Part shown: piece after piece, positions 1 to 64,000 of the stretch
Numbering within the stretch: position 1 is the first letter of the stretch
Layout: each line of letters opens with the position of its first letter
NCBI GenBank assembly: GCA_021295155.1
Contig: JAJTJC010000036.1
Location: 1,271,690 to 1,335,689, forward strand
Length of the DNA: 64,000 bases
Reading direction: 5' to 3'
From: Flavobacteriaceae bacterium D16
GTDB taxonomy: Bacteria; Bacteroidota; Bacteroidia; Flavobacteriales; Flavobacteriaceae
Program-made: the position numbers and the translations under genes
The notes under the pieces: generated by a model
What the model saw: only the letters and a program-made list of their open reading frames with translations
The model's database searches: none
Told to the model about the DNA's origin: nothing

Positions 1-2211
1 GGCCAAAGTGAAGCAGGATCCAATGGCATGGTAGCCTTATCCTTTGTGGTAGGAGCTATCTGTTCAGCACTTGCCGGTTTTATCGGTATGCGTGTAGCCA
101 CCAAGGCAAACGTTAGAACTACCAATGCTGCCCGGGAGTCACTGGGCAAAGCACTGGAAGTAGCTTTTGCAGGAGGTTCTGTAATGGGACTTGGCGTAGT
201 AGGTCTTGGAGTTTTAGGCCTTAGTGGCCTTTTTATGATATATAGCGGACAGGGATGGGAAATTGCCGAAGTACTGAATGTACTTTCCGGATTCTCGCTA
301 GGGGCATCTTCCATTGCTCTTTTTGCCCGTGTTGGGGGTGGTATTTATACCAAGGCTGCTGACGTTGGTGCTGACCTTGTTGGAAAAGTTGAGGCTGGTA
401 TCCCTGAGGATCACCCACTCAATCCCGCTACCATTGCGGATAACGTTGGGGATAATGTAGGTGATGTTGCTGGTATGGGTGCTGACCTTTTTGAGTCTTA
501 TGTAGGTTCCATCATTGGTACCATGGTACTCGGGGCTACTTTTGTCACTATGCCTGAGTTTGCAGCTTCTTTTGACGGACTCGGGGCGGTGTATTTGCCA
601 TTAGCCCTTGCCGCTGCAGGTATTATAATGTCTATCATCGGTACATTCTTTGTGAAGGTTAAAGAAGGGGGGTCACCACATAAGGCATTAAATTATGGGG
701 AATTTGGATCAGCCTTCCTTATGCTGATCGTTTCTTACCTGCTTATCAACCAAATGCTACCCGAAAGCTGGATAGAGGGGGGTAAAACTTTTACCTCTAA
801 CGGTGTATTTTTTGCCACTATCGCCGGTCTTGTAGCCGGATTGTGTGTAGGAAAGGTGACTGAATATTACACAGGAACCGGCACCAAACCCGTAAACAAT
901 ATTGTCCGGCAATCCGAAACCGGTTCAGCAACTAATATTATTGCCGGACTAGGTGTGGGAATGATGTCTACCGCTATTCCAATTCTCTTGATAGCCGCAG
1001 CAATTATAATATCACACCATTTTGCAGGTTTGTATGGAATTGCCATCGCTGCTGTAGGGATGCTGGCCAATACAGGTATTCAACTAGCGGTTGATGCTTA
1101 TGGACCCATTTCTGACAATGCTGGTGGAATTGCCGAAATGGCTGAACTCCCTCCCGAAGTACGGGAAAGAACGGACAAACTGGATGCAGTAGGGAATACC
1201 ACCGCTGCTATTGGAAAAGGTTTTGCAATCGCCTCTGCGGCACTTACTGCTCTGGCCTTGTTTGCTGCCTTCATGAAAACCGCAAATGTTACCGCCATAG
1301 ACGTTTCCAGACCCGATATTATGGCTGGTCTCCTGATAGGGGGTATGCTTCCGTTTGTATTCTCAGCTCTTTCTATGGGAGCTGTTGGTCGCGCTGCTAT
1401 GGCAATGATCGAAGAGGTTAGACGCCAGTTCAGGGATATCCCGCAACTGAAGGCTGCTCTGGAGGTAATGAAAAAATATGATTCCGATATGTCTAAGGCC
1501 TCTGAAGCTGATCGCAAGATTTTTGATGAAGCGGACGGTGTTGCCGAATATGAAAAATGTGTGGAAATCTCTACCAGGGCTTCTATTCGTGAAATGGTAT
1601 TGCCAGGAATTCTTGCTATTGCCGTTCCTGTGGCAATTGGTTTTATAGGAGGAGCTGAAATGTTGGGTGGATTGCTTGCAGGGGTAACCACAGCAGGTGT
1701 GCTGATGGCTATTTTCCAATCCAATGCGGGTGGTGCATGGGATAACGCGAAAAAGATGATCGAATCAGAAGGAAGAAAAGGTTCTGATGCCCACAAGGCT
1801 GCAGTTGTTGGAGATACCGTAGGGGATCCTTTCAAGGATACTTCTGGTCCTTCCCTTAATATCCTCTTAAAACTTATGTCTGTTGTTGCTTTGGTAATTG
1901 CACCAAGTATTGCGATATCTGCGGATACCTTAACAGCCTATAATGAAACTAACACGGCTACTGAGATGGTAAGCCAGGAGGTTAAGAAAGAAGTTATGGT
2001 AGAAATGAAGGCCCTCGGAGAAGGACAATTCAAGGCTGTTGTTACAACTACAACTGAGAACAACGGTGAAGAAGTAACAGAAGAAAAGGTCTTCGAAGGT
2101 ACCATGGAAGAGGTAAAAGCTAAAATTGATGCTTACAACCAGATCGACGAAAACGTTAAGATCAAAGTTGAGAAAGTAATTGAAGAGGTAGAGGTTGAAG
2201 AAAAACAATAA
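1..2211 (+). CDS. hppA: Membrane-bound ion-pumping pyrophosphatase (3' part)
   Basis: Hydrolyses cytoplasmic pyrophosphate and pumps H+ or Na+ across the inner membrane. The reading frame is open from base 1, so the gene starts upstream; the first visible ATG at 28 is internal, and perhaps 70-90 residues are missing. The family signatures are present: [15 protein letters not shown], the acidic [12 protein letters not shown] substrate loop near base 440, and [15 protein letters not shown] near 1810. The site [10 protein letters not shown] has Ala after GNTT, where potassium-independent enzymes have Lys, so I infer a potassium-dependent type. H+ versus Na+ cannot be decided here. The last ~90 residues form a highly charged Glu/Lys-rich tail beyond the final membrane segment, which ordinary family members lack. 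A strong terminator follows. Confidence 0.95.
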
Positions 2212-2229
2212 CCACTGCCCACATAACTT

Positions 2230-2264
2230 AAAAAAGCCCTGATTATTCAGGGCTTTTTTATTTT
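2230..2264. terminator. Bidirectional terminator between hppA and tonB-like gene
   Basis: A perfect hairpin (AAAAAAGCCCTGA / TCAGGGCTTTTTT, 3-4 nt loop) flanked by an A-run and a T-run. It sits between convergent genes and can serve both strands. Confidence 0.9.
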
Positions 2265-2281
2265 AAGGAGGAAGAACAGGG

Positions 2282-2986
2282 CTATTGCAGTTTAAACATT
2301 ATAGGCATCATAAAAGGAACTTTAACGGCTCTTCCCCGCTGTTTGCCAGGGGTCATTTGTGGCAGTTTTGATATGATACGCCCAGCCTCTTTTTCCAGAA
2401 TTTTATGCGGTCCCCGCATACGGATATTGCCAATGCTTCCGTCCTTATCAATAATGAAGGCAATGCTTACCCTGCCCTGAAGTCCCATCTCCACGGCCAG
2501 TTCCGGATATCGAAAATTCTTCCTTACATGTTTCATGATCATTTCCTGAAAACATGCTCGTTTATCACCTGCCCCTTCACATCCGGGAAAGACCGGGACG
2601 TCCTCAATGAGGATAAACGGAATTTCCTCTTCATCCACATCCGTGTCCAGGACTTGTATGCTATCAATGGGTGTTATAGTAGTATTCTGATCGATGTCAG
2701 TAGCTTCGATCACAGTTTCAATTTCATCTTTATCATTCTCAATAATTTCTATTATCGGGGGTGTTCTGACAATTTTTGGTTTTGGCTTTTCAAGCTTAAT
2801 GACAGGAATCAGATCTAAGTCCAGCTCTTCCACCTGGGATAGACCAATATCCCAATCTTTTTCATTGTCATAGGTTTTCCATTCCAGTATCAGATAGGTT
2901 AAAAACAGAACTAAGGCCAGGCCCAGACTGAAATAGATTCCTGAATTTTTGTCGATGTTGTGTTTGCGATGCTTTTTGACTTCCAT
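2282..2986 (-). CDS. TonB-family energy transducer protein
   Basis: 234 residues. There is a short basic N-terminus, one membrane segment at about residues 17-36, an acidic and Pro-containing periplasmic linker (KPKPK near residue 70, many Glu/Asp), and a C-terminal TonB domain from about residue 150. The TonB domain is recognised from YPELAVEMGLQGRVSIAFII, DKDGSI and VPFMMPIMF. TonB proteins couple the proton-motive force of the inner membrane to outer-membrane transporters. The linker is unusually acidic for a TonB, so the partner is unclear. No ExbB/ExbD or receptor gene is adjacent. The gene is convergent with hppA and lies 264 bases downstream of the kinase gene on the same strand, so it probably has its own promoter. 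Confidence 0.85.
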   Translation of the reverse strand: MEVKKHRKHNIDKNSGIYFSLGLALVLFLTYLILEWKTYDNEKDWDIGLSQVEELDLDLIPVIKLEKPKPKIVRTPPIIEIIENDKDEIETVIEATDIDQNTTITPIDSIQVLDTDVDEEEIPFILIEDVPVFPGCEGAGDKRACFQEMIMKHVRKNFRYPELAVEMGLQGRVSIAFIIDKDGSIGNIRMRGPHKILEKEAGRIISKLPQMTPGKQRGRAVKVPFMMPIMFKLQ

Positions 2987-3190
2987 AATTTCTAGGTATT
3001 AAATCCTCTGTGAGGATATGTCCGTAATTATTTAAGGATATCCTTTAGTAAAGCTAATGGGGCCTTAGGGGATTAAAAAGCCGGTTTGAGGGAACGGGAC
3101 ACTTCAATGAGGGAATAAGCCAGGATCTGCTACCTATTCCTTACCGGAGGTACTTTTCCTTAAAAAAACTATGGAATTGTTACTTGTGAG

Positions 3191-3224
3191 TCCCCCTAAG
3201 AAACGGGGAAGCCCAAAGTTTGGG
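3191..3224. other. Two small tandem hairpins in the kinase-tonB gap
   Basis: Inside the gap 2987-3250, TCCCC/GGGGA (3191-3209) and the palindrome CCCAAAGTTTGGG (3212-3224) lie side by side. They are just downstream of the kinase gene on its strand, so they may act in transcript ending, but there is no clear T-run. I see no gene in the remainder of this gap. Confidence 0.3.
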
Positions 3225-3250
3225 AATTATTCTTTGTAATAGTGAAACAA

Positions 3251-3865
3251 TTAGAAAAGTCCGTGAATTTCAGCGTCGATCTTATTAATCACTTCTCCAA
3301 GGTGTTCAGGATTGTCTACGAAATCAATGTCATCCACATCCACTATGAGCATTTTTCCTTTTTCATAACTATGTATCCATGCTTCATAGCGCTCATTCAA
3401 TCGACTCAGGTAATCAATTGAAATAGTATTTTCATATTCCCGGCCGCGCTTGTGGATCTGGTTGACCAGATTGGGTATAGAACTCCTCAGGTATATCAGC
3501 AGATCTGGCGGAAGCACCAGTGATTCCATGAGTTCAAAAAGACTGGTGTAATTGCCGAAATCCCTGTTGGTCATTAATCCCATGGCATGCAGGTTGGGCG
3601 CAAAAATATGGGCATCCTCATAAATGGTCCGGTCCTGGATCACATTCTTACCACTTTCCCTGATTTTTAAAATCTGACGATAGCGGCTGTTTAGAAAATA
3701 GATTTGCAGGTTGAAACTCCAACGTTCCATTTTGTTGTAAAAATCATCCAGATACGGATTATCCACAACATCCTCAAAATGGGCGTCCCATTTATAGTGT
3801 TTGGAGAGCAATCTGGTAAGCGTTGTTTTACCTGCGCCAATGTTGCCGGCAACTGCAATGTGCAT
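3251..3865 (-). CDS. Deoxynucleoside kinase (dAdo/dGuo kinase type)
   Basis: 204 residues, the usual length for the bacterial deoxynucleoside kinase family that phosphorylates deoxyadenosine or deoxyguanosine for salvage. The N-terminus MHIAVAGNIGAGKTT carries the P-loop (residues 7-15), which fixes the start. VIQDRTIYEDAHIF around residues 75-88 is the conserved ERS/DRS-like substrate motif. The basic stretch HKRGREYE fits the lid region near the C-terminal third. Base preference cannot be read from the sequence. It is transcribed away from metK across a 502-base divergent gap. Confidence 0.9.
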   Translation of the reverse strand: MHIAVAGNIGAGKTTLTRLLSKHYKWDAHFEDVVDNPYLDDFYNKMERWSFNLQIYFLNSRYRQILKIRESGKNVIQDRTIYEDAHIFAPNLHAMGLMTNRDFGNYTSLFELMESLVLPPDLLIYLRSSIPNLVNQIHKRGREYENTISIDYLSRLNERYEAWIHSYEKGKMLIVDVDDIDFVDNPEHLGEVINKIDAEIHGLF

Positions 3866-4170
3866 TTTTAGGTAGGTTTTTTATGTTTTTTATCGCACTA
3901 TCAAAGGGTTACAATATACGAAGTATCTGTAGTTATGGGAAAAAAATAAGTTGAAATGAAAAACTTTTTTAGGAGACAAGTTTATATCCTGCTCGGTGAA
4001 TGTTCAGAATTTAAAGAAGAGCCATTGCGGATATAAATCAGAACGTGGGGAATTACAAAAGGTCATGTTTCATATTACGGAGAAACTCCTAAGCAAGTAC
4101 AGGGGATGATTTTTAATCCGAAGCACCAGAACAGGCCTCTTTTAAAAAGGGGCTTTTTTGGTTCCCCGAT
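3866..4170. other. Intergenic stretch without a recognised gene
   Basis: This is the left part of the 502-base gap between the kinase (minus) and metK (plus). I find no convincing protein gene. It is AT-rich, holds weak hairpins, and ends in a plus-strand terminator-like hairpin (4135-4159) with no upstream plus-strand gene. A small RNA is possible but unproven. Confidence 0.5.
4135..4159 (+). terminator. Orphan terminator-like hairpin
   Basis: GCCTCT / AGGGGC (one T-G pair) with an A/T loop, followed by six T. The polarity is plus strand, but there is no plus-strand gene before it, since the neighbouring kinase gene starts at 3865 on the other strand. Confidence 0.5.
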
Positions 4171-4201
4171 TTTGCCGACCGCATCATTTGGTTTATTTTT
4201 G
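4171..4201 (+). promoter_or_regulatory. Promoter of metK
   Basis: TTTG (4171-4174), 19 bases, then TATTTTTG (4194-4201). This matches the Bacteroidota consensus TTG-N17-23-TAnnTTTG. The predicted start near 4208 gives a ~160-base leader containing the SAM-II-like element. Confidence 0.65.
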
Positions 4202-4212
4202 CCCTTCAAGAT

Positions 4213-4283
4213 TGAGGAGAGATTTGACTGATTGCAACCTCTTACTTCTGATTCTAACAGGAAGTTAAAAATGCTAAAGCAGT
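4213..4283 (+). promoter_or_regulatory. SAM-II-like riboswitch aptamer with inserted hairpin
   Basis: This matches the SAM-II (metA/SAM-alpha) consensus by eye. A purine-rich P1 strand (GAGGAGAG, 4214-4221) pairs with CCTCT near 4238-4242. The loop reads GATTTGACTGATTGCA (4221-4236), against the canonical GATTT-RACCG-ATTGCA. The 3' part has the A-rich strand and GCTAAA (4273-4278). The pseudoknot is supported by ACTG (4227-4230) pairing with CAGT (4280-4283), where the classical RNA has CC/GG; this is a compensatory difference. Between the P1 3' strand and the A-rich strand sits an extra hairpin, ACTTC (4244-4248) / GAAGT (4261-4265), which resembles the long-loop variants of this class. It lies 84 bases before metK, in the right strand and within its predicted leader. 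How it controls expression is not visible, as there is no T-run terminator. Confidence 0.72.
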
Positions 4284-4367
4284 ACATCCCGTTAGATTTT
4301 GGGATCTATTGACTTCACTTTGCCATCAGCCCAATTCAGAACCTCCCCATTAAAGCATATATAAGCA

Positions 4368-5624
4368 ATGTCATACCTATTTACTTCGGAATCCGTAAGC
4401 GAAGGACATCCCGACAAAATTGCAGACCAGATCAGTGATGCCTTACTCGATAATTTTCTAGCCTTTGACCCGAATAGTAAAGTGGCTTGTGAAACCCTGG
4501 TGACTACCGGGCAGGTGGTTCTGGCTGGGGAGGTAAAGAGTAAGACCTACGTTGATTTACAACAGATCACCCGTGACGTCATCAATAAAATTGGTTATAC
4601 CAAAGGGGAATATCAATTCAGCGGGGATTCCTGTGGGGTAATTTCCCTGATTCACGAACAGTCTACAGAAATCAACCAAGGGGTAGATCGTGAGGTCAGA
4701 GAAGAACAGGGAGCAGGAGACCAGGGGATGATGTTTGGTTATGCTACCCGCGAATCTGACAATTATATGCCCCTTGCCCTGGATATTTCGCACAAAATAT
4801 TATTGGAACTAGCACAGATAAGAAGGGAGCAAAATGATATTCCATATCTGCGGCCAGATGCCAAGGCACAGGTAACGATTTCTTATTCTGATGATGATAT
4901 CCCCCAATATATTGATACCATTGTAGTTTCTACCCAGCACGATGCCTTTGATGAGGATGACAACCGAATGCTCGCCCGAATTAAGCAGGATATAGTTGGC
5001 ATTCTTATTCCCAGGGTAATTGCCAAATTACCGGAACGAATTCAGCGGCTATTCAATGACCAGATAAAATATCATATCAATCCAACAGGTAAATTTGTAA
5101 TCGGTGGCCCTCATGGGGATACCGGACTTACCGGACGAAAAATCATTGTGGACACTTATGGGGGCAAAGGAGCCCATGGCGGTGGCGCCTTTAGCGGTAA
5201 GGATCCAAGCAAGGTAGACCGGAGTGCAGCTTATGCGGCGCGTCATGCTGCCAAAAACCTGGTAGCAGCCGGTGTGGCAAATGAAATGTTGGTGCAGGTG
5301 AGCTATGCCATCGGGGTGGCAGAGCCTACTTCCATATATGTAGACACCTACGGAACTGCGCAGGTAGATCTTTCCGATGGGGAGATTGCTGCAAGGGTAA
5401 AAAACCTTTTTGATATGCGTCCCTTTGAGATTGAGAAACGCTTAAAACTAAGAAACCCGATTTATCTGGAAACGGCGGCATACGGGCATTTGGGCAAATC
5501 ACCCAGGACCGTGAAAAAGGTGTTTGAATCCCCGTATAACGGACGTATTGAGAAGGAGGTGGAGCTCTTTACCTGGGAAAAACTCGATATGGTCGATGCC
5601 GTAAAAGAAGCATTCAATTTGTAA
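4368..5624 (+). CDS. metK: S-adenosylmethionine synthetase
   Basis: Makes SAM from methionine and ATP in the cytoplasm. The 418-residue protein has the N-terminal SESVSEGHPDKIADQISDA ATP/methionine motif, GAGDQGMMFGYA near residue 118, GGPHGDTGLTGRK near 244, and the glycine-rich phosphate loop GAHGGGAFSGKDPSKVDRS near 265. Length and order are typical. The ATG at 4368 is directly followed by the conserved N-terminus. It sits behind a SAM-II-like aptamer and just before the SAM-I-controlled methionine genes, so the enzyme that makes SAM and those that make methionine appear to be sensed by different RNA classes. Confidence 0.97.
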   Translation: MSYLFTSESVSEGHPDKIADQISDALLDNFLAFDPNSKVACETLVTTGQVVLAGEVKSKTYVDLQQITRDVINKIGYTKGEYQFSGDSCGVISLIHEQSTEINQGVDREVREEQGAGDQGMMFGYATRESDNYMPLALDISHKILLELAQIRREQNDIPYLRPDAKAQVTISYSDDDIPQYIDTIVVSTQHDAFDEDDNRMLARIKQDIVGILIPRVIAKLPERIQRLFNDQIKYHINPTGKFVIGGPHGDTGLTGRKIIVDTYGGKGAHGGGAFSGKDPSKVDRSAAYAARHAAKNLVAAGVANEMLVQVSYAIGVAEPTSIYVDTYGTAQVDLSDGEIAARVKNLFDMRPFEIEKRLKLRNPIYLETAAYGHLGKSPRTVKKVFESPYNGRIEKEVELFTWEKLDMVDAVKEAFNL

Positions 5625-5649
5625 TTTTTCCAAAAAGAATTAGGTTATT

Positions 5650-5673
5650 CCAAATATAGGTGGTTATATTTGG
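5650..5673. promoter_or_regulatory. Inverted repeat over the -7 element of the metY operon
   Basis: A perfect 9-bp inverted repeat, CCAAATATA (5650-5658) and TATATTTGG (5665-5673), with a 6-base spacer. The right arm contains the -7 element TATATTTG (5665-5672), so transcription should start near 5679, just before the riboswitch. The arrangement fits a repressor operator. No clear -33 box is seen. Confidence 0.45.
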
Positions 5674-5701
5674 GCCATTCGAAGTTCAAACACGTATTGA
5701 A

Positions 5702-5811
5702 TAGTTATCAAGAAAGGTGGAGGGAATAGACCCTATGAAACCTTAGCAACCCTTTGCTTCCCATGCAAAGAAGGTGCTAAATTCTATCCCGCTTGGCGGG
5801 GCAGATAACAT
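5702..5811 (+). promoter_or_regulatory. SAM-I riboswitch (S-box) upstream of metY
   Basis: Contains the hallmark S-box core TATCAAGAAAGGTGGAGGGA followed by the conserved TGAAACC and AGCAACC segments and the GGTGCTAA segment. P1 closes as GTTATC (5704-5709) with GATAAC (5804-5809). The P4 hairpin is CCCGC-TTG-GCGGG. The aptamer senses SAM and is expected to shut down the downstream methionine genes when SAM is plentiful. Confidence 0.95.
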
Positions 5812-5858
5812 ACGCAGTATACACTGCATATCACTTTCTTATAACTTTTTGATTTTAC

Positions 5859-5896
5859 CCAACCTCATATGTAGCAGGTAGGGGTTTGGCTTTTTA
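5859..5896 (+). terminator. Possible riboswitch expression-platform terminator
   Basis: CCAACCTC (5859-5866) pairs with GGGGTT-T-GG (5881-5889, one T-G pair and one bulge), followed by CTTTTTATTT. It lies between the SAM-I aptamer and metY, where a SAM-dependent terminator would sit. I could not assign an antiterminator with certainty. Confidence 0.45.
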
Positions 5897-5928
5897 TTTA
5901 ATCGGTTCATTAATAAAAAACTAAAATC

Positions 5929-7221
5929 ATGAGTGAGCAAAAATTCAGTACAAATGCCTTACATGCCGGGCACGACCCGGCCGTTAACGGCGGGACAAGG
6001 GCAGTGCCAATTTATCAGAGTACAGCCTATGTCTTTAATGATTCAGACCATGCGGCCAATCTTTTTTCCCTGGCCGAATTCGGGAATATCTATACCCGGA
6101 TCAACAATCCAACCAATGATATCCTGGAACAGCGACTAGCTGCCCTGGAAGGGGGTATTGCCTCTGTGGTAACCTCCTCGGGTACAGCAGCCATAAATAC
6201 GGCTCTCCTGGTATTGCTTAAGAGTGGGGATCACATTGTAGCTTCCAACAGCCTGTATGGAGGAACCTATAATTTGCTGAGCGTAACGCTGCCGCGATTG
6301 GGAATCACTACTACTTTTGTGGATCCCACGGATCCCCGGAATTTTGGGAAGGCAGTACAGGAAAATACCAGGGCTATTTTTGTCGAATCCCTTGGAAATC
6401 CAAAACTCGATGTACTGGACTTGGAAGCTATTTCGGAAGAGGCCAAAATTGCGCGAGTCCCGTTTATTGTTGATAATACAGTGGCCACTCCAGCCCTGCT
6501 CAACCCAATAGAATACGGGGCTAATATTGTAATTCATTCCCTTACCAAGTATATCAATGGCAACGGAACGGCCCTTGGAGGAGTCATTATTGATGCAGGT
6601 ACTTTCGACTGGGCCAACGGGAAGTTTCCTGAATTTACGGAGCCCTCACCAGGCTACCACGGTTTGGTTTATCACGATGCTTTAGGGCCAGCTGCCTATA
6701 TTGCCAAGGTGAGGATAGAAGGACTGCGCGACCACGGGGCATGCCTGAGTCCTTTTAATGCCTTCCAGATCATTCAGGGACTGGAGACCCTGGAAGTAAG
6801 AGTGAAAAAACACAGTGAGAATGCCCTTGCCCTTGCAAAATGGCTACAGGAACGGGATGAGGTAACCTGGGTCAACTATCCCGGACTTGAGAGTAGTTCC
6901 TACCGCCAGCTCGCAGAAAAGTACCTTCCTAAGGGGCAAAGCGGCATTGTGACCTTTGGCGTGAAGGGAGGATACGAATCGGCCAAGAAAATAGCGGACA
7001 ACACCAAAATATTTTCACTTTTAGCCAATATTGGGGATACCAAATCCCTGATTATCCATCCGGCAAGTACAACTCATCAGCAACTAAATGATCAGGATCA
7101 GGAGGCAACTGGAGTTACCAAAGACCTGATACGGCTGTCAGTTGGACTGGAGGATCTGGCCGATCTTACATCCGATCTTGCTGAGGCTTTTGCAACAATT
7201 GATTCTAAAGTTTTAGCCTAA
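5929..7221 (+). CDS. metY: O-acetylhomoserine sulfhydrylase / aminocarboxypropyltransferase
   Basis: PLP enzyme that forms homocysteine from O-acetylhomoserine and sulfide. The 430-residue length is typical of the MetY branch of the Cys/Met-metabolism family. Visible marks are STNALHAGHDP at the N-terminus, YTRINNPTNDILEQRLAALEGG near residue 60, SSGTAAI near 85, and the PLP lysine in HSLTKYINGNG (Lys207). The long loop with EPSPGYHGLVYHD is characteristic of OAH sulfhydrylases. It is the first gene after the SAM-I riboswitch and is followed after 46 bases by the metX-AK-HSD fusion that makes its substrate. A second paralogue (metZ-type) lies at 10683. Confidence 0.95.
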   Translation: MSEQKFSTNALHAGHDPAVNGGTRAVPIYQSTAYVFNDSDHAANLFSLAEFGNIYTRINNPTNDILEQRLAALEGGIASVVTSSGTAAINTALLVLLKSGDHIVASNSLYGGTYNLLSVTLPRLGITTTFVDPTDPRNFGKAVQENTRAIFVESLGNPKLDVLDLEAISEEAKIARVPFIVDNTVATPALLNPIEYGANIVIHSLTKYINGNGTALGGVIIDAGTFDWANGKFPEFTEPSPGYHGLVYHDALGPAAYIAKVRIEGLRDHGACLSPFNAFQIIQGLETLEVRVKKHSENALALAKWLQERDEVTWVNYPGLESSSYRQLAEKYLPKGQSGIVTFGVKGGYESAKKIADNTKIFSLLANIGDTKSLIIHPASTTHQQLNDQDQEATGVTKDLIRLSVGLEDLADLTSDLAEAFATIDSKVLA

Positions 7222-7267
7222 GGAAACACGCCTGTTTAAGTTGGGTCATCTTTGATTCAGTAAGCAC

Positions 7268-10200
7268 ATGAAAGCAACGGCAACATCTCTGGACACTATA
7301 CATATCCCGGGTTTTACCACAGCAAGTGGTAGTACCGGGGATATTCAACTTTCCTATCAACTTTTTGGGAAACCCCTGCATACGGCCCCGGTTGTGCTGG
7401 TTAACCATGCCCTTACAGGGAATTCTCATGTGGCGGGGTCCACAGGGTGGTGGTCCGCATTGATCGGAAAAGGGAAATGTATAGATACCGAACGATATAC
7501 CGTATTGTGTTTTAATATTCCGGGTAATGGCTATGACGGTTTTGTGATCGACAATTACAAAGATTTCATAGCCCGCGATATCGCCCGATTATTTCTGATG
7601 GGATTGAAACATCTGGGTATCCAAAAATTATTTGCCATGATAGGAGGCTCCCTGGGAGGCGGTTTGGCCTGGGAAATGGCTGCACTAAACCCTGAACTGA
7701 CTGAGCATCTGATCCCTGTGGCCTCTGACTGGAAGTCTACGGACTGGCTTATTGCCAATTGTCAGATACAGGAACAATTTTTGGTCAATTCCAATCAACC
7801 GGTCCATGATGCGCGTATGCATGCCATGCTGTGCTATAGAACCCCGGAGTCTTTCAAACAGCGTTTTAAGCGGAGTACTAATGAGGAATTACAGGTATTC
7901 AATGTGGAGAGCTGGCTGATACACCATGGTAAAAAGCTACAGGAGCGGTTTCAGCTTTCGGCTTATAAGCTGACCAATCAGTTGCTTAAAACCATCGACA
8001 TTACCCGTAAGGGTGAAGAAGCCTTTTTAAGACTTCAGGAAAGTGATACCCATATCCATATTATAGGGGTAGATTCCGATCTTTTTTTCTCGGCTAATGA
8101 AAACCGGGAAACCTACAGGCAATTGGCCAGAGCAAAGAGCAATGTGACCTATGGGGAAATCCGCTCGGTACATGGCCATGATGCCTTTTTAATGGAGTTT
8201 GGCCAGTTGGAGCATTTGCTTAACCCCATCTTCAATCCGGAAAATTGTGAGAGTCGATGGAAGATATTAAAATTCGGAGGCAAATCCTTATCAAACGGAA
8301 ATGGTGTCAATCGCGTGCTTGAAATAATTGAGCAAAAAGTAGCTGATGGGGAAAGTATTGCGGTGGTGTTGTCTGCCAGGGAAAAAGCCACAGATCAATT
8401 GGAAGAATTACTTCAGTTGGCGGCCAATGGGGAGGATTACCAGGAGCATTTAAATGGTTTTAAAGAGTACCAGCAGAATGGACAAGCCCAGGTAGATCTA
8501 TCTGTCGAATTCGGTGAATTGGCCAGATTACTTGAAGGGGTAGCCCTTCTTGGCGATTACAGTGCCCGGATTAAGGACCAGGTGCTTGCCCAGGGGGAAC
8601 TGATTTCGGTTAAAATGATAGCTGAATTGCTAAATTCCAGAGGTGTTCTGGCTGAGGTGTTGGATTCGCGGAAGCTGATCAAAACTGATGGCACCTTTGG
8701 CGATGCTAAATTGATCGAGCCTTTATCCAGGGCGTATACCGAGACCGAATTTAGTGCCCTGCCTCCAAACTGCGTACCTCTGGTAACCGGATTTATTGCC
8801 TCTACCAAAGCTGGAGAAACAACTACACTTGGAAGAAACGGAAGTAATTACACAGCAGCCTTAATTGCCAATTTTCTGGATGCAGAAGAATTACAGAACT
8901 ACACCCATGTAGACGGGATTTATACGGCCAACCCCGAGTTGGTAACGGATGCTCGGAAAATTAAACAGCTCTCCTATGAAGAAGCCAATGAGTTGGCCAA
9001 TTTCGGAACCAGCATTTTACATGCCAAAACCATCATTCCACTGTTGGAAAAAAATATCCCTTTACGGATACTGAATACGTTTAACAATGACAATGAAGGG
9101 ACCCGTATTAGTTCAGAAACGGAGGAAGAAGGCATTAAGGCAATCTCGGTAATTGATGATGAAGCGTTAATCGTGTTGGAGGGAAGAGGTCTGCTGGGAA
9201 AAGTAGGCGTAGATGCCCGGATATTCGGCACGTTAAGCCAATATGGTATTAGCGTAAGCATTATTTCACAAGGTTCTTCAGAACGTGGTATAGGACTGGT
9301 TGTCAAGGCTAAACAGGCAGATCTTGCAAAGGAAGCCCTCACGCGTGCGTTTCAGGATGATTTTCAAACTCGAGATATCAGCGCCGTAAGCATTTACCGC
9401 GATGTGGCTATAGTATCGATAGTAGGGATTGAACTGGGGAGCTTTCACAAACCTTTTAATACACTGATCAAAAATCAAATTCAACCCTTACTTTTCAACA
9501 ATTCCGTGACAGGAAATAATGTGGGTCTGGTAGTACATAAGTCGGACTTGCACAAAGCCCTGAACGTAATACACGGTCAGATTTTTGGGATTAATAAAAA
9601 AATAAACCTGGCAATTTTTGGCCACGGACAGGTAGGAGGGGCCCTTATTGATCAGCTCCTGGAATCTGTAGAAAGTATTGAAAAGCGCAAAGGCATTCAT
9701 TTAAACATCTTTGCCCTGGCTAATTCCAGAAAAGTGCTTTTGAATAAGTCCGGTATTAGTGGAAACTGGAAGTCCGAATTAAACCAGGCAGGTGAACCTT
9801 ATTCCGTCCATGATGTTGTGGCCTATGCACAAAGGAATCATCTGGAGAATCTGATTGCCGTGGACAATACCGCCAGTACAGCCTTTGTGGAATGTTATTC
9901 TGATTTATTGCAGGGTGGTTTTGATTTGGTTTCATCCAATAAAATAGCCAACACCCTTTCGTATGATTTCTATACAAATTTGAGACAGGAACTTAAGGAA
10001 TATCAGAAATCGTACCTCTATGAAACGAATGTGGGGGCAGGATTACCACTGATAGATACTATTAAATTGCTGCATTTGTCAGGTGAAAATATTACCGGTA
10101 TTAAAGGAGTTTTTTCGGGATCACTAAGTTATATCTTCAATACCTTATCAGATTCAGATCTTCCTTTTTCAGCCATTGTGGCCAAAGCGAAATCATTGGG

Positions 10201-10672
10201 CTATACCGAACCTGATCCCCGTGAAGACCTTTCCGGTAATGATGTGGGACGTAAATTGCTGGTTCTGGCACGCGAACTGGATTTGCAAAATGAGTTTGAT
10301 GAGATCAGCATTGAAAACCTGATTCCGGAAGATATGCGGAATTTATCCCTGGAAGAATTCACCCAGGCCCTGCCAAAGCTTGATCCTGTATTTCAAAAAC
10401 TTAAGGACGAGCTAAAGCCAGGTTATGTGTTGCGCTATGTAGGGGAATTGAAAGGCGATTTACAAAAGAATAAAGGCAAGTTGGAAGTAAAGTTGATTTC
10501 CACCCCCAGGAACAGTACCCTGGGCCAGGTGCAGGGATCTGATTCCCTGATTGAAATCTTTATGGAGTCCTATGGCGCCCAACCACTGATCATCCAGGGG
10601 GCAGGAGCAGGGGCCTTGGTTACGGCACGTGGGGTGTTTGGTGATATCTTACGAATAGCGGAGAAACTTTAG
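7268..10672 (+). CDS. Trifunctional homoserine O-acetyltransferase - aspartokinase - homoserine dehydrogenase
   Basis: 1134 residues with three domains. Residues 1 to about 325 are a MetX-like alpha/beta hydrolase with nucleophile Ser128 in GGSLGGG, Asp271 in VDSDLFF and His304 in GHDAF, the complete acetyltransferase triad. Residues ~331-775 are an aspartokinase domain beginning KFGGKS (335-340) with ACT-like repeats. Residues ~778-1134 are homoserine dehydrogenase, with the NAD(P) motif FGHGQVGG and ETNVGAGLPLIDTI, GSLSYIFN and GYTEPDPREDLSG. The kinase domain departs from the norm: KFGGT becomes KFGGK, the GSD of GRNGSD is GSN (Asn527), and TDVDG is THVDG (His547), so kinase activity is doubtful. 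The product supplies O-acetylhomoserine to metY/metZ on either side. The fusion seems continuous, with no frameshift. Confidence 0.92.
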   Translation: MKATATSLDTIHIPGFTTASGSTGDIQLSYQLFGKPLHTAPVVLVNHALTGNSHVAGSTGWWSALIGKGKCIDTERYTVLCFNIPGNGYDGFVIDNYKDFIARDIARLFLMGLKHLGIQKLFAMIGGSLGGGLAWEMAALNPELTEHLIPVASDWKSTDWLIANCQIQEQFLVNSNQPVHDARMHAMLCYRTPESFKQRFKRSTNEELQVFNVESWLIHHGKKLQERFQLSAYKLTNQLLKTIDITRKGEEAFLRLQESDTHIHIIGVDSDLFFSANENRETYRQLARAKSNVTYGEIRSVHGHDAFLMEFGQLEHLLNPIFNPENCESRWKILKFGGKSLSNGNGVNRVLEIIEQKVADGESIAVVLSAREKATDQLEELLQLAANGEDYQEHLNGFKEYQQNGQAQVDLSVEFGELARLLEGVALLGDYSARIKDQVLAQGELISVKMIAELLNSRGVLAEVLDSRKLIKTDGTFGDAKLIEPLSRAYTETEFSALPPNCVPLVTGFIASTKAGETTTLGRNGSNYTAALIANFLDAEELQNYTHVDGIYTANPELVTDARKIKQLSYEEANELANFGTSILHAKTIIPLLEKNIPLRILNTFNNDNEGTRISSETEEEGIKAISVIDDEALIVLEGRGLLGKVGVDARIFGTLSQYGISVSIISQGSSERGIGLVVKAKQADLAKEALTRAFQDDFQTRDISAVSIYRDVAIVSIVGIELGSFHKPFNTLIKNQIQPLLFNNSVTGNNVGLVVHKSDLHKALNVIHGQIFGINKKINLAIFGHGQVGGALIDQLLESVESIEKRKGIHLNIFALANSRKVLLNKSGISGNWKSELNQAGEPYSVHDVVAYAQRNHLENLIAVDNTASTAFVECYSDLLQGGFDLVSSNKIANTLSYDFYTNLRQELKEYQKSYLYETNVGAGLPLIDTIKLLHLSGENITGIKGVFSGSLSYIFNTLSDSDLPFSAIVAKAKSLGYTEPDPREDLSGNDVGRKLLVLARELDLQNEFDEISIENLIPEDMRNLSLEEFTQALPKLDPVFQKLKDELKPGYVLRYVGELKGDLQKNKGKLEVKLISTPRNSTLGQVQGSDSLIEIFMESYGAQPLIIQGAGAGALVTARGVFGDILRIAEKL

Positions 10673-10682
10673 AAAGCTTTTT

Positions 10683-11873
10683 ATGAAGGAAAAGACTTCT
10701 TTAAACAGAAGAGTAGAGACCGAAGCAGTTCGGATACAGGCAGAAAGGACTCAATTTCAGGAACATTCTGTGCCCATGTATCTTACCTCCAGTTTTGTCT
10801 TTGAGGATGCTGAGGATATGCGTGCTTCCTTCGCGGAAGAGATCGATCGAAATATTTACAGTCGATATTCCAATCCCAATTCTACCGAATTCATAGACAA
10901 GGTTTGTGCCATGGAGGGGGCCGAGGCAGGGTTTGCTTTTGCATCGGGGATGGCAGCCGTATTTTCAACATTTGCTGCGCTGCTTGAGGGAGGAGATCAT
11001 GTATTGGCTGCCCAAAGCATTTTTGGATCAACACATAGCTTATTCTCTCAGGTTTTTCCAAAATGGGATATTCATCATGATTATTTTAAGATTGATGAGC
11101 TGGAAACTATCGAAAGTCTGGTAACCCCCAAAACCAAAATGATCTATGCAGAGACCCCAACCAATCCCGGGGTGGATATACTGGACCTGGAAAAACTAGG
11201 CAGGATAGCAAAAAAACACGGGCTTTTACTGTTGATTGATAATTGTTTTGCCAGCCCCTATTTGCAGCAACCCATAAGGTTTGGGGCAGATCTGGTAATT
11301 CATTCGGGAACCAAGCTTATGGATGGCCAGGGCAGGGTTCTTGCCGGAGTAACAGTGGGTCGTGCAGATCTGATAGACCGGATTTACAGATTTGCCAGGA
11401 TCACGGGTCCTGCACTTTCTCCTTTTAATGCCTGGGTGCTTTCAAAAAGTATGGAAACATTAGCGGTACGTGTGGATCGTCACTGCGAAAATGCCTTGCA
11501 GCTAGCCCAATTTCTGGAAGGTCATCCTAAAGTGGAACAGGTGAAGTATCCTTTTCTTAAATCACACCCCCAATATGAAGTAGCTCGGAAACAGATGAAA
11601 GCCGGGGGTTGTGTGGTGGCTTTTACACTTAAGGGCGGACTGGAGTCCGGCCAACGTTTTTTTGATGCGATCAGGCTGTTAAGCCTGTCGGCTAATTTGG
11701 GTGATTCCAGAAGTATAGTTACCCATCCCGCATCCACTACACACAGTAAACTTTCAAAAGCAGAAAGGGAAGAGGCAGGAATTAGTGAAGGAATGGTAAG
11801 GATTTCTGTGGGCCTTGAACATATAGAAGATATCCTGCAGGATATCGCGCAGGCGCTGGATAAGGTCTGGTAG
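10683..11873 (+). CDS. PLP-dependent homoserine-ester sulfhydrylase (MetZ type) or cystathionine gamma-synthase
   Basis: 396 residues of the Cys/Met-metabolism PLP family. Key sites are SRYSNPNSTEF near residue 60, ASGMAAVFST near 92, and the PLP lysine in HSGTKLMDGQGRVLAG (Lys211). The DGQGRVLAG stretch after the lysine resembles O-succinylhomoserine sulfhydrylases (MetZ) more than cystathionine gamma-synthases. It begins 10 bases after the trifunctional gene, so the two are co-transcribed. With an acetyltransferase-type MetX next door, the true acyl donor may be O-acetylhomoserine; the sequence does not settle this, nor whether cysteine or sulfide is the second substrate. Confidence 0.85.
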   Translation: MKEKTSLNRRVETEAVRIQAERTQFQEHSVPMYLTSSFVFEDAEDMRASFAEEIDRNIYSRYSNPNSTEFIDKVCAMEGAEAGFAFASGMAAVFSTFAALLEGGDHVLAAQSIFGSTHSLFSQVFPKWDIHHDYFKIDELETIESLVTPKTKMIYAETPTNPGVDILDLEKLGRIAKKHGLLLLIDNCFASPYLQQPIRFGADLVIHSGTKLMDGQGRVLAGVTVGRADLIDRIYRFARITGPALSPFNAWVLSKSMETLAVRVDRHCENALQLAQFLEGHPKVEQVKYPFLKSHPQYEVARKQMKAGGCVVAFTLKGGLESGQRFFDAIRLLSLSANLGDSRSIVTHPASTTHSKLSKAEREEAGISEGMVRISVGLEHIEDILQDIAQALDKVW

Positions 11874-11894
11874 TATACCTCAGTCGATTTTAAT

Positions 11895-11902
11895 TATCTT
11901 TA
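11895..11902 (+). promoter_or_regulatory. Possible -7 element directly before the Rrf2 gene
   Basis: TATCTTTA, one mismatch from TAnnTTTG, ends 4 bases before the GTG start. If used, the transcript would be nearly leaderless. No matching -33 box is seen, and read-through from metZ (33-base gap) is an alternative. Confidence 0.3.
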
Positions 11903-11906
11903 AACC

Positions 11907-12323
11907 GTGCTATCCAAGAAAACAAAATACGGAATAAAGGCCCTTGCTTTCCTGGCTTCAAAAGAAGACCGGGAACCGATCCAGATAATAGAAATTGCCA
12001 GACACGAGAACATCTCCCGGAAGTTTTTGGAAAGTATTTTGCTCACCCTGAGAAAAGCCGGAATACTGGGTTCCAAAAAAGGAAAAGGAGGTGGGTATTA
12101 CTTGTTTAAGGCCCCGGAGGAAATACCAATGACCGCGGTGATGCGGGTATTGGAAGGGCCCATTGCCATGATTCCCTGTGTAAGCCTCAATTTCTATGAA
12201 AAATGCGACGATTGCCCGGATGAGCACGGCTGTGCGGTTCACAAACTAATGATAGCTGTACGCGATAGTGCTCTGGAGGTATACAGGAATACTACGCTTG
12301 CAGATATAATCCGGCTTCGCTGA
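11907..12323 (+). CDS. Rrf2-family transcriptional regulator
   Basis: 138 residues, typical length. The N-terminal winged helix starts MLSKKTKYGIKALAFLA (GTG start) and contains the recognition region ISRKFLESILLTLRKAG, followed by the wing GSKKGKGGGYYL. The C-terminal half holds four cysteines (one in MIPC, two in KCDDC, one in HGC), arranged C-x10-C-x2-C-x5-C. This suggests a redox or metal/Fe-S sensing site, but the spacing is not that of IscR. It lies 33 bases after metZ, between two SAM-riboswitch units, so a role in sulfur or methionine control, like that of the Rrf2 relative CymR, is a reasonable guess. Confidence 0.9.
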   Translation: MLSKKTKYGIKALAFLASKEDREPIQIIEIARHENISRKFLESILLTLRKAGILGSKKGKGGGYYLFKAPEEIPMTAVMRVLEGPIAMIPCVSLNFYEKCDDCPDEHGCAVHKLMIAVRDSALEVYRNTTLADIIRLR

Positions 12324-12346
12324 TCCGAATACCAATACGACCGCCG

Positions 12347-12363
12347 CGGATTCTAAAAATCCG
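12347..12363. other. Small hairpin after the Rrf2 gene
   Basis: CGGATT / AATCCG with a 5-base loop, no T-run. It may be the 3' end of the Rrf2 transcript or chance. Nothing else was recognised before the next promoter. Confidence 0.25.
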
Positions 12364-12372
12364 TAGAAATCC

Positions 12373-12403
12373 TTGTATATCCAGTACAGGTACATTTTCT
12401 TTG
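12373..12403 (+). promoter_or_regulatory. Candidate promoter of the metH operon
   Basis: TTG (12373-12375), 20 bases, then TTTCTTTG (12396-12403), one mismatch from TAnnTTTG. The start would fall close to 12410, about 17 bases before the riboswitch. Confidence 0.45.
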
Positions 12404-12426
12404 CAGGAGTTCCTAATTAAATTGGC

Positions 12427-12529
12427 TAGTTATCAAGAAAGGTGGAGGGAATAGACCCGGTGAAACCTTAGCAACCCTTTCCCGGTAAAGAAGGTGCTAC
12501 ATTCTATCCTTAAATGGAATAGATAACGA
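12427..12529 (+). promoter_or_regulatory. SAM-I riboswitch (S-box) upstream of metH
   Basis: Second copy of the S-box core: TATCAAGAAAGGTGGAGGGA, then TGAAACC, AGCAACC and GGTGCTAC. P1 is GTTATC (12429-12434) with GATAAC (12522-12527). The first ~50 bases are almost identical to the copy at 5702, pointing to a recent duplication or strong constraint. A GAAAAAG/CTTTTTC pairing follows (12528-12551 region) and could be part of the expression platform. Confidence 0.95.
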
Positions 12530-12586
12530 AAAAGATATCCCCCGGGACTCCCTTTTTCTTGATTCCGATGCATTGAAAGGAGATAT

Positions 12587-13594
12587 ATGCCTATGCAATC
12601 CATTTATGATTTACTTGAGAAACGAATTCTTGTACTGGATGGCGCCATGGGCACTATGTTGCAGCGCTATAAGTTCACCGAGGATGATTTTCGGGGAGAC
12701 CGATTTAAAGACTGGCCCTGTGCACTGCAAGGCAATAACGACCTGTTGAGTCTTACCCAACCGGAAGCTATTGAAGAAGTACATCGCCTATACCTCGAAG
12801 CAGGGGCCGATATAATTGAGACCAATACCTTCTCTGCTACCGCTATCGCAATGGCCGATTATCAGATGGAAGCGATAGTTCCTGAAATGAACTATGAATC
12901 GGCTCGAATCGCCAGCAAAGTGGCTGCAGAATTTACTACAAAGAATCCGGATAAACCGCGATTTGTAGCAGGTAGTATGGGGCCTACGAATAAGACGGCA
13001 AGCATGTCTCCGGATGTAAATGATCCCGGTTACAGGGCCACAAGCTTTGCAGAATTGAAAGATGCCTACGGGGAGCAGGCCAAGTCCCTGATAAAAGGCG
13101 GAGCAGACCTTTTGTTGGTAGAAACGGTTTTTGATACCCTGAATGCCAAAGCAGCCCTTTTTGCCATAGCAGAATTAAAAGAAGAACTACAGATTGATTT
13201 CCCGGTCATGGTCAGTGGCACCATCACGGATGCCTCCGGACGTACCTTGTCTGGTCAGACTGCAGAGGCTTTTTTGATCTCGGTGTCGCACCTTCCACTC
13301 TTATCTGTAGGATTCAATTGCGCCCTCGGGGCAAGTCAGCTTACACCACACCTCCAGGTGCTGTCAGATAAATCGGTTTTTGCCATATCTGCCCATCCAA
13401 ACGCTGGATTACCTAATGCCTTTGGAGCTTATGATCAAACACCTGAACAAATGGCAGATCAGATCAGGGAATATTTGGAAAAAGGTTTGGTAAATATCGT
13501 AGGCGGTTGTTGCGGGACTACTCCGGACCATATACACGCGATTGCTGAATTGGTGAAGGAATATGAGCCAAGGGCTTTGACAGTGAGTCGTTGA
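12587..13594 (+). CDS. metH: Methionine synthase, homocysteine-binding module (split MetH part 1)
   Basis: 335 residues corresponding to the N-terminal homocysteine S-methyltransferase domain of cobalamin-dependent MetH. The start [12 protein letters not shown] is the canonical beginning. The zinc and homocysteine site is intact, with one Cys in VGFNCALG near residue 243 and two in [11 protein letters not shown] near residue 308. The rest of MetH is encoded separately from 14018. Splitting MetH after this module is a functional break, since both pieces are whole domains, so this is not a frameshifted gene. It lies just after a SAM-I riboswitch, so SAM should repress it. Confidence 0.93.
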
Positions 13595-13600
13595 TTGTAT

Positions 13601-13640
13601 CTGGTTGTTGGTTGTTGGTTGATGGATGATGATTGCTAAT
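13601..13640 (+). repeat. GTTG-rich repeat upstream of the four-helix-bundle gene
   Basis: Tandem GGTTGTT units grading into GATG units and ending ATTGCT, in the gap between metH part 1 and the inserted gene. It aligns without gaps to the reverse complement of 20281-20320 (about 28 of 37 positions by eye). Confidence 0.6.
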
Positions 13641-13667
13641 TACAGGATTTTGGTTTAGATAGGGGGC

Positions 13668-14018
13668 ATGGATTATAAGAAATTAGATGTTTGGGTTCAG
13701 ACCCGAAATTTGGTAAAAAATGTTTACGTTTTAACCAATGGTTTTCCGAAAATCGAACAGTTTGCACTAACCTCTCAGATTCGAAGATGCGTAATATCGA
13801 TATCGTCAAATATTGCTGAGGGATGTGGTAGGGGAACTAATCGGGAAACGATTCACTTTTTGCATATTGCCAGAGGGTCTCTTTTTGAGCTCGAAACGCA
13901 GTTGATATTAGCAAAAGACTTAAACTATCTAACCGATGATTCTCAATATATTCATCTGGAAATCGAGAGGACAAAAAAATTATTGAACGGCTTTATTAAG
14001 TATTTTAAAAAACTGTAA
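13668..14018 (+). CDS. Four-helix-bundle protein (23S rRNA intervening-sequence protein family)
   Basis: 116 residues of the S23/IVP family, recognised from [16 protein letters not shown] at the start, [20 protein letters not shown] in the middle (the family signature SIxSNIAEG) and the C-terminal helix [15 protein letters not shown]. Members form compact four-helix bundles; some are encoded in insertions within 23S rRNA genes, and their function is not known. Here the gene sits between the two halves of metH, preceded by a GTTG-rich repeat, and its stop overlaps the start of metH part 2 (TAATG), so it is translationally coupled to it. I see no logical link to methionine synthesis and read it as an insertion. 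Confidence 0.9.
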
Positions 14019-16732
14019 TGACCCTTGACCAGAAACCAGATACGATCAACGAAAAACGATACCTGCAGCTAAGCGGACTGGAACCCCTGGTGGTAACCCC
14101 AGAAAGCAATTTCATCAATGTAGGGGAGCGTACCAATGTTTCCGGTTCACGAAAATTTCTCAGGCTCATTAAAGAGGGAAACTATGCTGAGGCCCTGGAA
14201 GTAGCGCGGCATCAGGTAGAAGGCGGGGCCCAGGTTATAGATGTGAACATGGACGATGGCCTGATCGATGGTAAGGAAGCCATGGTCAGGTTTCTGAATT
14301 TGGTCATGGCCGAACCGGATATAGCCCGCGTACCGGTAATGATTGATAGTTCCAAATGGGAGATCATTGAAGCGGCCCTGCAGGTTGTTCAGGGAAAGTG
14401 TGTGGTAAATTCCATTAGCCTGAAGGAAGGAGAGGAAGAATTTGTCCGGCAGGCCAAATTGATCAAAAGATATGGTGCTGCGGTAATAATTATGGCCTTT
14501 GATGAGGTAGGGCAAGCCGACAATTACCAGCGTCGCATCGAGATAGCCAAACGCTCGTACGACATCCTGGTTAATAAGGTAAAATTCCTGCCGGAAGACA
14601 TTATTTTCGACCTTAATATCTTTCCTGTAGCCACGGGTATGGAAGAACATAGGCGTAATGCGCTTGATTTTATTGAGGCTACGGCCTGGGTCAGGCAAAA
14701 CCTTCCCTATTGTAGTGTAAGTGGCGGGGTAAGTAATGTATCTTTTAGTTTTCGTGGGAATACCGCAGTGCGGGAAGCCATGCATTCTGTCTTCCTTTAC
14801 CATGCCATCAAGGCCGGGATGAACATGGGGATTGTAAATCCCGCTCTTTTGGAGGTTTATGACGATATTCCAAAAGACCTTCTGGAACATGTGGAAGATG
14901 TGATCCTGGATCGTAAGCCAGATGCCACGGAACGCTTGCTGAGTTTTGCCGAAACGGTCACGGGCAAATCAAAGGAAAGGAAAGCAGACCTAAGCTGGCG
15001 TGAAGAGCCTTTGCAGAGTCGGATAACCCGCGCATTGGTAAAGGGGATTGACCAATTCATAGTAGAAGATGTGGAAGAAGCTCGTCAGGTGGTGGCCAAA
15101 CCCATACAGGTGATTGAAGGACATTTGATGGAGGGGATGAATGTTGTAGGGGACCTGTTTGGCAGCGGGAAAATGTTTTTGCCCCAGGTGGTCAAATCTG
15201 CACGCGTAATGAAAAAGGCAGTGGCTTACTTACTTCCCTATATTGAAGAGGATAAAGACCAAGATACCAGGTCAGCAGGAAAGATCCTTATGGCAACCGT
15301 TAAGGGAGATGTCCACGATATCGGCAAGAACATAGTTAGCGTTGTCCTGGGCTGTAATAATTATGAAATCGTCGACCTGGGCGTAATGGTGCCTCCTGAA
15401 AAGATTTTACAAAAGGCAAGAGAGGAACAGGTAGATATGATTGGGCTGAGCGGCCTGATAACACCTTCACTGGATGAAATGGTTTTCCTGGCCAAGGAAA
15501 TGGAAAGGCAGGAGTTTTCAGTCCCCCTGCTTATTGGAGGGGCCACTACGAGTAAGGCCCATACCGCTGTGAAGATCGCTCCGCATTACAAAGGATCGGT
15601 GGTACACGTCAATGACGCTTCAAGGGCAGTCACCGTAGTAGGAGACCTGCTTCAGGAGGAAACATCGGATGCTTATAAATCCCGAATCAAAACCGATTAC
15701 GAAATCTTCAGGAATAAATTCCTGGATCGGGCAAAAGTGAAGACCTATGTCAGCCTGGAATCTGCAAGGGCAAATAAGATGAAGATCGAATGGCGAGCTG
15801 ATAGGATCCATAAACCGCAAAATTTAGGGACTCAGGTCTGGAACGACTTTGATTTGAGTCATTTGGAAGCTTATATAGACTGGACGCCCTTTTTCAGGAG
15901 TTGGGATTTACACGGAAAATATCCCGCAATACTAGAGGATTCAATTGTGGGCGAACAAGCTTCTGAACTATATGTTGATGCTAGAGCAATGCTGAACAGG
16001 ATATTCGAAGAGAAGTGGCTGGAAGGGAAAGCAGTTTTCGGTTTGTTTCCTGCGAATACAGTAAACGAGGACGATATTGAAGTGACCCCTAAACCTACCG
16101 CTGGAAAATCTGAATCGATATTATTCCACACCTTACGTCAGCAAACAGCTAAAAAAGAAGGAGTCCCCAATATAGCCCTGGCCGATTTTATTGCACCAAA
16201 GGAAAGCGGGATTCAGGACTATATAGGATGTTTTTGTGTTACTGCGGGATTTGGAACGGAGGAAAAAGCGAGAGAATTTGAACAGGATCACGATGACTAC
16301 AGCGCGATTATGCTAAAAGCTCTGGCAGACCGGCTTGCCGAGGCTTTTGCAGAATACCTGCATGAAAAAGTCCGTAGTGAATACTGGGGTTATGCGGCTA
16401 ACGAGAAACTCACCAACCAACAACTGATCAACGAAACCTATACGGGAATCCGACCAGCCCCGGGCTATCCGGCCTGCCCGGACCATTTGGAGAAAAAAAC
16501 GATCTGGGAGCTGCTTGGTGTTGAAGAGAATATAGGAGTTACCCTTACCGAAAATCTGGCCATGTGGCCAGCGGCCAGTGTAAGCGGGTATTATTTCGCA
16601 CATAAACAGGCCAGGTATTTTGGATTGGGAAAAATCAAGGAAGATCAACTTTCTGACTATGCCCGGCGCAAGGGTATTGATAAGGAAGAAGCCAAAAAAT
16701 GGTTGGCCCCTAATCTTGCAGAAAATGATTAA
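14018..16732 (+). CDS. metH: Methionine synthase, folate/cobalamin/activation modules (split MetH part 2)
   Basis: 904 residues. In order: a pterin-binding (methyl-folate) TIM barrel ([16 protein letters not shown] near residue 31), the cobalamin cap with the helix [20 protein letters not shown] near 370, and the B12-binding domain. The B12 domain carries the DxHxxG motif, with its cobalt-ligating His in [10 protein letters not shown] near 431, plus GLSGLITPS and GGATTSKAH. The C-terminal SAM-binding reactivation domain contains [12 protein letters not shown] near 810. Together with part 1 it rebuilds a full MetH that methylates homocysteine. It overlaps the four-helix-bundle gene by one base and is followed after 24 bases by metF, which supplies the methyl donor. 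Confidence 0.95.
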
Positions 16733-16756
16733 ATTTTAAAAGTAAAAACCATCTTT

Positions 16757-17710
16757 ATGAAGGTTACGGATCATATTAAGGCAGCGAAGAATGAAACCTT
16801 GTTCTCTTTTGAGATCATTCCCCCTGTAAAAGGAAGGAATATCAAAGAGCTATATAACAATATTGATCCCCTGATGGAATTCAATCCGCCTTTTATTGAT
16901 GTCACCACTTCCAGGGAAGAATACGTATATATTGATCGCGATGGTCTGCTAGATAAGAAGCTTACCCGTATGCGACCCGGTACGGTTGGAATCTGTGCTT
17001 CTATCAAACACAAATACGATGTAGATACGATACCGCATGTGCTCTGTGGTGGATTCACCAGAGAGGAAACGGAATACCTCCTGATAGACTGTCATTATCT
17101 GGGTATTGATAATATTATGGCCCTAAGGGGGGATGCAATGAAAGAGGAAAAATATTTTGAGCCTTCAGAGGGTGGGCACGAGTACGCCTCAGACCTGGTC
17201 AAACAAATTCACAACCTTAATCATGGTAAGTATCTCCATGAGGTTATTGAGACTGATGATTGTGCTGATTTCTGTATAGGGGTGGCCGGTTACCCCGAAA
17301 AACATATGGAAGCCCCTTCCCTGAAAACAGATTTGAAGTGGTTGAAATACAAGGTCGATCTGGGAGCAGATTATGTGGTAACTCAGATGTTTTTTGATAA
17401 TAAGAAGTATTTTGATTTTGTTGAAGCAGCAAAGAGTATAGGAATTAATGTTCCTATCATTCCCGGGATTAAACCCATCGCCATAAAGAAGCACCTTCAC
17501 CTGCTTCCTCAGGTGTTCCGGATAGACTTGCCCCAGGAACTGATCGATGCTGTAGATGCCTGCAAAGACAATAAGCAGGTGCGCCAGGTTGGTATAGAAT
17601 GGGCTATCGAACAGTCCAGGGAACTCAGGGATGCAGGCGTTCCGGTTTTACATTACTATTCTATGGGTAAATCCACCAATATAAAGGCTATAGCTGAAGC
17701 TATATTTTAA
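16757..17710 (+). CDS. metF: Methylenetetrahydrofolate reductase
   Basis: 317-residue flavoprotein that reduces 5,10-methylene-THF to 5-methyl-THF for MetH. Signs are the N-terminal FSFEIIPPVKG, with the catalytic Glu of the SFE/FEI motif, DVTTSREE, GICASIKHKYDVDTIPH, and ALRGD near residue 118. The later barrel strand contains GADYVVTQMFFD and the PIIPGIKP motif. It is the last gene of the riboswitch-controlled metH operon and is followed by a terminator-like hairpin. Confidence 0.96.
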   Translation: MKVTDHIKAAKNETLFSFEIIPPVKGRNIKELYNNIDPLMEFNPPFIDVTTSREEYVYIDRDGLLDKKLTRMRPGTVGICASIKHKYDVDTIPHVLCGGFTREETEYLLIDCHYLGIDNIMALRGDAMKEEKYFEPSEGGHEYASDLVKQIHNLNHGKYLHEVIETDDCADFCIGVAGYPEKHMEAPSLKTDLKWLKYKVDLGADYVVTQMFFDNKKYFDFVEAAKSIGINVPIIPGIKPIAIKKHLHLLPQVFRIDLPQELIDAVDACKDNKQVRQVGIEWAIEQSRELRDAGVPVLHYYSMGKSTNIKAIAEAIF

Positions 17711-17723
17711 AAGCGTTATTGCT

Positions 17724-17754
17724 GGCATCAACAACTATCATAAGATGCCTTTTT
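17724..17754 (+). terminator. Terminator after metF
   Basis: GGCATC (17724-17729) pairs with GATGCC (17744-17749), 14-base loop, followed by five T. Confidence 0.55.
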
Positions 17755-17770
17755 CCTACTTTTACCGCAG

Positions 17771-18871
17771 ATGTACAAACTAATTTGCTTAGGGCTTATA
17801 CTGTGTTCGGTCTTCGGATGGTCACAGCAACAAAAAGCTAATCCGGTTTATACCTTGGATGCCAATCCGTTTTATGGTTCAATCGTGCTCCACAATACCG
17901 ATATTTCCCACCTTATCCGTGAACACCCAACCGGAGTAATTTTGGGGTTTAGCAAAAAGACATTTGGTAACCGGGAATGGGAACAGGAATACGGCTTTCC
18001 GGATACAGGCTTCTCCTTTATATATCAGGACATGAAAACCACCACGCTGGGTGAAAACTTCGGATTGTATGCCCATTACAATTTTTATTTCCTGAAGCGA
18101 AATATGCAATTCCGGATAGGCCAGGGAATAGCCTATAATACCAATCCCTACGATAAGAATCAGAATTTTAGGGGCAATGCCTATGGATCTCACCTGATGA
18201 GCTCTACCTATCTTATGCTCAATTATTATCGTGAAAACATCTATCGAAACCTCGGTTTTCGGGCGGGGATATCTTTGGTGCATTATTCCAATGCCAATGT
18301 CAAGGCCCCCAATACCTCCACCAATACCTTTGCCTTTAATGCGGGGTTTGTCTACAGATTAGGTGAACCGCAATCGTTTATTATCAGGGAAAAAGCCAAC
18401 AAAGAGGATTTCCGTGAACCTCTACGGTACAACCTCGTTTTTCGTTCCGGACTTAACGAAAGCGATGTGATCAATTCAGGGCAGTTTCCTTTCTATATTT
18501 TCTCCGCCTATGTAGACAAACGCTTTAATCGCAAAAGTGCCCTGCACATCGGCACAGATGTCTTTTTCTCCAATTTCTTAAAAGAGCTAATCCGTTTCCA
18601 GGCCATTTCCTTCCCGGAGTTGAATGTTCAGGAAGATGCAGATTTTAAAAGGGTAGGGGTGTTTGTAGGGCACGAATTGTTTGTAAATAAAATGAGTGTT
18701 ATTACACAGCTGGGCTATTATATTTATTACCCCTTTGATTTTGAAGGTAGGGTATATAACCGGATTGGAATAAAGCGATATTTCGGATCAAAATGGTTTG
18801 GAGCTATCACTTTGAAGTCTCATGCCGCCAAGGCAGAAGCAATTGAATTTGGGATTGGTATAAGGATGTGA
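17771..18871 (+). CDS. Outer-membrane acyloxyacyl hydrolase / PagL-like lipid A deacylase family protein
   Basis: 366 residues with a Sec signal peptide at 1-18 (MYKLICLGLILCSVFGWSQ). The mature protein has beta-barrel-like alternation and repeated aromatic strands. The segment LVHYSNANVKAP near residue 173 resembles the His-x-Ser catalytic motif of PagL-type lipid A 3-O-deacylases, and GYxxG-like barrel strands surround it. Bacteroidota homologues are often called acyloxyacyl hydrolase family. Substrate and activity are inferred only from that motif. A -7-like element TACTTTTA (17757-17764) lies immediately before the ATG, so its transcript may have almost no leader. Confidence 0.7.
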   Translation: MYKLICLGLILCSVFGWSQQQKANPVYTLDANPFYGSIVLHNTDISHLIREHPTGVILGFSKKTFGNREWEQEYGFPDTGFSFIYQDMKTTTLGENFGLYAHYNFYFLKRNMQFRIGQGIAYNTNPYDKNQNFRGNAYGSHLMSSTYLMLNYYRENIYRNLGFRAGISLVHYSNANVKAPNTSTNTFAFNAGFVYRLGEPQSFIIREKANKEDFREPLRYNLVFRSGLNESDVINSGQFPFYIFSAYVDKRFNRKSALHIGTDVFFSNFLKELIRFQAISFPELNVQEDADFKRVGVFVGHELFVNKMSVITQLGYYIYYPFDFEGRVYNRIGIKRYFGSKWFGAITLKSHAAKAEAIEFGIGIRM

Positions 18872-18887
18872 TATTGGTTTGTAAGCA

Positions 18888-19664
18888 ATGAGGATAAGTT
18901 TAACAGGATTGAGAAATATTGCAGCGCTACTAGTGGTAGCGGTAGGAGTTAATGGCTGCAATGGAGAAAATGTACTGGACTGCTTTCAGAATGCCGGAGA
19001 CTTGATCCAGGAGGAAGTGACTGTTGATCCTTTTACCAAAATTACAGTCTTTGAGAATGTTACTCTGGTTTTAAGTCAGGGATCAGAACAGCGGGTATTG
19101 ATTGAAACCGGTGAATATTTACGACCTGAGGTTAATGCACAGGTAGTAGATGGAATACTCATGCTTACAGATACTAATGACTGTAATTTATTCCGTGAAT
19201 ATGGTCTGACTACAGTCTACGTAACCGCACCCAATATTGATACGATAAGAAGCAGTACAGGTTTCCCCATAAGTAGTGAAGGGACCTTAGCCTATAATTC
19301 CCTTTCACTTATTTCAGAAAGTTTTAATAGTCCCGAAACGGAAACTACAGACGGTTCGTTTGACCTGGATGTGGCGACACAAAACCTGAGTATTGTGGCC
19401 AATGGGATTGCCTATTTTCAGCTCAGGGGAACCGCTAATAACATGAATGTTACCATCGCGGCCGGGGATAGTCGGATAGAGGCAGAAAATCTACTGGCCC
19501 AAGAGGTCAGCTTAAACCATAGAGGCAGTAATGATATCCGGATCAATCCACAAGAAGTGCTGAGGGGTGTGATTCGCGGAACCGGTGATGTAGTAAGTTT
19601 TAACCGACCTCCAATTGTTGAGGTAGAAGAGATTTACCGGGGGCGATTAATTTTCAGAGATTAA
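18888..19664 (+). CDS. Lipoprotein with head-GIN (DUF2807) domain
   Basis: 258 residues. Residues 1-24 form a lipoprotein signal with the lipobox ending VNGC (Cys24). The mature part carries the typical head-GIN opening (VDPFTKITVFENVTLVLSQG), then repeated short beta strands with Asn/Gly turns, consistent with a right-handed beta-helix-like fold. The family is common and of unknown role in Bacteroidota envelopes. Its start is 17 bases after the preceding barrel gene and its stop 26 bases before the serine hydrolase, so the three may be one unit. A second head-GIN protein lies at 28108. Confidence 0.8.
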   Translation: MRISLTGLRNIAALLVVAVGVNGCNGENVLDCFQNAGDLIQEEVTVDPFTKITVFENVTLVLSQGSEQRVLIETGEYLRPEVNAQVVDGILMLTDTNDCNLFREYGLTTVYVTAPNIDTIRSSTGFPISSEGTLAYNSLSLISESFNSPETETTDGSFDLDVATQNLSIVANGIAYFQLRGTANNMNVTIAAGDSRIEAENLLAQEVSLNHRGSNDIRINPQEVLRGVIRGTGDVVSFNRPPIVEVEEIYRGRLIFRD

Positions 19665-19689
19665 TAAACATTCTTTAAAAAGGAACCGA

Positions 19690-20730
19690 ATGGGGCATTC
19701 GGCAAAACAGCTTGCAATTACAAGATCTGAGTCAACCTTAAATTTGCTTGTCAGGGATAAAAGAGTTCCCGGCTTGGCTATCGCTGTTTCTGTAATGGAC
19801 TACTGGCATTGGAAAGCAGGTTTTGGCTTTGCCGACATAGAAGAGAATAAGCCCGTAAATCCAATTGAAACAAGGTTCCGGGCAGCAAGTGTTTCCAAGC
19901 CTATTGCCGCATGTGCCCTGGCATCAATGGTTGCGGAAGGGCTGATCGATCTTGAAGCATCTTTTTATAAGTATGTCCCCTATTTTCCCAAGAAAAAATA
20001 CGACTTCAGTATTCGTCAGCTGGCAGCCCATACTGCTGGGATTCGAGGATATATAGGAAAGGAATATGCACTTAATAGGCCCTATACCATCAGGGAGAGC
20101 CTGCAAGTCTTTCAGGATGATCCTCTACTGTTCGAACCAGGAACACATTTTCATTACAACAGCTTTGGTTATGTACTCTTATCCCTGGCTATGGAAGAGG
20201 CCTCAGGAATACCCTTTGATGTCTACACCCGCGACAAGGTCCTCATCCCTTTGGGTATGACTAATACTGTCGCCGAAAAACCAGCAATTACTAACGAACA
20301 ACCAACAACGAACAACCGCCAACGAACTACCTTTTACACCCGATGGTCTTCCGGATTTCGAATAGCAACGCCTGTTGACAATCGCTACAAACTAGCCGGA
20401 GGGGGTTATCTGACTACTGTACAGGACATGATCCAATTAGGGCAGGCCGTTCTCAAAGAACGCTTTTATCCTGATGTGATGTCCACCTTCCTGGAAGCCC
20501 AGGGTGCAGCGGGAAACAATACCTATTATGGTCTTGGTTGGGAGGTCAGTGAAGATAAAAAAGGCCGGCCCTTTTATGGCCATATCGGGAACCAGGTTGG
20601 GGGGTATAGTTACTTCAGGATCTTTCCAGAGACCGGCCTGATTGCTGCCGCACTGGTCAATTGCGGGGACCCTAAGATCCAGGATCTCCTGGATGGTGTA
20701 GTGGATGATTTTCACTCCTTTAATGTTTGA
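19690..20730 (+). CDS. Serine hydrolase of the beta-lactamase/class C (S12) family
   Basis: 346 residues. The class C/D-peptidase signature is present: Ser67-Val-Ser-Lys70 in AASVSKPIAA, a Tyr-x-Asn site in HFHYNSFGY near residue 157, and a late GHIGNQVGG segment in place of HTG. These enzymes include D-aminopeptidases, esterases and penicillin-binding relatives; real beta-lactam hydrolysis is not implied. No signal peptide is seen, so a cytoplasmic location is likely. An odd low-complexity segment of about 16 residues (NEQPTTNNRQRTT region, bases 20281-20330) comes from an in-frame copy of the GTTG-type repeat. Confidence 0.85.
   Translation: MGHSAKQLAITRSESTLNLLVRDKRVPGLAIAVSVMDYWHWKAGFGFADIEENKPVNPIETRFRAASVSKPIAACALASMVAEGLIDLEASFYKYVPYFPKKKYDFSIRQLAAHTAGIRGYIGKEYALNRPYTIRESLQVFQDDPLLFEPGTHFHYNSFGYVLLSLAMEEASGIPFDVYTRDKVLIPLGMTNTVAEKPAITNEQPTTNNRQRTTFYTRWSSGFRIATPVDNRYKLAGGGYLTTVQDMIQLGQAVLKERFYPDVMSTFLEAQGAAGNNTYYGLGWEVSEDKKGRPFYGHIGNQVGGYSYFRIFPETGLIAAALVNCGDPKIQDLLDGVVDDFHSFNV
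20281..20330 (-). repeat. In-frame copy of the GTTG-rich repeat inside the serine hydrolase
   Basis: Read on the minus strand, this stretch is GGTTGTTCGTTGTTGGTTGT followed by TCGTTAGTAATTGCT. It aligns ungapped with 13601-13640. On the plus strand it encodes the low-complexity insert, without breaking the frame. Confidence 0.55.
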
Positions 20731-20789
20731 TTTCAAACAACAGGATTTATATATTTATTAGAACTATCCTATAAAATATCCTTCACTGC

Positions 20790-21191
20790 ATGAACCTTAC
20801 CATCCCATACACTAGCAAACGTCTCCGAAAGACCCTCTTGTTGTCTCTGCTCTACTGGGTAATTTGTTTGATGAATATATTGGGCGCAGATGACTTGGGA
20901 TACTTACAAATAGGGTTTTTAATCCTTGCTATAGTTTCCACATTTTTGTACTTCCGGGAAAGAAAACAACAATACCTTACCATAAGTGAGGGAATGATAA
21001 AAAGAAATGATATCTGGGGCAGAAAAATACGCCTGGATGAGGTTATTCATATTGAGAAATACGCCGGGGATTACATCCTAAAAACACCAACAAAAAAGCT
21101 GCGGATCGATACGCATATCATTCCTCCTGAAGCACTCAAAGAACTGGAAGAGGTGCTTGGACAGATACAGCTTACCACAGCGAAAACGTGA
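20790..21191 (+). CDS. Small membrane protein with PH-like cytoplasmic domain
   Basis: 133 residues, not recognised as a named family. Two membrane segments at about residues 13-31 and 38-53 are followed by a soluble region (ISEGMIKRNDIWGRKIRLDE) resembling the bacterial PH/YcxB-like membrane-associated fold. It stands alone between the serine hydrolase and the M20 protein, with its own 5' gap of 59 bases. Function unknown. Confidence 0.7.
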   Translation: MNLTIPYTSKRLRKTLLLSLLYWVICLMNILGADDLGYLQIGFLILAIVSTFLYFRERKQQYLTISEGMIKRNDIWGRKIRLDEVIHIEKYAGDYILKTPTKKLRIDTHIIPPEALKELEEVLGQIQLTTAKT

Positions 21192-21231
21192 TATTCGTGG
21201 GTTTCCTATCTTTATGGTAAAACCTGTAATA

Positions 21232-22743
21232 ATGTTCCGCCATCTCTATATCTGTACTTTAGGTCTATGCTTCGCTGTTAGTTCTTTAACCGCCCAATCT
21301 GCTGATGAGCTTCAAAAGTGGTCGGACCGGGCAGCAAGGGAGTCTTTCCCAATGCTCAAAGAATTGTTGAGTATCCCTAATGATGCCTTTTATCCGGATT
21401 ATATTGAAAAGAATGTGCGTTGGTGTGAAGTTGCCTTCGCCAAACGTGAATTTACTACAAAGCGGATTGAAACACCGGCGGCACCACTATTGCTGGCAGA
21501 AAAGAACCATCCTGGAGCAAAGCAAACGGTATTGATCTACCTGCAGCTGGACGGTCAACCAGTAGACAGCACCCGTTGGTTCCAGGAGAGTCCATATCTC
21601 CCTGTGCTTAAACAACAAGTGGGGCAAGAATGGCAGGAAGTCTCCTGGGAAAGCTTAACGGATTATAAAGACGACTGGAGGGTATTTGCCCGTTCTGCCA
21701 GTGATGCCAAAGGTCCTGTGGCTATGTTTCTGGCGGCGCTAGATGAAACAAAAGCACACAATATTCGCCCTAATTATAACATCAAGGTTATTATGGATTT
21801 TGAGGAGGAACTCGGATCCCCCAACCTGCCAGAGGCTGTCATCAAAAATGCAGCACTTTTAAAAGCTGATATGCTGATTATTTTTGACGGGCCACGCCAT
21901 ATCACCAACAAACCTACCCTGACTTTTGGGGCCCGTGGAATAGCCACCATTACCCTTACAACCTATGGTCCTGCAGTGCCCCAGCACAGTGGACATTTTG
22001 GAAACTATGCCCCAAATCCCGCTCTACGGCTATCCAAACTCCTTGCTGGTATGAAAGACGACGATGGGAGGGTCCTTATCCCTGGATTTTATGATGGGGT
22101 CTCTATTGGTGAAGAAACCGAAGCAATCCTCAGAGCAGTACCTGATAATGAGACCCAGATCAAAGATCGATTGCAGATTGCAGATACAGACAAGGTAGGC
22201 CGATTCTATCAGGAGGCGATACAGTATCCTTCCCTGAATATCCGGGGCATGCAATCGGGCTGGATTGATGAAAAGGTAAGAACTATTATCCCTGGATGGG
22301 CCCGCGCAGAAATAGATGTCCGCCTGGTACTGGAGAGTAACCCTGAGCGCTTACTGGGCCTCATCAAATCCTATGTTGGAGAACAGGGCTACCATGTAAT
22401 CGATCGAGAACCCACTAAGGAGGAAAGGCTTAATCATGCTAAAATCGCCACCTTTACTTCTGAGGTTTCCTATCAATCGTTTCGAACCCCTTTTGATTCC
22501 AAAGTTGGTATATGGCTGACCAGCGCTTTGCAGCGTGCTTTTAACGAAGACCCGATACGGATACGGATGAGTGGAGGCTCTATTCCCATTTCTCCTTTTG
22601 TAAACACCCTTGGGGTCCCTGCAGTAACAGTCCCCACAGTGAACCGGGACAACAACCAACACAGTCCAAATGAAAATCTGAGATTGGGGAATTACCGGGA
22701 AGGCATCAAGACCATGATGGCCATCCTTTCTGAAAAGCTATGA
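21232..22743 (+). CDS. Secreted M20-family metallopeptidase-like protein
   Basis: 503 residues from the ATG at 21232, chosen because it opens a good signal peptide (MFRHLYICTLGLCFAVSSLTAQ); an upstream in-frame ATG exists at 21214. Family marks are DAKGPVAMFLAAL, the catalytic/metal pair EEELGSPNLP, a dimerisation domain after about residue 215, and the last metal His in NQHSPNENL. In the first metal site the usual GHxDxQP reads LQLDGQPVD, with Gln for His, while the Asp remains. Zinc binding may therefore differ. Similar spelling may be widespread in Bacteroidota homologues. Likely periplasmic; substrate unknown. Convergent with gldA, 7 bases apart. Confidence 0.85.
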   Translation: MFRHLYICTLGLCFAVSSLTAQSADELQKWSDRAARESFPMLKELLSIPNDAFYPDYIEKNVRWCEVAFAKREFTTKRIETPAAPLLLAEKNHPGAKQTVLIYLQLDGQPVDSTRWFQESPYLPVLKQQVGQEWQEVSWESLTDYKDDWRVFARSASDAKGPVAMFLAALDETKAHNIRPNYNIKVIMDFEEELGSPNLPEAVIKNAALLKADMLIIFDGPRHITNKPTLTFGARGIATITLTTYGPAVPQHSGHFGNYAPNPALRLSKLLAGMKDDDGRVLIPGFYDGVSIGEETEAILRAVPDNETQIKDRLQIADTDKVGRFYQEAIQYPSLNIRGMQSGWIDEKVRTIIPGWARAEIDVRLVLESNPERLLGLIKSYVGEQGYHVIDREPTKEERLNHAKIATFTSEVSYQSFRTPFDSKVGIWLTSALQRAFNEDPIRIRMSGGSIPISPFVNTLGVPAVTVPTVNRDNNQHSPNENLRLGNYREGIKTMMAILSEKL

Positions 22744-22750
22744 TGGAAAA

Positions 22751-23647
22751 TTATTCCCCTGTTAAATCAGTAAACAGCGTTTCCAGATTCTTGTTTTTGC
22801 GGCTGAGCTGCAGGGTTTTCAATTCGTGGTCATGAGCAAAGTCAAATACGGCAGGTCGCATATCTTTCGAAGTGCTAAAAGTTATCTCATAGACAAAACC
22901 ACCGGTGTTGTCTACAGCGGTCACGTGGGGTAGTTTTTGTAGAAACGCTTCCTCCACCCGATAATCAAACTCCACTTCTATGATCTGCTCTTCCTGTGTT
23001 CTCAGGTCTGAGAGTGATTTATCCGCTACCAGTTTTCCCTTGTCAATAATGAGTACGCGATCACATAAGGCCTCAACTTCCTTCATGATATGGGTAGAAA
23101 GCAGGATGGTCTTGGTGTGTGCCATTTTTTTGATCAATTTCCTGATTTCCTGAAGTTGGTTGGGATCGAGCCCGGTTGTGGGTTCATCCAGGATAAGTAC
23201 TTCCGGATCATGCAAGAGTGCCGCAGCCAGGCCTACACGCTGTCTGTACCCCTTGGATAGCTGACCAATTTTCTTATGGGCTTCCGGACCCAGTCCGGTT
23301 TCTGCTAGAACCACATCTATTCTGTCTTTTGAAACGCCGTACACCTCGGCGTTAAAGGTCAGATATTCCCTTACATACAGCTCCAGGTACAATGGGTTGT
23401 GTTCCGGAAGGTATCCGATACTTTGTTGCACCTTCCGACTATCCTTTTCCACATCAAAACCATTTACTGTGGCTGCCCCTGAATGGGCTTTGCTGTAGGT
23501 AGTCAGTATTTTCATCATGGTCGATTTACCAGCTCCGTTAGGACCGAGAAAGCCAACAATTTCCCCTTTATTAATGTCAAAAGAAATATCGTCCAGGGCC
23601 TTTTGTTTGCCATAGAATTTAGATATACCTGCTACCTGTATGGACAT
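22751..23647 (-). CDS. gldA: Gliding motility ABC transporter ATP-binding protein GldA
   Basis: 299 residues from the ATG at 23647 (MSIQVAGISKFYGKQKALDD). Walker A is GPNGAGKST near residue 36, the signature is LSKGYRQRVGLAAALLHDP (LSxGYRQR rather than LSGGQ), and Walker B is VLILDEPTTGLDP, followed by a C-terminal extension. Length and the LSKGYRQR variant fit GldA, which with the membrane proteins GldF and GldG forms an ABC transporter needed for gliding in Flavobacterium. gldF and gldG are not in the window. A short in-frame extension to 23674 is possible but less family-like. gldB and gldC lie 19 kb away. Confidence 0.85.
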   Translation of the reverse strand: MSIQVAGISKFYGKQKALDDISFDINKGEIVGFLGPNGAGKSTMMKILTTYSKAHSGAATVNGFDVEKDSRKVQQSIGYLPEHNPLYLELYVREYLTFNAEVYGVSKDRIDVVLAETGLGPEAHKKIGQLSKGYRQRVGLAAALLHDPEVLILDEPTTGLDPNQLQEIRKLIKKMAHTKTILLSTHIMKEVEALCDRVLIIDKGKLVADKSLSDLRTQEEQIIEVEFDYRVEEAFLQKLPHVTAVDNTGGFVYEITFSTSKDMRPAVFDFAHDHELKTLQLSRKNKNLETLFTDLTGE

Positions 23648-23674
23648 GCGAATAATTTTCAGGTAAAAATACAT

Positions 23675-23841
23675 AAAACAGGCATTTCATCTTGGCAGTT
23701 AATCAGGGAATCTAAAAAAGAGAATAAAAGGATTCCTTATCCGGAGAAATTGAATATTTCACAATTAGAATTACTAATCTGCTTTTTTTATGCAAAGAAT
23801 TCTCTCAAAACGGAGATTTTTTAAAAAAGAGTGGGCAGTTC
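23675..23841. other. gldA-leader gap without a recognised gene
   Basis: AT-rich sequence between the divergent gldA and the aromatic attenuator. It contains GGAATC/GATTCC (arms around 23707 and 23730) and a weak TCTC/GAGA hairpin followed by T (about 23800-23820). No gene was recognised; gldA's promoter should lie here. Confidence 0.4.
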
Positions 23842-23871
23842 TTTGATTTTTACAGATAATAATTACCTTAG
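23842..23871 (+). promoter_or_regulatory. Promoter of the aromatic amino acid operon
   Basis: TTTG (23842-23845), 18 bases, TACCTTAG (23864-23871; one mismatch to TAnnTTTG). The start predicted near 23878 is 12 bases before the leader peptide ATG, which matches an attenuator layout. Confidence 0.55.
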
Positions 23872-23889
23872 TCCCTTCAAATAAGAAAT

Positions 23890-23961
23890 ATGGCACGCAA
23901 TTATTTCTGGAACAGGTTTTATTTTTACTTCTTTGGACAAAGAGGTACGGGACAGTTCTAG
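23890..23961 (+). CDS. Aromatic leader peptide (attenuator peptide)
   Basis: A 23-codon frame with ATG and TAG. The peptide is MARNYFWNRFYFYFF followed by GQRGTGQF: six Phe, three Tyr and one Trp in 23 residues, clustered at residues 5-15. It is placed 12 bases after the predicted transcription start, and its end overlaps the first strand of a mutually exclusive RNA pairing that ends in a T-run terminator (23945-24016). The genes behind it make Phe and Tyr. This is the classical arrangement of pheL-type leaders, where ribosome stalling at Phe/Tyr codons permits read-through. No homologue was compared; the assignment rests on composition, position and RNA pairing. Confidence 0.85.
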   Translation: MARNYFWNRFYFYFFGQRGTGQF

Positions 23962-24016
23962 AACATTGCTAACAATATAGTAAAATAGGGTCCCGTAACG
24001 TACGGGACTTTTTTTT
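23945..24016 (+). terminator. Attenuator: competing antiterminator and terminator
   Basis: Three 8-base strands occur. TACGGGAC (23946-23953, inside the last leader codons) and TACGGGAC (24001-24008) can each pair perfectly with GTCCCGTA (23990-23997). The downstream pairing makes an 8-bp stem with a 3-base loop followed by eight T, an intrinsic terminator. The upstream pairing would prevent it. A ribosome finishing the leader at 23961 would cover the upstream strand and favour termination; one stalled in the aromatic codons would leave it free. I do not see an obvious 1:2 hairpin, so behaviour without translation is unclear. Confidence 0.85.
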
Positions 24017-24035
24017 GATATAAATCGCAACAATT

Positions 24036-24863
24036 TTGGCCTTACAAATAGCCATTCAGGGGATTCAGGGTTCTAACCACCATCAGGTGGCCCGGGAATA
24101 TTTTAATGAAGACATTACCCTGGTAGAATGTCTTACTTTCCATGAACTGGTAGACCAGCTAATTCAGGGGAAGGCAGACAAGGGAGTAATGGCGATAGAG
24201 AACTCTATAGCGGGCTCTATTATTCCCAACTATGCCCTGGTCTATCAAAACAATTTGCACATTATTGGTGAGCATTACCTAAATATTCATCACCACCTGA
24301 TGAGCCTTCCGGGACAATCTCTGAATGATATAAGAGAAGTAAGATCTCACCCTATGGCGCTGTTGCAATGCCGGGAATATCTGAAGACCAAAAACCACAT
24401 TAAAATGGTAGAGGACTTTGATACCGCAGAAACAGCACGTCAGATCCAGCAAAATCAATGGAAGGGAATCGCAGCGATAGCGCCTGGAGTTGCCGCCGAT
24501 CTGTACGGATTGGAAATTTTGGCTTCTGACATTCAGACCATAAAGAACAATGCAACCCGTTTCATCGTCATTAAAACAAAGAATAAGGTACTACCTGAAG
24601 AGGAGATCAACAAGGCATCGGTCCGTTTTATAACAGACCACAAAAGGGGAAGTTTGGCTGCTGTACTTAATGTAATGAGCGATTGCAACCTTAACATGAC
24701 CAAAATACAATCCTTGCCTATTATCGAAACTCCCTGGAAGTATGCCTTTTTTGTGGATGTTACCTTTGATAAATACGAACATTTTACCAAAGCGAAATCC
24801 CTTTTGGACATCATGTCTGAGGATTTTAAAGTATTGGGAGAATATAAAAATGCACGTTTGTGA
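24036..24863 (+). CDS. pheA: Prephenate dehydratase
   Basis: 275 residues from a TTG start that directly opens the family N-terminus MALQIAIQGIQGSNHH. Converts prephenate to phenylpyruvate, the committed step to Phe. The catalytic domain contains KGVMAIENSIAGSI near residue 48, HHLMSLPG near 89, and the conserved Thr-Arg-Phe in NNATRFIVIKT near 170. The C-terminal ACT domain (residues ~195-275) has ESLP-like IQSLPII and is the usual Phe-feedback site. It is the first gene after the attenuator and overlaps the aminotransferase start (GTGA). Confidence 0.95.
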   Translation: MALQIAIQGIQGSNHHQVAREYFNEDITLVECLTFHELVDQLIQGKADKGVMAIENSIAGSIIPNYALVYQNNLHIIGEHYLNIHHHLMSLPGQSLNDIREVRSHPMALLQCREYLKTKNHIKMVEDFDTAETARQIQQNQWKGIAAIAPGVAADLYGLEILASDIQTIKNNATRFIVIKTKNKVLPEEEINKASVRFITDHKRGSLAAVLNVMSDCNLNMTKIQSLPIIETPWKYAFFVDVTFDKYEHFTKAKSLLDIMSEDFKVLGEYKNARL

Positions 24864-26011
24864 TACGCACTGCAGATCGTTTACATACCGTTGAAGAATA
24901 CTATTTTTCACGGAAACTCAGGGAAGTAAGGCAGCTAATGGCTGAAGGGAAGCCCATTATCAATATGGGTATTGGGAGTCCAGACCTGTCTCCTTCCGAT
25001 GCTGTAATAGCTTCCTTGCAAGAATCGGTAGGCGAGGCGGGAGCCCATCAGTACCAGAGCTATCAGGGCTTGCCTGAACTCCGTGAAACCATATCCCGTT
25101 TTTACATGGATAAGTTTGGGGTGAATGCAGATCCCGCAAGTGAAATTCTTCCTCTGATGGGGTCTAAGGAAGGCATTATGCATATTAGTATGGCTTTTCT
25201 GAATGAAGGTGATGAGGTACTGATCCCCAATCCCGGATATCCCACCTACAGCGCAGTAACCAAGCTGGTTGGCGCTAAACCCAGACAATATTCTCTTTCT
25301 GAAGAAGAAGGTTGGTTCCCGGACCTGAATCATTTAGAACAAGATGATCTGGAAAAGGTCAAACTTATGTGGGTGAGTTATCCCCATATGCCTACTGGAG
25401 CAACAGCAACACCAGAGCAATTATCTGCGCTGGTGGCATTCGCCCAAAGAAATGATATTCTTTTGGTTAACGACAATCCTTACAGCTTTGTACTGAGCAA
25501 GAACCCGATAAGTTTATTATCTATTCCCGGTGCCGGATCTGTAGCATTAGAATTGAATTCCCTAAGCAAAACTTTTAACATGGCAGGCTGGCGAGTAGGC
25601 ATGGTCCTTGGAAATGCTCATTATTTAAAAGCGATATTAAAGGTAAAGAGTAATATGGATTCGGGGATGTTCTACGGTATCCAAAAAGGAGCAATTGCCG
25701 CTTTGAAAAGCGGTACGGAATGGTTTGAAAAACTGGACGAAATATATCAGAAAAGACGAGCGCTTATGTTTGAGGTAGCTGATCTTTTGGGCTGCCACTA
25801 CGATAAGAAAGCCGTGGGTATGTTTGTTTGGTGTAAGCTGCCTACAAATGCCCCGGATGCTGAATCCTTCATTGACGACCTGCTCTATCAAAAAGATGTT
25901 TTTATCGCTCCAGGAACTATTTTTGGCAGCAATGGACAGGGCTATATTCGCTTGTCCCTTTGTGTAAAAGAAGAAAAAATAAAAGAAGCTATAGCCAGAC
26001 TTAAGAATTAA
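24860..26011 (+). CDS. Class I/II PLP aminotransferase (probable aromatic/aspartate type)
   Basis: 383 residues from a GTG that overlaps the pheA stop. Fold-type I aminotransferase: INMGIGSPDLSPSD near residue 35, NPGYPTYSAV near 126, NDNPYSFVLS near 200, and the PLP lysine in NSLSKTFNMAGWRVG near residue 237. Placed between pheA and tyrA, it most likely performs the last transamination to Phe and Tyr, although relatives act on aspartate, LL-diaminopimelate or prephenate, and substrate preference is not visible. No regulator site within the gene was noted. Confidence 0.9.
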   Translation: MIRTADRLHTVEEYYFSRKLREVRQLMAEGKPIINMGIGSPDLSPSDAVIASLQESVGEAGAHQYQSYQGLPELRETISRFYMDKFGVNADPASEILPLMGSKEGIMHISMAFLNEGDEVLIPNPGYPTYSAVTKLVGAKPRQYSLSEEEGWFPDLNHLEQDDLEKVKLMWVSYPHMPTGATATPEQLSALVAFAQRNDILLVNDNPYSFVLSKNPISLLSIPGAGSVALELNSLSKTFNMAGWRVGMVLGNAHYLKAILKVKSNMDSGMFYGIQKGAIAALKSGTEWFEKLDEIYQKRRALMFEVADLLGCHYDKKAVGMFVWCKLPTNAPDAESFIDDLLYQKDVFIAPGTIFGSNGQGYIRLSLCVKEEKIKEAIARLKN

Positions 26012-26036
26012 GCTCGGCAGTGTAGTAGAAGAGATC

Positions 26037-26897
26037 ATGAATGTATTTATAATAGGAATAGGATTAATAGGCGGTTCTCTGGCAAGGGATATCCGTAAGT
26101 ATTACCCTGAGGCCAGACTTTACGGGATAGACCTTGATCCGGCTCACCTCAAAGTAGCCCTGGAATTAGGACTTATTGACGAGGCCTCGGATTACGATGG
26201 GCTTTCCGATGCTGATCTGGTTATCCTCACTATTCCTGTTGATGCCATGGTTAATGAGTTACCCCTGGTGCTGGAGCATGTAGGTGAAGAAACCCTGGTG
26301 CTGGACGCCGGTTCTACGAAGGCCGAAATCTGCCAGTTTGTGGCGGATCATCCCAAAAGACGAAACTATTTGGCGTGTCACCCAATTGCGGGAACGGAGT
26401 TCTCAGGACCCTCTGCAGCTTTGGAGGGGCTTTTTGATGGGAAGACCAATATTATTTGTGAAGTTGAGAAAACGGCATTTAAGTTACAGGAATATGGCCT
26501 GGAAATCTTTAGAAAGCTGGGGATGCGGATCCGGTATATGAACCCGGAGGCCCATGACAAGCATATAGCTTATGTATCTCACCTATCCCACATCAGTTCC
26601 TTTATGTTGGGTAAAACAGTTATTGAAAAGGAAAAGAATGAACGTGATATCTTTGACATGGCGGGGAGTGGATTTGAGAGCACTGTAAGACTGGCCAAGA
26701 GTTCACCAGCCATGTGGACCCCAATATTTGAACAAAACAAAGTAAACGTAATAGAAACACTGGAAGAGTACATCCAAAATCTGCAACAATTCAGGCAGAA
26801 GCTTGTGGATAATGACTTTCAGGGCATTTTTAAGGAAATGGACGATACCAACCGGATAAAAGCAATCCTGGATGGAATCCCACTAAACAAAAAATAA
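26037..26897 (+). CDS. tyrA: Prephenate dehydrogenase
   Basis: 286 residues. The Rossmann NAD-binding motif GIGLIGGSLARDI (residues ~7-19) begins the protein and fixes the start. The catalytic His and neighbours lie in LACHPIAGTEFSGP near residue 118, and the helical C-terminal half contains HDKHIAYVSHLSH. Oxidatively decarboxylates prephenate to hydroxyphenylpyruvate toward Tyr. No ACT or chorismate mutase domain is attached; the mutase is fused to DAHP synthase in the next gene. It is 25 bases after the aminotransferase gene and 10 bases before the next one, inside the attenuated operon. Confidence 0.95.
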   Translation: MNVFIIGIGLIGGSLARDIRKYYPEARLYGIDLDPAHLKVALELGLIDEASDYDGLSDADLVILTIPVDAMVNELPLVLEHVGEETLVLDAGSTKAEICQFVADHPKRRNYLACHPIAGTEFSGPSAALEGLFDGKTNIICEVEKTAFKLQEYGLEIFRKLGMRIRYMNPEAHDKHIAYVSHLSHISSFMLGKTVIEKEKNERDIFDMAGSGFESTVRLAKSSPAMWTPIFEQNKVNVIETLEEYIQNLQQFRQKLVDNDFQGIFKEMDDTNRIKAILDGIPLNKK

Positions 26898-26907
26898 AAT
26901 CAAAACA

Positions 26908-27990
26908 ATGGAAAATACAAAACAACTCAAATCCTGGCTGGACGATATGGAACTTCCACATCCTTTGGTCATTGCAGGACCCTGTAGTGCTGAAACTGAA
27001 GAACAGGTCCTCAAAATTGCTCATGAGTTAAAAGATACAGATGTAAATTATTACCGGGCTGGTATCTGGAAGCCGCGTACCCGTCCCGGAAATTTTGAAG
27101 GGGTTGGCGCAATTGGCCTCAAATGGCTCCAGAAAGTCAAGAAAGAAACCGGTCTCAAGACGGCTACCGAAGTAGCCAATAAGGCGCATGTAGACCTTGC
27201 TCTGGAACACGATATAGACCTCCTCTGGATAGGTGCCCGTTCTACAGTGAGCCCATTCATAGTGCAGGAAATAGCAGATGCCCTGAAGGGAACTGATAAA
27301 GTGGTTCTGGTTAAAAACCCGGTTAATCCCGATTTGTCACTTTGGTTGGGGGCGGTAGAGCGCTTGCATAAAGCCGATATCAATAAACTGGGTGTAATAC
27401 ACAGAGGTTTTTCCTCCTATAGGAAAACCAAGTATAGAAACATACCGGAATGGCAGCTGGCTATTGAATTGCAAACCAGATTCCCTGATTTACCCCTGAT
27501 AAACGACCCTTCGCATATCTGTGGTAAGCGGGATCTTATCTTTGACGTATCCCAAACGGCTCTGGATTTGAATTATGATGGCCTAATGATAGAAACCCAT
27601 ATAGACCCCGATAATGCATGGAGTGATGCTGCCCAGCAAGTTACTCCTAAAGCACTTGTTCAGATTATGGAAGACCTTAAGATAAGAAAGGTGACCGATC
27701 AGGAAGCCGAATACAGAAATAAGCTTGGAAACTTAAGAGCACAAATCGACGTGATTGACAACCAGCTCCTTGATATACTTGGAAAACGGATGGAAGTTTC
27801 CGATGAGATCGGACAGTTGAAGAAGCAAAGGAATGTAGCCGTGTTGCAAACCAATCGCTGGAACGCCATTTTAGGTAAAATGATCCTTGAGGGGGAAACC
27901 AAAGGCCTGAGTGAAGAGTTTGTACTTCGTATGTTCAAGGCCATCCACCAGGAATCTATCAATCACCAGGAAAAGATTATTAACGCCTGA
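26908..27990 (+). CDS. Bifunctional DAHP synthase / chorismate mutase
   Basis: 360 residues. The N-terminal ~265 residues are a KDO8P/DAHP synthase-type TIM barrel: IAGPCSAETEE near residue 22, YRAGIWKPRTRPGNFEG near 50, DLLWIGARST, and the metal region NDPSHICGKRD near 200. The C-terminal ~95 residues are an AroQ-type chorismate mutase: LGNLRAQIDVIDNQLLDILG near 274, with RMEVSDEIGQLKK following. The protein combines the first step of the shikimate pathway with the chorismate-to-prephenate step, which lets prephenate regulate entry. It ends the operon, with a terminator after it. Confidence 0.95.
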   Translation: MENTKQLKSWLDDMELPHPLVIAGPCSAETEEQVLKIAHELKDTDVNYYRAGIWKPRTRPGNFEGVGAIGLKWLQKVKKETGLKTATEVANKAHVDLALEHDIDLLWIGARSTVSPFIVQEIADALKGTDKVVLVKNPVNPDLSLWLGAVERLHKADINKLGVIHRGFSSYRKTKYRNIPEWQLAIELQTRFPDLPLINDPSHICGKRDLIFDVSQTALDLNYDGLMIETHIDPDNAWSDAAQQVTPKALVQIMEDLKIRKVTDQEAEYRNKLGNLRAQIDVIDNQLLDILGKRMEVSDEIGQLKKQRNVAVLQTNRWNAILGKMILEGETKGLSEEFVLRMFKAIHQESINHQEKIINA

Positions 27991-28015
27991 GGATGGAGAT
28001 TTAGCTGCCAATTTT

Positions 28016-28045
28016 AAAACCTCCTCTTTTTTTGGAGGTTTTTTT
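28016..28045 (+). terminator. Terminator of the aromatic operon
   Basis: AAAACCTCC (28016-28024) pairs with GGAGGTTTT (28034-28042), T-rich loop, then a T-run. Confidence 0.9.
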
Positions 28046-28107
28046 AGCCAAACTGTAACATTTTTAATGAGGCCAGGTCTTTATTGGGAACCTTAATGCA
28101 AAAAACA

Positions 28108-28782
28108 ATGAAAAAAATACTAACTGTTTGCCTTTTTTTAGTTGCAACGGCAGGGTTTAGCCAGCGCATTGTGGATAAAGAAGTAGGGGACTTTCACGAA
28201 ATAAAGGTGTATGACCTGATTGAAGTTAACCTGATCAAATCTGATGAGAACCGAATTTTTATCAAGGGTGAAAATGTGGATGAAATCAAATTTGTAAACA
28301 AAGACGGGGTGTTAAAACTCAAAATGCAGCTTGACAAAAAGTTCCAGGGGGAAGACACCCTGATAGAAGTCTACTATACCGATTTAGAAATCATAGACGG
28401 TAATGAAGGGGCAAGGATCGTTGCTAATGAATTGGTCAAACAGGACCGGATTGAAATTCGAGTACAGGAAGGTGCCAGTATCCGATTGGGCCTGGAAGTA
28501 CAAAATGTGGATATTAGAGCTGTTACCGGTGGGATTGTTGAAGCTTCAGGCCTTGCTACCAATCAGTTTGTAGTTATCAATACCGGAGGTATAGTGGAAG
28601 CCAGGGATTTGAAATCGGAAGAGGCAAGCGTAAAGATATCTGCAGGTGGTGAAGCGGAGTTATATGTATCTGAAAAGGTAGATATCAATGTGAGGGCAGG
28701 TGGTGATGTTCATGTTTATGGAAACCCCAGGGAGGTGAACAAAAACACTTTTGCCGGTGGAAGAATTTATATTCAGGATTAG
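28108..28782 (+). CDS. Secreted head-GIN (DUF2807) domain protein
   Basis: 224 residues from ATG 28108, which opens a standard signal peptide (MKKILTVCLFLVATAGFSQ); an in-frame ATG at 28096 would add four residues. The mature part starts with the head-GIN pattern VGDFHEIKVYDLIEVNLIKS and continues in short Gly/Asn-turned strands (AVTGGIVEASG, NTGGIVEARD, AGGDVHVYG), suggesting a beta-helix. Function unknown, exported. It is the second such protein in the window and lacks the lipobox of the first. Flanked by strong terminators, so it is monocistronic. Confidence 0.82.
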   Translation: MKKILTVCLFLVATAGFSQRIVDKEVGDFHEIKVYDLIEVNLIKSDENRIFIKGENVDEIKFVNKDGVLKLKMQLDKKFQGEDTLIEVYYTDLEIIDGNEGARIVANELVKQDRIEIRVQEGASIRLGLEVQNVDIRAVTGGIVEASGLATNQFVVINTGGIVEARDLKSEEASVKISAGGEAELYVSEKVDINVRAGGDVHVYGNPREVNKNTFAGGRIYIQD

Positions 28783-28794
28783 TTAAGTTTTATC

Positions 28795-28828
28795 TAAAAA
28801 AAACCTGGCTTCAAGGCCAGGTTTTTTT
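28795..28828. terminator. Bidirectional terminator
   Basis: CCTGGC (28804-28809) pairs with GCCAGG (28816-28821), with A-run before and T-run after. It lies between convergent genes. Confidence 0.9.
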
Positions 28829-28839
28829 GTGGATTTATA

Positions 28840-29280
28840 TTACTTCTTAAAGATATATCGTGTAATAAAAATTCCCTGTCCGTCTCCTTTACCACCGTCA
28901 CTTTCAACGGCACTGGTCACGAAAGCCAATTCCCATCCGTTTGCCACCATATCGTTAATCATGGAGGTCAACAGGGCATCATTTGCCGCAATATTCTGAA
29001 ACCGGATACCCCCCAGGTTAAAAAAGTTAAGTAATTTGGTTTCCTCGAAGTTTTTAACACGGATGTCTCCCCTTTTAGATTTGTTCCGGGAATTGTCTTC
29101 CTCAGTCTGAACGCTGGTATATTCGGTGTAGTCTTTATCTTCCATTGCATTCACAATACGCGAACGTCCCAACCCATTAGGCACAATGGATTCTACACTG
29201 GTAATTACCTTGAATTGCTGAGCATGCATCTCAAATGAAGCAGCAAGGCATATGAAAAGGATAAAAAGGATTTTCTTCAT
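28840..29280 (-). CDS. Conserved exported protein of unknown function
   Basis: 146 residues from the ATG at 29280, which opens a signal peptide (MKKILFILFICLAASFEMHAQQ). The longer frame upstream has no signal and no support. The mature part is soluble with mixed charges, and its second half (NGWELAFVTSAVES then GIFITRYIFKK) resembles the DUF4177-like 'W-E-L' strand pattern seen in small secreted Bacteroidota proteins. No catalytic motif. It is divergent from rsgA across 107 bases. Confidence 0.7.
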   Translation of the reverse strand: MKKILFILFICLAASFEMHAQQFKVITSVESIVPNGLGRSRIVNAMEDKDYTEYTSVQTEEDNSRNKSKRGDIRVKNFEETKLLNFFNLGGIRFQNIAANDALLTSMINDMVANGWELAFVTSAVESDGGKGDGQGIFITRYIFKK

Positions 29281-29316
29281 AATTATGTTTTTTTGTTTTA
29301 ATGAATTGTTTGCTAT

Positions 29317-29344
29317 CAAAGTTAGCCTAATGAGTAAACGCAAA
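29317..29344 (-). promoter_or_regulatory. Promoter of the exported-protein gene
   Basis: On the minus strand TTTG (29344-29341), 16 bases, TAACTTTG (29324-29317), a full match to TAnnTTTG with a slightly short spacer. It lies 37 bases from the start codon. Confidence 0.5.
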
Positions 29345-29387
29345 GTTGTAGTATTATTGTTTCTTTGTAAAAGAGTTTTCAACAGCA

Positions 29388-30335
29388 ATGCAAGGAACGG
29401 TATACAAATCCACAGGAAGCTGGTACACGGTTAAAACAGCCGAGGGGGAAACCTATAACTGCCGGATTAAGGGGAAGTTCCGTATCAAGGGATTAAAAAG
29501 CACCAATCCGGTGGCAGTTGGGGATCAGGTAGAGTTCCAGGTGGAAGCTATTGGCGATGAAACGGTGGGAATCATATCCGCGATTCAGGATCGCAAAAAT
29601 TACATCGTTCGAAAGTCCGTCAAGCTTTCCAAGCAAATCCATATCATAGCCGCCAATATTGATCAGGTATTTCTATTGATCACCCTCAAAGAACCTAAAA
29701 CCTATACCATCTTTATCGATCGCTTGCTGGCAACTGCCGAGGCCTATGACATACCAGCTGTACTGCTGTTCAACAAAATTGACCTCTATGAAGGGGAGGC
29801 ACTGGAGGAATTACAATATCTATCAGGGATATACAGGGAAATAGGTTATACCTGCATTGAAATTTCTGCAAAAACAGACAAAAACCTGGATATGGTGGTT
29901 GATTTGATGAAAGGTAAGACGAGCATGTTTGCGGGTCACTCTGGGGTTGGAAAGTCTACTCTTATCAATGTTATTGCACCTGAACTAAACCTAAAGACAT
30001 CTGAAATTTCAGAACAGCATCTACAGGGTCAGCATACCACAACTTTTGCTGAGATGTATGACCTGGAGATAGGGGCGAAGATTATTGATACTCCCGGGAT
30101 CAGAGGTTTTGGCATGGTTGATATGGAGAAGGATGAAATTGGCGACTATTTTCCGGAAATTCTGGCGCTTAAAGGCGATTGTAAATTTAACAATTGCCTC
30201 CACCTTGATGAACCTAAGTGTGCAATCAAGGATGCTTTGGAAAAGGACGAGATTTCCCGAAGCCGCTACCGCTCCTATGTGCAGATGGTAACAGGCGAGG
30301 ACGATACCTACAGAATGGATAATTACGAAGCCTGA
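29388..30335 (+). CDS. rsgA: Small-subunit ribosome biogenesis GTPase
   Basis: 315-residue circularly permuted GTPase that checks 30S subunit maturation. An N-terminal OB fold (residues 1-70) is followed by permuted G motifs: NKIDLYEG (G4) near 125, EISAKTDKN (G5) near 161, AGHSGVGKSTLIN (G1) near 182, and DTPGIRGFG (G3) near 230. The C-terminal zinc knuckle appears as CKFNNCLHLDEPKCA near 265. It is followed by dtd with a TGATG overlap, so rsgA, dtd and the MazG-like gene form one coupled unit. Confidence 0.97.
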   Translation: MQGTVYKSTGSWYTVKTAEGETYNCRIKGKFRIKGLKSTNPVAVGDQVEFQVEAIGDETVGIISAIQDRKNYIVRKSVKLSKQIHIIAANIDQVFLLITLKEPKTYTIFIDRLLATAEAYDIPAVLLFNKIDLYEGEALEELQYLSGIYREIGYTCIEISAKTDKNLDMVVDLMKGKTSMFAGHSGVGKSTLINVIAPELNLKTSEISEQHLQGQHTTTFAEMYDLEIGAKIIDTPGIRGFGMVDMEKDEIGDYFPEILALKGDCKFNNCLHLDEPKCAIKDALEKDEISRSRYRSYVQMVTGEDDTYRMDNYEA

Positions 30336-30790
30336 TGCGAGTTGTATTACAAAGAGTAAGCCATGCCAGTGTTACTGTGTCCCGCAAGCAGACGGGTAAA
30401 ATTGGTACCGGCCTGCTGATCTTATTGGGTATTGAAGACGCTGATACTACAGAGGATATTACCTGGCTCAGCCGTAAAGTGGTAAACCTCCGTATATTCA
30501 ATGACGAGCAGGGTGTTATGAATCGATCGGTTATTGAGGTAGGTGGGGATGTGCTGGTGGTGAGTCAGTTTACACTGCACGCTTCAACCAAAAAAGGGAA
30601 TCGGCCCTCCTATATAAGGGCTTCCAGACCAGAGGTGGCTATCCCAATTTATGAGGCCTTTCTGGCACAATTGGGCAAAGACCTGGGTAAACCTGTTGCC
30701 GCTGGCATTTTTGGTGCTGATATGAAGGTTGAGCTTTTGAATGATGGCCCGGTTACTATTTTTATAGATTCTAAAAACAAAGATTTATGA
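30335..30790 (+). CDS. dtd: D-aminoacyl-tRNA deacylase
   Basis: 151 residues, the standard size. Starts MRVVLQRVSHASVTV. The catalytic motifs SQFTLHAS near residue 78 and the Gly-cisPro-type segment NDGPVTIFIDS near the C-terminus (residue ~138) are intact. Removes D-amino acids mischarged on tRNA. Overlaps rsgA by one base and the MazG-like gene by four bases. Confidence 0.95.
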   Translation: MRVVLQRVSHASVTVSRKQTGKIGTGLLILLGIEDADTTEDITWLSRKVVNLRIFNDEQGVMNRSVIEVGGDVLVVSQFTLHASTKKGNRPSYIRASRPEVAIPIYEAFLAQLGKDLGKPVAAGIFGADMKVELLNDGPVTIFIDSKNKDL

Positions 30791-31113
30791 ATATTGAAAA
30801 CGCACAAACAGCAGTTGATGAGTGGATTCGTAACCATGGTGTGCGCTATTTTAACGAATTGACCAATATGGCACAGCTTACCGAGGAAGTAGGTGAGGTG
30901 GCGCGTATTATTGCTCGTAGATACGGAGAGCAAAGTGAAAAAGAGTCTGACAAGACCAAAGACCTTGGAGAGGAACTTGCGGATGTACTTTTTGTAGTGC
31001 TTTGTTTGGCTAACCAAACGGGTATAGATCTACAGGAAGCTTTTGACAGGAAACTGCAATTAAAAGCAGAGCGTGATCACGATAGACATCAGCGCAACAA
31101 AAAACTAAAATAG
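30787..31113 (+). CDS. MazG-like nucleotide pyrophosphohydrolase
   Basis: 108 residues of the all-alpha MazG/dUTPase-like superfamily. The metal-binding pattern is complete: LTEEVGEVARIIARRYGE (ExxE) at residues ~35-52 and GEELADVLFVVLC (ExxD) at ~66-78. Members hydrolyse non-canonical or house-cleaning nucleoside triphosphates; the exact substrate is unknown. The ATG overlaps the dtd stop (ATGA). Confidence 0.9.
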   Translation: MNIENAQTAVDEWIRNHGVRYFNELTNMAQLTEEVGEVARIIARRYGEQSEKESDKTKDLGEELADVLFVVLCLANQTGIDLQEAFDRKLQLKAERDHDRHQRNKKLK

Positions 31114-31174
31114 CACTATTTTTATCCCGGATCCATTAAGGATCTCAGGGAAACTAACCAATTCATACGATCTC

Positions 31175-32407
31175 TTGAGGTTTACCATTTCTACGCCCCA
31201 CGGACAGCAGATAAAAGCGAATATAACGATTACCGGTTCTAAAAGTGAATCGAATCGCCTATTGCTCTTGCAGGCTTTATATTCTGGTATTGCCATAAAA
31301 AACTTGTCCAATGCAGACGATGTCCGGGTTATGCAAAAAGGGCTTTTGCTTAAGCAAGGTGAAGTAGATATTCATCATGCGGGCACGGCTATGCGATTTC
31401 TCACGGCCTATTTTAGCACGCTTGAAGGTGCAGATGTTGTTCTTACGGGTTCTGCCCGAATGCGGGAGCGTCCCATTGGTATTCTGGTGGAGGCTTTACG
31501 CGAATTGGGCGGCCAGATTACCTATTTGGAAAATGAAGGATACCCACCATTGGGTATTCGTGGAGGCACCCTGACTAAGAGCAGTATCTCCCTGCCTGCA
31601 AATGTTAGCAGTCAGTATATTTCTGCACTGCTTCTGGTAGCTCCATCCCTGGAGAAAGGATTGACCCTGAATCTGGAAGGACAGATTACTTCGGTGCCCT
31701 ATATCCGGATGACCCTGAAGTTACTTGAAGAACTGGGGATTGCTACTGAGTTTAAAGGACAACAGATTCGGGTATTTCCTCAAACACATGTTGAACCAAA
31801 GGAAGTTGTTGTGGAGTCTGATTGGAGCTCTGCCTCATACTTTTATAGCATCATAGCTATGAGTGAGCCAGGTTCGGAGATTAGCTTATCTTCATATAAA
31901 ACGGATAGTTTACAGGGCGATAGTGTCTTGCAACAGATATTTACGGATTTCGGGCTAGAAACCCGTTTTGAAGGTCACACCATCAGACTTATTAAAGTGG
32001 GGCCACCAAAAATCACTCACTTGGATTGCAACCTTACCGAAGCACCTGATCTGGCTCAGACCCTGGCGGTAAGCTGTTTTGGGTTAGGTATTTCCTGTAC
32101 CCTTAGCGGACTGCATACCCTGAAAATCAAGGAGACAGATCGTTTACTTGCCTTGGAAACTGAAATAACCAAACTCGGCGGACAAATTTCAACAACTAAA
32201 AACGCATTGAAACTTGAATCTCGGAATACCCTGAATTCTGGTGTCTGCATTGATACCTATAATGATCATCGCATGGCCATGGCCTTTGCACCCCTTGCCA
32301 TGTATACCGAAATCTGCATTAATGATGCAGGGGTAGTATCTAAGTCGTACCCGGACTTTTGGGAAGATCTGAAAACCCTTTCTTTTGAAATCCAGGAGGT
32401 TTCCTAG
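31175..32407 (+). CDS. aroA: 3-phosphoshikimate 1-carboxyvinyltransferase (EPSP synthase)
   Basis: 410 residues, transferring enolpyruvate from PEP to shikimate-3-phosphate. The start is TTG at 31175: it opens MRFTISTPHG, and no ATG precedes the conserved SKSESNRLLLLQAL motif near residue 23. Also visible are HAGTAMRFLTAYF near 67, RMRERPIG near 91, the ADLAQTL-like APDLAQTLAVSC, KIKETDRLLAL near 318, and DTYNDHRMAMAFA near 362. At 410 residues it is slightly shorter than the 430-residue norm but holds all active-site regions. It is the only shikimate-pathway gene here besides the DAHP synthase at 26908. Confidence 0.95.
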   Translation: MRFTISTPHGQQIKANITITGSKSESNRLLLLQALYSGIAIKNLSNADDVRVMQKGLLLKQGEVDIHHAGTAMRFLTAYFSTLEGADVVLTGSARMRERPIGILVEALRELGGQITYLENEGYPPLGIRGGTLTKSSISLPANVSSQYISALLLVAPSLEKGLTLNLEGQITSVPYIRMTLKLLEELGIATEFKGQQIRVFPQTHVEPKEVVVESDWSSASYFYSIIAMSEPGSEISLSSYKTDSLQGDSVLQQIFTDFGLETRFEGHTIRLIKVGPPKITHLDCNLTEAPDLAQTLAVSCFGLGISCTLSGLHTLKIKETDRLLALETEITKLGGQISTTKNALKLESRNTLNSGVCIDTYNDHRMAMAFAPLAMYTEICINDAGVVSKSYPDFWEDLKTLSFEIQEVS

Positions 32408-32425
32408 CATTTCTAAGACAATTAC

Positions 32426-32457
32426 TTGACAACCCCCGGTGCCAGGTTGTATATTTG
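32426..32457 (+). promoter_or_regulatory. Promoter of queA
   Basis: TTG (32426-32428), 21 bases, TATATTTG (32450-32457). An exact fit to the Flavobacterium-type promoter; the start near 32464 gives a ~25-base leader. Confidence 0.75.
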
Positions 32458-32488
32458 CACCTTCTAAAATCCGAACAAAAAGGACCCT

Positions 32489-33538
32489 ATGAAATTATCT
32501 CACTTCAATTTTGAATTACCTAAAGATTTATTGGCGGAATATCCTGCGGAGAACAGGGATGAGTCTAAACTGATGGTCATCCACAGGGATACAGGTAAGA
32601 TAGAACACAAGATGTTCAAAGATCTTATCGATTATTTCGATGAAGACGATGTGATGGTGATCAACAATACTAAGGTATTTCCGGCTAGACTATTTGGTAA
32701 TAAGGAAAAAACAGGAGCCAGGATTGAAGTGTTCCTCCTCCGTGAATTAAATGAAGAGCAGAGGCTTTGGGATGTATTGGTTGATCCTGCAAGAAAGATA
32801 AGGATAGGGAACAAGCTCTATTTTGGAGAAGATGAAAGTCTGGTGGCTGAGGTAATAGATAATACTACTTCCAGAGGAAGAACCCTCCGTTTCCTTTATG
32901 ATGGTTCTTACACCGATTTCAGAAGGAAATTAAGGGAACTGGGAGAGACACCCCTGCCCAAATATATTAAGCGTGAGGTAGAACCCGAGGATGAAAAGAG
33001 GTATCAGACTATCTATGCCAAACACGAAGGTGCTGTTGCTGCACCTACCGCAGGTCTACACTTTTCTAAGCACTTGCTTAAGCGATTGGAGATCAAGGGT
33101 GTTCAGTTTGCAGAACTTACATTGCACGTCGGTCTGGGTACTTTTAACCCTGTTGAGGTAGAAGACCTTTCCAAACATAAAATGGATAGTGAGGAGCTGG
33201 TTATTGATGAAAAGGCCACAGAAATTGTCAACAATGCTAAGACCAACAAGAGGAAGGTATGCGCAGTGGGAACAACGGTTATGCGAGGTTTGGAAAGCGC
33301 AGTATCTTCAGAAAGGACTCTGAATACCTTTGAAGGCTGGACCAATAAATTTATTTTCCCACCTTATGAGTTCAGCATTGCAAATGCAATGATAACTAAC
33401 TTCCATTTACCGAAGTCCACTTTACTTATGATGGTTTCTGCATTTGTTGGGCACGATCTTATGAAACGTGCCTATAAGGAAGCTATCCTGGAACAGTACC
33501 GCTTTTATTCCTACGGGGATGCGATGCTGATTTTATAG
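32489..33538 (+). CDS. queA: S-adenosylmethionine:tRNA ribosyltransferase-isomerase
   Basis: 349 residues. Adds the ribosyl group of SAM to preQ1-tRNA to form epoxyqueuosine. Signs are [22 protein letters not shown] at the N-terminus, [16 protein letters not shown] near residue 54, [14 protein letters not shown] near 180, the [11 protein letters not shown] motif near 212, and [17 protein letters not shown] near 305. Length and order are typical. It follows a strong promoter and is separated from aroA by 81 bases, so it is independently transcribed, possibly with rlmN. Confidence 0.97.
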
Positions 33539-33608
33539 GAGTTACCAGTATCGTCCGGTGGAAGCATTACATTGAAAAGCAGGACAGGATTTTCAACAAG
33601 CTGCAGTA

Positions 33609-34652
33609 ATGGAAATGAAGAAAAGAGATATCCGGGCATTAAGTAAAGAGGAACTACGAGGCTTCTTTGTGGAACAGGGAGATCAGGCTTTCCGTGGTAA
33701 CCAGGTGTATGAATGGTTATGGCAAAAGTCCGCCCACCGTTTCGAGGATATGACCAATATCTCCAAAGAAACCCGAAACAAACTCGATGAGCATTTTGTT
33801 ATCAACCATGTAGCTGTAGACCAATTGCAGCGAAGTGTTGATGGTACTATAAAGAATGCTATCAGACTGCATGATGGACTGCTTGTCGAATCCGTGCTAA
33901 TCCCTACGGATAAACGTTCGACCGCCTGTGTCTCTAGTCAGGTGGGTTGCAGCCTGGATTGTAAATTCTGCGCTACAGCGCGCTTAAAGCGCATGCGTAA
34001 CCTTAATCCGGATGAGATCTATGACCAGGTGGTGGCTATAGACAGGCAAAGCAGGCTTTATTGCGGACGACCGCTGAGCAATATCGTGTTTATGGGAATG
34101 GGTGAACCCCTGATGAATTACAGGAATGTACTTAAAGCTATTGAGAAAATCACCTCAAAAGAAGGGCTTGGTATGTCCCCCAAAAGAATAACCGTATCTA
34201 CCTCAGGAGTACCTAAAATTATCAAGAAAATGGCAGATGAGGGGGTCAGATTCAACCTGGCAGTATCCCTGCATTCTGCAATTGATGAAACGCGTACCTC
34301 GATTATGCCCTTTAATGAAAAAATGCCACTACAGGATTTACGCGAAGCCCTGGAGTATTGGTATCACAAGACCCGTAACAGAATTACCTATGAATATGTG
34401 GTCTGGGAAGGGGTAAATGATAAACAGGAGGATATTGAAGCACTTATCCGCTTTTGTCGTTTTGCCCCGGCTAAGGTTAACCTGATCCAATATAACCCTA
34501 TTGGCGAGGGTGAGTTCAGACAGGCCCCGGAACATGTTGTTAATCAATATCAGCAGTCGTTGGAAAAAGCGGGTATCACAGTTACCATAAGACGGTCAAG
34601 AGGCCAGGATATTGACGCAGCCTGTGGTCAATTGGCCAATAAATCCAAATGA
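33609..34652 (+). CDS. rlmN: Dual-specificity RNA methyltransferase (23S rRNA A2503 / tRNA A37)
   Basis: 347-residue radical-SAM enzyme. The cluster motif C-x3-C-x2-C is in GCSLDCKFCATAR near residue 116. The accessory catalytic cysteine is in the C-terminal IDAACGQLA near 340, and the family segment GMGEPLMNYRNVLKAI near 162 is present. The N-terminal HhH-like region begins RALSKEELRGFF. Starts M1 or M3 are equally possible. Confidence 0.96.
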   Translation: MEMKKRDIRALSKEELRGFFVEQGDQAFRGNQVYEWLWQKSAHRFEDMTNISKETRNKLDEHFVINHVAVDQLQRSVDGTIKNAIRLHDGLLVESVLIPTDKRSTACVSSQVGCSLDCKFCATARLKRMRNLNPDEIYDQVVAIDRQSRLYCGRPLSNIVFMGMGEPLMNYRNVLKAIEKITSKEGLGMSPKRITVSTSGVPKIIKKMADEGVRFNLAVSLHSAIDETRTSIMPFNEKMPLQDLREALEYWYHKTRNRITYEYVVWEGVNDKQEDIEALIRFCRFAPAKVNLIQYNPIGEGEFRQAPEHVVNQYQQSLEKAGITVTIRRSRGQDIDAACGQLANKSK

Positions 34653-34725
34653 GCAATTTCACGAATAACCAAGGTGTATTTTCCCTAATTTTACGGGACC
34701 TGAATAAAATGATTGGTCCATCGGT

Positions 34726-35703
34726 GTGAAGATAGTAGCCCAAATAAAAGAACCTGTTCTACAGGAAATGGAATTATTCGAACAGAAGTTCTATGATTCC
34801 ATGACCTCTAAGGTTGCCTTGCTCAATCGAATTACCTATTACATAGTCAATCGCAAGGGCAAGCAGATGCGCCCTATGTTTGTATTCCTCTGTGCCAAAT
34901 TGCTGAACGATGGGAAAGTTAATGAACGTACCTACAGAGGGGCTTCGGTAATTGAACTGATCCATACGGCCTCATTGGTGCATGATGATGTTGTGGACGA
35001 CAGCAATAAACGCCGGGGGTTTTTCTCTATCAATGCGCTTTGGAAAAACAAAATTGCGGTTCTTGTAGGCGATTATCTGCTTTCCAAGGGAATGCTGCTG
35101 TCTGTGGAAAGTGGAGATTTTGATTTACTTAAGATCATATCCGTTGCTATTCGGGAGATTAGTGAAGGCGAACTCTTGCAGCTTGAAAAGGCTCGTAGAC
35201 TGGATATCACCGAGGAGGTGTATTATGAGATTATCCGTCAGAAGACTGCCACACTCATTGCTGCATGCTGTTCACTAGGTGCAACTTCGGTAAAGCCTGA
35301 TTCTCCCCATGTGGAAACCTTCCGGAAATTTGGTGAACTCTGTGGAATGGCCTTTCAGATCAAAGATGATTTATTCGATTATGGGGAGGAGCGTATCGGA
35401 AAACCTACAGGGATCGATATCAAGGAGCAGAAAATGACCCTCCCGCTTATTTACGCACTCAATCATTCGACTAGCAAGGAACGGAAATGGTTGATCAATT
35501 CTGTGAAAAACCACAACCGGGATAAACAGAGAGTAAAAGAGGTCATAGCCTTTGTAAAGGAAAAAGGCGGTTTGGAATATGCAGAAATCAAGATGCATGA
35601 GTTTAAAGACCGGGCCCTGGCAATACTTACCCCTTATCCGGATTCACCTTACAAAGAGGCCTTAGATCTAATGCTGAACTATGTTGTGGAGCGAAAAAAG
35701 TAA
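34726..35703 (+). CDS. Polyprenyl diphosphate synthase (trans, long-chain)
   Basis: 325 residues from a GTG start. Class I prenyltransferase with both aspartate-rich motifs: HDDVVDDSNKRRG near residue 86 (first, DDxxD) and FQIKDDLFDYG near 210 (second). GKQMRPMFVFL near 43 is the IPP-binding region. It is of the heptaprenyl/octaprenyl-type that makes the menaquinone side chain; chain length cannot be read reliably. An imperfect -7 element TAATTTTA at 34686-34693 precedes it. Confidence 0.9.
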   Translation: MKIVAQIKEPVLQEMELFEQKFYDSMTSKVALLNRITYYIVNRKGKQMRPMFVFLCAKLLNDGKVNERTYRGASVIELIHTASLVHDDVVDDSNKRRGFFSINALWKNKIAVLVGDYLLSKGMLLSVESGDFDLLKIISVAIREISEGELLQLEKARRLDITEEVYYEIIRQKTATLIAACCSLGATSVKPDSPHVETFRKFGELCGMAFQIKDDLFDYGEERIGKPTGIDIKEQKMTLPLIYALNHSTSKERKWLINSVKNHNRDKQRVKEVIAFVKEKGGLEYAEIKMHEFKDRALAILTPYPDSPYKEALDLMLNYVVERKK

Positions 35704-35705
35704 AG

Positions 35706-35734
35706 TTATATAATTGAAAATCAAGATTATATAA
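35706..35734. other. AT-only inverted repeat before the ECF sigma gene
   Basis: TTATATAAT (35706-35714) and ATTATATAA (35726-35734), perfect 9-bp arms with an 11-base spacer, followed by T-rich sequence. It could be a weak terminator of the preceding gene or an operator for the sigma operon. Confidence 0.35.
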
Positions 35735-35797
35735 TATTTTTCAAAATCCAGGCAACTCTTTGTCCGCATTACTCGTCTATATTAATAGAGCACAAAT

Positions 35798-36370
35798 ATG
35801 AATCCTTTGAAGATCATTACTCTTTATAAGAACGAAAAGCTGTTGATCAGCAGGGCTGCTTCCGGGAACAGTCAGTCTCAACGACTGATCTATGAGCACT
35901 ATGCTCCGAAAATGTTAAGTGTATGCAGGCAATATATCCGGGATCTGCAGTTTGCTGAAGATGTGATGGTGCAAGGATTTGTAAAGGTATTCCGAAACTT
36001 GAAAAACTTCAGGAATGAGGGAAGCTTTGAAGGCTGGATCAGGCGAATCATGGTCCGTGAAGCAATAGATTACCTGAGAAAAAGGCAATTTGTGGTCTTT
36101 GACGAGGAAGTTATGGATAAACGCCCGCCTGCAAAGGTTGATGTATCTACCTCTTTGGAAGTAGAAGAAATCCAGGCCGTAATCGATTCCCTTCCGGAGG
36201 GATATAGAATGGTTTTTGTTCTATATGCCATAGAAGGTTACAAGCATCAGGAGATCGCAGAAATGTTGGAGATTACAGAAAGCACCTCCAAATCGCAATT
36301 GTATAAAGCGAGGAAAGTATTACAGGAAAAATTGGCAGCACAAAACCGATTAGGGTATGGCACCAGATAA
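35798..36370 (+). CDS. ECF-type RNA polymerase sigma-70 factor
   Basis: 190 residues. Region 2 is seen in RLIYEHYAPKMLSVCRQYIR and the following AEDVMVQGFVKVFRNLKNFR (DAEDLLQETFLKVF-like). Region 4 (about residues 125-180) contains DSLPEGYRMVFVLYAIEGYK, followed by the helix-turn-helix HQEIAEMLEITESTSKSQLY. No region 1 or 3, as expected for group 4. The stop lies beyond the start of the next gene (14-base overlap), so the next gene is coupled and likely the regulator of this sigma factor. Confidence 0.95.
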   Translation: MNPLKIITLYKNEKLLISRAASGNSQSQRLIYEHYAPKMLSVCRQYIRDLQFAEDVMVQGFVKVFRNLKNFRNEGSFEGWIRRIMVREAIDYLRKRQFVVFDEEVMDKRPPAKVDVSTSLEVEEIQAVIDSLPEGYRMVFVLYAIEGYKHQEIAEMLEITESTSKSQLYKARKVLQEKLAAQNRLGYGTR

Positions 36371-37118
36371 GTTTGAACAGTACGTAAAGGAGAAAATGAG
36401 GCAGAGGGAAATTACTCCCTCAGATGAGGCCTGGAACAAAATAGCTGGGCAGTTGCCTGATAAGGAAGAAAAGAGGAAAAGACCCCTAGTTTGGTATAGT
36501 ATTGCAGCAAGTTTTGTTGGGATACTGATAATTACCCTCTACTTTACCCAGTCTACAAAACCAGTATTGGAATCACCTGAGCAGATAGTGGCAACCGAAG
36601 AAAATGCGGATGAAACTAATGTAAAAGACGAATTGCCAGTTATAGGGACTCCGGAAGCAGAACAGCCAGAAATATTGGCAGTAACCCCTGATTTGCAGGA
36701 AGGTAGCAGGGAAGAAGGTTTGGATCCCGATAAGGAAATGATCCCTATGCCAGTAGAAGAAGAACTCGCTTCAATGGATGTGAATTCTGAATCCGAACAG
36801 AACATACCGCCCGGGGAAATGCAGCTGAAAGAAGAGTTGATCATTCAAGCAAAGATTACTGAGGTTGTAGCAGAAGTGCGATTATTGGAACTGAATAATG
36901 ATGCACTTACCAGAATGGAGGTAGATTCACTTTTGAGAAAAGCTCAGGGTGAGTTGTTACAGGAGCAGATTTTTATGGAGGATAGATCCGTGGATGCAAT
37001 GGCCCTCCTGAATGAAGTGGAGGATGAGCTAGACAGGTCTTTGAGGGACCAGATATTCGACCGACTTAAATCGGGATTTAATAAAGTCAGGACCGCGGTA
37101 GCCGATAGAAATAACTAA
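36357..37118 (+). CDS. Single-pass membrane protein, probable anti-sigma factor
   Basis: 253 residues, no recognised named family. Residues 1-43 are charged and cytoplasmic (DKFEQYVKEKMRQREITPSD, a pattern seen in Bacteroidota anti-sigma proteins), one membrane helix lies at about 45-64 (PLVWYSIAASFVGILIITLY), and an acidic, Glu-rich periplasmic part follows. The coding overlap with the sigma gene and the topology (cytoplasmic N-terminus, membrane helix, outer domain) support an anti-sigma role. There is no zinc anti-sigma motif or FecR domain. Confidence 0.7.
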   Translation: MAPDKFEQYVKEKMRQREITPSDEAWNKIAGQLPDKEEKRKRPLVWYSIAASFVGILIITLYFTQSTKPVLESPEQIVATEENADETNVKDELPVIGTPEAEQPEILAVTPDLQEGSREEGLDPDKEMIPMPVEEELASMDVNSESEQNIPPGEMQLKEELIIQAKITEVVAEVRLLELNNDALTRMEVDSLLRKAQGELLQEQIFMEDRSVDAMALLNEVEDELDRSLRDQIFDRLKSGFNKVRTAVADRNN

Positions 37119-37208
37119 AAGATAACCCCTAAAAACAGTAGTAAAAGCCATCATCCCGTCAACAGGATGCAGGAGGAGTATATTCATCAATCATCTAAAA
37201 TCAAAACC

Positions 37209-38276
37209 ATGAAAGCAATTACCAGACAAATCCTTTTAGCCATGTTCCTTTTAGTTGGGACAACGGCCTTAGCACAGGAAGACTATCAGAACAAGGTTAC
37301 TAAACTTGAGAAACAGAAGGAGCAAATTACCTTGCAGGAAAAAGAAGCCCTGAAAGAAGAAGTTAAAACCATAACCACGAGACTGGAGCGCGGTGAGATT
37401 ACCGAAGATAAGGCTCGGGAATTGAAAGAAGAGGCAGCCAGAAAAAGAGCGATGAATATTGAAGATCGAATAGCCATAATCGATAATCAAATCGCACTGC
37501 TTAAACGCAATAAAGGCGAGGTGCTGGAAGCTAAAAAGGAGATATCCATAATTGAAGATGGGGTGGGCCTTAGTATTAATGTTGGGGATGAAGCGCTACA
37601 GCTGTTTAGCAATAAAGGTAAAGTGCCAGTATACGACAAAAGGACCTATTCCGATTTTGTTATAGCCTTCGGGTTAAATAATGCGATTATTGACGGCAGT
37701 TCCTTAGAAGATTCACCCTATGAAATAGGCGGAAGCCGTTTCTTTGAAATTGGTTGGTCTTGGAGAACACGTGTCTTTAAAAACTCGAATTTTTTAAGAC
37801 TTCACTATGGATTTTCATTTCAGAACAACGGTTTGAAGTCTAAGAATAATCAATATTTCGTTGTGGATGAAAATGGGAATGTGTCCCAGGAAGAATTTGA
37901 GTTCGATTTAAGAAAATCAAAGTTTCGAATGGATAATTTGGTGTTTCCTGTTTACCTCGAGTTTGGTCCCTCCAAAAGGAAAGAGTATGCCAATAAAATC
38001 AGATTTTCCATTGAGGATCAATTTAGAATTGGACTTGGAGGATATTGGGGATTCAATACCAGTGCAAGGCAAAAGCTTAAATACACCAGAAATGGCCAGG
38101 ACGTAAAGGATAAACTAATTGGAGGATATAATACCAGCAACTTCGTATATGGACTAAGTGCCTATGCGGGGGTAGGCGGAGTCTTATTGTACATCAAGTA
38201 CGACCTGAATCCGATCTTTGATGACGCCGTTGTTGAGCAGCGCAATATATCCCTTGGATTGCGATTCGATCTGTAA
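37209..38276 (+). CDS. Outer-membrane protein with N-terminal coiled coil and beta-barrel
   Basis: 355 residues from the ATG at 37209 (signal peptide MKAITRQILLAMFLLVGTTALAQ); an in-frame ATG at 37167 lacks this signal placement. Residues ~25-105 are a Lys/Glu-rich coiled coil (KLEKQKEQITLQEKEALKEE), then a Gly-rich linker. Residues ~145-355 show the alternating aromatic pattern of a porin-like barrel (FFEIGWSWRTRVF, FVYGLSAYAGVGG) ending FDL, with a terminal Leu. It follows the sigma/anti-sigma pair after 90 bases and may be their target. Confidence 0.65.
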   Translation: MKAITRQILLAMFLLVGTTALAQEDYQNKVTKLEKQKEQITLQEKEALKEEVKTITTRLERGEITEDKARELKEEAARKRAMNIEDRIAIIDNQIALLKRNKGEVLEAKKEISIIEDGVGLSINVGDEALQLFSNKGKVPVYDKRTYSDFVIAFGLNNAIIDGSSLEDSPYEIGGSRFFEIGWSWRTRVFKNSNFLRLHYGFSFQNNGLKSKNNQYFVVDENGNVSQEEFEFDLRKSKFRMDNLVFPVYLEFGPSKRKEYANKIRFSIEDQFRIGLGGYWGFNTSARQKLKYTRNGQDVKDKLIGGYNTSNFVYGLSAYAGVGGVLLYIKYDLNPIFDDAVVEQRNISLGLRFDL

Positions 38277-38298
38277 GGAAAGCTTCTTGGAATTCAAT

Positions 38299-38350
38299 TG
38301 CCTTTCCCATGAAACCAAACTATGTCTGGTTTCAATGGGAGAGGCATTTT
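38299..38350. terminator. Long bidirectional terminator hairpin
   Basis: TGCCTTTCCCAT then GAAACCA (38299-38317) pairs with TGGTTTC (38327-38333), a bulged A, then ATGGGAGAGGCA (38335-38346): about 19 bp with one wobble, followed by four T. It lies between convergent genes. Confidence 0.75.
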
Positions 38351-38353
38351 GCT

Positions 38354-38605
38354 TTAACCTAAGCGATCTTTCAGGGCCTGTTTCATTTCAGTAGTAAAGT
38401 CTTCTTTAAAAAACCCTCTTTTGCAGTGTCCGCATTCTGCCAGTAAATTTGTTCCCAGACGGTATACGGGTATCCAGAATATGTGAATAAAGTTTGCCGT
38501 ACTACTGGCCGTTAACTGTCCGCGGCTGCCACAATGAGGGCAGCTTACACCAGAAAGGGCAACAGTTCTTGTTTTTCCAGGTCTCGTGCCAAAAAACAAA
38601 ATCAT
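38354..38605 (-). CDS. Small zinc-ribbon protein
   Basis: 83 residues. Two CxxC pairs form a zinc ribbon: CPHCGSRG near residue 22 and CGHCKRGFF near 58. The hydrophobic stretch between them (IHIFWIPVYRLGT) might contact membrane. Homologous small proteins are annotated only as zinc-ribbon family. Convergent with the preceding beta-barrel gene. Confidence 0.75.
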   Translation of the reverse strand: MILFFGTRPGKTRTVALSGVSCPHCGSRGQLTASSTANFIHIFWIPVYRLGTNLLAECGHCKRGFFKEDFTTEMKQALKDRLG

Positions 38606-38666
38606 GGGTTTTATTTTAATTGTCCTTCTAATTTAAGCAATCGGGATAATATTATAACTCAAAGCT

Positions 38667-38696
38667 TTTGCAAAGAGCCGCTATTTTTTACCTTTA
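38667..38696 (+). promoter_or_regulatory. Promoter of dnaG
   Basis: TTTG (38667-38670), 18 bases, TACCTTTA (38689-38696), one mismatch to TAnnTTTG. The start lies near 38703, about 15 bases before the TTG start codon. Confidence 0.5.
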
Positions 38697-38717
38697 ACCG
38701 TTACACATTTATTTCAA

Positions 38718-40694
38718 TTGATCTCAAAATTGACCATAGACCAGGTATATGAAACCTCTCGCGTAGAAGAGGTGATCGGCGATTTTGTACAGTTGAAGAA
38801 ATCCGGTTCTAATTTCAAAGGGCTAAGTCCATTCACGGATGAACGTACTCCCAGTTTTATGGTTTCGCCGGTAAAGCAAATCTGGAAGGATTTCAGTAGT
38901 GGAAAAGGAGGCAATGTAGTGGCCTTCCTGATGGAGCATGAGCATTTTACTTATCCGGAGGCTATCCGATACCTCGCGAAAAAGTACCAGATAGAAATTG
39001 AAGAGACTGAACAAACTGATGAACAGAAGGAAAAGGCCAATGAAAGGGAGAGTATGTACCTGGTCTCCGAATATGCGCGGGAATTCTTTTCAAAATCGCT
39101 ATGGGAAACAGAGGCAGGAAAAGCCATTGGGTTAAGTTATTTCAAGGAACGGGGTTTTAGTGAAGAGACCATAAGAAATTTTGGATTGGGCTATAGCCCC
39201 GATCAATGGGATGCTTTTACCACTGCCGCCCTGGAAAAGGGTTATCAGTTAGACTATCTTGAAAAGACAGGTTTAACCATTGTAAAGGAAGACGGTTCAC
39301 AACCCAACAAGAAGAAGACCTTTGATCGCTTTAAAGGCCGGGTAATGTTCCCCATACATTCCATGAGTGGCAGGGTACTGGGCTTTGGAGGCCGAATCCT
39401 GGCCAATAATGTCCGAGCGGCCAAATACCTGAATTCCCCGGAAAGCGATATTTATCATAAGAGTAAGGTTCTGTACGGGATCCATTTTGCCAAACAGGCA
39501 ATTGCCAAAGAAGATAATTGCTACCTGGTTGAAGGATATACTGATGTTATTCAAATGTACCAGCGGGGTATCCATAATGTTGTTGCTTCCAGTGGTACTG
39601 CCCTTACCCCTGAGCAAATCCGTCTGATCAACCGTTTAACCCAGAATATCACGGTGCTCTTCGATGGAGATGCGGCAGGTTTGAGGGCTTCACTAAGGGG
39701 GATTGACCTGATTTTGGAACAGGGGATGAATGTCAAGGTATGCCTCTTCCCGGAAGGGGAAGATCCGGATAGCTTTACCAAGCAGAATACTTATGAAGAA
39801 GTCATCCTGTATCTGGAATCTAATGCACAGGATTTTATACAGTTTAAAACCTCCCTGCTTGCAGAAGATGCTGCCAGGGATCCAATAAAACGCGCAGATA
39901 CTATACGGGATATCGTGAATAGTATAGCTAAGATACCGGATCGCATTAAGAAAGAGGTGTATATACAGGAATGTGCCCGTATCATGAATATCTCGGAAGC
40001 CGTTCTTTTCAATACCCTGGCGCAGGTAGATAAAAAGAATTATGGCGAGGTACAGCGGCAACTCAAGCAGCAAAAGTCATTTGCTGTAGTCAAGAACAGC
40101 GAGTTGCAGGAAAAGGTAAATGTGCAATTTGAGTTGGAAAAGAAAATCATAGAAATGCTACTGCTATACGGGAACCAGGAGCAGGAGTTTGAGGACCTTA
40201 TACTGAAAGAAAATGATTCGGGAGAGTTGGAGTTGCAACCTGAACAGGCGGTGTCTAAGGTTTACGAAAAGGTGTATCTGGCCCTACAGGAAGATGAAAT
40301 TGATTTCACTCATGAGGAGTTCAGGAAGATATATTATCGCCTTATGGAAGAATTGAGTAAGGAGGATCAATTTTCCTTAAATACATTTTTGTCTTACCTG
40401 GACAAAGACCTTTTGGAGGCAGTATCTTCCATATTGATGGATGAGGAAAAGTACGAGCTGCATCATTGGGAACGTAAGGATATCTACCCTAAAGAAAAGG
40501 AAAATGCGATTGCCCAGTTGGTGAGCGAGACCATTCTTACCCTGCGTTGTTTCCTGATTAAAAGGAGAATAGAGGACCTGCAGAAAAATACCGAAGCCGA
40601 AAATGAAGATAACCGGGAAATACTGGAGGAAATAATGCTATACTTACAGCTGAATAAATTATTGAACACCAAATTAAATAGGGTGCTCTCCTAA
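38718..40694 (+). CDS. dnaG: DNA primase
   Basis: 658 residues from a TTG start opening MISKLTIDQVYETSRVEEVI. Synthesises RNA primers at the fork. The TOPRIM polymerase core is intact (YLVEGYTDVIQMYQRG near residue 273, LFDGDAAGLRAS near 313), and the long C-terminal part should bind DnaB. The N-terminal zinc-binding domain is preserved in shape but lacks its zinc ligands: Ser37, Thr40, Asp58 and Ser61 stand where E. coli DnaG has Cys40, His43, Cys61 and Cys64. The glycine-rich GKGGNVV end is kept. This is a zinc-free primase by sequence, and I cannot tell whether it is lineage-wide. Confidence 0.95.
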   Translation: MISKLTIDQVYETSRVEEVIGDFVQLKKSGSNFKGLSPFTDERTPSFMVSPVKQIWKDFSSGKGGNVVAFLMEHEHFTYPEAIRYLAKKYQIEIEETEQTDEQKEKANERESMYLVSEYAREFFSKSLWETEAGKAIGLSYFKERGFSEETIRNFGLGYSPDQWDAFTTAALEKGYQLDYLEKTGLTIVKEDGSQPNKKKTFDRFKGRVMFPIHSMSGRVLGFGGRILANNVRAAKYLNSPESDIYHKSKVLYGIHFAKQAIAKEDNCYLVEGYTDVIQMYQRGIHNVVASSGTALTPEQIRLINRLTQNITVLFDGDAAGLRASLRGIDLILEQGMNVKVCLFPEGEDPDSFTKQNTYEEVILYLESNAQDFIQFKTSLLAEDAARDPIKRADTIRDIVNSIAKIPDRIKKEVYIQECARIMNISEAVLFNTLAQVDKKNYGEVQRQLKQQKSFAVVKNSELQEKVNVQFELEKKIIEMLLLYGNQEQEFEDLILKENDSGELELQPEQAVSKVYEKVYLALQEDEIDFTHEEFRKIYYRLMEELSKEDQFSLNTFLSYLDKDLLEAVSSILMDEEKYELHHWERKDIYPKEKENAIAQLVSETILTLRCFLIKRRIEDLQKNTEAENEDNREILEEIMLYLQLNKLLNTKLNRVLS

Positions 40695-40702
40695 TGGAAA
40701 TC

Positions 40703-40732
40703 AAAAAACCCAGCCATTTGGCTGGGTTTTTT
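40703..40732. terminator. Bidirectional terminator after dnaG
   Basis: CCCAGCCA / TGGCTGGG with flanking A-run and T-run, loop of two T. It lies between convergent dnaG and the response regulator gene. Confidence 0.9.
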
Positions 40733-40754
40733 ATTCTATGCAGCATACAATACA

Positions 40755-41384
40755 CTAATAGAGCTCAAGGGCTTTCGCCTGCTGGAGCAAATCTACCAGA
40801 TTGTCCACATTCAGTTTCTTCATTAAACGAGCCTTGTAAGTACTTACTGTTTTCTCGTTGAGATTTAGGCCCTGGGCAACCTCCTTATTTCGCTTACCGC
40901 TGGCAAGCATTTTTAAGACTTCTACTTCTCGTGTAGACAATTTCCGGAAGAACCTTCTTGGCTTTTGGGTGCCTTCATCAAATGCCAGACGTTGGGCGAG
41001 TTCATTGGTGATGAACATCTTCCCTTCGTTTACCTTTCTGAGGGCCGTTACTACATAATCCAGGTCAGCCGTTTTGGAAAGATAACCAAAAGCACCGGCC
41101 CTAATAGTACTGAGGGCATAAACATCCTCAGATTGTCCGCTGAATATCAGTACTTTCACTTCGGGAAACTCTTGTTTAATCTTTCGAATGGTTGCTATTC
41201 CGTTAATTTCCGGAATATCCAGTTCTAGTAAAACTACATCGGGAGCAACCTTTTTGAGTGATTGGAACAATTCTGTAGTAGTTCCAACATCATCAAGAAT
41301 CTCAAAACCTTCTGTAGTACTAAGTATGTTGCGGATTCCCAGACGAACTATGGGGTGGTTGTCCGCAATTACAACTTTGATCAT
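40755..41384 (-). CDS. NarL/LuxR-type response regulator with altered phospho-acceptor
   Basis: 209 residues. Receiver domain at residues 1-120 (VVIADNHPIVR; switch Ser82 in IFSGQS; Lys104 in GYLSK) and a LuxR helix-turn-helix at 145-205 (KLSTREVEVLKMLASGKRNK and KTVSTYKARLMKKLNV). At the position of the phospho-accepting Asp the sequence is LLELDIPEING, so Glu54 replaces Asp, and Asn9 stands for the second acidic metal ligand. Glu often mimics aspartyl-phosphate, so the protein may be constitutively active or respond without phosphotransfer. No partner histidine kinase is adjacent. Confidence 0.9.
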   Translation of the reverse strand: MIKVVIADNHPIVRLGIRNILSTTEGFEILDDVGTTTELFQSLKKVAPDVVLLELDIPEINGIATIRKIKQEFPEVKVLIFSGQSEDVYALSTIRAGAFGYLSKTADLDYVVTALRKVNEGKMFITNELAQRLAFDEGTQKPRRFFRKLSTREVEVLKMLASGKRNKEVAQGLNLNEKTVSTYKARLMKKLNVDNLVDLLQQAKALELY

Positions 41385-41549
41385 TTTGTGGGTTGATTTC
41401 TAGATTTTATCTTATATAATGAGGCTAGGGCTTCCTCGGAATATAAGATATATAATCTAATTAGCTAAACAAAATTGGCTAAATTTTGAGGATATATCCC
41501 AATTTTTCCTACAATATTCGAGGTAAAAGCCTGATTCATAGGTAAGAGG

Positions 41550-42338
41550 TCACTTTAGCGCTTCCGGAATCTCACAAACCGGGATAGGAACCATTTTATG
41601 TTGGTTCATTTTGTTATAGCGTATGTAAATTTCAAACACCTTTTTTTCTCTAGCTGTGAAGTCTTTCGCTGATTTGCCCTGATCTTTCATTTTCATAGCC
41701 CATTCAAGTTCAGGATATGAAGCCCCGATCTGATCTTCATCCGTTCGGTTATCACCCCAAAGGCCATCTGTTGGTGGAGCGGTCATGATAGATTCAATAA
41801 TACCCAGTTGCGCCCCAACTTCATATACTTCAGTCTTAAGCAGGTCTGCTATGGGGCTGAGGTCCACACCTCCATCCCCATATTTGGTATAAAAACCTAT
41901 CCCAAAGTCTTCTACCTTGTTGCCGGTACCGGCCACCAGATACTTTTTAAGGGCTGCGAAATAATATAGCGTAGTCATACGGAGGCGGGCCCTCGTATTG
42001 GCCAGTGACATAAAACGTTCCTCCTCGTTGTCAACAGGAGGCATGCTTGAAACAAAACTGTCAAAAATAGGAGTCAGATTTACCGGCTCCCGACTTACAT
42101 TGGGAAAGTTTTCCTGAAGCCAGTTAATGTGTTCATCGGCACGGTTAACCTGATTTTCGCCCTGATGTATGGGCATCTCAACACATAGGAGGTCCAAGCC
42201 TGTTTTGGCACAAAGTGTTGATGTTACTGCGGAATCAATACCTCCTGATACCCCAATAACAAAGCCCTTGATCCCAGCGTTATTTGCGTAACTTTTTAAC
42301 CAGTCAACAATATGATCAACAACTTTTTCCGTTTGCAT
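41550..42338 (-). CDS. nadE: Ammonia-dependent NAD+ synthetase
   Basis: 262 residues, the short form without a glutaminase domain, so ammonia is the nitrogen source. The ATP-pyrophosphatase loop is GVSGGIDSAVTS near residue 28. Further marks are GTGNKVEDFGIGFYTKYGDG near 136, DLSPIADLLKTEVYEV near 155, and PTDGLWGDNRTDEDQIG near 188. Makes NAD+ from nicotinic acid adenine dinucleotide. Divergent from gldB. Confidence 0.95.
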   Translation of the reverse strand: MQTEKVVDHIVDWLKSYANNAGIKGFVIGVSGGIDSAVTSTLCAKTGLDLLCVEMPIHQGENQVNRADEHINWLQENFPNVSREPVNLTPIFDSFVSSMPPVDNEEERFMSLANTRARLRMTTLYYFAALKKYLVAGTGNKVEDFGIGFYTKYGDGGVDLSPIADLLKTEVYEVGAQLGIIESIMTAPPTDGLWGDNRTDEDQIGASYPELEWAMKMKDQGKSAKDFTAREKKVFEIYIRYNKMNQHKMVPIPVCEIPEALK

Positions 42339-42404
42339 ACGTCTCTATATTAATAATGAATGCCTTAAATTTACCCCCGTAAAAATAGGGCCACAGGGTC
42401 GAAA

Positions 42405-43394
42405 ATGGAAATGAAGCACCAATTTGTTGTAAACCCACTGAGCATCTTGTGTATGTTCACGATGATGTTCTTATTTGTCAGCTGCAGGGAAGGCTCTGAA
42501 GTACCGGAGGAAATAGTATCTATGAAGGTTAATCTCGAAGTTAAGCGCTTCGATCGTGAGTTTGCCAGTGCATCACCGGAAACCCTGGATAACCTCAAAA
42601 AGGAATACCCTTATCTTTTTCCTCAGCAATATGCAGATAGTATCTGGGACCTTAAACTACAGGACACGCTGCAACAATCACTCCTGGAGGAAATAGATCT
42701 TGCATTTGGTGATTTTAAGGACGAAAAGGACGGATTGGAATTACTATTTAAGCATATCCGATACTACTTCCCCAACCAGCCGACCCCTAAAATTGTAACG
42801 GTCTCATCAGATGTGGATTACAACAATCGCGTTATCCTGGCAGATACTTTGCTCTTACTAGGCTTGGATAATTATCTGGGTGCGGATCACCGGTTCTATG
42901 CAGGTATTGATCGCTATATTTCGGAGGGTTTAGACAAAAAATTCCTGGAATCTGATGTGGCCGCTGCTTTTGCAAAAAAGGTTATACCTCCTCCAACAGG
43001 CATAACTTTCCTGTCTCAAATGATCTATTATGGTAAGGAATTGTATCTGAAGGATCAACTTTTGCCATCAATACCAGATGAGGACAAAATAGGATATACG
43101 CCTGCGCAATTCGAGTGGGCTCAGGCCAATGAAGAGCAGATCTGGCGGTACTTTGTGGAGCGGGAACTGCTGTATAGCACGGACAGAAAGCTTGGACCTC
43201 GTTTTCTGGAACCAGCCCCTTTCTCGAAATTCCGTCTAATGTTAGACAATGAATCTCCGGGAAGGATCGGACGGTATATGGGCTGGCAGATTGTAAAAGC
43301 CTTTGCCCGCAACAATGATGTGCCTCTAAAGGAATTGCTTAAAACCCCTGGGAAAACAATTTTTGAGCAGGCCAATTATAAACCTAAAAAATAG
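42405..43394 (+). CDS. gldB: Gliding motility lipoprotein GldB
   Basis: 329 residues. A lipoprotein signal with the lipobox ending LFVSC (Cys27) is followed by a conserved region including VNLEVKRFDREFA, YPYLFPQQYADSIW and GYTPAQFEWA. GldB is required for gliding and for the related type IX secretion apparatus in Flavobacterium. The next gene, two bases away, is gldC, the conserved gldB-gldC order. The start at 42405 or two codons later is equally possible. Possible -7 element TAAATTTA at 42366-42373. Confidence 0.88.
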   Translation: MEMKHQFVVNPLSILCMFTMMFLFVSCREGSEVPEEIVSMKVNLEVKRFDREFASASPETLDNLKKEYPYLFPQQYADSIWDLKLQDTLQQSLLEEIDLAFGDFKDEKDGLELLFKHIRYYFPNQPTPKIVTVSSDVDYNNRVILADTLLLLGLDNYLGADHRFYAGIDRYISEGLDKKFLESDVAAAFAKKVIPPPTGITFLSQMIYYGKELYLKDQLLPSIPDEDKIGYTPAQFEWAQANEEQIWRYFVERELLYSTDRKLGPRFLEPAPFSKFRLMLDNESPGRIGRYMGWQIVKAFARNNDVPLKELLKTPGKTIFEQANYKPKK

Positions 43395-43396
43395 TC

Positions 43397-43732
43397 ATGA
43401 CCAAGTCGCATACTTCAAAAATAATATTGGAAGTCTCCCTGGACGAAAACCGGGTGCCTGAATCCCTCAACTGGACCGCAGATGATGGAGGAATCCATAA
43501 CGAGGAGGCCAAGGCAATGTTGCTTTCAGTATGGGATAGCAAGAACAAAGAATCCCTGAAAATTGATCTTTGGACAAAAGATATGCCTGTAGATGAAATG
43601 AAGATATTTTTTCATCAAACCCTCGTAGCAATGTCAGATACCTTTATGAAAGCCACACAGGATGAAAAAATGACTGCTACCATGAAGGATTTCTGTGAAT
43701 ATTTCGCAGATAAACTGGAATTAAAGAGCTAG
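43397..43732 (+). CDS. gldC: Gliding motility protein GldC
   Basis: 111 residues. Small soluble protein beginning MTKSHTSKIILEVSLDENRV, with PESLNWTADDGGI and KDFCEYFADKLEL at the end, matching GldC, which is encoded next to gldB and improves gliding efficiency. No signal peptide. The gene ends 9 bases before the convergent phosphorylase gene. Confidence 0.9.
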   Translation: MTKSHTSKIILEVSLDENRVPESLNWTADDGGIHNEEAKAMLLSVWDSKNKESLKIDLWTKDMPVDEMKIFFHQTLVAMSDTFMKATQDEKMTATMKDFCEYFADKLELKS

Positions 43733-43741
43733 TAATTTTAC

Positions 43742-45385
43742 CTAGCGATATAGTTTTTCGTAATACTCTGTAGCCATTCTGGCGCTGGTAAATTCTGGTA
43801 CCACCCCTTTAATCGCTTCAAAGACGATTTCAGACCAGGTATCCGGATTATCATAATAGGTAGGAAACACTTTATCTTCCAGAATCTTGTATAAACTCAG
43901 ACTGTCCTTATAATCCTGTTCGCTGTGTGGTAGCGTATGATCAAGGGCCGGTAGTACAAAACCGTTTTTACCATTTTTAATGAACTCAGGTATCCATCCG
44001 TCTCGTGTAGACAGGTTAACCGAACCATTCATGGCAGCGGTCATGCCACTGGTACCTGATGCCTCCCGGGTAATCCTTGGCGTATTCAGCCAGATATCCG
44101 AACCTTCCTTGAGTAAGCGGGAGAGTGCAATTTCATATCCGGTAAGCACAGCAAGGTTTGGCTTGTGTTTGGTGTAATGCACAAGTTGGTTAAAAATACC
44201 TATAGCTCCCTGATCCCCTGGATATGGTTTCCCTGCCCAAATAATCTGTACCGGGTATTTGGATTGGGCAACAATCTGCTCAAAACGTTCCAGGTCATAA
44301 AGGATTAAATCGGCGCGTTTGTATTCCGCAAAACGCCGTGCCCAGACAATGGTAAGGACCTTGGGATCAAAGATCTTTCCTGTTTGATTCAGTACTTCCG
44401 CGAAAAGCGCCTCTTTTAATTCCAGTTTACGTTTCCTGAACGAATTGGAATTGCCTTTTTTCCAGGCCTGTTTCAGTTTAGGGTCCTGCCAGAATCCAAG
44501 ATGCTGACTGTTTGTAATTGGAATGACTCCGGCTAGATCCGGAACTGATTCATACATTTTCCGGGCAACCTTGGAATGCAGTTTGGAAACGGCATTCGCC
44601 CTTTTTACCATTCGAAGCGCTGCTATGGTATAATTTAATTGGTTTCCAGGACCGGTTTCCCGTTCCAGTTCTTCATCATTAAGCCGGCGTTCAAAAAAGC
44701 CAAAATCATTTAGCAAGGGTCCAAAACGCTCTTCGTGCCCGCCTTTTTCAGGGGTATGCGTGGTAAACACCATTTGCTCTTTGTTGCCACCCCGATTTCG
44801 AAGATAGTAGAATGCAGGTAAGGCATGTCCTTCATTTAAATGATATACATCTGCACCCCCAAGAATTTCTACAAGTTGTGCTCCTCCCACACCTAGAATT
44901 ATGCTCTGGGCGATACGGGTTTCGTCATTGCCATCATACAAACTGTTGGTAATGGTTCGGGAAAGATGATCGTTGCCATCCACGTCCGTAGTAAGAAGGT
45001 AAATAGGAGCCGTGTTAAAAATTTCTGGCTTTAAAACCTTGACACCCACCTTAACCGCGTGATTATTCCTTATCCTGACTTGCAGCTCAATGCCGGTATC
45101 TTCAAGATAATTATAGGTTTTTTCTACAAAGGCCGGCAGGAGTGTCTGATCAGGGTTCCGGGTTTGATCATAATACCCATATTTCCAAAGCATTCCTATA
45201 CCAATTAGGTTTTGCTTCAGGTCAAAAGCTGCCTTCATATGTGAACCAGCTAGGAATCCCAAACCGCCCGAATAGATCTTTAAGCCCTGGTCAATTCCAA
45301 ATTCCATACTGAAATAGGCAATTTTTTTCTGGAACTTTTGGGCCGGTTTATAGGGATGATGCCATTTGGCGTATTTACTACTCAT
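43742..45385 (-). CDS. Short-form alpha-glucan phosphorylase homologue lacking the PLP lysine
   Basis: 547 residues of the GT35 short glucan-phosphorylase group, much shorter than classical GlgP/MalP (about 800). Conserved regions are KIAYFSMEFGIDQGLKIYSG near residue 20, GGAQLVEILGGADVYHLNEG near 170, HTPEKGGHEERF near 200, and WARRFAEYKRADLIL near 320. In the EASGTSGM motif the next residue is Thr449 (codon ACC), where phosphorylases have the lysine that forms a Schiff base with PLP. Without it the enzyme may not hold PLP; it could be inactive, or do different chemistry on glycogen-like glucans. No other glycogen genes are adjacent. Confidence 0.88.
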   Translation of the reverse strand: MSSKYAKWHHPYKPAQKFQKKIAYFSMEFGIDQGLKIYSGGLGFLAGSHMKAAFDLKQNLIGIGMLWKYGYYDQTRNPDQTLLPAFVEKTYNYLEDTGIELQVRIRNNHAVKVGVKVLKPEIFNTAPIYLLTTDVDGNDHLSRTITNSLYDGNDETRIAQSIILGVGGAQLVEILGGADVYHLNEGHALPAFYYLRNRGGNKEQMVFTTHTPEKGGHEERFGPLLNDFGFFERRLNDEELERETGPGNQLNYTIAALRMVKRANAVSKLHSKVARKMYESVPDLAGVIPITNSQHLGFWQDPKLKQAWKKGNSNSFRKRKLELKEALFAEVLNQTGKIFDPKVLTIVWARRFAEYKRADLILYDLERFEQIVAQSKYPVQIIWAGKPYPGDQGAIGIFNQLVHYTKHKPNLAVLTGYEIALSRLLKEGSDIWLNTPRITREASGTSGMTAAMNGSVNLSTRDGWIPEFIKNGKNGFVLPALDHTLPHSEQDYKDSLSLYKILEDKVFPTYYDNPDTWSEIVFEAIKGVVPEFTSARMATEYYEKLYR

Positions 45386-45554
45386 AAAACTTGTATTTAA
45401 TAGCTCAATAATACTCCTATCTCTCTGATAGCAATCTTGAAATACCTGGCGAATATAATAAAATATGGAGCTTAGATACGTGATGCTCCGTTTTAGTGAC
45501 TTTCTTTCTTATCTGCTTGGAAAGGTCTCTGGTCAACTACAGACAATTGTACTG

Positions 45555-45562
45555 TATATTTG
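45555..45562 (+). promoter_or_regulatory. -7 promoter element of the 45585 gene
   Basis: TATATTTG, an exact match to TAnnTTTG, ends 22 bases before the ATG. No convincing -33 TTG was found at the right distance. Confidence 0.45.
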
Positions 45563-45584
45563 ATCTTACAATTCCAACGGAGTT

Positions 45585-45959
45585 ATGAAGGTAGAAGAAC
45601 TTAGCGAGCTTATTTTTGTTTACAATGCCGATTCGGGAATAAAAAATGCACTCCTGGACGGAGCGCATAAAGTATTAAGTCCGGCGACGTACGATTGTAA
45701 CCTTTGCCAGCTTACCCATGGGGCTTTTCTGGAAAAGAGGGTTTGGCGCAAGTTCAGGGAACGGTATACACTACCCATGAAGTTTTTACACAAGGATGAA
45801 TTCCGAAAGGAATATGCTTCCAAATTTGGGCACCGATTTGACTTTCCTTTGGTACTCGGCACTACTCATTCCGGACTGGAAGTAGTTGTAAATAAAGAAG
45901 AACTCAATGGGCTATCTGATACCCAGTCACTCATTGCTTTGTTGGAAGCAAGGATTTAA
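45585..45959 (+). CDS. Conserved hypothetical protein
   Basis: 124 residues, family not recognised. Soluble, with one CxxC pair in YDCNLCQLTHGAF (residues ~39-42), a basic middle region and the strand FPLVLGTTHSGLEVVV near residue 88. The CNLCQL element might bind a metal or form a disulfide. It has its own -7 element and lies between the divergent phosphorylase gene and the convergent engB gene. Confidence 0.75.
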   Translation: MKVEELSELIFVYNADSGIKNALLDGAHKVLSPATYDCNLCQLTHGAFLEKRVWRKFRERYTLPMKFLHKDEFRKEYASKFGHRFDFPLVLGTTHSGLEVVVNKEELNGLSDTQSLIALLEARI

Positions 45960-45971
45960 ATGGATTTCAGC

Positions 45972-46589
45972 CTATTTCCGGGTTTCCTTGTGAAAGCTCT
46001 GGTTAATGGAATCTATGTAATCTAAAAGTTCTTCCCGCCCCATTCCCTTACTTGATGAGGTGATAAAGTGCGGGGGCGCTTCCTCCCATACTCCGCTGGT
46101 CAGGGTGTCCAGATAGGATTGTACCTGTGGTTGTATAGCGTTTGGTTTTAGTTTGTCTGCCTTTGTAAATACAATAGCAAAGGGAATCCCGTTTTCTCCA
46201 AGCCATTGCATAAACTCAAGATCTATTTTTTGTGGTTCATGACGTATGTCAATAAGGATAAAAGCACTGACCAACTGCTTTCGTTTCAGGAAGTAATCCG
46301 TAATGTATTTTTGAAAAATTTTCTTTTCCTTTTTCGATACCCGTGCATAACCATATCCGGGAAGGTCTACCAAAAACCAGTTGTCGTTTATTTTGAAATG
46401 GTTGATTAACTGGGTTTTACCCGGGCGCCCAGAGGTTTTAGCCAGGCCCTTACGTTGCGTCAGGGAATTAATAAGGGATGATTTTCCAACATTAGATCTG
46501 CCTATAAACGAGTATTCCGGCAGCAGTTCCTTAGGACAGTGCTCTACCTTGGAATTGCTGATAACAAACTGGGCCGATTTGATCTTCAT
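45972..46589 (-). CDS. engB: Ribosome biogenesis GTP-binding protein (EngB/YihA)
   Basis: 205 residues. Full set of G motifs: GRSNVGKSSLINSL (G1) near 31, DLPGYGYARV (G3) near 75, TKADKL (G4) near 142, and SSSKGMG (G5) near 178. Needed for assembly of the large ribosomal subunit. The G1 loop is directly preceded by the conserved PEYSFIGRSNV. Downstream of the hydrolase gene on the same strand, 46 bases apart, possibly co-transcribed. Confidence 0.97.
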   Translation of the reverse strand: MKIKSAQFVISNSKVEHCPKELLPEYSFIGRSNVGKSSLINSLTQRKGLAKTSGRPGKTQLINHFKINDNWFLVDLPGYGYARVSKKEKKIFQKYITDYFLKRKQLVSAFILIDIRHEPQKIDLEFMQWLGENGIPFAIVFTKADKLKPNAIQPQVQSYLDTLTSGVWEEAPPHFITSSSKGMGREELLDYIDSINQSFHKETRK

Positions 46590-46635
46590 ATTGAGGCCTT
46601 TTTACCCAGGCGGGAATTTGTTTAAAGTGCTTCGA

Positions 46636-47400
46636 TCAGAATTGTCTTTTTTCCAGCCAGGAATCGAGAATGACATTAAACTCTTCAGGGTGTTCCATCA
46701 TAGGAGCATGTCCGCATTTCTCAATCCAGAATAAATCGGAATCCGGAAGCAATTCGTGGAATTCTTTAGCAACATTAGGAGGGGTTACCGTATCATTTTT
46801 CCCCCATATTATACAAGTGGGCGTTTGCATATGAGGAAGATCTTTAGACATATTATGCCTGATGGCACTTTTCGCTATAGCCAGCGTTTTTACGAGCTTC
46901 ATACGGTCGTTTACCGTAGCGTATACTTCATCAACGATCTCCTTGGTGGCCACCGCCGGATCGTAAAACACGTCCTCCGCTTTTTTCTTGATAAACTCAT
47001 AATCGCCACGTTTCGGGTATCCGTCACCCATGGCACTCTCGTAAAGGCCAGAGCTCCCTGTAATTACAAGTGCTTTAACCATTTCAGGGTATAATTTAGT
47101 ATGCAGCAACCCTATATGTCCGCCCAGGGAATTTCCGAGTAATATAACATCCTTTAGCCCCTTGAATTCAATAAATTTCTCCAGGAATTTGGCAAAATTC
47201 TTGACATTGGTTTTTATAGTGGGCATTTCATAAATCGGAAGCTCAGGAACCAGGACCTTGTACCCCTTTTTAGGGAAAAAATCAGTTACCCCATGGAAAT
47301 TACTGAGACCTCCCATCAGACCATGAAGGATAATCATGGGTTTACCTTCCCCAACCTCAATATACCGGAATTTTCCTTCCGTAATAATGTCCTCTTGCAT
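46636..47400 (-). CDS. Alpha/beta hydrolase
   Basis: 254 residues with the complete triad: nucleophile Ser in LLGNSLGGHIGL near residue 92, Asp in IWGKNDTVTP near 205, His in KCGHAPMMEHP near 233; the oxyanion HG is in IILHGLMGG near 24. Resembles the BioH/esterase and lipase subgroups; substrate unknown. No signal peptide, so cytoplasmic. Located between engB and the mraZ promoter region. Confidence 0.9.
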   Translation of the reverse strand: MQEDIITEGKFRYIEVGEGKPMIILHGLMGGLSNFHGVTDFFPKKGYKVLVPELPIYEMPTIKTNVKNFAKFLEKFIEFKGLKDVILLGNSLGGHIGLLHTKLYPEMVKALVITGSSGLYESAMGDGYPKRGDYEFIKKKAEDVFYDPAVATKEIVDEVYATVNDRMKLVKTLAIAKSAIRHNMSKDLPHMQTPTCIIWGKNDTVTPPNVAKEFHELLPDSDLFWIEKCGHAPMMEHPEEFNVILDSWLEKRQF

Positions 47401-47596
47401 GCAGAGTGGCTTGTTCTGTTAGTTGGCAAATATAGGGATTTCCCTATTATAGCCCTATTTTTGTAATAACCAACCACCCCGTTTTTCGCCCAGGTCCGAA
47501 CAAGACTTTTTCGGTTCCTGAATGTATGGCAGAGCGCTATTTCTTTCCTGCATAGCGGCCCGTCTGGGCTGTGATTCGCCTAAATTTATCAACAAA

Positions 47597-47640
47597 GTGG
47601 TAATTTGTGGTAAATTGTGGTAATAATTTCTATATATTTG
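47597..47640 (+). promoter_or_regulatory. mraZ promoter with three phased MraZ-like operator repeats
   Basis: Three direct repeats GTGGTAA start at 47597, 47607 and 47617, exactly 10 bp (one helical turn) apart. They end 10 bases before the -7 element TATATTTG (47633-47640) and overlap the -33 region (TTTG at 47604 or TTG at 47615). E. coli MraZ is known to bind three TGGGN repeats at 10-bp phasing in its own promoter; spacing and placement match here, with the base change TGGG to TGGT. The rest of the 47401-47669 gap shows nothing else recognised. Confidence 0.7.
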
Positions 47641-47669
47641 AGTTTAAATAACAAACCAAACCGGTTTCC

Positions 47670-48134
47670 GTGATCAGTTTTATTGGGACATACGATTGTA
47701 AGGCCGATGCTAAAGGGCGGGTAATGATACCTGTAACCCTGAAGAATCAAATGGCTCCATTGCTCGCTCAGGGCTTTGTCCTGAAGCGCTCCGTATTCCA
47801 TCCCTGTCTCGAACTGTATCCCATGGAAGAGTGGAATCTGCTGATGCAGAAAATGAATAAAAAAAACCGGTTCAGGAAAAAAAACAATGATTTCATCAGG
47901 CGGTTTTCAGCCGGGGTTAAACCGGTGGAAATCGATTCTACCGGACGGCTTTTAATACCCAAAAACCTGGTGGCAATTGCCGGAATCAAAAAGGAAGTAG
48001 TCCTGAGCTCGGCAATTAATATTATAGAAATCTGGGATAAAGAGAGCTATGAGCAGGTGTTAGATGATACTGCCGAAAACTTTGCGGAATTGGCAGAAGA
48101 GGTGATGGGCGACGATGGAGAGGACCTATCATAA
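47670..48134 (+). CDS. mraZ: Transcriptional regulator MraZ
   Basis: 154 residues from a GTG start. Two SpoVT/AbrB-like domains: MISFIGTYDCKADAKGRVMI (domain 1) and FSAGVKPVEIDSTGRLLIP (domain 2, about residue 80). MraZ binds its own promoter and tunes the division cluster; the operator repeats just upstream support autoregulation. The C-terminal acidic tail (FAELAEEVMGDDGED) is longer than in E. coli. The end overlaps rsmH by 20 bases. Confidence 0.93.
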   Translation: MISFIGTYDCKADAKGRVMIPVTLKNQMAPLLAQGFVLKRSVFHPCLELYPMEEWNLLMQKMNKKNRFRKKNNDFIRRFSAGVKPVEIDSTGRLLIPKNLVAIAGIKKEVVLSSAINIIEIWDKESYEQVLDDTAENFAELAEEVMGDDGEDLS

Positions 48135-49017
48135 CCCCGTTCTGCTTCGAGAGTCTGTTGAGGGGCTCCGGATTAAGGAAGATGGAATTTATGTGGATGT
48201 TACGTTTGGGGGTGGAGGACATTCCCGTGAGATACTGAAACAACTTGGAGAAAAAGGGCAGCTAATCGCTTTTGATCAGGATGAAGACGCCCTGCAAAAT
48301 ACAATTGATGATAGCCGGTTTCGATTGATTAATGAGAATTTCCGGTACATCAGGCAGTTTTTAAAGTTCTATGGCATACTAAAAGTTGACGGGATTCTGG
48401 CCGATTTCGGGGTTTCTTCCCATCAATTTGATCAGGCGGAACGGGGTTTTTCAACGCGTTTTGAGGCAGATCTCGATATGAGGATGAGCAAAAGAAATGA
48501 GCTATCTGCCTATGAGGTGGTGAACACCTATACGCAAGAGGATTTGGCTACGGTCTTATATCGCTATGGAGAACTGAAACGATCAAGGGATATGGCTTCG
48601 GCAATTGTGCAGACAAGAAGTGGCAAACCTATAAGGACCACTGCTGAGTTAAAAATAGCCCTGAAGCGATTTCTTCCCAGACATCGGGAACAGAAAATTC
48701 TGGCGCAGGTCTATCAGGCAATAAGGATAGAGGTTAATGAAGAGATTAAGGTAATCGAGGAGTTTTTAATGCAGACTCCCAATTTACTGGATAAGGGGGG
48801 TAGACTATCTATCATCAGCTATCACTCTCTGGAAGACCGATTGGTGAAACGTTTTATCCGCGAGGGTAAGTTTGAGGGGGAAGCAGAAAAGGATTTTTAT
48901 GGTCGGGTTCATGTTCCCTTCAAGAAAGTAGGGAAGTTAATTGTGCCGTCGGCTGAAGAAATAGCGAAAAACAGCAGGGCCAGAAGCGCAAAGCTTCGAA
49001 TTGCTGAACGTGTTTAA
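48115..49017 (+). CDS. rsmH: 16S rRNA (cytosine-1402-N4) methyltransferase
   Basis: 300 residues, starting inside mraZ (MERTYHNPVLLRESVEGL). SAM-binding: VDVTFGGGGHSREIL near residue 29, and GILADFGVSSHQFDQAERGF near 93. The remaining marks include RIEVNEEIKVIEEFL near 203 and SYHSLEDRLVKRFI near 236. Second gene of the dcw cluster. Confidence 0.96.
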   Translation: MERTYHNPVLLRESVEGLRIKEDGIYVDVTFGGGGHSREILKQLGEKGQLIAFDQDEDALQNTIDDSRFRLINENFRYIRQFLKFYGILKVDGILADFGVSSHQFDQAERGFSTRFEADLDMRMSKRNELSAYEVVNTYTQEDLATVLYRYGELKRSRDMASAIVQTRSGKPIRTTAELKIALKRFLPRHREQKILAQVYQAIRIEVNEEIKVIEEFLMQTPNLLDKGGRLSIISYHSLEDRLVKRFIREGKFEGEAEKDFYGRVHVPFKKVGKLIVPSAEEIAKNSRARSAKLRIAERV

Positions 49018-49041
49018 AAATAAGATAAAGTAAAACGATAC

Positions 49042-49362
49042 ATGAAAAAGGGAATTGTGGATTTATTGAAAGGTAAGTTTTTGGTGAGCGGAGATGCTCC
49101 CAAAAACTGGCTTTTTATTATTTACGCCTCTTTCCTGGCAACTATCATGATTGCATCTTCCCACAGTGCCGACCGTAAAGTGCACCGCCTGGCTGCTCTT
49201 AATGAAGAGGTCCGTGAACTAAGGAGTGAATTTGTGGATATGCGATCAGACGTACAACGATTGAAATTGGAATCTACTGTGAGAGAATCAGTGGTCCAGG
49301 ACAGTCTGTTCCCTTCCGAGACTCCTCCTAAGAAAATCAAAGTAAAAGCAGCTAGACAGTAA
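49042..49362 (+). CDS. FtsL-like cell division protein
   Basis: 106 residues. Small bitopic protein: a cytoplasmic basic N-terminus, one membrane helix at about residues 25-43 (LFIIYASFLATIMIASS), then a heptad-like periplasmic coiled coil (LAALNEEVRELRSEFVDMRS). Its position between rsmH and ftsI is that of ftsL. FtsL divergence is high, so the name rests on topology and position. Ends two bases before ftsI. Confidence 0.8.
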   Translation: MKKGIVDLLKGKFLVSGDAPKNWLFIIYASFLATIMIASSHSADRKVHRLAALNEEVRELRSEFVDMRSDVQRLKLESTVRESVVQDSLFPSETPPKKIKVKAARQ

Positions 49363-49363
49363 A

Positions 49364-51370
49364 ATGGCGATCACCCCCAAAAATATCATGACCCGACTCT
49401 ATATCGTGGCCGCCTGCCTCTTTTTGTTCGCAGCTTCAGTGGTGTTCAAACTCGTCAGCATTCAAATGGTGCAGGGAGAGAAATACAAGGCTTTGGCCAT
49501 GAAGCGTACGGAAAAAATGTTCACCATTGCTCCAAACAGGGGTAATCTGTATTCCGATGATGGCAGCCTTTTAGCCACCTCAGTAGCTAAATACACTATT
49601 CGTTTTGATGCGGTAACGGTTGGTCAGCATGATTTTGAAACCCTGGTTCAGCCCTTATCCGAGGCACTGGGGAACCACTTTGGACGACAGCCAGCTCACT
49701 ACGAAAATCGTTTTCGGGAAGCCAGAGTCAACCAAAACCGGTATATGTTGGTAGCTCGCAACATTGAGTACTCCGACTATTTAAAGGTAAAGGCATTCCC
49801 ACTCTTCAATAAGGGGCCCTATAAAGGGGGTCTGATTGTTGAACAACGCACCGTGAGGGAACATCCTCTGGGCAAGATTGCAGAACGCAGCGTTGGTTAT
49901 GAACGTTTTGATGAAAATGGCTATGCTACCCGCGTTGGCCTGGAAGGAGCTTTTGGAAATTACCTGAGGGGAATTGAAGGAAAGCGACTTAAGCAAAAGA
50001 TAGCCAAGGGACAGTGGAAGCCTATTGGCCTGGATAATATTGTAGAACCCAAGGATGGTTATGATGTGATTTCCACTATAAATATCAATATCCAGGATAT
50101 AGCCCATCATGCATTGCTGTCCCAGCTCGAAAAATACGGTGCCGAACATGGTAGTGTAATTGTAATGGAAACCCAGACCGGTGAGATCAAGGCAATATCG
50201 AATCTGGGCAAGACATCAGATGGTAAGTATTATGAGCGTCTGAACTATGCCATTGGCGAATCTCACGAACCCGGCTCCACATTTAAGTTGATGTCATTAG
50301 TCGCTGCCCTCGAAGATAAAAAGGTAGATACCAGTACCGTAATTGATACAGAAAAGGGGAGATGGCGTATTTATGACAGAACCGTACGTGATTCCAAGCA
50401 CGGAGGTTATGGTAAAATATCAGTAGGCAGAGCTTTTGAGGTGTCTTCCAATACGGCTTTTGCCAAAATGATCCATGAAAATTATAAATCCGAACCAGGT
50501 CGTTTTGTAAATCAACTGATGGATATGGGACTCCACGAGGAGTTGAATTTGCCTATAAAGGGAGAGGGAAAGCCGGTAATTCGTTTCCCAGGGGATAAAG
50601 GCTGGTCAGGGGTTTCACTGGCCTGGATGTCTCACGGTTACGAAGTATCCATGACACCACTGCAGACGCTTGCATTCTACAATGCCGTAGCCAATGGAGG
50701 AGAATTGTTGCGACCCAGGCTAATAAAAGAAGTCAGGGAATGGAACAAAACCATACAGCGCTTTGACAAAGAGGTTATTAACCCTTCCATTTGCTCTGAG
50801 GAAACAATAAAAAAAGTACAGCATCTATTAAAGAATGTAGTGGAAAAAGACCACGGAACCGGACATGGGCTATACTCCCCTAATTTTTCCATGGCTGGCA
50901 AAACAGGAACGGCGCAGAAGAACTACGTGGAAAGAGATCCTGATAAACTAGCTTATATATCCACCTTCGCCGGATATTTTCCAGCAGATAATCCTAAATA
51001 TTCCTGTATCGTGGTAATACATGAACCCGATAAGAGTGTGGGTTACTACGGGGCAGATGTTTCAGGGCCTGTTTTCAAATCCATTGCGCAAAAAATCTAT
51101 GCCAATAACCCGGTAATTGATGAGGTGCAGGATCTCAAATTTGAAAACCGTGAACTCGAGTCAGACTATCAGCGCTATTTCGCAGAAGCGCAGAAGGATT
51201 ACCAATCGGTTCCCGATGTAAAGGGCATGAGCGGTATGGATGCCATATCCATCCTTGAAAATCTGGGGTTGGAAGTTGAAGTAAAAGGGAATGGGAAAGT
51301 GAAAAAACAATCCATTTCAAAAGGAACGGCCCTGAAAAAGGTCAAAAAAATCGTCTTGAACCTCTCATGA
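49364..51370 (+). CDS. ftsI: Penicillin-binding protein (FtsI/PBP3 type) with PASTA domain
   Basis: 668 residues. One N-terminal membrane helix (about 13-33), a dimerisation/pedestal region, and a transpeptidase domain with Ser-x-x-Lys in EPGSTFKLM near residue 308, Ser-x-Asn in SSNTAF near 364 and the Lys-Thr-Gly site in AGKTGTAQK near 510. A C-terminal PASTA-like domain (about 610-668, VPDVKGMSGMDAISILENLG) is present. Septal peptidoglycan transpeptidase. The C-terminal PASTA is more Gram-positive-like but common in Bacteroidota. ATGA overlap with murE. Confidence 0.93.
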   Translation: MAITPKNIMTRLYIVAACLFLFAASVVFKLVSIQMVQGEKYKALAMKRTEKMFTIAPNRGNLYSDDGSLLATSVAKYTIRFDAVTVGQHDFETLVQPLSEALGNHFGRQPAHYENRFREARVNQNRYMLVARNIEYSDYLKVKAFPLFNKGPYKGGLIVEQRTVREHPLGKIAERSVGYERFDENGYATRVGLEGAFGNYLRGIEGKRLKQKIAKGQWKPIGLDNIVEPKDGYDVISTININIQDIAHHALLSQLEKYGAEHGSVIVMETQTGEIKAISNLGKTSDGKYYERLNYAIGESHEPGSTFKLMSLVAALEDKKVDTSTVIDTEKGRWRIYDRTVRDSKHGGYGKISVGRAFEVSSNTAFAKMIHENYKSEPGRFVNQLMDMGLHEELNLPIKGEGKPVIRFPGDKGWSGVSLAWMSHGYEVSMTPLQTLAFYNAVANGGELLRPRLIKEVREWNKTIQRFDKEVINPSICSEETIKKVQHLLKNVVEKDHGTGHGLYSPNFSMAGKTGTAQKNYVERDPDKLAYISTFAGYFPADNPKYSCIVVIHEPDKSVGYYGADVSGPVFKSIAQKIYANNPVIDEVQDLKFENRELESDYQRYFAEAQKDYQSVPDVKGMSGMDAISILENLGLEVEVKGNGKVKKQSISKGTALKKVKKIVLNLS

Positions 51371-52830
51371 AGCTACTAAAGGACATACTTTATGGGGTGC
51401 GTATTGCTGCTGTAAGCGGCACTACCAATATCAGGTTCAACGCCCTGCATTTTGATTCCCGGCAGGTTGCGCTCGATGATGCTTTTGTAGCTATACGAGG
51501 CACTTTAACGGACGGGCACAAGTATATTACCAAAGCTGTTGAGCAGGGATGCAATACCGTGATATGCGAGGAAATTCCTGAACAAATGGTTAATGAAGTT
51601 ACCTATGTTCAGGTGGATGATAGTCAGGCAGCACTGGCTATTATGGCTGCCAATTATTATCAAAATCCCTCCCGTAACCTAAAACTTATCGGAGTTACCG
51701 GAACCAATGGAAAGACAACGGTTTCAAGTTTGTTGTACCAGCTTTTCAAAAAGGCGGGATATAAGGTTGGTCTTATTTCTACTATAAAAATAATGGTAGA
51801 TGAACAAGAGTTTGCTACTAGCCATACAACACCAGATCCACTGGTTATCAATAAACACCTGAACCTCATGAACGAGGTCGGGGTGGAGTTTTGCTTTATG
51901 GAAGTCAGCTCTCATGGAATAGCCCAGAAACGATCACTGGGCTTGTCTTTTGAAGGTGCCATATTTACGAATTTATCACATGACCACCTGGATTATCATA
52001 AGACTTTTGCAGAATACCGGGATACCAAAAAGAAGCTTTTTGATGATCTGGCGCCAAAGGCTTTTGCCCTTACCAATCTGGATGATAAAAACGGACTTTA
52101 CATGTTGCAAAACAGTAAGGCTCGTAAATATACCTATGCACTGAAAAGCTTTGGGGATTACCGGGCACAGATCCTGGAAAATCAATTCAATGGTCAATTG
52201 CTCAAAATAGAGGACAATGAATTGTGGACAAAGCTCATCGGCCACTTCAATGCCTACAATATCCTGGCAATTTATGCCACTGCAGATCTTTTAGGCCTTG
52301 AAAAGCTCGAAATTCTCAGACTTCTCAGCGAGTTAGAGAATGTTGACGGGCGGTTCCAGTATTTTATTTCGGAACAACGAATTACAGCGATAGTTGATTA
52401 TGCCCATACGCCGGACGCCTTAAAAAATGTATTGAATACTATCAATACATTGAGGACTGGAAATGAAAACGTCATCACCGTAGTGGGGTGTGGTGGTGAT
52501 CGTGACAAGTCTAAGCGTCCGGTAATGGGTCATATCGCTTCTGAATTGAGTAACAAGGCAATTTTTACTTCGGATAATCCGAGATCCGAATCCCCGGGAG
52601 TAATTATTGAAGAGATGGAGGCTGGGGTAGAGCCTCAAAACACCAAAAAAATATTGTCTATTGAAAATCGTCATCAGGCTATTAAAACAGCCTGTCAATT
52701 GGCGAATAGTAATGATATTATCCTGGTAGCAGGTAAAGGACATGAGACCTATCAGGAAACAAACGGAAAGCGAGTAGACTTTGACGACTTTAAGATTGTC
52801 AAAGAAACATTGGCAACACTGAATAAATAA
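51367..52830 (+). CDS. murE: UDP-N-acetylmuramoyl-tripeptide synthetase (MurE)
   Basis: 487 residues. ATP loop GVTGTNGKTTVSSLLYQLF near residue 98; TSHTTPDPL near 152 and NLSHDHLDYHKTF near 205. The amino-acid-binding motif is DNPRSESP near residue 403, the DNPR form that selects meso-diaminopimelate, so I infer meso-DAP in the stem peptide. A final GKGHETYQ loop is present. Overlaps ftsI by four bases and is 20 bases before mraY. Confidence 0.95.
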   Translation: MKLLKDILYGVRIAAVSGTTNIRFNALHFDSRQVALDDAFVAIRGTLTDGHKYITKAVEQGCNTVICEEIPEQMVNEVTYVQVDDSQAALAIMAANYYQNPSRNLKLIGVTGTNGKTTVSSLLYQLFKKAGYKVGLISTIKIMVDEQEFATSHTTPDPLVINKHLNLMNEVGVEFCFMEVSSHGIAQKRSLGLSFEGAIFTNLSHDHLDYHKTFAEYRDTKKKLFDDLAPKAFALTNLDDKNGLYMLQNSKARKYTYALKSFGDYRAQILENQFNGQLLKIEDNELWTKLIGHFNAYNILAIYATADLLGLEKLEILRLLSELENVDGRFQYFISEQRITAIVDYAHTPDALKNVLNTINTLRTGNENVITVVGCGGDRDKSKRPVMGHIASELSNKAIFTSDNPRSESPGVIIEEMEAGVEPQNTKKILSIENRHQAIKTACQLANSNDIILVAGKGHETYQETNGKRVDFDDFKIVKETLATLNK

Positions 52831-52850
52831 AATGATCTGATAACAAGAGT

Positions 52851-54071
52851 ATGCTGTACTATTTGTTTGAATACTTAGAGCAACAATACCAGTTCCCCGG
52901 AGCGTCATTGTTCCAGTTCCTGACCTTCAGGGCAGCAATGGCAGTTCTGTTGTCGCTGCTACTGGCTACTGTTTATGGTAAGCGGATCATCAATTTATTA
53001 AGAAGGAAACAAATAGGCGAGACTGTCCGTGATCTCGGTCTGGATGGGCAGCAACAAAAATCAGGTACCCCAACCATGGGTGGGATTATCATTATTTTCT
53101 CCACACTCATACCGGTATTGCTATTTGCCGATCTGGAAAACATCTATGTAATCCTGTTGATCGTTACCACCATCTGGATGGGTATCATTGGCTTTATTGA
53201 CGATTACATCAAGATTTTTAAGAAAAATAAAAAGGGACTCAAGGGCCGATTTAAGATATTAGGTCAGGTAGTCCTGGGTCTTATGGTAGGGGCAACTCTT
53301 TATTTTCATCCCCAGGTAACCATGAAAGAGAAAAGCCAAACGGTTATTACTCAGGATTTCACGATTCAGCAGGTGGAAGGCAAAGAAGTTAAATCTACCA
53401 AAACCAATATCCCTTTCTTTAAAAACAATGAGCTCGATTATAGTGTCTTTATCTCCTGGATTGGCGAAGGGGCAGAGAAATACGCCTGGTTGATTTTCAT
53501 TCCTATTGTGATTTTTATAGTAACTGCCGTTTCCAACGGAGCTAATCTTACGGACGGTATCGATGGGCTTGCAGCCGGTACTTCGGCAATAATCGTCCTC
53601 ACCCTGGGCATATTTGCATGGGTATCCGGGAATATTATTTTCTCGGACTACCTGGATATTTTCTTTATCCCGCGCGCTGGGGAACTGGTGATCTTTATCG
53701 CGGCATTTGTAGGGGCGCTGGTAGGATTTCTGTGGTACAACGCATTTCCAGCACAGGTATTTATGGGAGATACAGGCAGTCTTACCATCGGTGGAGTTAT
53801 CGCGGTTATAGCCTTGATTGTGAGAAAGGAATTATTGATCCCGCTGCTGTGCGGAATATTCTTTGCCGAATCCCTTTCGGTCATGATACAGGTGAGTTAT
53901 TTCAAGTATACCAAAAGAAAATCAGGGGAAGGAAAGCGAATCTTCCTCATGTCGCCCTTGCATCATCATTACCAAAAGAAAGGCTATCACGAAAGCAAGA
54001 TTGTCACCCGTTTCTGGATTACCGGAATCCTGTTGGCTATCATAACCATCGTGACGCTCAAAGTTCGGTAA
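52851..54071 (+). CDS. mraY: Phospho-N-acetylmuramoyl-pentapeptide transferase
   Basis: 406 residues, about 45 longer than E. coli MraY. Multipass membrane enzyme that makes lipid I. Diagnostic sites are [17 protein letters not shown] near residue 68, [17 protein letters not shown] near 121, [12 protein letters not shown] near 231 and [10 protein letters not shown] near 309. The extra length sits largely in the stretch near residues 160-205 ([20 protein letters not shown] region), a predicted soluble loop not seen in E. coli. Confidence 0.95.
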
Positions 54072-54072
54072 G

Positions 54073-55407
54073 ATGCAGCGGTTGGTCATACTTGGTGGAG
54101 GTGAAAGTGGAGTTGGTACAGCCATACTGGCTAAGAAAAAAGGATTTGAAATCTTCCTCTCTGATGCGGGGAAGTTACAAGATAAATACAAAGACGTTCT
54201 TATACATCTTGGGATTGAATGGGAAGAAGGCAGGCATTCTGAAGAACGAATTCTGAAGGCAGATCTGGTTATGAAAAGCCCCGGAATTCCGGATACGGTA
54301 CCAATTGTCAGTAAACTGGTTGAGAAAGGGATTTCGGTAATCTCCGAAATCGAATTTGCTTCCCGGTATACCGACGCTTTTATCATTGGGATTACCGGAA
54401 GTAACGGAAAAACCACAACAACCATGCTTACCCACCATATTTTAAAGAATGGTGGCTTACATGTTGGTATGGCGGGGAATATTGGCGACAGTTTTGCTCA
54501 AATGGTAGCTGAAAATGACTATGACTATTATGTCTTGGAAATCAGCAGCTTCCAATTAGATGGTATTGTCGATTTAAAACCGGACATCGCCGTAATAACC
54601 AACATCACACCAGACCACCTGGACAGGTATGATTATAAGTTTGAGAACTATATCGCCTCCAAGTTCCGGATAGCCATGAATCAGTCTCACGAGGATATGT
54701 TCCTGTATGACCTGGACGATCCTGTATTGACAGAATGGCTCGGAGAGCACCCCATTCGACCCAAAACCTATCCTTTTTCACTGGAGCAAAAACCGGAAAT
54801 CGGAGCATGTATCAAGAACCAAAATATATTGATTAGGACGCCTAATAACACAATTGAAATGAGAACAGACGCCTTAGCCCTATCAGGCAAGCACAATTTG
54901 AAAAACACCATGGCAGCTTCCACTGTAGCTAGTCTTGTTGGTATTAGAAAAGAAACAATTCGCAATTCTATTGAGAATTTCCTGGGGGCGCCACATCGAT
55001 TGGAGAAAGTCCTGAAAATACATCATGTACAATACATTAATGATTCTAAGGCGACCAATGTAAATGCTACCTATTACGCCCTGGAAAGCATGAATACCCC
55101 AACGGTATGGCTTGTAGGGGGGGTGGATAAAGGAAATGATTATCAGTCGCTCTTACCCCTGGTGAGGGAGAAGGTTAAGGCTATCATTTGTATTGGAATG
55201 GATAACAGCAAGATCAAAGAAACCTTTGGCAATGTGGTAGACCTGCTTGTTGAGACTTATGCAATGTCAGAGGCTGTTAAGGTGGCTTACAAAATAGCAG
55301 AACGAGGAGATACTGTTTTGCTCTCCCCGGCCTGCGCAAGTTTTGATCTTTTCAAAAATTATGAGGATCGTGGAGATCAGTTTAAGGAAGCGATTAAAAA
55401 TCTGTAG
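54073..55407 (+). CDS. murD: UDP-N-acetylmuramoylalanine-D-glutamate ligase
   Basis: 444 residues. Rossmann-like N-terminus (MQRLVILGGGESGVG), ATP loop IGITGSNGKTTTTMLTHHIL near residue 107, the central region VITNITPDHLDRYDYK, PHRLEKVL near 311 and VLLSPACASFDLFKNYEDRG near 415. Adds D-Glu to UDP-MurNAc-L-Ala. It starts two bases after mraY. Confidence 0.96.
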   Translation: MQRLVILGGGESGVGTAILAKKKGFEIFLSDAGKLQDKYKDVLIHLGIEWEEGRHSEERILKADLVMKSPGIPDTVPIVSKLVEKGISVISEIEFASRYTDAFIIGITGSNGKTTTTMLTHHILKNGGLHVGMAGNIGDSFAQMVAENDYDYYVLEISSFQLDGIVDLKPDIAVITNITPDHLDRYDYKFENYIASKFRIAMNQSHEDMFLYDLDDPVLTEWLGEHPIRPKTYPFSLEQKPEIGACIKNQNILIRTPNNTIEMRTDALALSGKHNLKNTMAASTVASLVGIRKETIRNSIENFLGAPHRLEKVLKIHHVQYINDSKATNVNATYYALESMNTPTVWLVGGVDKGNDYQSLLPLVREKVKAIICIGMDNSKIKETFGNVVDLLVETYAMSEAVKVAYKIAERGDTVLLSPACASFDLFKNYEDRGDQFKEAIKNL

Positions 55408-55410
55408 CAA

Positions 55411-56613
55411 TTGAAAAGGATTGTCCGACATATAGGAGGAGATAAAGCGATTTGGGGCTTGGTGGCCCTTCTTGCCCTGTTTTCTTTTTTGCCGGTCTAT
55501 AGTGCCAGCAGTAACCTGGTCTATGTAGTGGGCAATGGTACCACTATGGGACACCTGGTAAAGCACGGAATGTTACTTGTTCTGGGCTTTGGCATTATCT
55601 ATGGGATCCATAAGATTCCCGCACACTTTTTTAAAGGGCTTTCCATTATAGCCCTTCCCCTGGTTCTGGTGTTATTGATTTTTACCCTGGCACAGGGAAC
55701 AACTATAGACGGTGCCAATGCCAGCAGGTGGATTCGAATTCCCTTTGTTGGGATTACCTTCCAAACTTCAAACCTGGCAGCGGTTGTGCTGATGATCTAT
55801 ATTGCCCGTTACCTCGCTAAGATTCGCGAAAAGAAGATCAGCTTTAAAGAGAGTGTTTTACCGCTTTGGGTGCCCGTTTTTCTGGTTATTGTATTGATTC
55901 TTCCGGCTAATTTCTCAACAGCGGCGATACTATTTTTTATGGTCCTTGTGATTTGCTTTCTCGGGGGCTATCCCATGAAGTATCTGGCGAGTATGGTTGG
56001 TGTGGGGTTGCTGTGTCTGACCTTATTTGTGCTCACAGCAAAAGCACTGCCTGATTTGTTTCCAAACAGGGTAGATACCTGGATGAGCAGAATAGAAAGC
56101 TTTTGGGACCCAAATGATACGGAGGGGGATTATCAAATTGAAAAAGCCAAAATAGCCATTGCCAGTGGTGGTATAGTGGGGAATGGTGCCGGAAAGAGTG
56201 TGATGAAGAATTTTTTACCTCAGAGTTCGTCGGATTTCATCTATGCCATAATTATAGAAGAGTATGGCCTAGTGGGGGGCTTAACCCTGATGTTTATCTA
56301 TTTGCTGTTGTTGTTTCGAATTATAGTAGTGGCAAATTCCAATGATTCGGTATTTGGAAAACTCCTGGTAGTGGGAGTAGGATTACCCATAGTGTTCCAG
56401 GCCCTGATCAATATGGCCGTTGCAGTAGAATTGTTTCCGGTTACGGGGCAAACCCTTCCTCTGATCAGTAGTGGAGGAACATCGATATGGATGACCTGTT
56501 TGGCAATAGGTATTGTTTTGAGCGCCAGCAATAAAGCCAATAACAGACAGGAGATTGAGAATAGTGCAATTGATGAGAACAACCCATTAGAAATACTAAG
56601 TGGACAACTATAG
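55411..56613 (+). CDS. ftsW: FtsW/RodA/SpoVE-family lipid II polymerase
   Basis: 400 residues, about ten membrane segments. The start is TTG at 55411, four bases after murD; it opens [20 protein letters not shown]. Landmarks are [20 protein letters not shown] near residue 100, [20 protein letters not shown] near 271, and [13 protein letters not shown] near 350, the canonical SGG site. SEDS glycosyltransferase partner of FtsI. Overlaps murG by 14 bases. Confidence 0.93.
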
Positions 56614-57691
56614 GTTTATTCTTTCGGGCGGAGGCACAGGAGGGCATATTTATCCGGCAATTGCAATTGCCAACATATTGAAGGAGCGGTATCCTAAGGC
56701 GAAGTTTTTATTCGTAGGAGCGAAAGACCGAATGGAGATGGAAAAAGTACCCCAGGCAGGGTACAGTATTAAAGGACTTTGGATTAGTGGATTACAGCGA
56801 AAGCTGACCTTAAAGAATCTGCTTTTTCCGATAAAATTGATCAGTAGTTTGATAAAGGCTGGGAAAATAGTACGCGAATTTAAACCGGACCTGGTGGTAG
56901 GAACCGGAGGCTTTGCCAGCGGGCCCCTGTTACGGGTTGCCTCCAAAAGAGGCATACCCTGTGTGCTACAGGAACAGAATTCATTTGCCGGACTGACTAA
57001 TAAGTTACTGGCTTCCAGGGCAGCCCGCATATGTGTCGCTTACGACAATATGGATCGGTATTTTCCTAAAGAAAAGATCATCAAAACGGGCAATCCCGTT
57101 CGCGAGCATATTGTAGACACTACCACATCTCTTGAAGAAGCTGATGCGTTTTTTGGATTGAACTCTGAGAAAAGAACACTGCTTGTTCTGGGAGGAAGTC
57201 TGGGTTCTAAAAGGATCAACGAATTGGTTCTGGATCAATTACCCCTGTTTGAGGAAATGGAAGTGCAACTCCTCTGGCAGTGTGGCAAAGGATATTTTGA
57301 ACAGTATGAAAAGTATACCAATCCGGCGGTTAAAGTGCTGGATTTTGTGAACCGGATGGACCTGGCGTATGCCGCAGCAGACGTTATAATCTCCCGGGCT
57401 GGAGCTAGTTCGGTATCTGAATTATGTATTGTGGGGAAACCGGTGATTTTTATCCCATCCCCTAATGTGGCAGAAGACCATCAGACCAAAAATGCGATGG
57501 CATTGGTGGCCCAATCGGCTGCATTGATGATCAAAGAAGCAGATCTGGACACAAAGTTTCCAAATATGTTCAAGGAACTTATGGGTTCCGGAGAACAACG
57601 GGAACAATTATCGACCAATATAAAAGAACTGGCACTTCCGGGTGCTACAGAGCAGATTGCAGACGTAATAAGCTCCTTATTAAAAAATTGA
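56600..57691 (+). CDS. murG: Lipid II synthase (UDP-GlcNAc transferase)
   Basis: 363 residues, GTG start inside ftsW opening [20 protein letters not shown], the diagnostic N-terminal glycine loop. Further motifs are [14 protein letters not shown] near residue 99, [14 protein letters not shown] near 122, [11 protein letters not shown] near 197, [12 protein letters not shown] near 263 and the [12 protein letters not shown] donor site near 294. Transfers GlcNAc to lipid I on the inner membrane. It overlaps murC by one base (TGATG). Confidence 0.96.
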
Positions 57692-59043
57692 TGGATACAA
57701 ATACCATACATAGGGTATATTTTCTGGGCATTGGAGGGATCGGTATGTCGGCCCTGGCCCGGTATTTCCATCATTTAGGGAAAGAAGTGGCCGGTTATGA
57801 CAAGACTGAGACACCGCTTACTCGGGAGTTGGAAGATATGGGAATCTTCGTTTCTTATGAAGATAAGCAAGATGCCATTCCGCCTTCTTATCAAAACAGC
57901 AAAAACACCCTTGTGGTATATACCCCGGCTGTGCCTGATGAGCATACAGGAATGCGATTTTTCCGTGAAGGGGATTTTACCATGTACAAAAGGGCAAAGG
58001 TCTTGGGGCTGATTACCCGGGATACCTATTGTTTTGCGGTAGCAGGAACACACGGAAAGACAACTACATCCTGTATTCTGGCGCATTTATTAAATGAAAG
58101 TGAAACCCCAATTACGGCTTTTCTTGGGGGTATTTCTGAGGATTTCAATAGTAATTTCCTGATGAAAGGCCCGGATTACACCGTGGTAGAGGCAGATGAA
58201 TTTGATCGCTCCTTTCTCCATCTCTCACCAGATATCGCCTGTATTACTTCTATGGATGCAGACCATCTTGACATTTATGGAGATCACGATCAGCTTAAAC
58301 AATCATTCCGGGAATTTGCTGCAAGGTTAAAATCGGGGGGTACCCTTTTTGTTAAAAAGGGACTACCGATTTCTGGACTGACCTATGGGATAGAGGACAA
58401 TGCGGATTATTGTGCCTTGAATGTAAAGGTAGATAACGGCGCCTACGTATTTGATCTGAAAACCCCGGAAACCAATCTGCGTGGAATACGGTTTAATAAA
58501 CCTGGCCGACACAATTTATTAAATGGAGTAGCCGCTATATCGATGGCATTAAAGGCCGGCAGTAAACCAGATAAACTCGCTCAGGCCATGGAGTCATTCA
58601 AGGGTGTCCAACGGCGATTCTCTTATGCAATTAAGCAGGAACAGTTTGTGTTTATTGATGATTATGCGCATCACCCTACTGAAATAAATGCGGTTTATGA
58701 TGCGGTAAAAGAAATGCATCCCAACATGAAAACTATGGTGGTCTTTCAGCCCCATTTGTATTCAAGGACACGCGATTTTGGTGATGCTTTTGCGAGAAGC
58801 CTTGAAAAATTCGACTGTGTTTTGCTGCTGGATATCTATCCGGCAAGAGAAAAGCCTATTCCCGGGATAACTGCCGAATGGTTACTTGAGAAGATTAAAA
58901 ACCCTAACAAAAAAAGAATAAATAAGGAGGAAATAAGCCAGGAAATTATGGCGTATTCTCCTGAGGTATTTATAACCCTGGGAGCTGGTGATATTGGCCT
59001 GGAGATTAACGGATTAAAAAAAGAATTAGCACATGCGATTTAA
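57691..59043 (+). CDS. murC: UDP-N-acetylmuramate-L-alanine ligase
   Basis: 450 residues from the ATG at 57691 (the TTG three bases earlier is less likely). [20 protein letters not shown] holds the UDP site, AGTHGKTTTSCILAHLL near residue 117 the ATP loop, followed by TVVEADEFDRSFLHL near 165, ITSMDADHLDIYGD near 185 and DDYAHHPTEINAVYDAV near 322. First amino-acid ligase of the stem peptide. Confidence 0.96.
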   Translation: MDTNTIHRVYFLGIGGIGMSALARYFHHLGKEVAGYDKTETPLTRELEDMGIFVSYEDKQDAIPPSYQNSKNTLVVYTPAVPDEHTGMRFFREGDFTMYKRAKVLGLITRDTYCFAVAGTHGKTTTSCILAHLLNESETPITAFLGGISEDFNSNFLMKGPDYTVVEADEFDRSFLHLSPDIACITSMDADHLDIYGDHDQLKQSFREFAARLKSGGTLFVKKGLPISGLTYGIEDNADYCALNVKVDNGAYVFDLKTPETNLRGIRFNKPGRHNLLNGVAAISMALKAGSKPDKLAQAMESFKGVQRRFSYAIKQEQFVFIDDYAHHPTEINAVYDAVKEMHPNMKTMVVFQPHLYSRTRDFGDAFARSLEKFDCVLLLDIYPAREKPIPGITAEWLLEKIKNPNKKRINKEEISQEIMAYSPEVFITLGAGDIGLEINGLKKELAHAI

Positions 59044-59752
59044 TTGGAATTATATAAAACTATTTCTATTAATAGTCTGTATAACAGGACTTTACTCCTT
59101 TACAGATTATCGAAGCAAACAAAAAAACGTCAATGGGATCAGCCTGGAATTTGTAGGAGAGAACAGTTTGTTCATTAGCAAAGACGTCGTTAATAAATTG
59201 TTAATACAAAATTATGGGAGCCTAAAAAACGTCCCCAAAGAAGACATAGTTTTGAATACTATAGAAAAGGTCATCGAGGCCAATGATATGGTGAAAAATG
59301 CCCAGGTCTATCTTACTATTAATGGAGAACTTAAATCGAAAATTGCACAAAGGCAGCCAATTGGACGCATCGAAGGATTGAATCAATTCTATCTGGATGA
59401 GGATGGTAAAAAAATGCCCCTCTCCAGAAAGTACTCTGCGCGTGTTCCGATCATTACGGGTAAAATTACTGGCAGAAGCCTGGAGGATGTTTATGTCATC
59501 TTGCAATTTGTGAATGATGATGATTTTCTGAGAAAGAACATTATCGGTATTCATATTGAAGACGAAGAAAAATACCAGCTCAGGTTTCGGGTGGAGAATT
59601 TTGTCGTAAACCTGGGGGATGTAAATGATCTGGAAGAGAAATTCAGCAATTTCAAAGCCTTTTATGCCAAGGCCATGAAAGACCAGACACTGGACAACTA
59701 TAAAATAGTGAGCTTAGAATTTGATAATCAAGTGGTATGCACCAAAATTTAG
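59033..59752 (+). CDS. ftsQ: FtsQ-like cell division protein
   Basis: 239 residues. Short cytoplasmic N-terminus, one membrane helix at about residues 9-24, then a periplasmic POTRA-like and beta domain (PKEDIVLNTIEKVIEANDMV and IAQRQPIGRIEG). The position between murC and ftsA is that of ftsQ, and topology agrees; sequence divergence in this family is large. It overlaps murC by 11 bases. Bridges the cytoplasmic and periplasmic divisome. Confidence 0.88.
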   Translation: MRFNWNYIKLFLLIVCITGLYSFTDYRSKQKNVNGISLEFVGENSLFISKDVVNKLLIQNYGSLKNVPKEDIVLNTIEKVIEANDMVKNAQVYLTINGELKSKIAQRQPIGRIEGLNQFYLDEDGKKMPLSRKYSARVPIITGKITGRSLEDVYVILQFVNDDDFLRKNIIGIHIEDEEKYQLRFRVENFVVNLGDVNDLEEKFSNFKAFYAKAMKDQTLDNYKIVSLEFDNQVVCTKI

Positions 59753-59757
59753 ATAAT

Positions 59758-61083
59758 ATGGAACAGGCAAATTTTTCTGTGGGGCTTGATATAGGAACCA
59801 CCAAAATCGTCGCCATAATTGGACAGGAAAATGAATACGGTAAAATTGAGGTACTGGGGATTGGGAGATCCAAAAGTCTCGGCGTGCACCGGGGGGTAGT
59901 CAACAATATTACACAGACCATTCGGTCCATACAGCAGGCTGTAGAAATGGCAGAGGCCGATGCGGGACTTAAGATTGGTTCTGTAGTGGTTGGTATTGCC
60001 GGACAGCACATCAGAAGTCTACAGCATAGTGATTATATCACGCGGCCAAATTCGGAAGAGGTGATAAGCGAGGAAGATCTGGAAAAACTTTGCAACCAGG
60101 TCTATAAACTGGTCATGCTACCGGGAGAAGAGATTATCCATGTCTTACCTCAGGAGTACAAGGTAGATGGTCAGCCTGAAATCAAACAACCCATTGGTAT
60201 GTACGGCGGTCGCCTGGAAGCCAACTTCCATGTGGTGGTAGGTCAGGTTTCTTCTATTAAAAATATTGGACGCTGTATAAAAAGTGCAGGACTGGATCTG
60301 GGAAATATTACCCTGGAGCCGCTTGCCTCCTCTGATGCTGTATTAAGTCAGGAAGAAAAAGAAGCCGGTGTAGCACTTATTGACATAGGTGGCGGTACTA
60401 CAGACCTGGCCATTTTTAAGGACGGCATTATTCGTCATACGGCGGTTATACCGTTTGGTGGTAACGTCATAACTGAGGATATCAAGGAAGGGTGTTCCAT
60501 CATAGAAAAACAAGCCGAACTGCTAAAAATCAAATTTGGATCTGCCTGGCCGGGAGAGAACAAGGACAACGAGATTGTCTCTATTCCGGGTTTAAGAGGA
60601 AGGGAGCCCAAGGAAATAACCCTTAAAAACCTTTCCAAGATCATCCACGCAAGGATTGTTGAGATCGTGGAACAAGTCTACCTGGAAATCAAGAACTACG
60701 GACATGAGGACCAGAAGAAAAAACTAATAGCGGGGATTGTATTAACCGGTGGAGGAAGCCAGTTAAAGCATTTGAAACAGTTAGTGGAATACATCACCGG
60801 AATGGATACCCGGATAGGATATCCAAACGAGCATCTGGCAGGTGATTCGGAGGAAGAGATTGCCAGTCCGCTTTACGCTACCGCAGTTGGCCTTCTAATG
60901 AATGCGATTGAGAATAAGGATCGTATGATGAGTGCAGGCACGGATCAAACTGAAATGGAAGAAGAAATGGTGTTGGAAGGTCACCCTGAAGGAACCATGG
61001 ATCAGGCTAACGGTAAACCAAGGAAATCGGTTTTCGAAAAGTGGTCAGAGAAACTAAAGGACTTCCTCGATAACGCAGAATAA
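59758..61083 (+). CDS. ftsA: Cell division protein FtsA
   Basis: 441 residues from ATG 59758, where the family N-terminus MEQANFSVGLDIGTTKIVAI starts; an upstream in-frame ATG at 59737 lies inside ftsQ and is not favoured. Actin-like ATPase with the phosphate-1 loop GLDIGTTKIV, the SHS2/1C region (GVHRGVVNNITQT), phosphate-2 VALIDIGGGTTDLAIF near residue 207, adenosine motif GIVLTGGGSQLKHL near 330, and a Lys/Trp-bearing C-terminal amphipathic end (KSVFEKWSEKLKDFLDN) for membrane binding. Anchors FtsZ. Confidence 0.95.
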   Translation: MEQANFSVGLDIGTTKIVAIIGQENEYGKIEVLGIGRSKSLGVHRGVVNNITQTIRSIQQAVEMAEADAGLKIGSVVVGIAGQHIRSLQHSDYITRPNSEEVISEEDLEKLCNQVYKLVMLPGEEIIHVLPQEYKVDGQPEIKQPIGMYGGRLEANFHVVVGQVSSIKNIGRCIKSAGLDLGNITLEPLASSDAVLSQEEKEAGVALIDIGGGTTDLAIFKDGIIRHTAVIPFGGNVITEDIKEGCSIIEKQAELLKIKFGSAWPGENKDNEIVSIPGLRGREPKEITLKNLSKIIHARIVEIVEQVYLEIKNYGHEDQKKKLIAGIVLTGGGSQLKHLKQLVEYITGMDTRIGYPNEHLAGDSEEEIASPLYATAVGLLMNAIENKDRMMSAGTDQTEMEEEMVLEGHPEGTMDQANGKPRKSVFEKWSEKLKDFLDNAE

Positions 61084-61123
61084 ACCTACATAGAAGCATA
61101 TAATAACCAGTAATTAAAGAAAC

Positions 61124-63052
61124 ATGAGCAAGAACACCGAATTTGATAGTATTTCCTTTGATCTTCCCAAAAATCAAAGTAACGTCATAAAAGTAATCGG
61201 CGTTGGAGGGGGTGGCAGTAATGCTATAAACCACATGTTCCAGGCCGGCATCAATGGAGTAGATTTTGTGATCTGCAATACGGATGCTCAGGCCTTGCAG
61301 AATAGTGCAGTACCCACCAAGATACAGTTAGGCGTTTCACTAACCGAAGGTTTGGGGGCTGGTGCCAATCCCGAAGTTGGCGAACAGGCTGCACTGGAAA
61401 GCATGGAGGAGATCAAACAGATGCTTACCACCAATACCAAAATGGCCTTTATAACGGCAGGAATGGGAGGAGGTACCGGAACAGGTGCTGCACCCGTTAT
61501 TGCCAAGCAGGCCAAAGAAATGGATATCCTGACCGTTGGGATTGTAACCATGCCCTTCCAGTTTGAAGGTAGAAATCGCTGTAAGCAGGCACAGCAGGGT
61601 ATAGAGCGGTTGCGTTCCAATGTTGATTCCCTGATTGTGATCAACAATAACAAATTACGGGAAGTATACGGCAATTTGGGCTTTAAGGCTGGTTTTTCCA
61701 AGGCAGATGAAGTATTAGCTACTGCCGCAAGGGGAATAGCCGAGGTAATAACCCACCACTATACCCAAAATATAGATTTAAGGGACGCCAAAACTGTTCT
61801 CGCCAACAGCGGCACAGCCATAATGGGTTCTGCTACAGCTTCAGGATCTGCAAGGGCGCAGGAAGCCATTATGAAGGCGCTGGATTCTCCCTTACTCAAC
61901 GACAATAAAATTAATGGGGCCAAAAACGTACTCTTGCTCATCGTTTCAGGTGCCCAGGAAATTACTATTGATGAAATTGGGGAGATCAACGACCATATTC
62001 AAATCGAGGCCGGACATGGTGCCAATATCATCATGGGTGTTGGGGAGGATGAGAGCCTTGGAGATGCCATAGCGGTTACTGTTATTGCCACCGGCTTTAA
62101 TATGGACCAGCAAGATGATATTGTCAATACCGAGACCAAGAAAATCATCCATACGCTTGAAGACGATCAGAAAGCTGTTCAAAACTGGCAAGAGGAAGAA
62201 AAGGTGGTGCATACTTTGGAAACAGAAGAAGCAGTTTTTGAGCCGGTGATCAAACATGAACTGGTCGAGGAGGAGGAAGAGGAGCATATGGAACTCATTC
62301 CAACTACCAATTACATAAGAAATTTCAATGTTTTTTACGAAGAAGTAGTTGCGGAAGGTGTTTCTGAGGACGATTTTCTCATAATTGATGCCAACCATCA
62401 ATTGCTCAATATGGATGTTGTAGATGCGGAGGTGGTTTCACCTGAACCCGTGGATGAAGACCAGATGGCTTTTAGCTTCGACCTCCCTTTGAATGAACAA
62501 ACAGATGAAAAGGAAGAAAATGAAAATGTAATCACCTTTAATCTGGATGACGAAGTACGCGATATAGATATCAAGGAGCACATTGAAGTTATACCGGTTC
62601 TGGACTACAAAAAAGAAGGAGAAACCCGATATAGCCTGGAGGATTATATGGAGCTGGAAAGCAAACTGACCGGCGCCAAGTCCAAGGCAGAGGAGTTTGA
62701 ACCCAAAATTGTAGAAGACGAGCTGGTTTTTGAGAAGAAGACCTTACCCCCCTCTGAAGAAGATAATGAGGCCCCAAAGGAATCAGATCCCATGAACAGT
62801 TCTATTGAAGACATGCTTCGTGAACGTGCTGATGAACGGAGGAGGAGACTCAAGGACTTCAATTATAAGTTCCAGAACAATCTGAGCAACATTGATGAAA
62901 TAGAAAAGGAGCCTGCCTACAAGCGCCAGGGCGTGGATCTGGATGAAAATCCAAAAGATGGCAAGGTTTCCAGGACAACATTGGGAGAGGACAGCAACGA
63001 TGAAATCCAGTTGCGATCCAATAACTCTTTTTTACACGATAATGTGGATTAG
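61124..63052 (+). CDS. ftsZ: Cell division protein FtsZ with long C-terminal tail
   Basis: 642 residues, far longer than the ~380 of E. coli. The GTPase core (residues ~20-335) has GVGGGGSNAINHM near 26, the tubulin signature GGGTGTGAAPVIA near 117, TVGIVTMPFQFEGR near 142 and the T7 loop near 220. From ~335 on is an acidic, low-complexity linker of about 220 residues, then a conserved end (AYKRQGVDLDENPKDGKV and SNNSFLHDNVD) that may act as the partner-binding peptide. Such tails are typical of Bacteroidota FtsZ. A terminator follows. Confidence 0.96.
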   Translation: MSKNTEFDSISFDLPKNQSNVIKVIGVGGGGSNAINHMFQAGINGVDFVICNTDAQALQNSAVPTKIQLGVSLTEGLGAGANPEVGEQAALESMEEIKQMLTTNTKMAFITAGMGGGTGTGAAPVIAKQAKEMDILTVGIVTMPFQFEGRNRCKQAQQGIERLRSNVDSLIVINNNKLREVYGNLGFKAGFSKADEVLATAARGIAEVITHHYTQNIDLRDAKTVLANSGTAIMGSATASGSARAQEAIMKALDSPLLNDNKINGAKNVLLLIVSGAQEITIDEIGEINDHIQIEAGHGANIIMGVGEDESLGDAIAVTVIATGFNMDQQDDIVNTETKKIIHTLEDDQKAVQNWQEEEKVVHTLETEEAVFEPVIKHELVEEEEEEHMELIPTTNYIRNFNVFYEEVVAEGVSEDDFLIIDANHQLLNMDVVDAEVVSPEPVDEDQMAFSFDLPLNEQTDEKEENENVITFNLDDEVRDIDIKEHIEVIPVLDYKKEGETRYSLEDYMELESKLTGAKSKAEEFEPKIVEDELVFEKKTLPPSEEDNEAPKESDPMNSSIEDMLRERADERRRRLKDFNYKFQNNLSNIDEIEKEPAYKRQGVDLDENPKDGKVSRTTLGEDSNDEIQLRSNNSFLHDNVD

Positions 63053-63074
63053 TCTTTTTTTGTTAAACCATGAT

Positions 63075-63112
63075 AAGCCCGGAAGCCTAACGGTTTTCGG
63101 GTTTATTTTTTA
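63075..63112 (+). terminator. Terminator of the dcw cluster
   Basis: A 13-bp stem (63075-63087 with 63092-63104, three G-T pairs), 4-base loop, then a T-run. Confidence 0.8.
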
Positions 63113-63141
63113 ACTTCGTGTCACTTTAAAAGAATCGTATT

Positions 63142-63591
63142 ATGGGACTGCAACAAAAGGTAATGGAAGAGATGAAGGCTGCGATGAAGGCCAAGGATAC
63201 TATGGCACTAGAGTCGCTTCGGGCCATAAAATCTGCCTTGTTACTGGCGCAAACCGATAAAGGCGCCGGAGGCGAATTATCAGAGGCAGATGAAATTAAG
63301 ATGGTCCAGAAACTGGTGAAACAAAGAAAAGACAGTGCCGCTATCTACCAGGAGCAGGGCAGGGAAGACCTGGCCGCACCGGAGTTGGCGCAGGTAGAGG
63401 TGATCTCCCGATTTTTACCAGAGCAGCTAAGCGAGGAAGAGATAGAAAAGGTAGTGGTACAGACCATAGATGCTATTGGCGCCAGCGGTATGCAGGATAT
63501 GGGTAAGGTAATGGGTATGGTTACCAAGGAACTAGCTGGACAGGCCGATGGGAAAACCATATCTGCCATAGTCAGGAGTAAACTTTCCTAA
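63142..63591 (+). CDS. GatB/YqeY domain protein
   Basis: 149 residues, the standalone YqeY-type protein related to the tail domain of the GatB amidotransferase subunit. Typical features are the N-terminal helix LQQKVMEEMKAAMKAKDTMA, ESLRAIKSALLLAQ, and QKLVKQRKDSAAIYQEQGRE, plus the final DGKTISAIVRSKLS. Function is unknown, perhaps tRNA-related. Between the ftsZ terminator and the next gene; a -7-like TAACTTCG (63111-63118) precedes it. Confidence 0.9.
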   Translation: MGLQQKVMEEMKAAMKAKDTMALESLRAIKSALLLAQTDKGAGGELSEADEIKMVQKLVKQRKDSAAIYQEQGREDLAAPELAQVEVISRFLPEQLSEEEIEKVVVQTIDAIGASGMQDMGKVMGMVTKELAGQADGKTISAIVRSKLS

Positions 63592-63596
63592 ACCTG

Positions 63597-63923
63597 ATGA
63601 GCACTAAGCCCCAAAGGAGCAGGCTTGAGGAAGCAATTAGCAAGACCCAACTGAAGATCCGGCGTTATGAAGAAATGACGCAACCTATTGTCCCGGACAA
63701 TGCTATTGGACGGGTTTCCAGAATGGATGCCATCAATAACAAAAGCGTGATGGAAGCTGCACTGAGGAAGGCGCAACAACGATTAGAGGGTTTGCAAAGA
63801 CATTTGGATCAGCTGGGATCTCAGGAATTTGGTAAATGCCAGAAATGTGGAGAAAATATTCCATTTGCGCGCATTTTATTGGCCCCGGAAAGCAGTTTTT
63901 GCGTAAATTGCGCCCGCATTTAG
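63597..63923 (+). CDS. DksA/TraR-type zinc-finger protein
   Basis: 108 residues. N-terminal coiled coil and a C-terminal four-cysteine zinc finger of the DksA/TraR kind (KCQKCGENIPFARILLAPES then FCVNCARI). It lacks the acidic DxxDxA tip of DksA, so an RNA polymerase role like DksA is unproven. Five bases after the YqeY gene, so co-transcribed. Confidence 0.85.
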   Translation: MSTKPQRSRLEEAISKTQLKIRRYEEMTQPIVPDNAIGRVSRMDAINNKSVMEAALRKAQQRLEGLQRHLDQLGSQEFGKCQKCGENIPFARILLAPESSFCVNCARI

Positions 63924-63978
63924 GCCGCGTACCCGCTGGAAGATTTTAAAGGCAGGTACTGGTCTTCGAATGACACAA

Positions 63979-64000
63979 GGCCGCGTAGTTCAACTGGATA
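63979..64000 (+). tRNA. 5' end of a tRNA gene (truncated by the window)
   Basis: The last 22 bases, GGCCGCGTAGTTCAACTGGA plus TA, fit the tRNA start: a 7-base acceptor strand GGCCGCG, TA, then the D-stem GTTC and the D-loop AACTGGATA. The rest, including the anticodon, is outside the window, so amino acid identity is unknown; an Arg tRNA is a guess. Confidence 0.65.

Follow-up and report, generated by a model that had tools for sequence, protein, structure and literature searches.

The window, by which we mean the whole 64 kb stretch of DNA that was analysed, contains a four-gene operon preceded by a short leader region (Table 1). An earlier sequence-only reading had assigned the four genes to phenylalanine and tyrosine synthesis, and profile matches together with conserved gene order now identify them as pheA, aat, tyrA and aroG/CM; the aat product is probably a Phe/Tyr transaminase. 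The order pheA-aat-tyrA-aroG/CM is kept in 76 of 80 relatives. The leader region comprises a predicted promoter, a short open reading frame (ORF) whose predicted translation contains a run of codons for the amino acids of the operon, and a set of complementary RNA strands. Strands 3 and 4 form an intrinsic terminator before the first gene, while strands 2 and 3 form an antiterminator that competes for strand 3.

Table 1. Features of the leader region and the operon behind it (positions in the window)
Feature	Position	Strand	Description	Basis
Predicted promoter	23842..23871	+	TTTG (-33) at 23842-23845; TACCTTAG (-7, TAnnTTTG type) at 23864-23871	Sequence
Leader ORF MARNYFWNRFYFYFFGQRGTGQF	23890..23961	+	ATG at 23890, TAG at 23959-23961; 23 codons plus stop; regulatory Phe/Tyr codons 5-15	
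Strand 1	23897..23913	+	GCAAT at 23897-23901 and TTCTGGAAC at 23905-23913; within leader codons 3-8; pairs with 23955-23969	
Strand 2 (TACGGGAC)	23946..23953	+	Leader codons 19-22; antiterminator partner of strand 3	
3′ partner of strand 1	23955..23969	+	GTTCTAGAA at 23955-23963 and ATTGC at 23965-23969; overlaps the leader stop codon	
Strand 3 (GTCCCGTA)	23990..23997	+	Common to antiterminator and terminator	
Strand 4 (TACGGGAC) and U-tract	24001..24016	+	Strand at 24001-24008, then eight T at 24009-24016; intrinsic terminator	
pheA	24036..24863	+	Prephenate dehydratase, TTG start	NCBIfam NF008865, E 1e-58, under curated cut-off; relatives arranged alike
aat	24860..26011	+	PLP-dependent aminotransferase	Related families only, no curated cut-off met; operon position
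tyrA	26037..26897	+	Prephenate dehydrogenase	NF006307, 377 bits, above cut-off
aroG/CM	26908..27990	+	DAHP synthase-chorismate mutase fusion	Profile search; gene order in relatives

Anatomy of the leader region

Direct reading of the sequence reproduces exactly the 23-codon frame, the strand coordinates and the eight T that had been described before. The aromatic content differs slightly from that description, which placed ten aromatic residues at codons 5-15: nine are found there (five Phe, three Tyr and one Trp), and the tenth is Phe 23. A fourth strand had been overlooked, since TTCTGGAAC is complementary to GTTCTAGAA, a pairing lengthened by GCAAT with ATTGC. Judged by its boxes, the predicted promoter is of the Bacteroidota type, with the consensus TAnnTTTG. 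The gap between TTTG and TACCTTAG is 18 nt, and the distance from the latter box to the leader ATG is also 18 nt. Among relatives, a TAnnTT(A/T)G box occurs at most 50 nt from the leader ATG in 98 of 104 cases, versus 8.5% in shuffles, and its commonest position is likewise 18 nt 5′ of the ATG.

Conservation of the leader element

To describe the distribution of the element, 110 pheA loci were sampled in addition to the window itself (111 in total), and the 450 nt upstream of each were scanned by script. The conserved aromatic short frame that the sequence-only reading had expected upstream of pheA is present, as an aromatic-rich ATG leader ORF, in 108 of the 111 loci; in the nearest genera (Maribacter, Zobellia, Eudoraea, Muriicola, Flagellimonas and others) the typical leader is MTKQYFWNGFYFYFFFKRGTGLL. 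Two of the three loci missed by the script are matched by a covariance model, R1, built from 56 sequences: in the genome of L029 the match adjoins pheA (G050:C37:117321), and in that of L019 it lies about 520 nt upstream of the gene (G015:C21:149102). The roughly 520 nt between attenuator and pheA in L019 hold repeated units with GGCGGGATC-type motifs (G015:C21:149233-149754). L023 is the sole missed locus in which neither the script nor the covariance model detected a leader element.

R1 matches are found in 219 of 249 sampled Flavobacteriaceae genomes, representing 207 of 235 genera. Outside the family, 44 of 148 genomes in the order sample and 55 of 296 in the phylum sample are matched; the weakest matches in these wider samples, near E 0.01, may be other terminators. 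The covariance model returned no further convincing copy in the genome that carries the window, the next match having E = 0.01. When upstream regions were read directly, a mixed Phe/Tyr leader was seen 5′ of pheA in about 20 of the 24 sampled genomes that belong to the same class outside the family, with MNNSRAYFYGFYFYFTSKSRD, MILSNAYWNGYFYFYSESRD and MIIAKAYRFTYFYFYFYFSKKPGMLLLMSK as examples; in a few of these leaders the script detected no clear terminator. Beyond the class, the 15 loci sampled from the phylum (L199-L213) all lack a Phe/Tyr leader 5′ of pheA, and L206, L207 and L209 show only weak ORFs with 5-6 aromatic residues. Four genomes of the phylum sample with a class-like PheA (L151, L183, L186 and L191) do carry the mixed leader.

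ORFs of this composition are rare. In the 64 kb window, counting both strands, the leader is the only ORF of 12-45 codons with at least eight aromatic residues in 11 codons, and the 1.06 Mb of strand sequence surrounding the sampled loci holds hardly any ORFs of that aromatic density apart from the leader. The aromatic leader and its hairpins are not a chance occurrence.

Terminator and antiterminator stems

Folding gives -14.4 kcal/mol for the terminator hairpin (z -4.0) and -16.4 kcal/mol for the 2:3 hairpin (z -3.5). Compensatory changes in both alternative stems, the comparison suggested by the sequence-only reading, are present. For the 3:4 stem, all 392 of 392 cells are paired in the 56 sequences, and five of the seven pairs show two-sided changes, with 15 two-sided changed cells observed versus 2.4 in shuffles. 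For the 2:3 stem, at least six of seven positions pair in all 103 distinct elements; 365 of 392 pairs are formed versus 322 after exchange of strand 3 between genomes, and none of 10000 permutations scored as high. The strand-2 search is biased toward pairing because the best match was chosen, with shuffled cores reaching 5.3 of 7 positions versus the 6.5 observed. On a MAFFT alignment the 2:3 signal is weaker (83.9% versus 82.0% shuffled) because strand 2 is displaced by one base in several genera, a limit of the alignment, and on a one-clade alignment the difference is small (91.5% versus 90.4%) because the strands vary little in that clade. Strands 2, 3 and 4 covary, as illustrated by the triples CGGGACT/AGTCCCG/CGGGACT, CAGGACT/AGTCCTG/CAGGACT and CGAGGCT/AGTCTCG/CGAGACT: a change of strand 3 to AGTCCTG, AGTCTCG or AGTTCCG tends to be accompanied by matching changes in strands 2 and 4.

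The 1:2 stem, a candidate pause or protector hairpin, joins leader codons 3-9 to the sequence surrounding the leader stop. Its mean duplex energy among relatives is -12.7 kcal/mol versus -9.5 with the strands exchanged (the lowest of 300 permutations being -10.2), and its pairing reaches 85.7% versus 35-56% for slid versions. Moreover, the third bases of codons 7 and 23 are associated as pairing requires (Fisher p = 2e-6, a value that ignores relatedness). Support for this hairpin is weaker than for the 2:3 and 3:4 stems; its presence makes the element a full four-strand attenuator. In L096, L030 and L020 the stop codon has shifted before or into strand 2 with the RNA strands retained, and in L020, where the ORF ends earlier, the strand-1 partner TATGTAT nevertheless persists as non-coding sequence. 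These shifts are natural evidence that the C-terminal codons are retained for pairing.

Ribosome position and folding

The spacing between the aromatic codons and strand 2 is nearly constant. Among the 103 elements, 71 have a strand 2 core that starts 13 nt past the first base of the final aromatic codon, and in 91 the distance is 12-14 nt. Toeprints usually place the front edge of the ribosome at about this distance when a codon occupies the A site. We modelled folding of a transcript ending where strand 3 has just emerged, holding the ribosome footprint unpaired and averaging over the 103 elements. The modelled antiterminator probability is 0.97-0.99 with the ribosome at the aromatic codons, 0.87 at the last aromatic codon, 0.20 at the next codon and 0.00 at the stop codon. 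When the footprint edge is varied from +10 to +14, the switch moves by about one codon and remains no more than about two codons away from the last aromatic one. In silico, a stalled ribosome leaves strand 2 free and a ribosome at the stop codon covers it; geometry and masked folding taken together therefore indicate that strand 2 is accessible while the ribosome waits on any of the Phe or Tyr codons and hidden once it moves on.

Equilibrium folding of the complete RNA with a masked ribosome favours the terminator at every ribosome position, and the switch must therefore be kinetic, decided during transcription. Known attenuators also decide during transcription. The equilibrium calculation was dropped as the wrong test, since strand 3 is transcribed earlier than strand 4. 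In the untranslated RNA the model gives an antiterminator probability of 0.58 on average and 0.26 in the window, so that the 1:2 stem protects only partly.

Amino acids probably sensed by the leader

Codons 10-16 are almost exclusively Phe or Tyr, with Phe/Tyr exchanges dominating there and one-base changes from Phe codons to Leu, Ile, Ser or Cys nearly absent; this pattern implies selection on the residue class and not just on U-richness. All 108 leaders have at least two Tyr codons, and Tyr at codons 5, 11 and 13 is kept in 63-72 of 81. The per-leader means are 6.3 Phe and 3.0 Tyr, and the last regulatory codon is nearly always Phe. In many relatives Tyr or Phe takes the place of the single Trp codon, and Trp is absent from 43 of the 108 leaders. 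The earlier proposal that the leader might sense Phe, Tyr and Trp at once is thus retained for Phe and Tyr, while Trp sensing, its codon not being conserved, is rejected. On these codon patterns, sensing of Phe plus Tyr is well supported as a prediction.

The leaders of the genome G059 (same order, 83% complete) contain Phe and no Tyr. They belong to two tandem attenuators 5′ of pheA (L140 and L216, G059:C25:18770-19034), upstream of an operon that reads pheA-aat-aroG/CM; tyrA was not detected anywhere in this 83% complete genome. As a single case, Phe-only leaders without tyrA would fit the dual-sensing prediction. In the case of family f17 (L217 and L218, in G388 and G495), pheA-aroG/CM is followed by EPSP synthase-like and chorismate synthase-like genes. 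This operon lacks aat and tyrA, yet has a mixed Phe/Tyr leader, and no convincing tyrA was found genome-wide in three f17 genomes, though their leaders retain Tyr codons. No strict rule tying Tyr codons in the leader to tyrA in the operon is claimed: G059 is the one case in its favour, and the f17 leaders keep Tyr without an adjacent tyrA.

Other leaders in the same genome

The genome that carries the window contains two more predicted attenuators of this design. Just before trpE at 27827 (L176, G000:C32), a putative Trp attenuator consists of the leader MKRNTANNWWWTNDRIMS with its stop codon, carrying three Trp codons, and a GGCTTGTC...GACAAGCC terminator. Just before hisG at 212839 (L175, G000:C22), a putative His attenuator has a GTG-start leader, MKRNNTHHHFYTCTQAR with its stop codon, three His codons and a CCCGTTTGAG...CTCAAACGGG terminator. 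Leaders with terminators for Trp and His suggest that leader-peptide attenuation is probably a general mode in this genome. Before ilvD (L177, G000:C22) there is a possible Ile-rich short frame with a TTG start (KNSTIIIISLAWLCVQ...), for which no clear terminator was seen.

Proposed mechanism and alternative explanations

The element is, with high probability, a ribosome-mediated transcription attenuator responding to the supply of charged tRNA-Phe and tRNA-Tyr. This extends the sequence-only reading of a Phe/Tyr attenuator and draws on the conserved mixed leader, the compensatory stems, the fixed geometry between ribosome and strand 2, and the matching operon. RNA polymerase would start shortly 5′ of the leader ATG, and strands 1-4 would be made during translation of the leader. 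Scarcity of either charged tRNA would hold up the ribosome when a Phe or Tyr codon occupies the A site; it would then cover or have passed strand 1, its front edge just short of strand 2. Strand 2 could then pair with the emerging strand 3, blocking the terminator, and the operon would be read. If both charged tRNAs are plentiful, the ribosome would reach the stop codon and cover strand 2, leaving strand 3 to pair with strand 4; this pairing would end transcription at about 24016 and give an RNA of about 140 nt. In an untranslated leader, 1:2 pairing would partly sequester strand 2 and favour termination. Such a mechanism would entail expression of the leader, ribosome waiting, conditional read-through and close coupling of ribosome and polymerase. 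It seems likely, with less confidence than the attenuator itself, that one leader acts as an OR gate for Phe and Tyr across much of the class, which would imply close ribosome-polymerase coupling in Bacteroidota.

The nearest alternative keeps the attenuator and supposes that it senses Phe alone in practice, the Tyr codons being near-neutral neighbours. The excess of Phe over Tyr and the Phe at the last regulatory codon speak for it, but no leader among the 108 is free of Tyr, the three Tyr positions are kept, mixed leaders recur in most sampled genomes of the same class, and the one Phe-only case, G059, has no detectable tyrA, as dual sensing predicts. We consider Phe-only sensing unlikely. 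A nascent-peptide arrest, in which the aromatic peptide would stall the ribosome in response to a small-molecule cue and not to codon starvation, is considerably less probable still. Although the peptide is well conserved inside the family, it diverges between genera outside the aromatic run, its C-terminus tracks RNA pairing, and what is kept is mainly residue class; stop codons move in L096, L030 and L020 while strand 2 stays put, and the Trp and His leaders of the same genome share the design.

To two further explanations we assign hardly any probability. A T-box or riboswitch, in which structured RNA itself binds tRNA or a metabolite, would account for a conditional terminator before an amino-acid operon, but Rfam searches at gathering score yielded no family for this leader or for those of relatives, a search at a lax threshold gave only weak, unrelated matches, and the conservation pattern is that of an ORF with short strands. 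The hydrophobic, aromatic character of the peptide would suit an ordinary small membrane-protein gene followed by an unrelated terminator; against this, strands 2, 3 and 4 covary, the ribosome geometry is fixed, and the element stands just 5′ of pheA in nearly every sampled genome.

An attenuator for Phe and Tyr would offer a mechanism for the control of their synthesis in Bacteroidota, a phylum in which little is known about amino-acid regulation. It would also define an RNA family absent from Rfam and add to hundreds of genomes a short ORF that is probably missing from their annotation. A functional element would mean that the leading ribosome stays close behind RNA polymerase in these bacteria.

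Comparison with known attenuators

In the same family, a 2021 transcriptome study of Flavobacterium psychrophilum reported strong clues to leader-peptide attenuation 5′ of amino-acid biosynthesis operons; its main text contains no named Phe operon or comparative analysis of one (PMC9723704). Short ORFs reminiscent of leader peptides have also been described in Bacteroides (PMC7366714). The mechanism proposed here is textbook; its two-amino-acid Phe/Tyr version in Bacteroidota appears undescribed, leaving aside two surveys from 2004 and 2010. These surveys, by Vitreschak (2004, FEMS Microbiol Lett 234:357), whose abstract is said to mention Bacteroidetes/Chlorobi, and by Lopatovskaya (2010, Mol Biol 44:128), reportedly predicted leader-peptide attenuators of amino-acid operons across bacteria.

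By its anatomy, the element belongs with the classical leader-peptide attenuators such as pheL, trpL and hisL; its unusual parts are the mixed Phe/Tyr signal and the wide conservation of that signal. In E. coli, the regulatory codons of pheL are all Phe, and the pheA gene behind it stands alone and is bifunctional. Like pheL, the element described here combines a leader rich in codons for the product, 2:3 and 3:4 stems and a U-tract terminator 5′ of pheA. Unlike pheL, its leader mixes Phe and Tyr, its operon makes both, its promoter is of the Bacteroidota type, and no obvious Shine-Dalgarno-like motif precedes the leader ATG; Bacteroidota largely do without Shine-Dalgarno sequences. Homology with the E. 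coli pheL leader family was considered and set aside: the leader is mixed Phe/Tyr, and the leader peptide, too short for ancestry to be decidable, has no NCBIfam match. The responses of E. coli thrL to Thr and Ile, and of ilvL to Leu, Val and Ile, provide a parallel in which one leader reports several amino acids, although the amino acids and the lineage differ.
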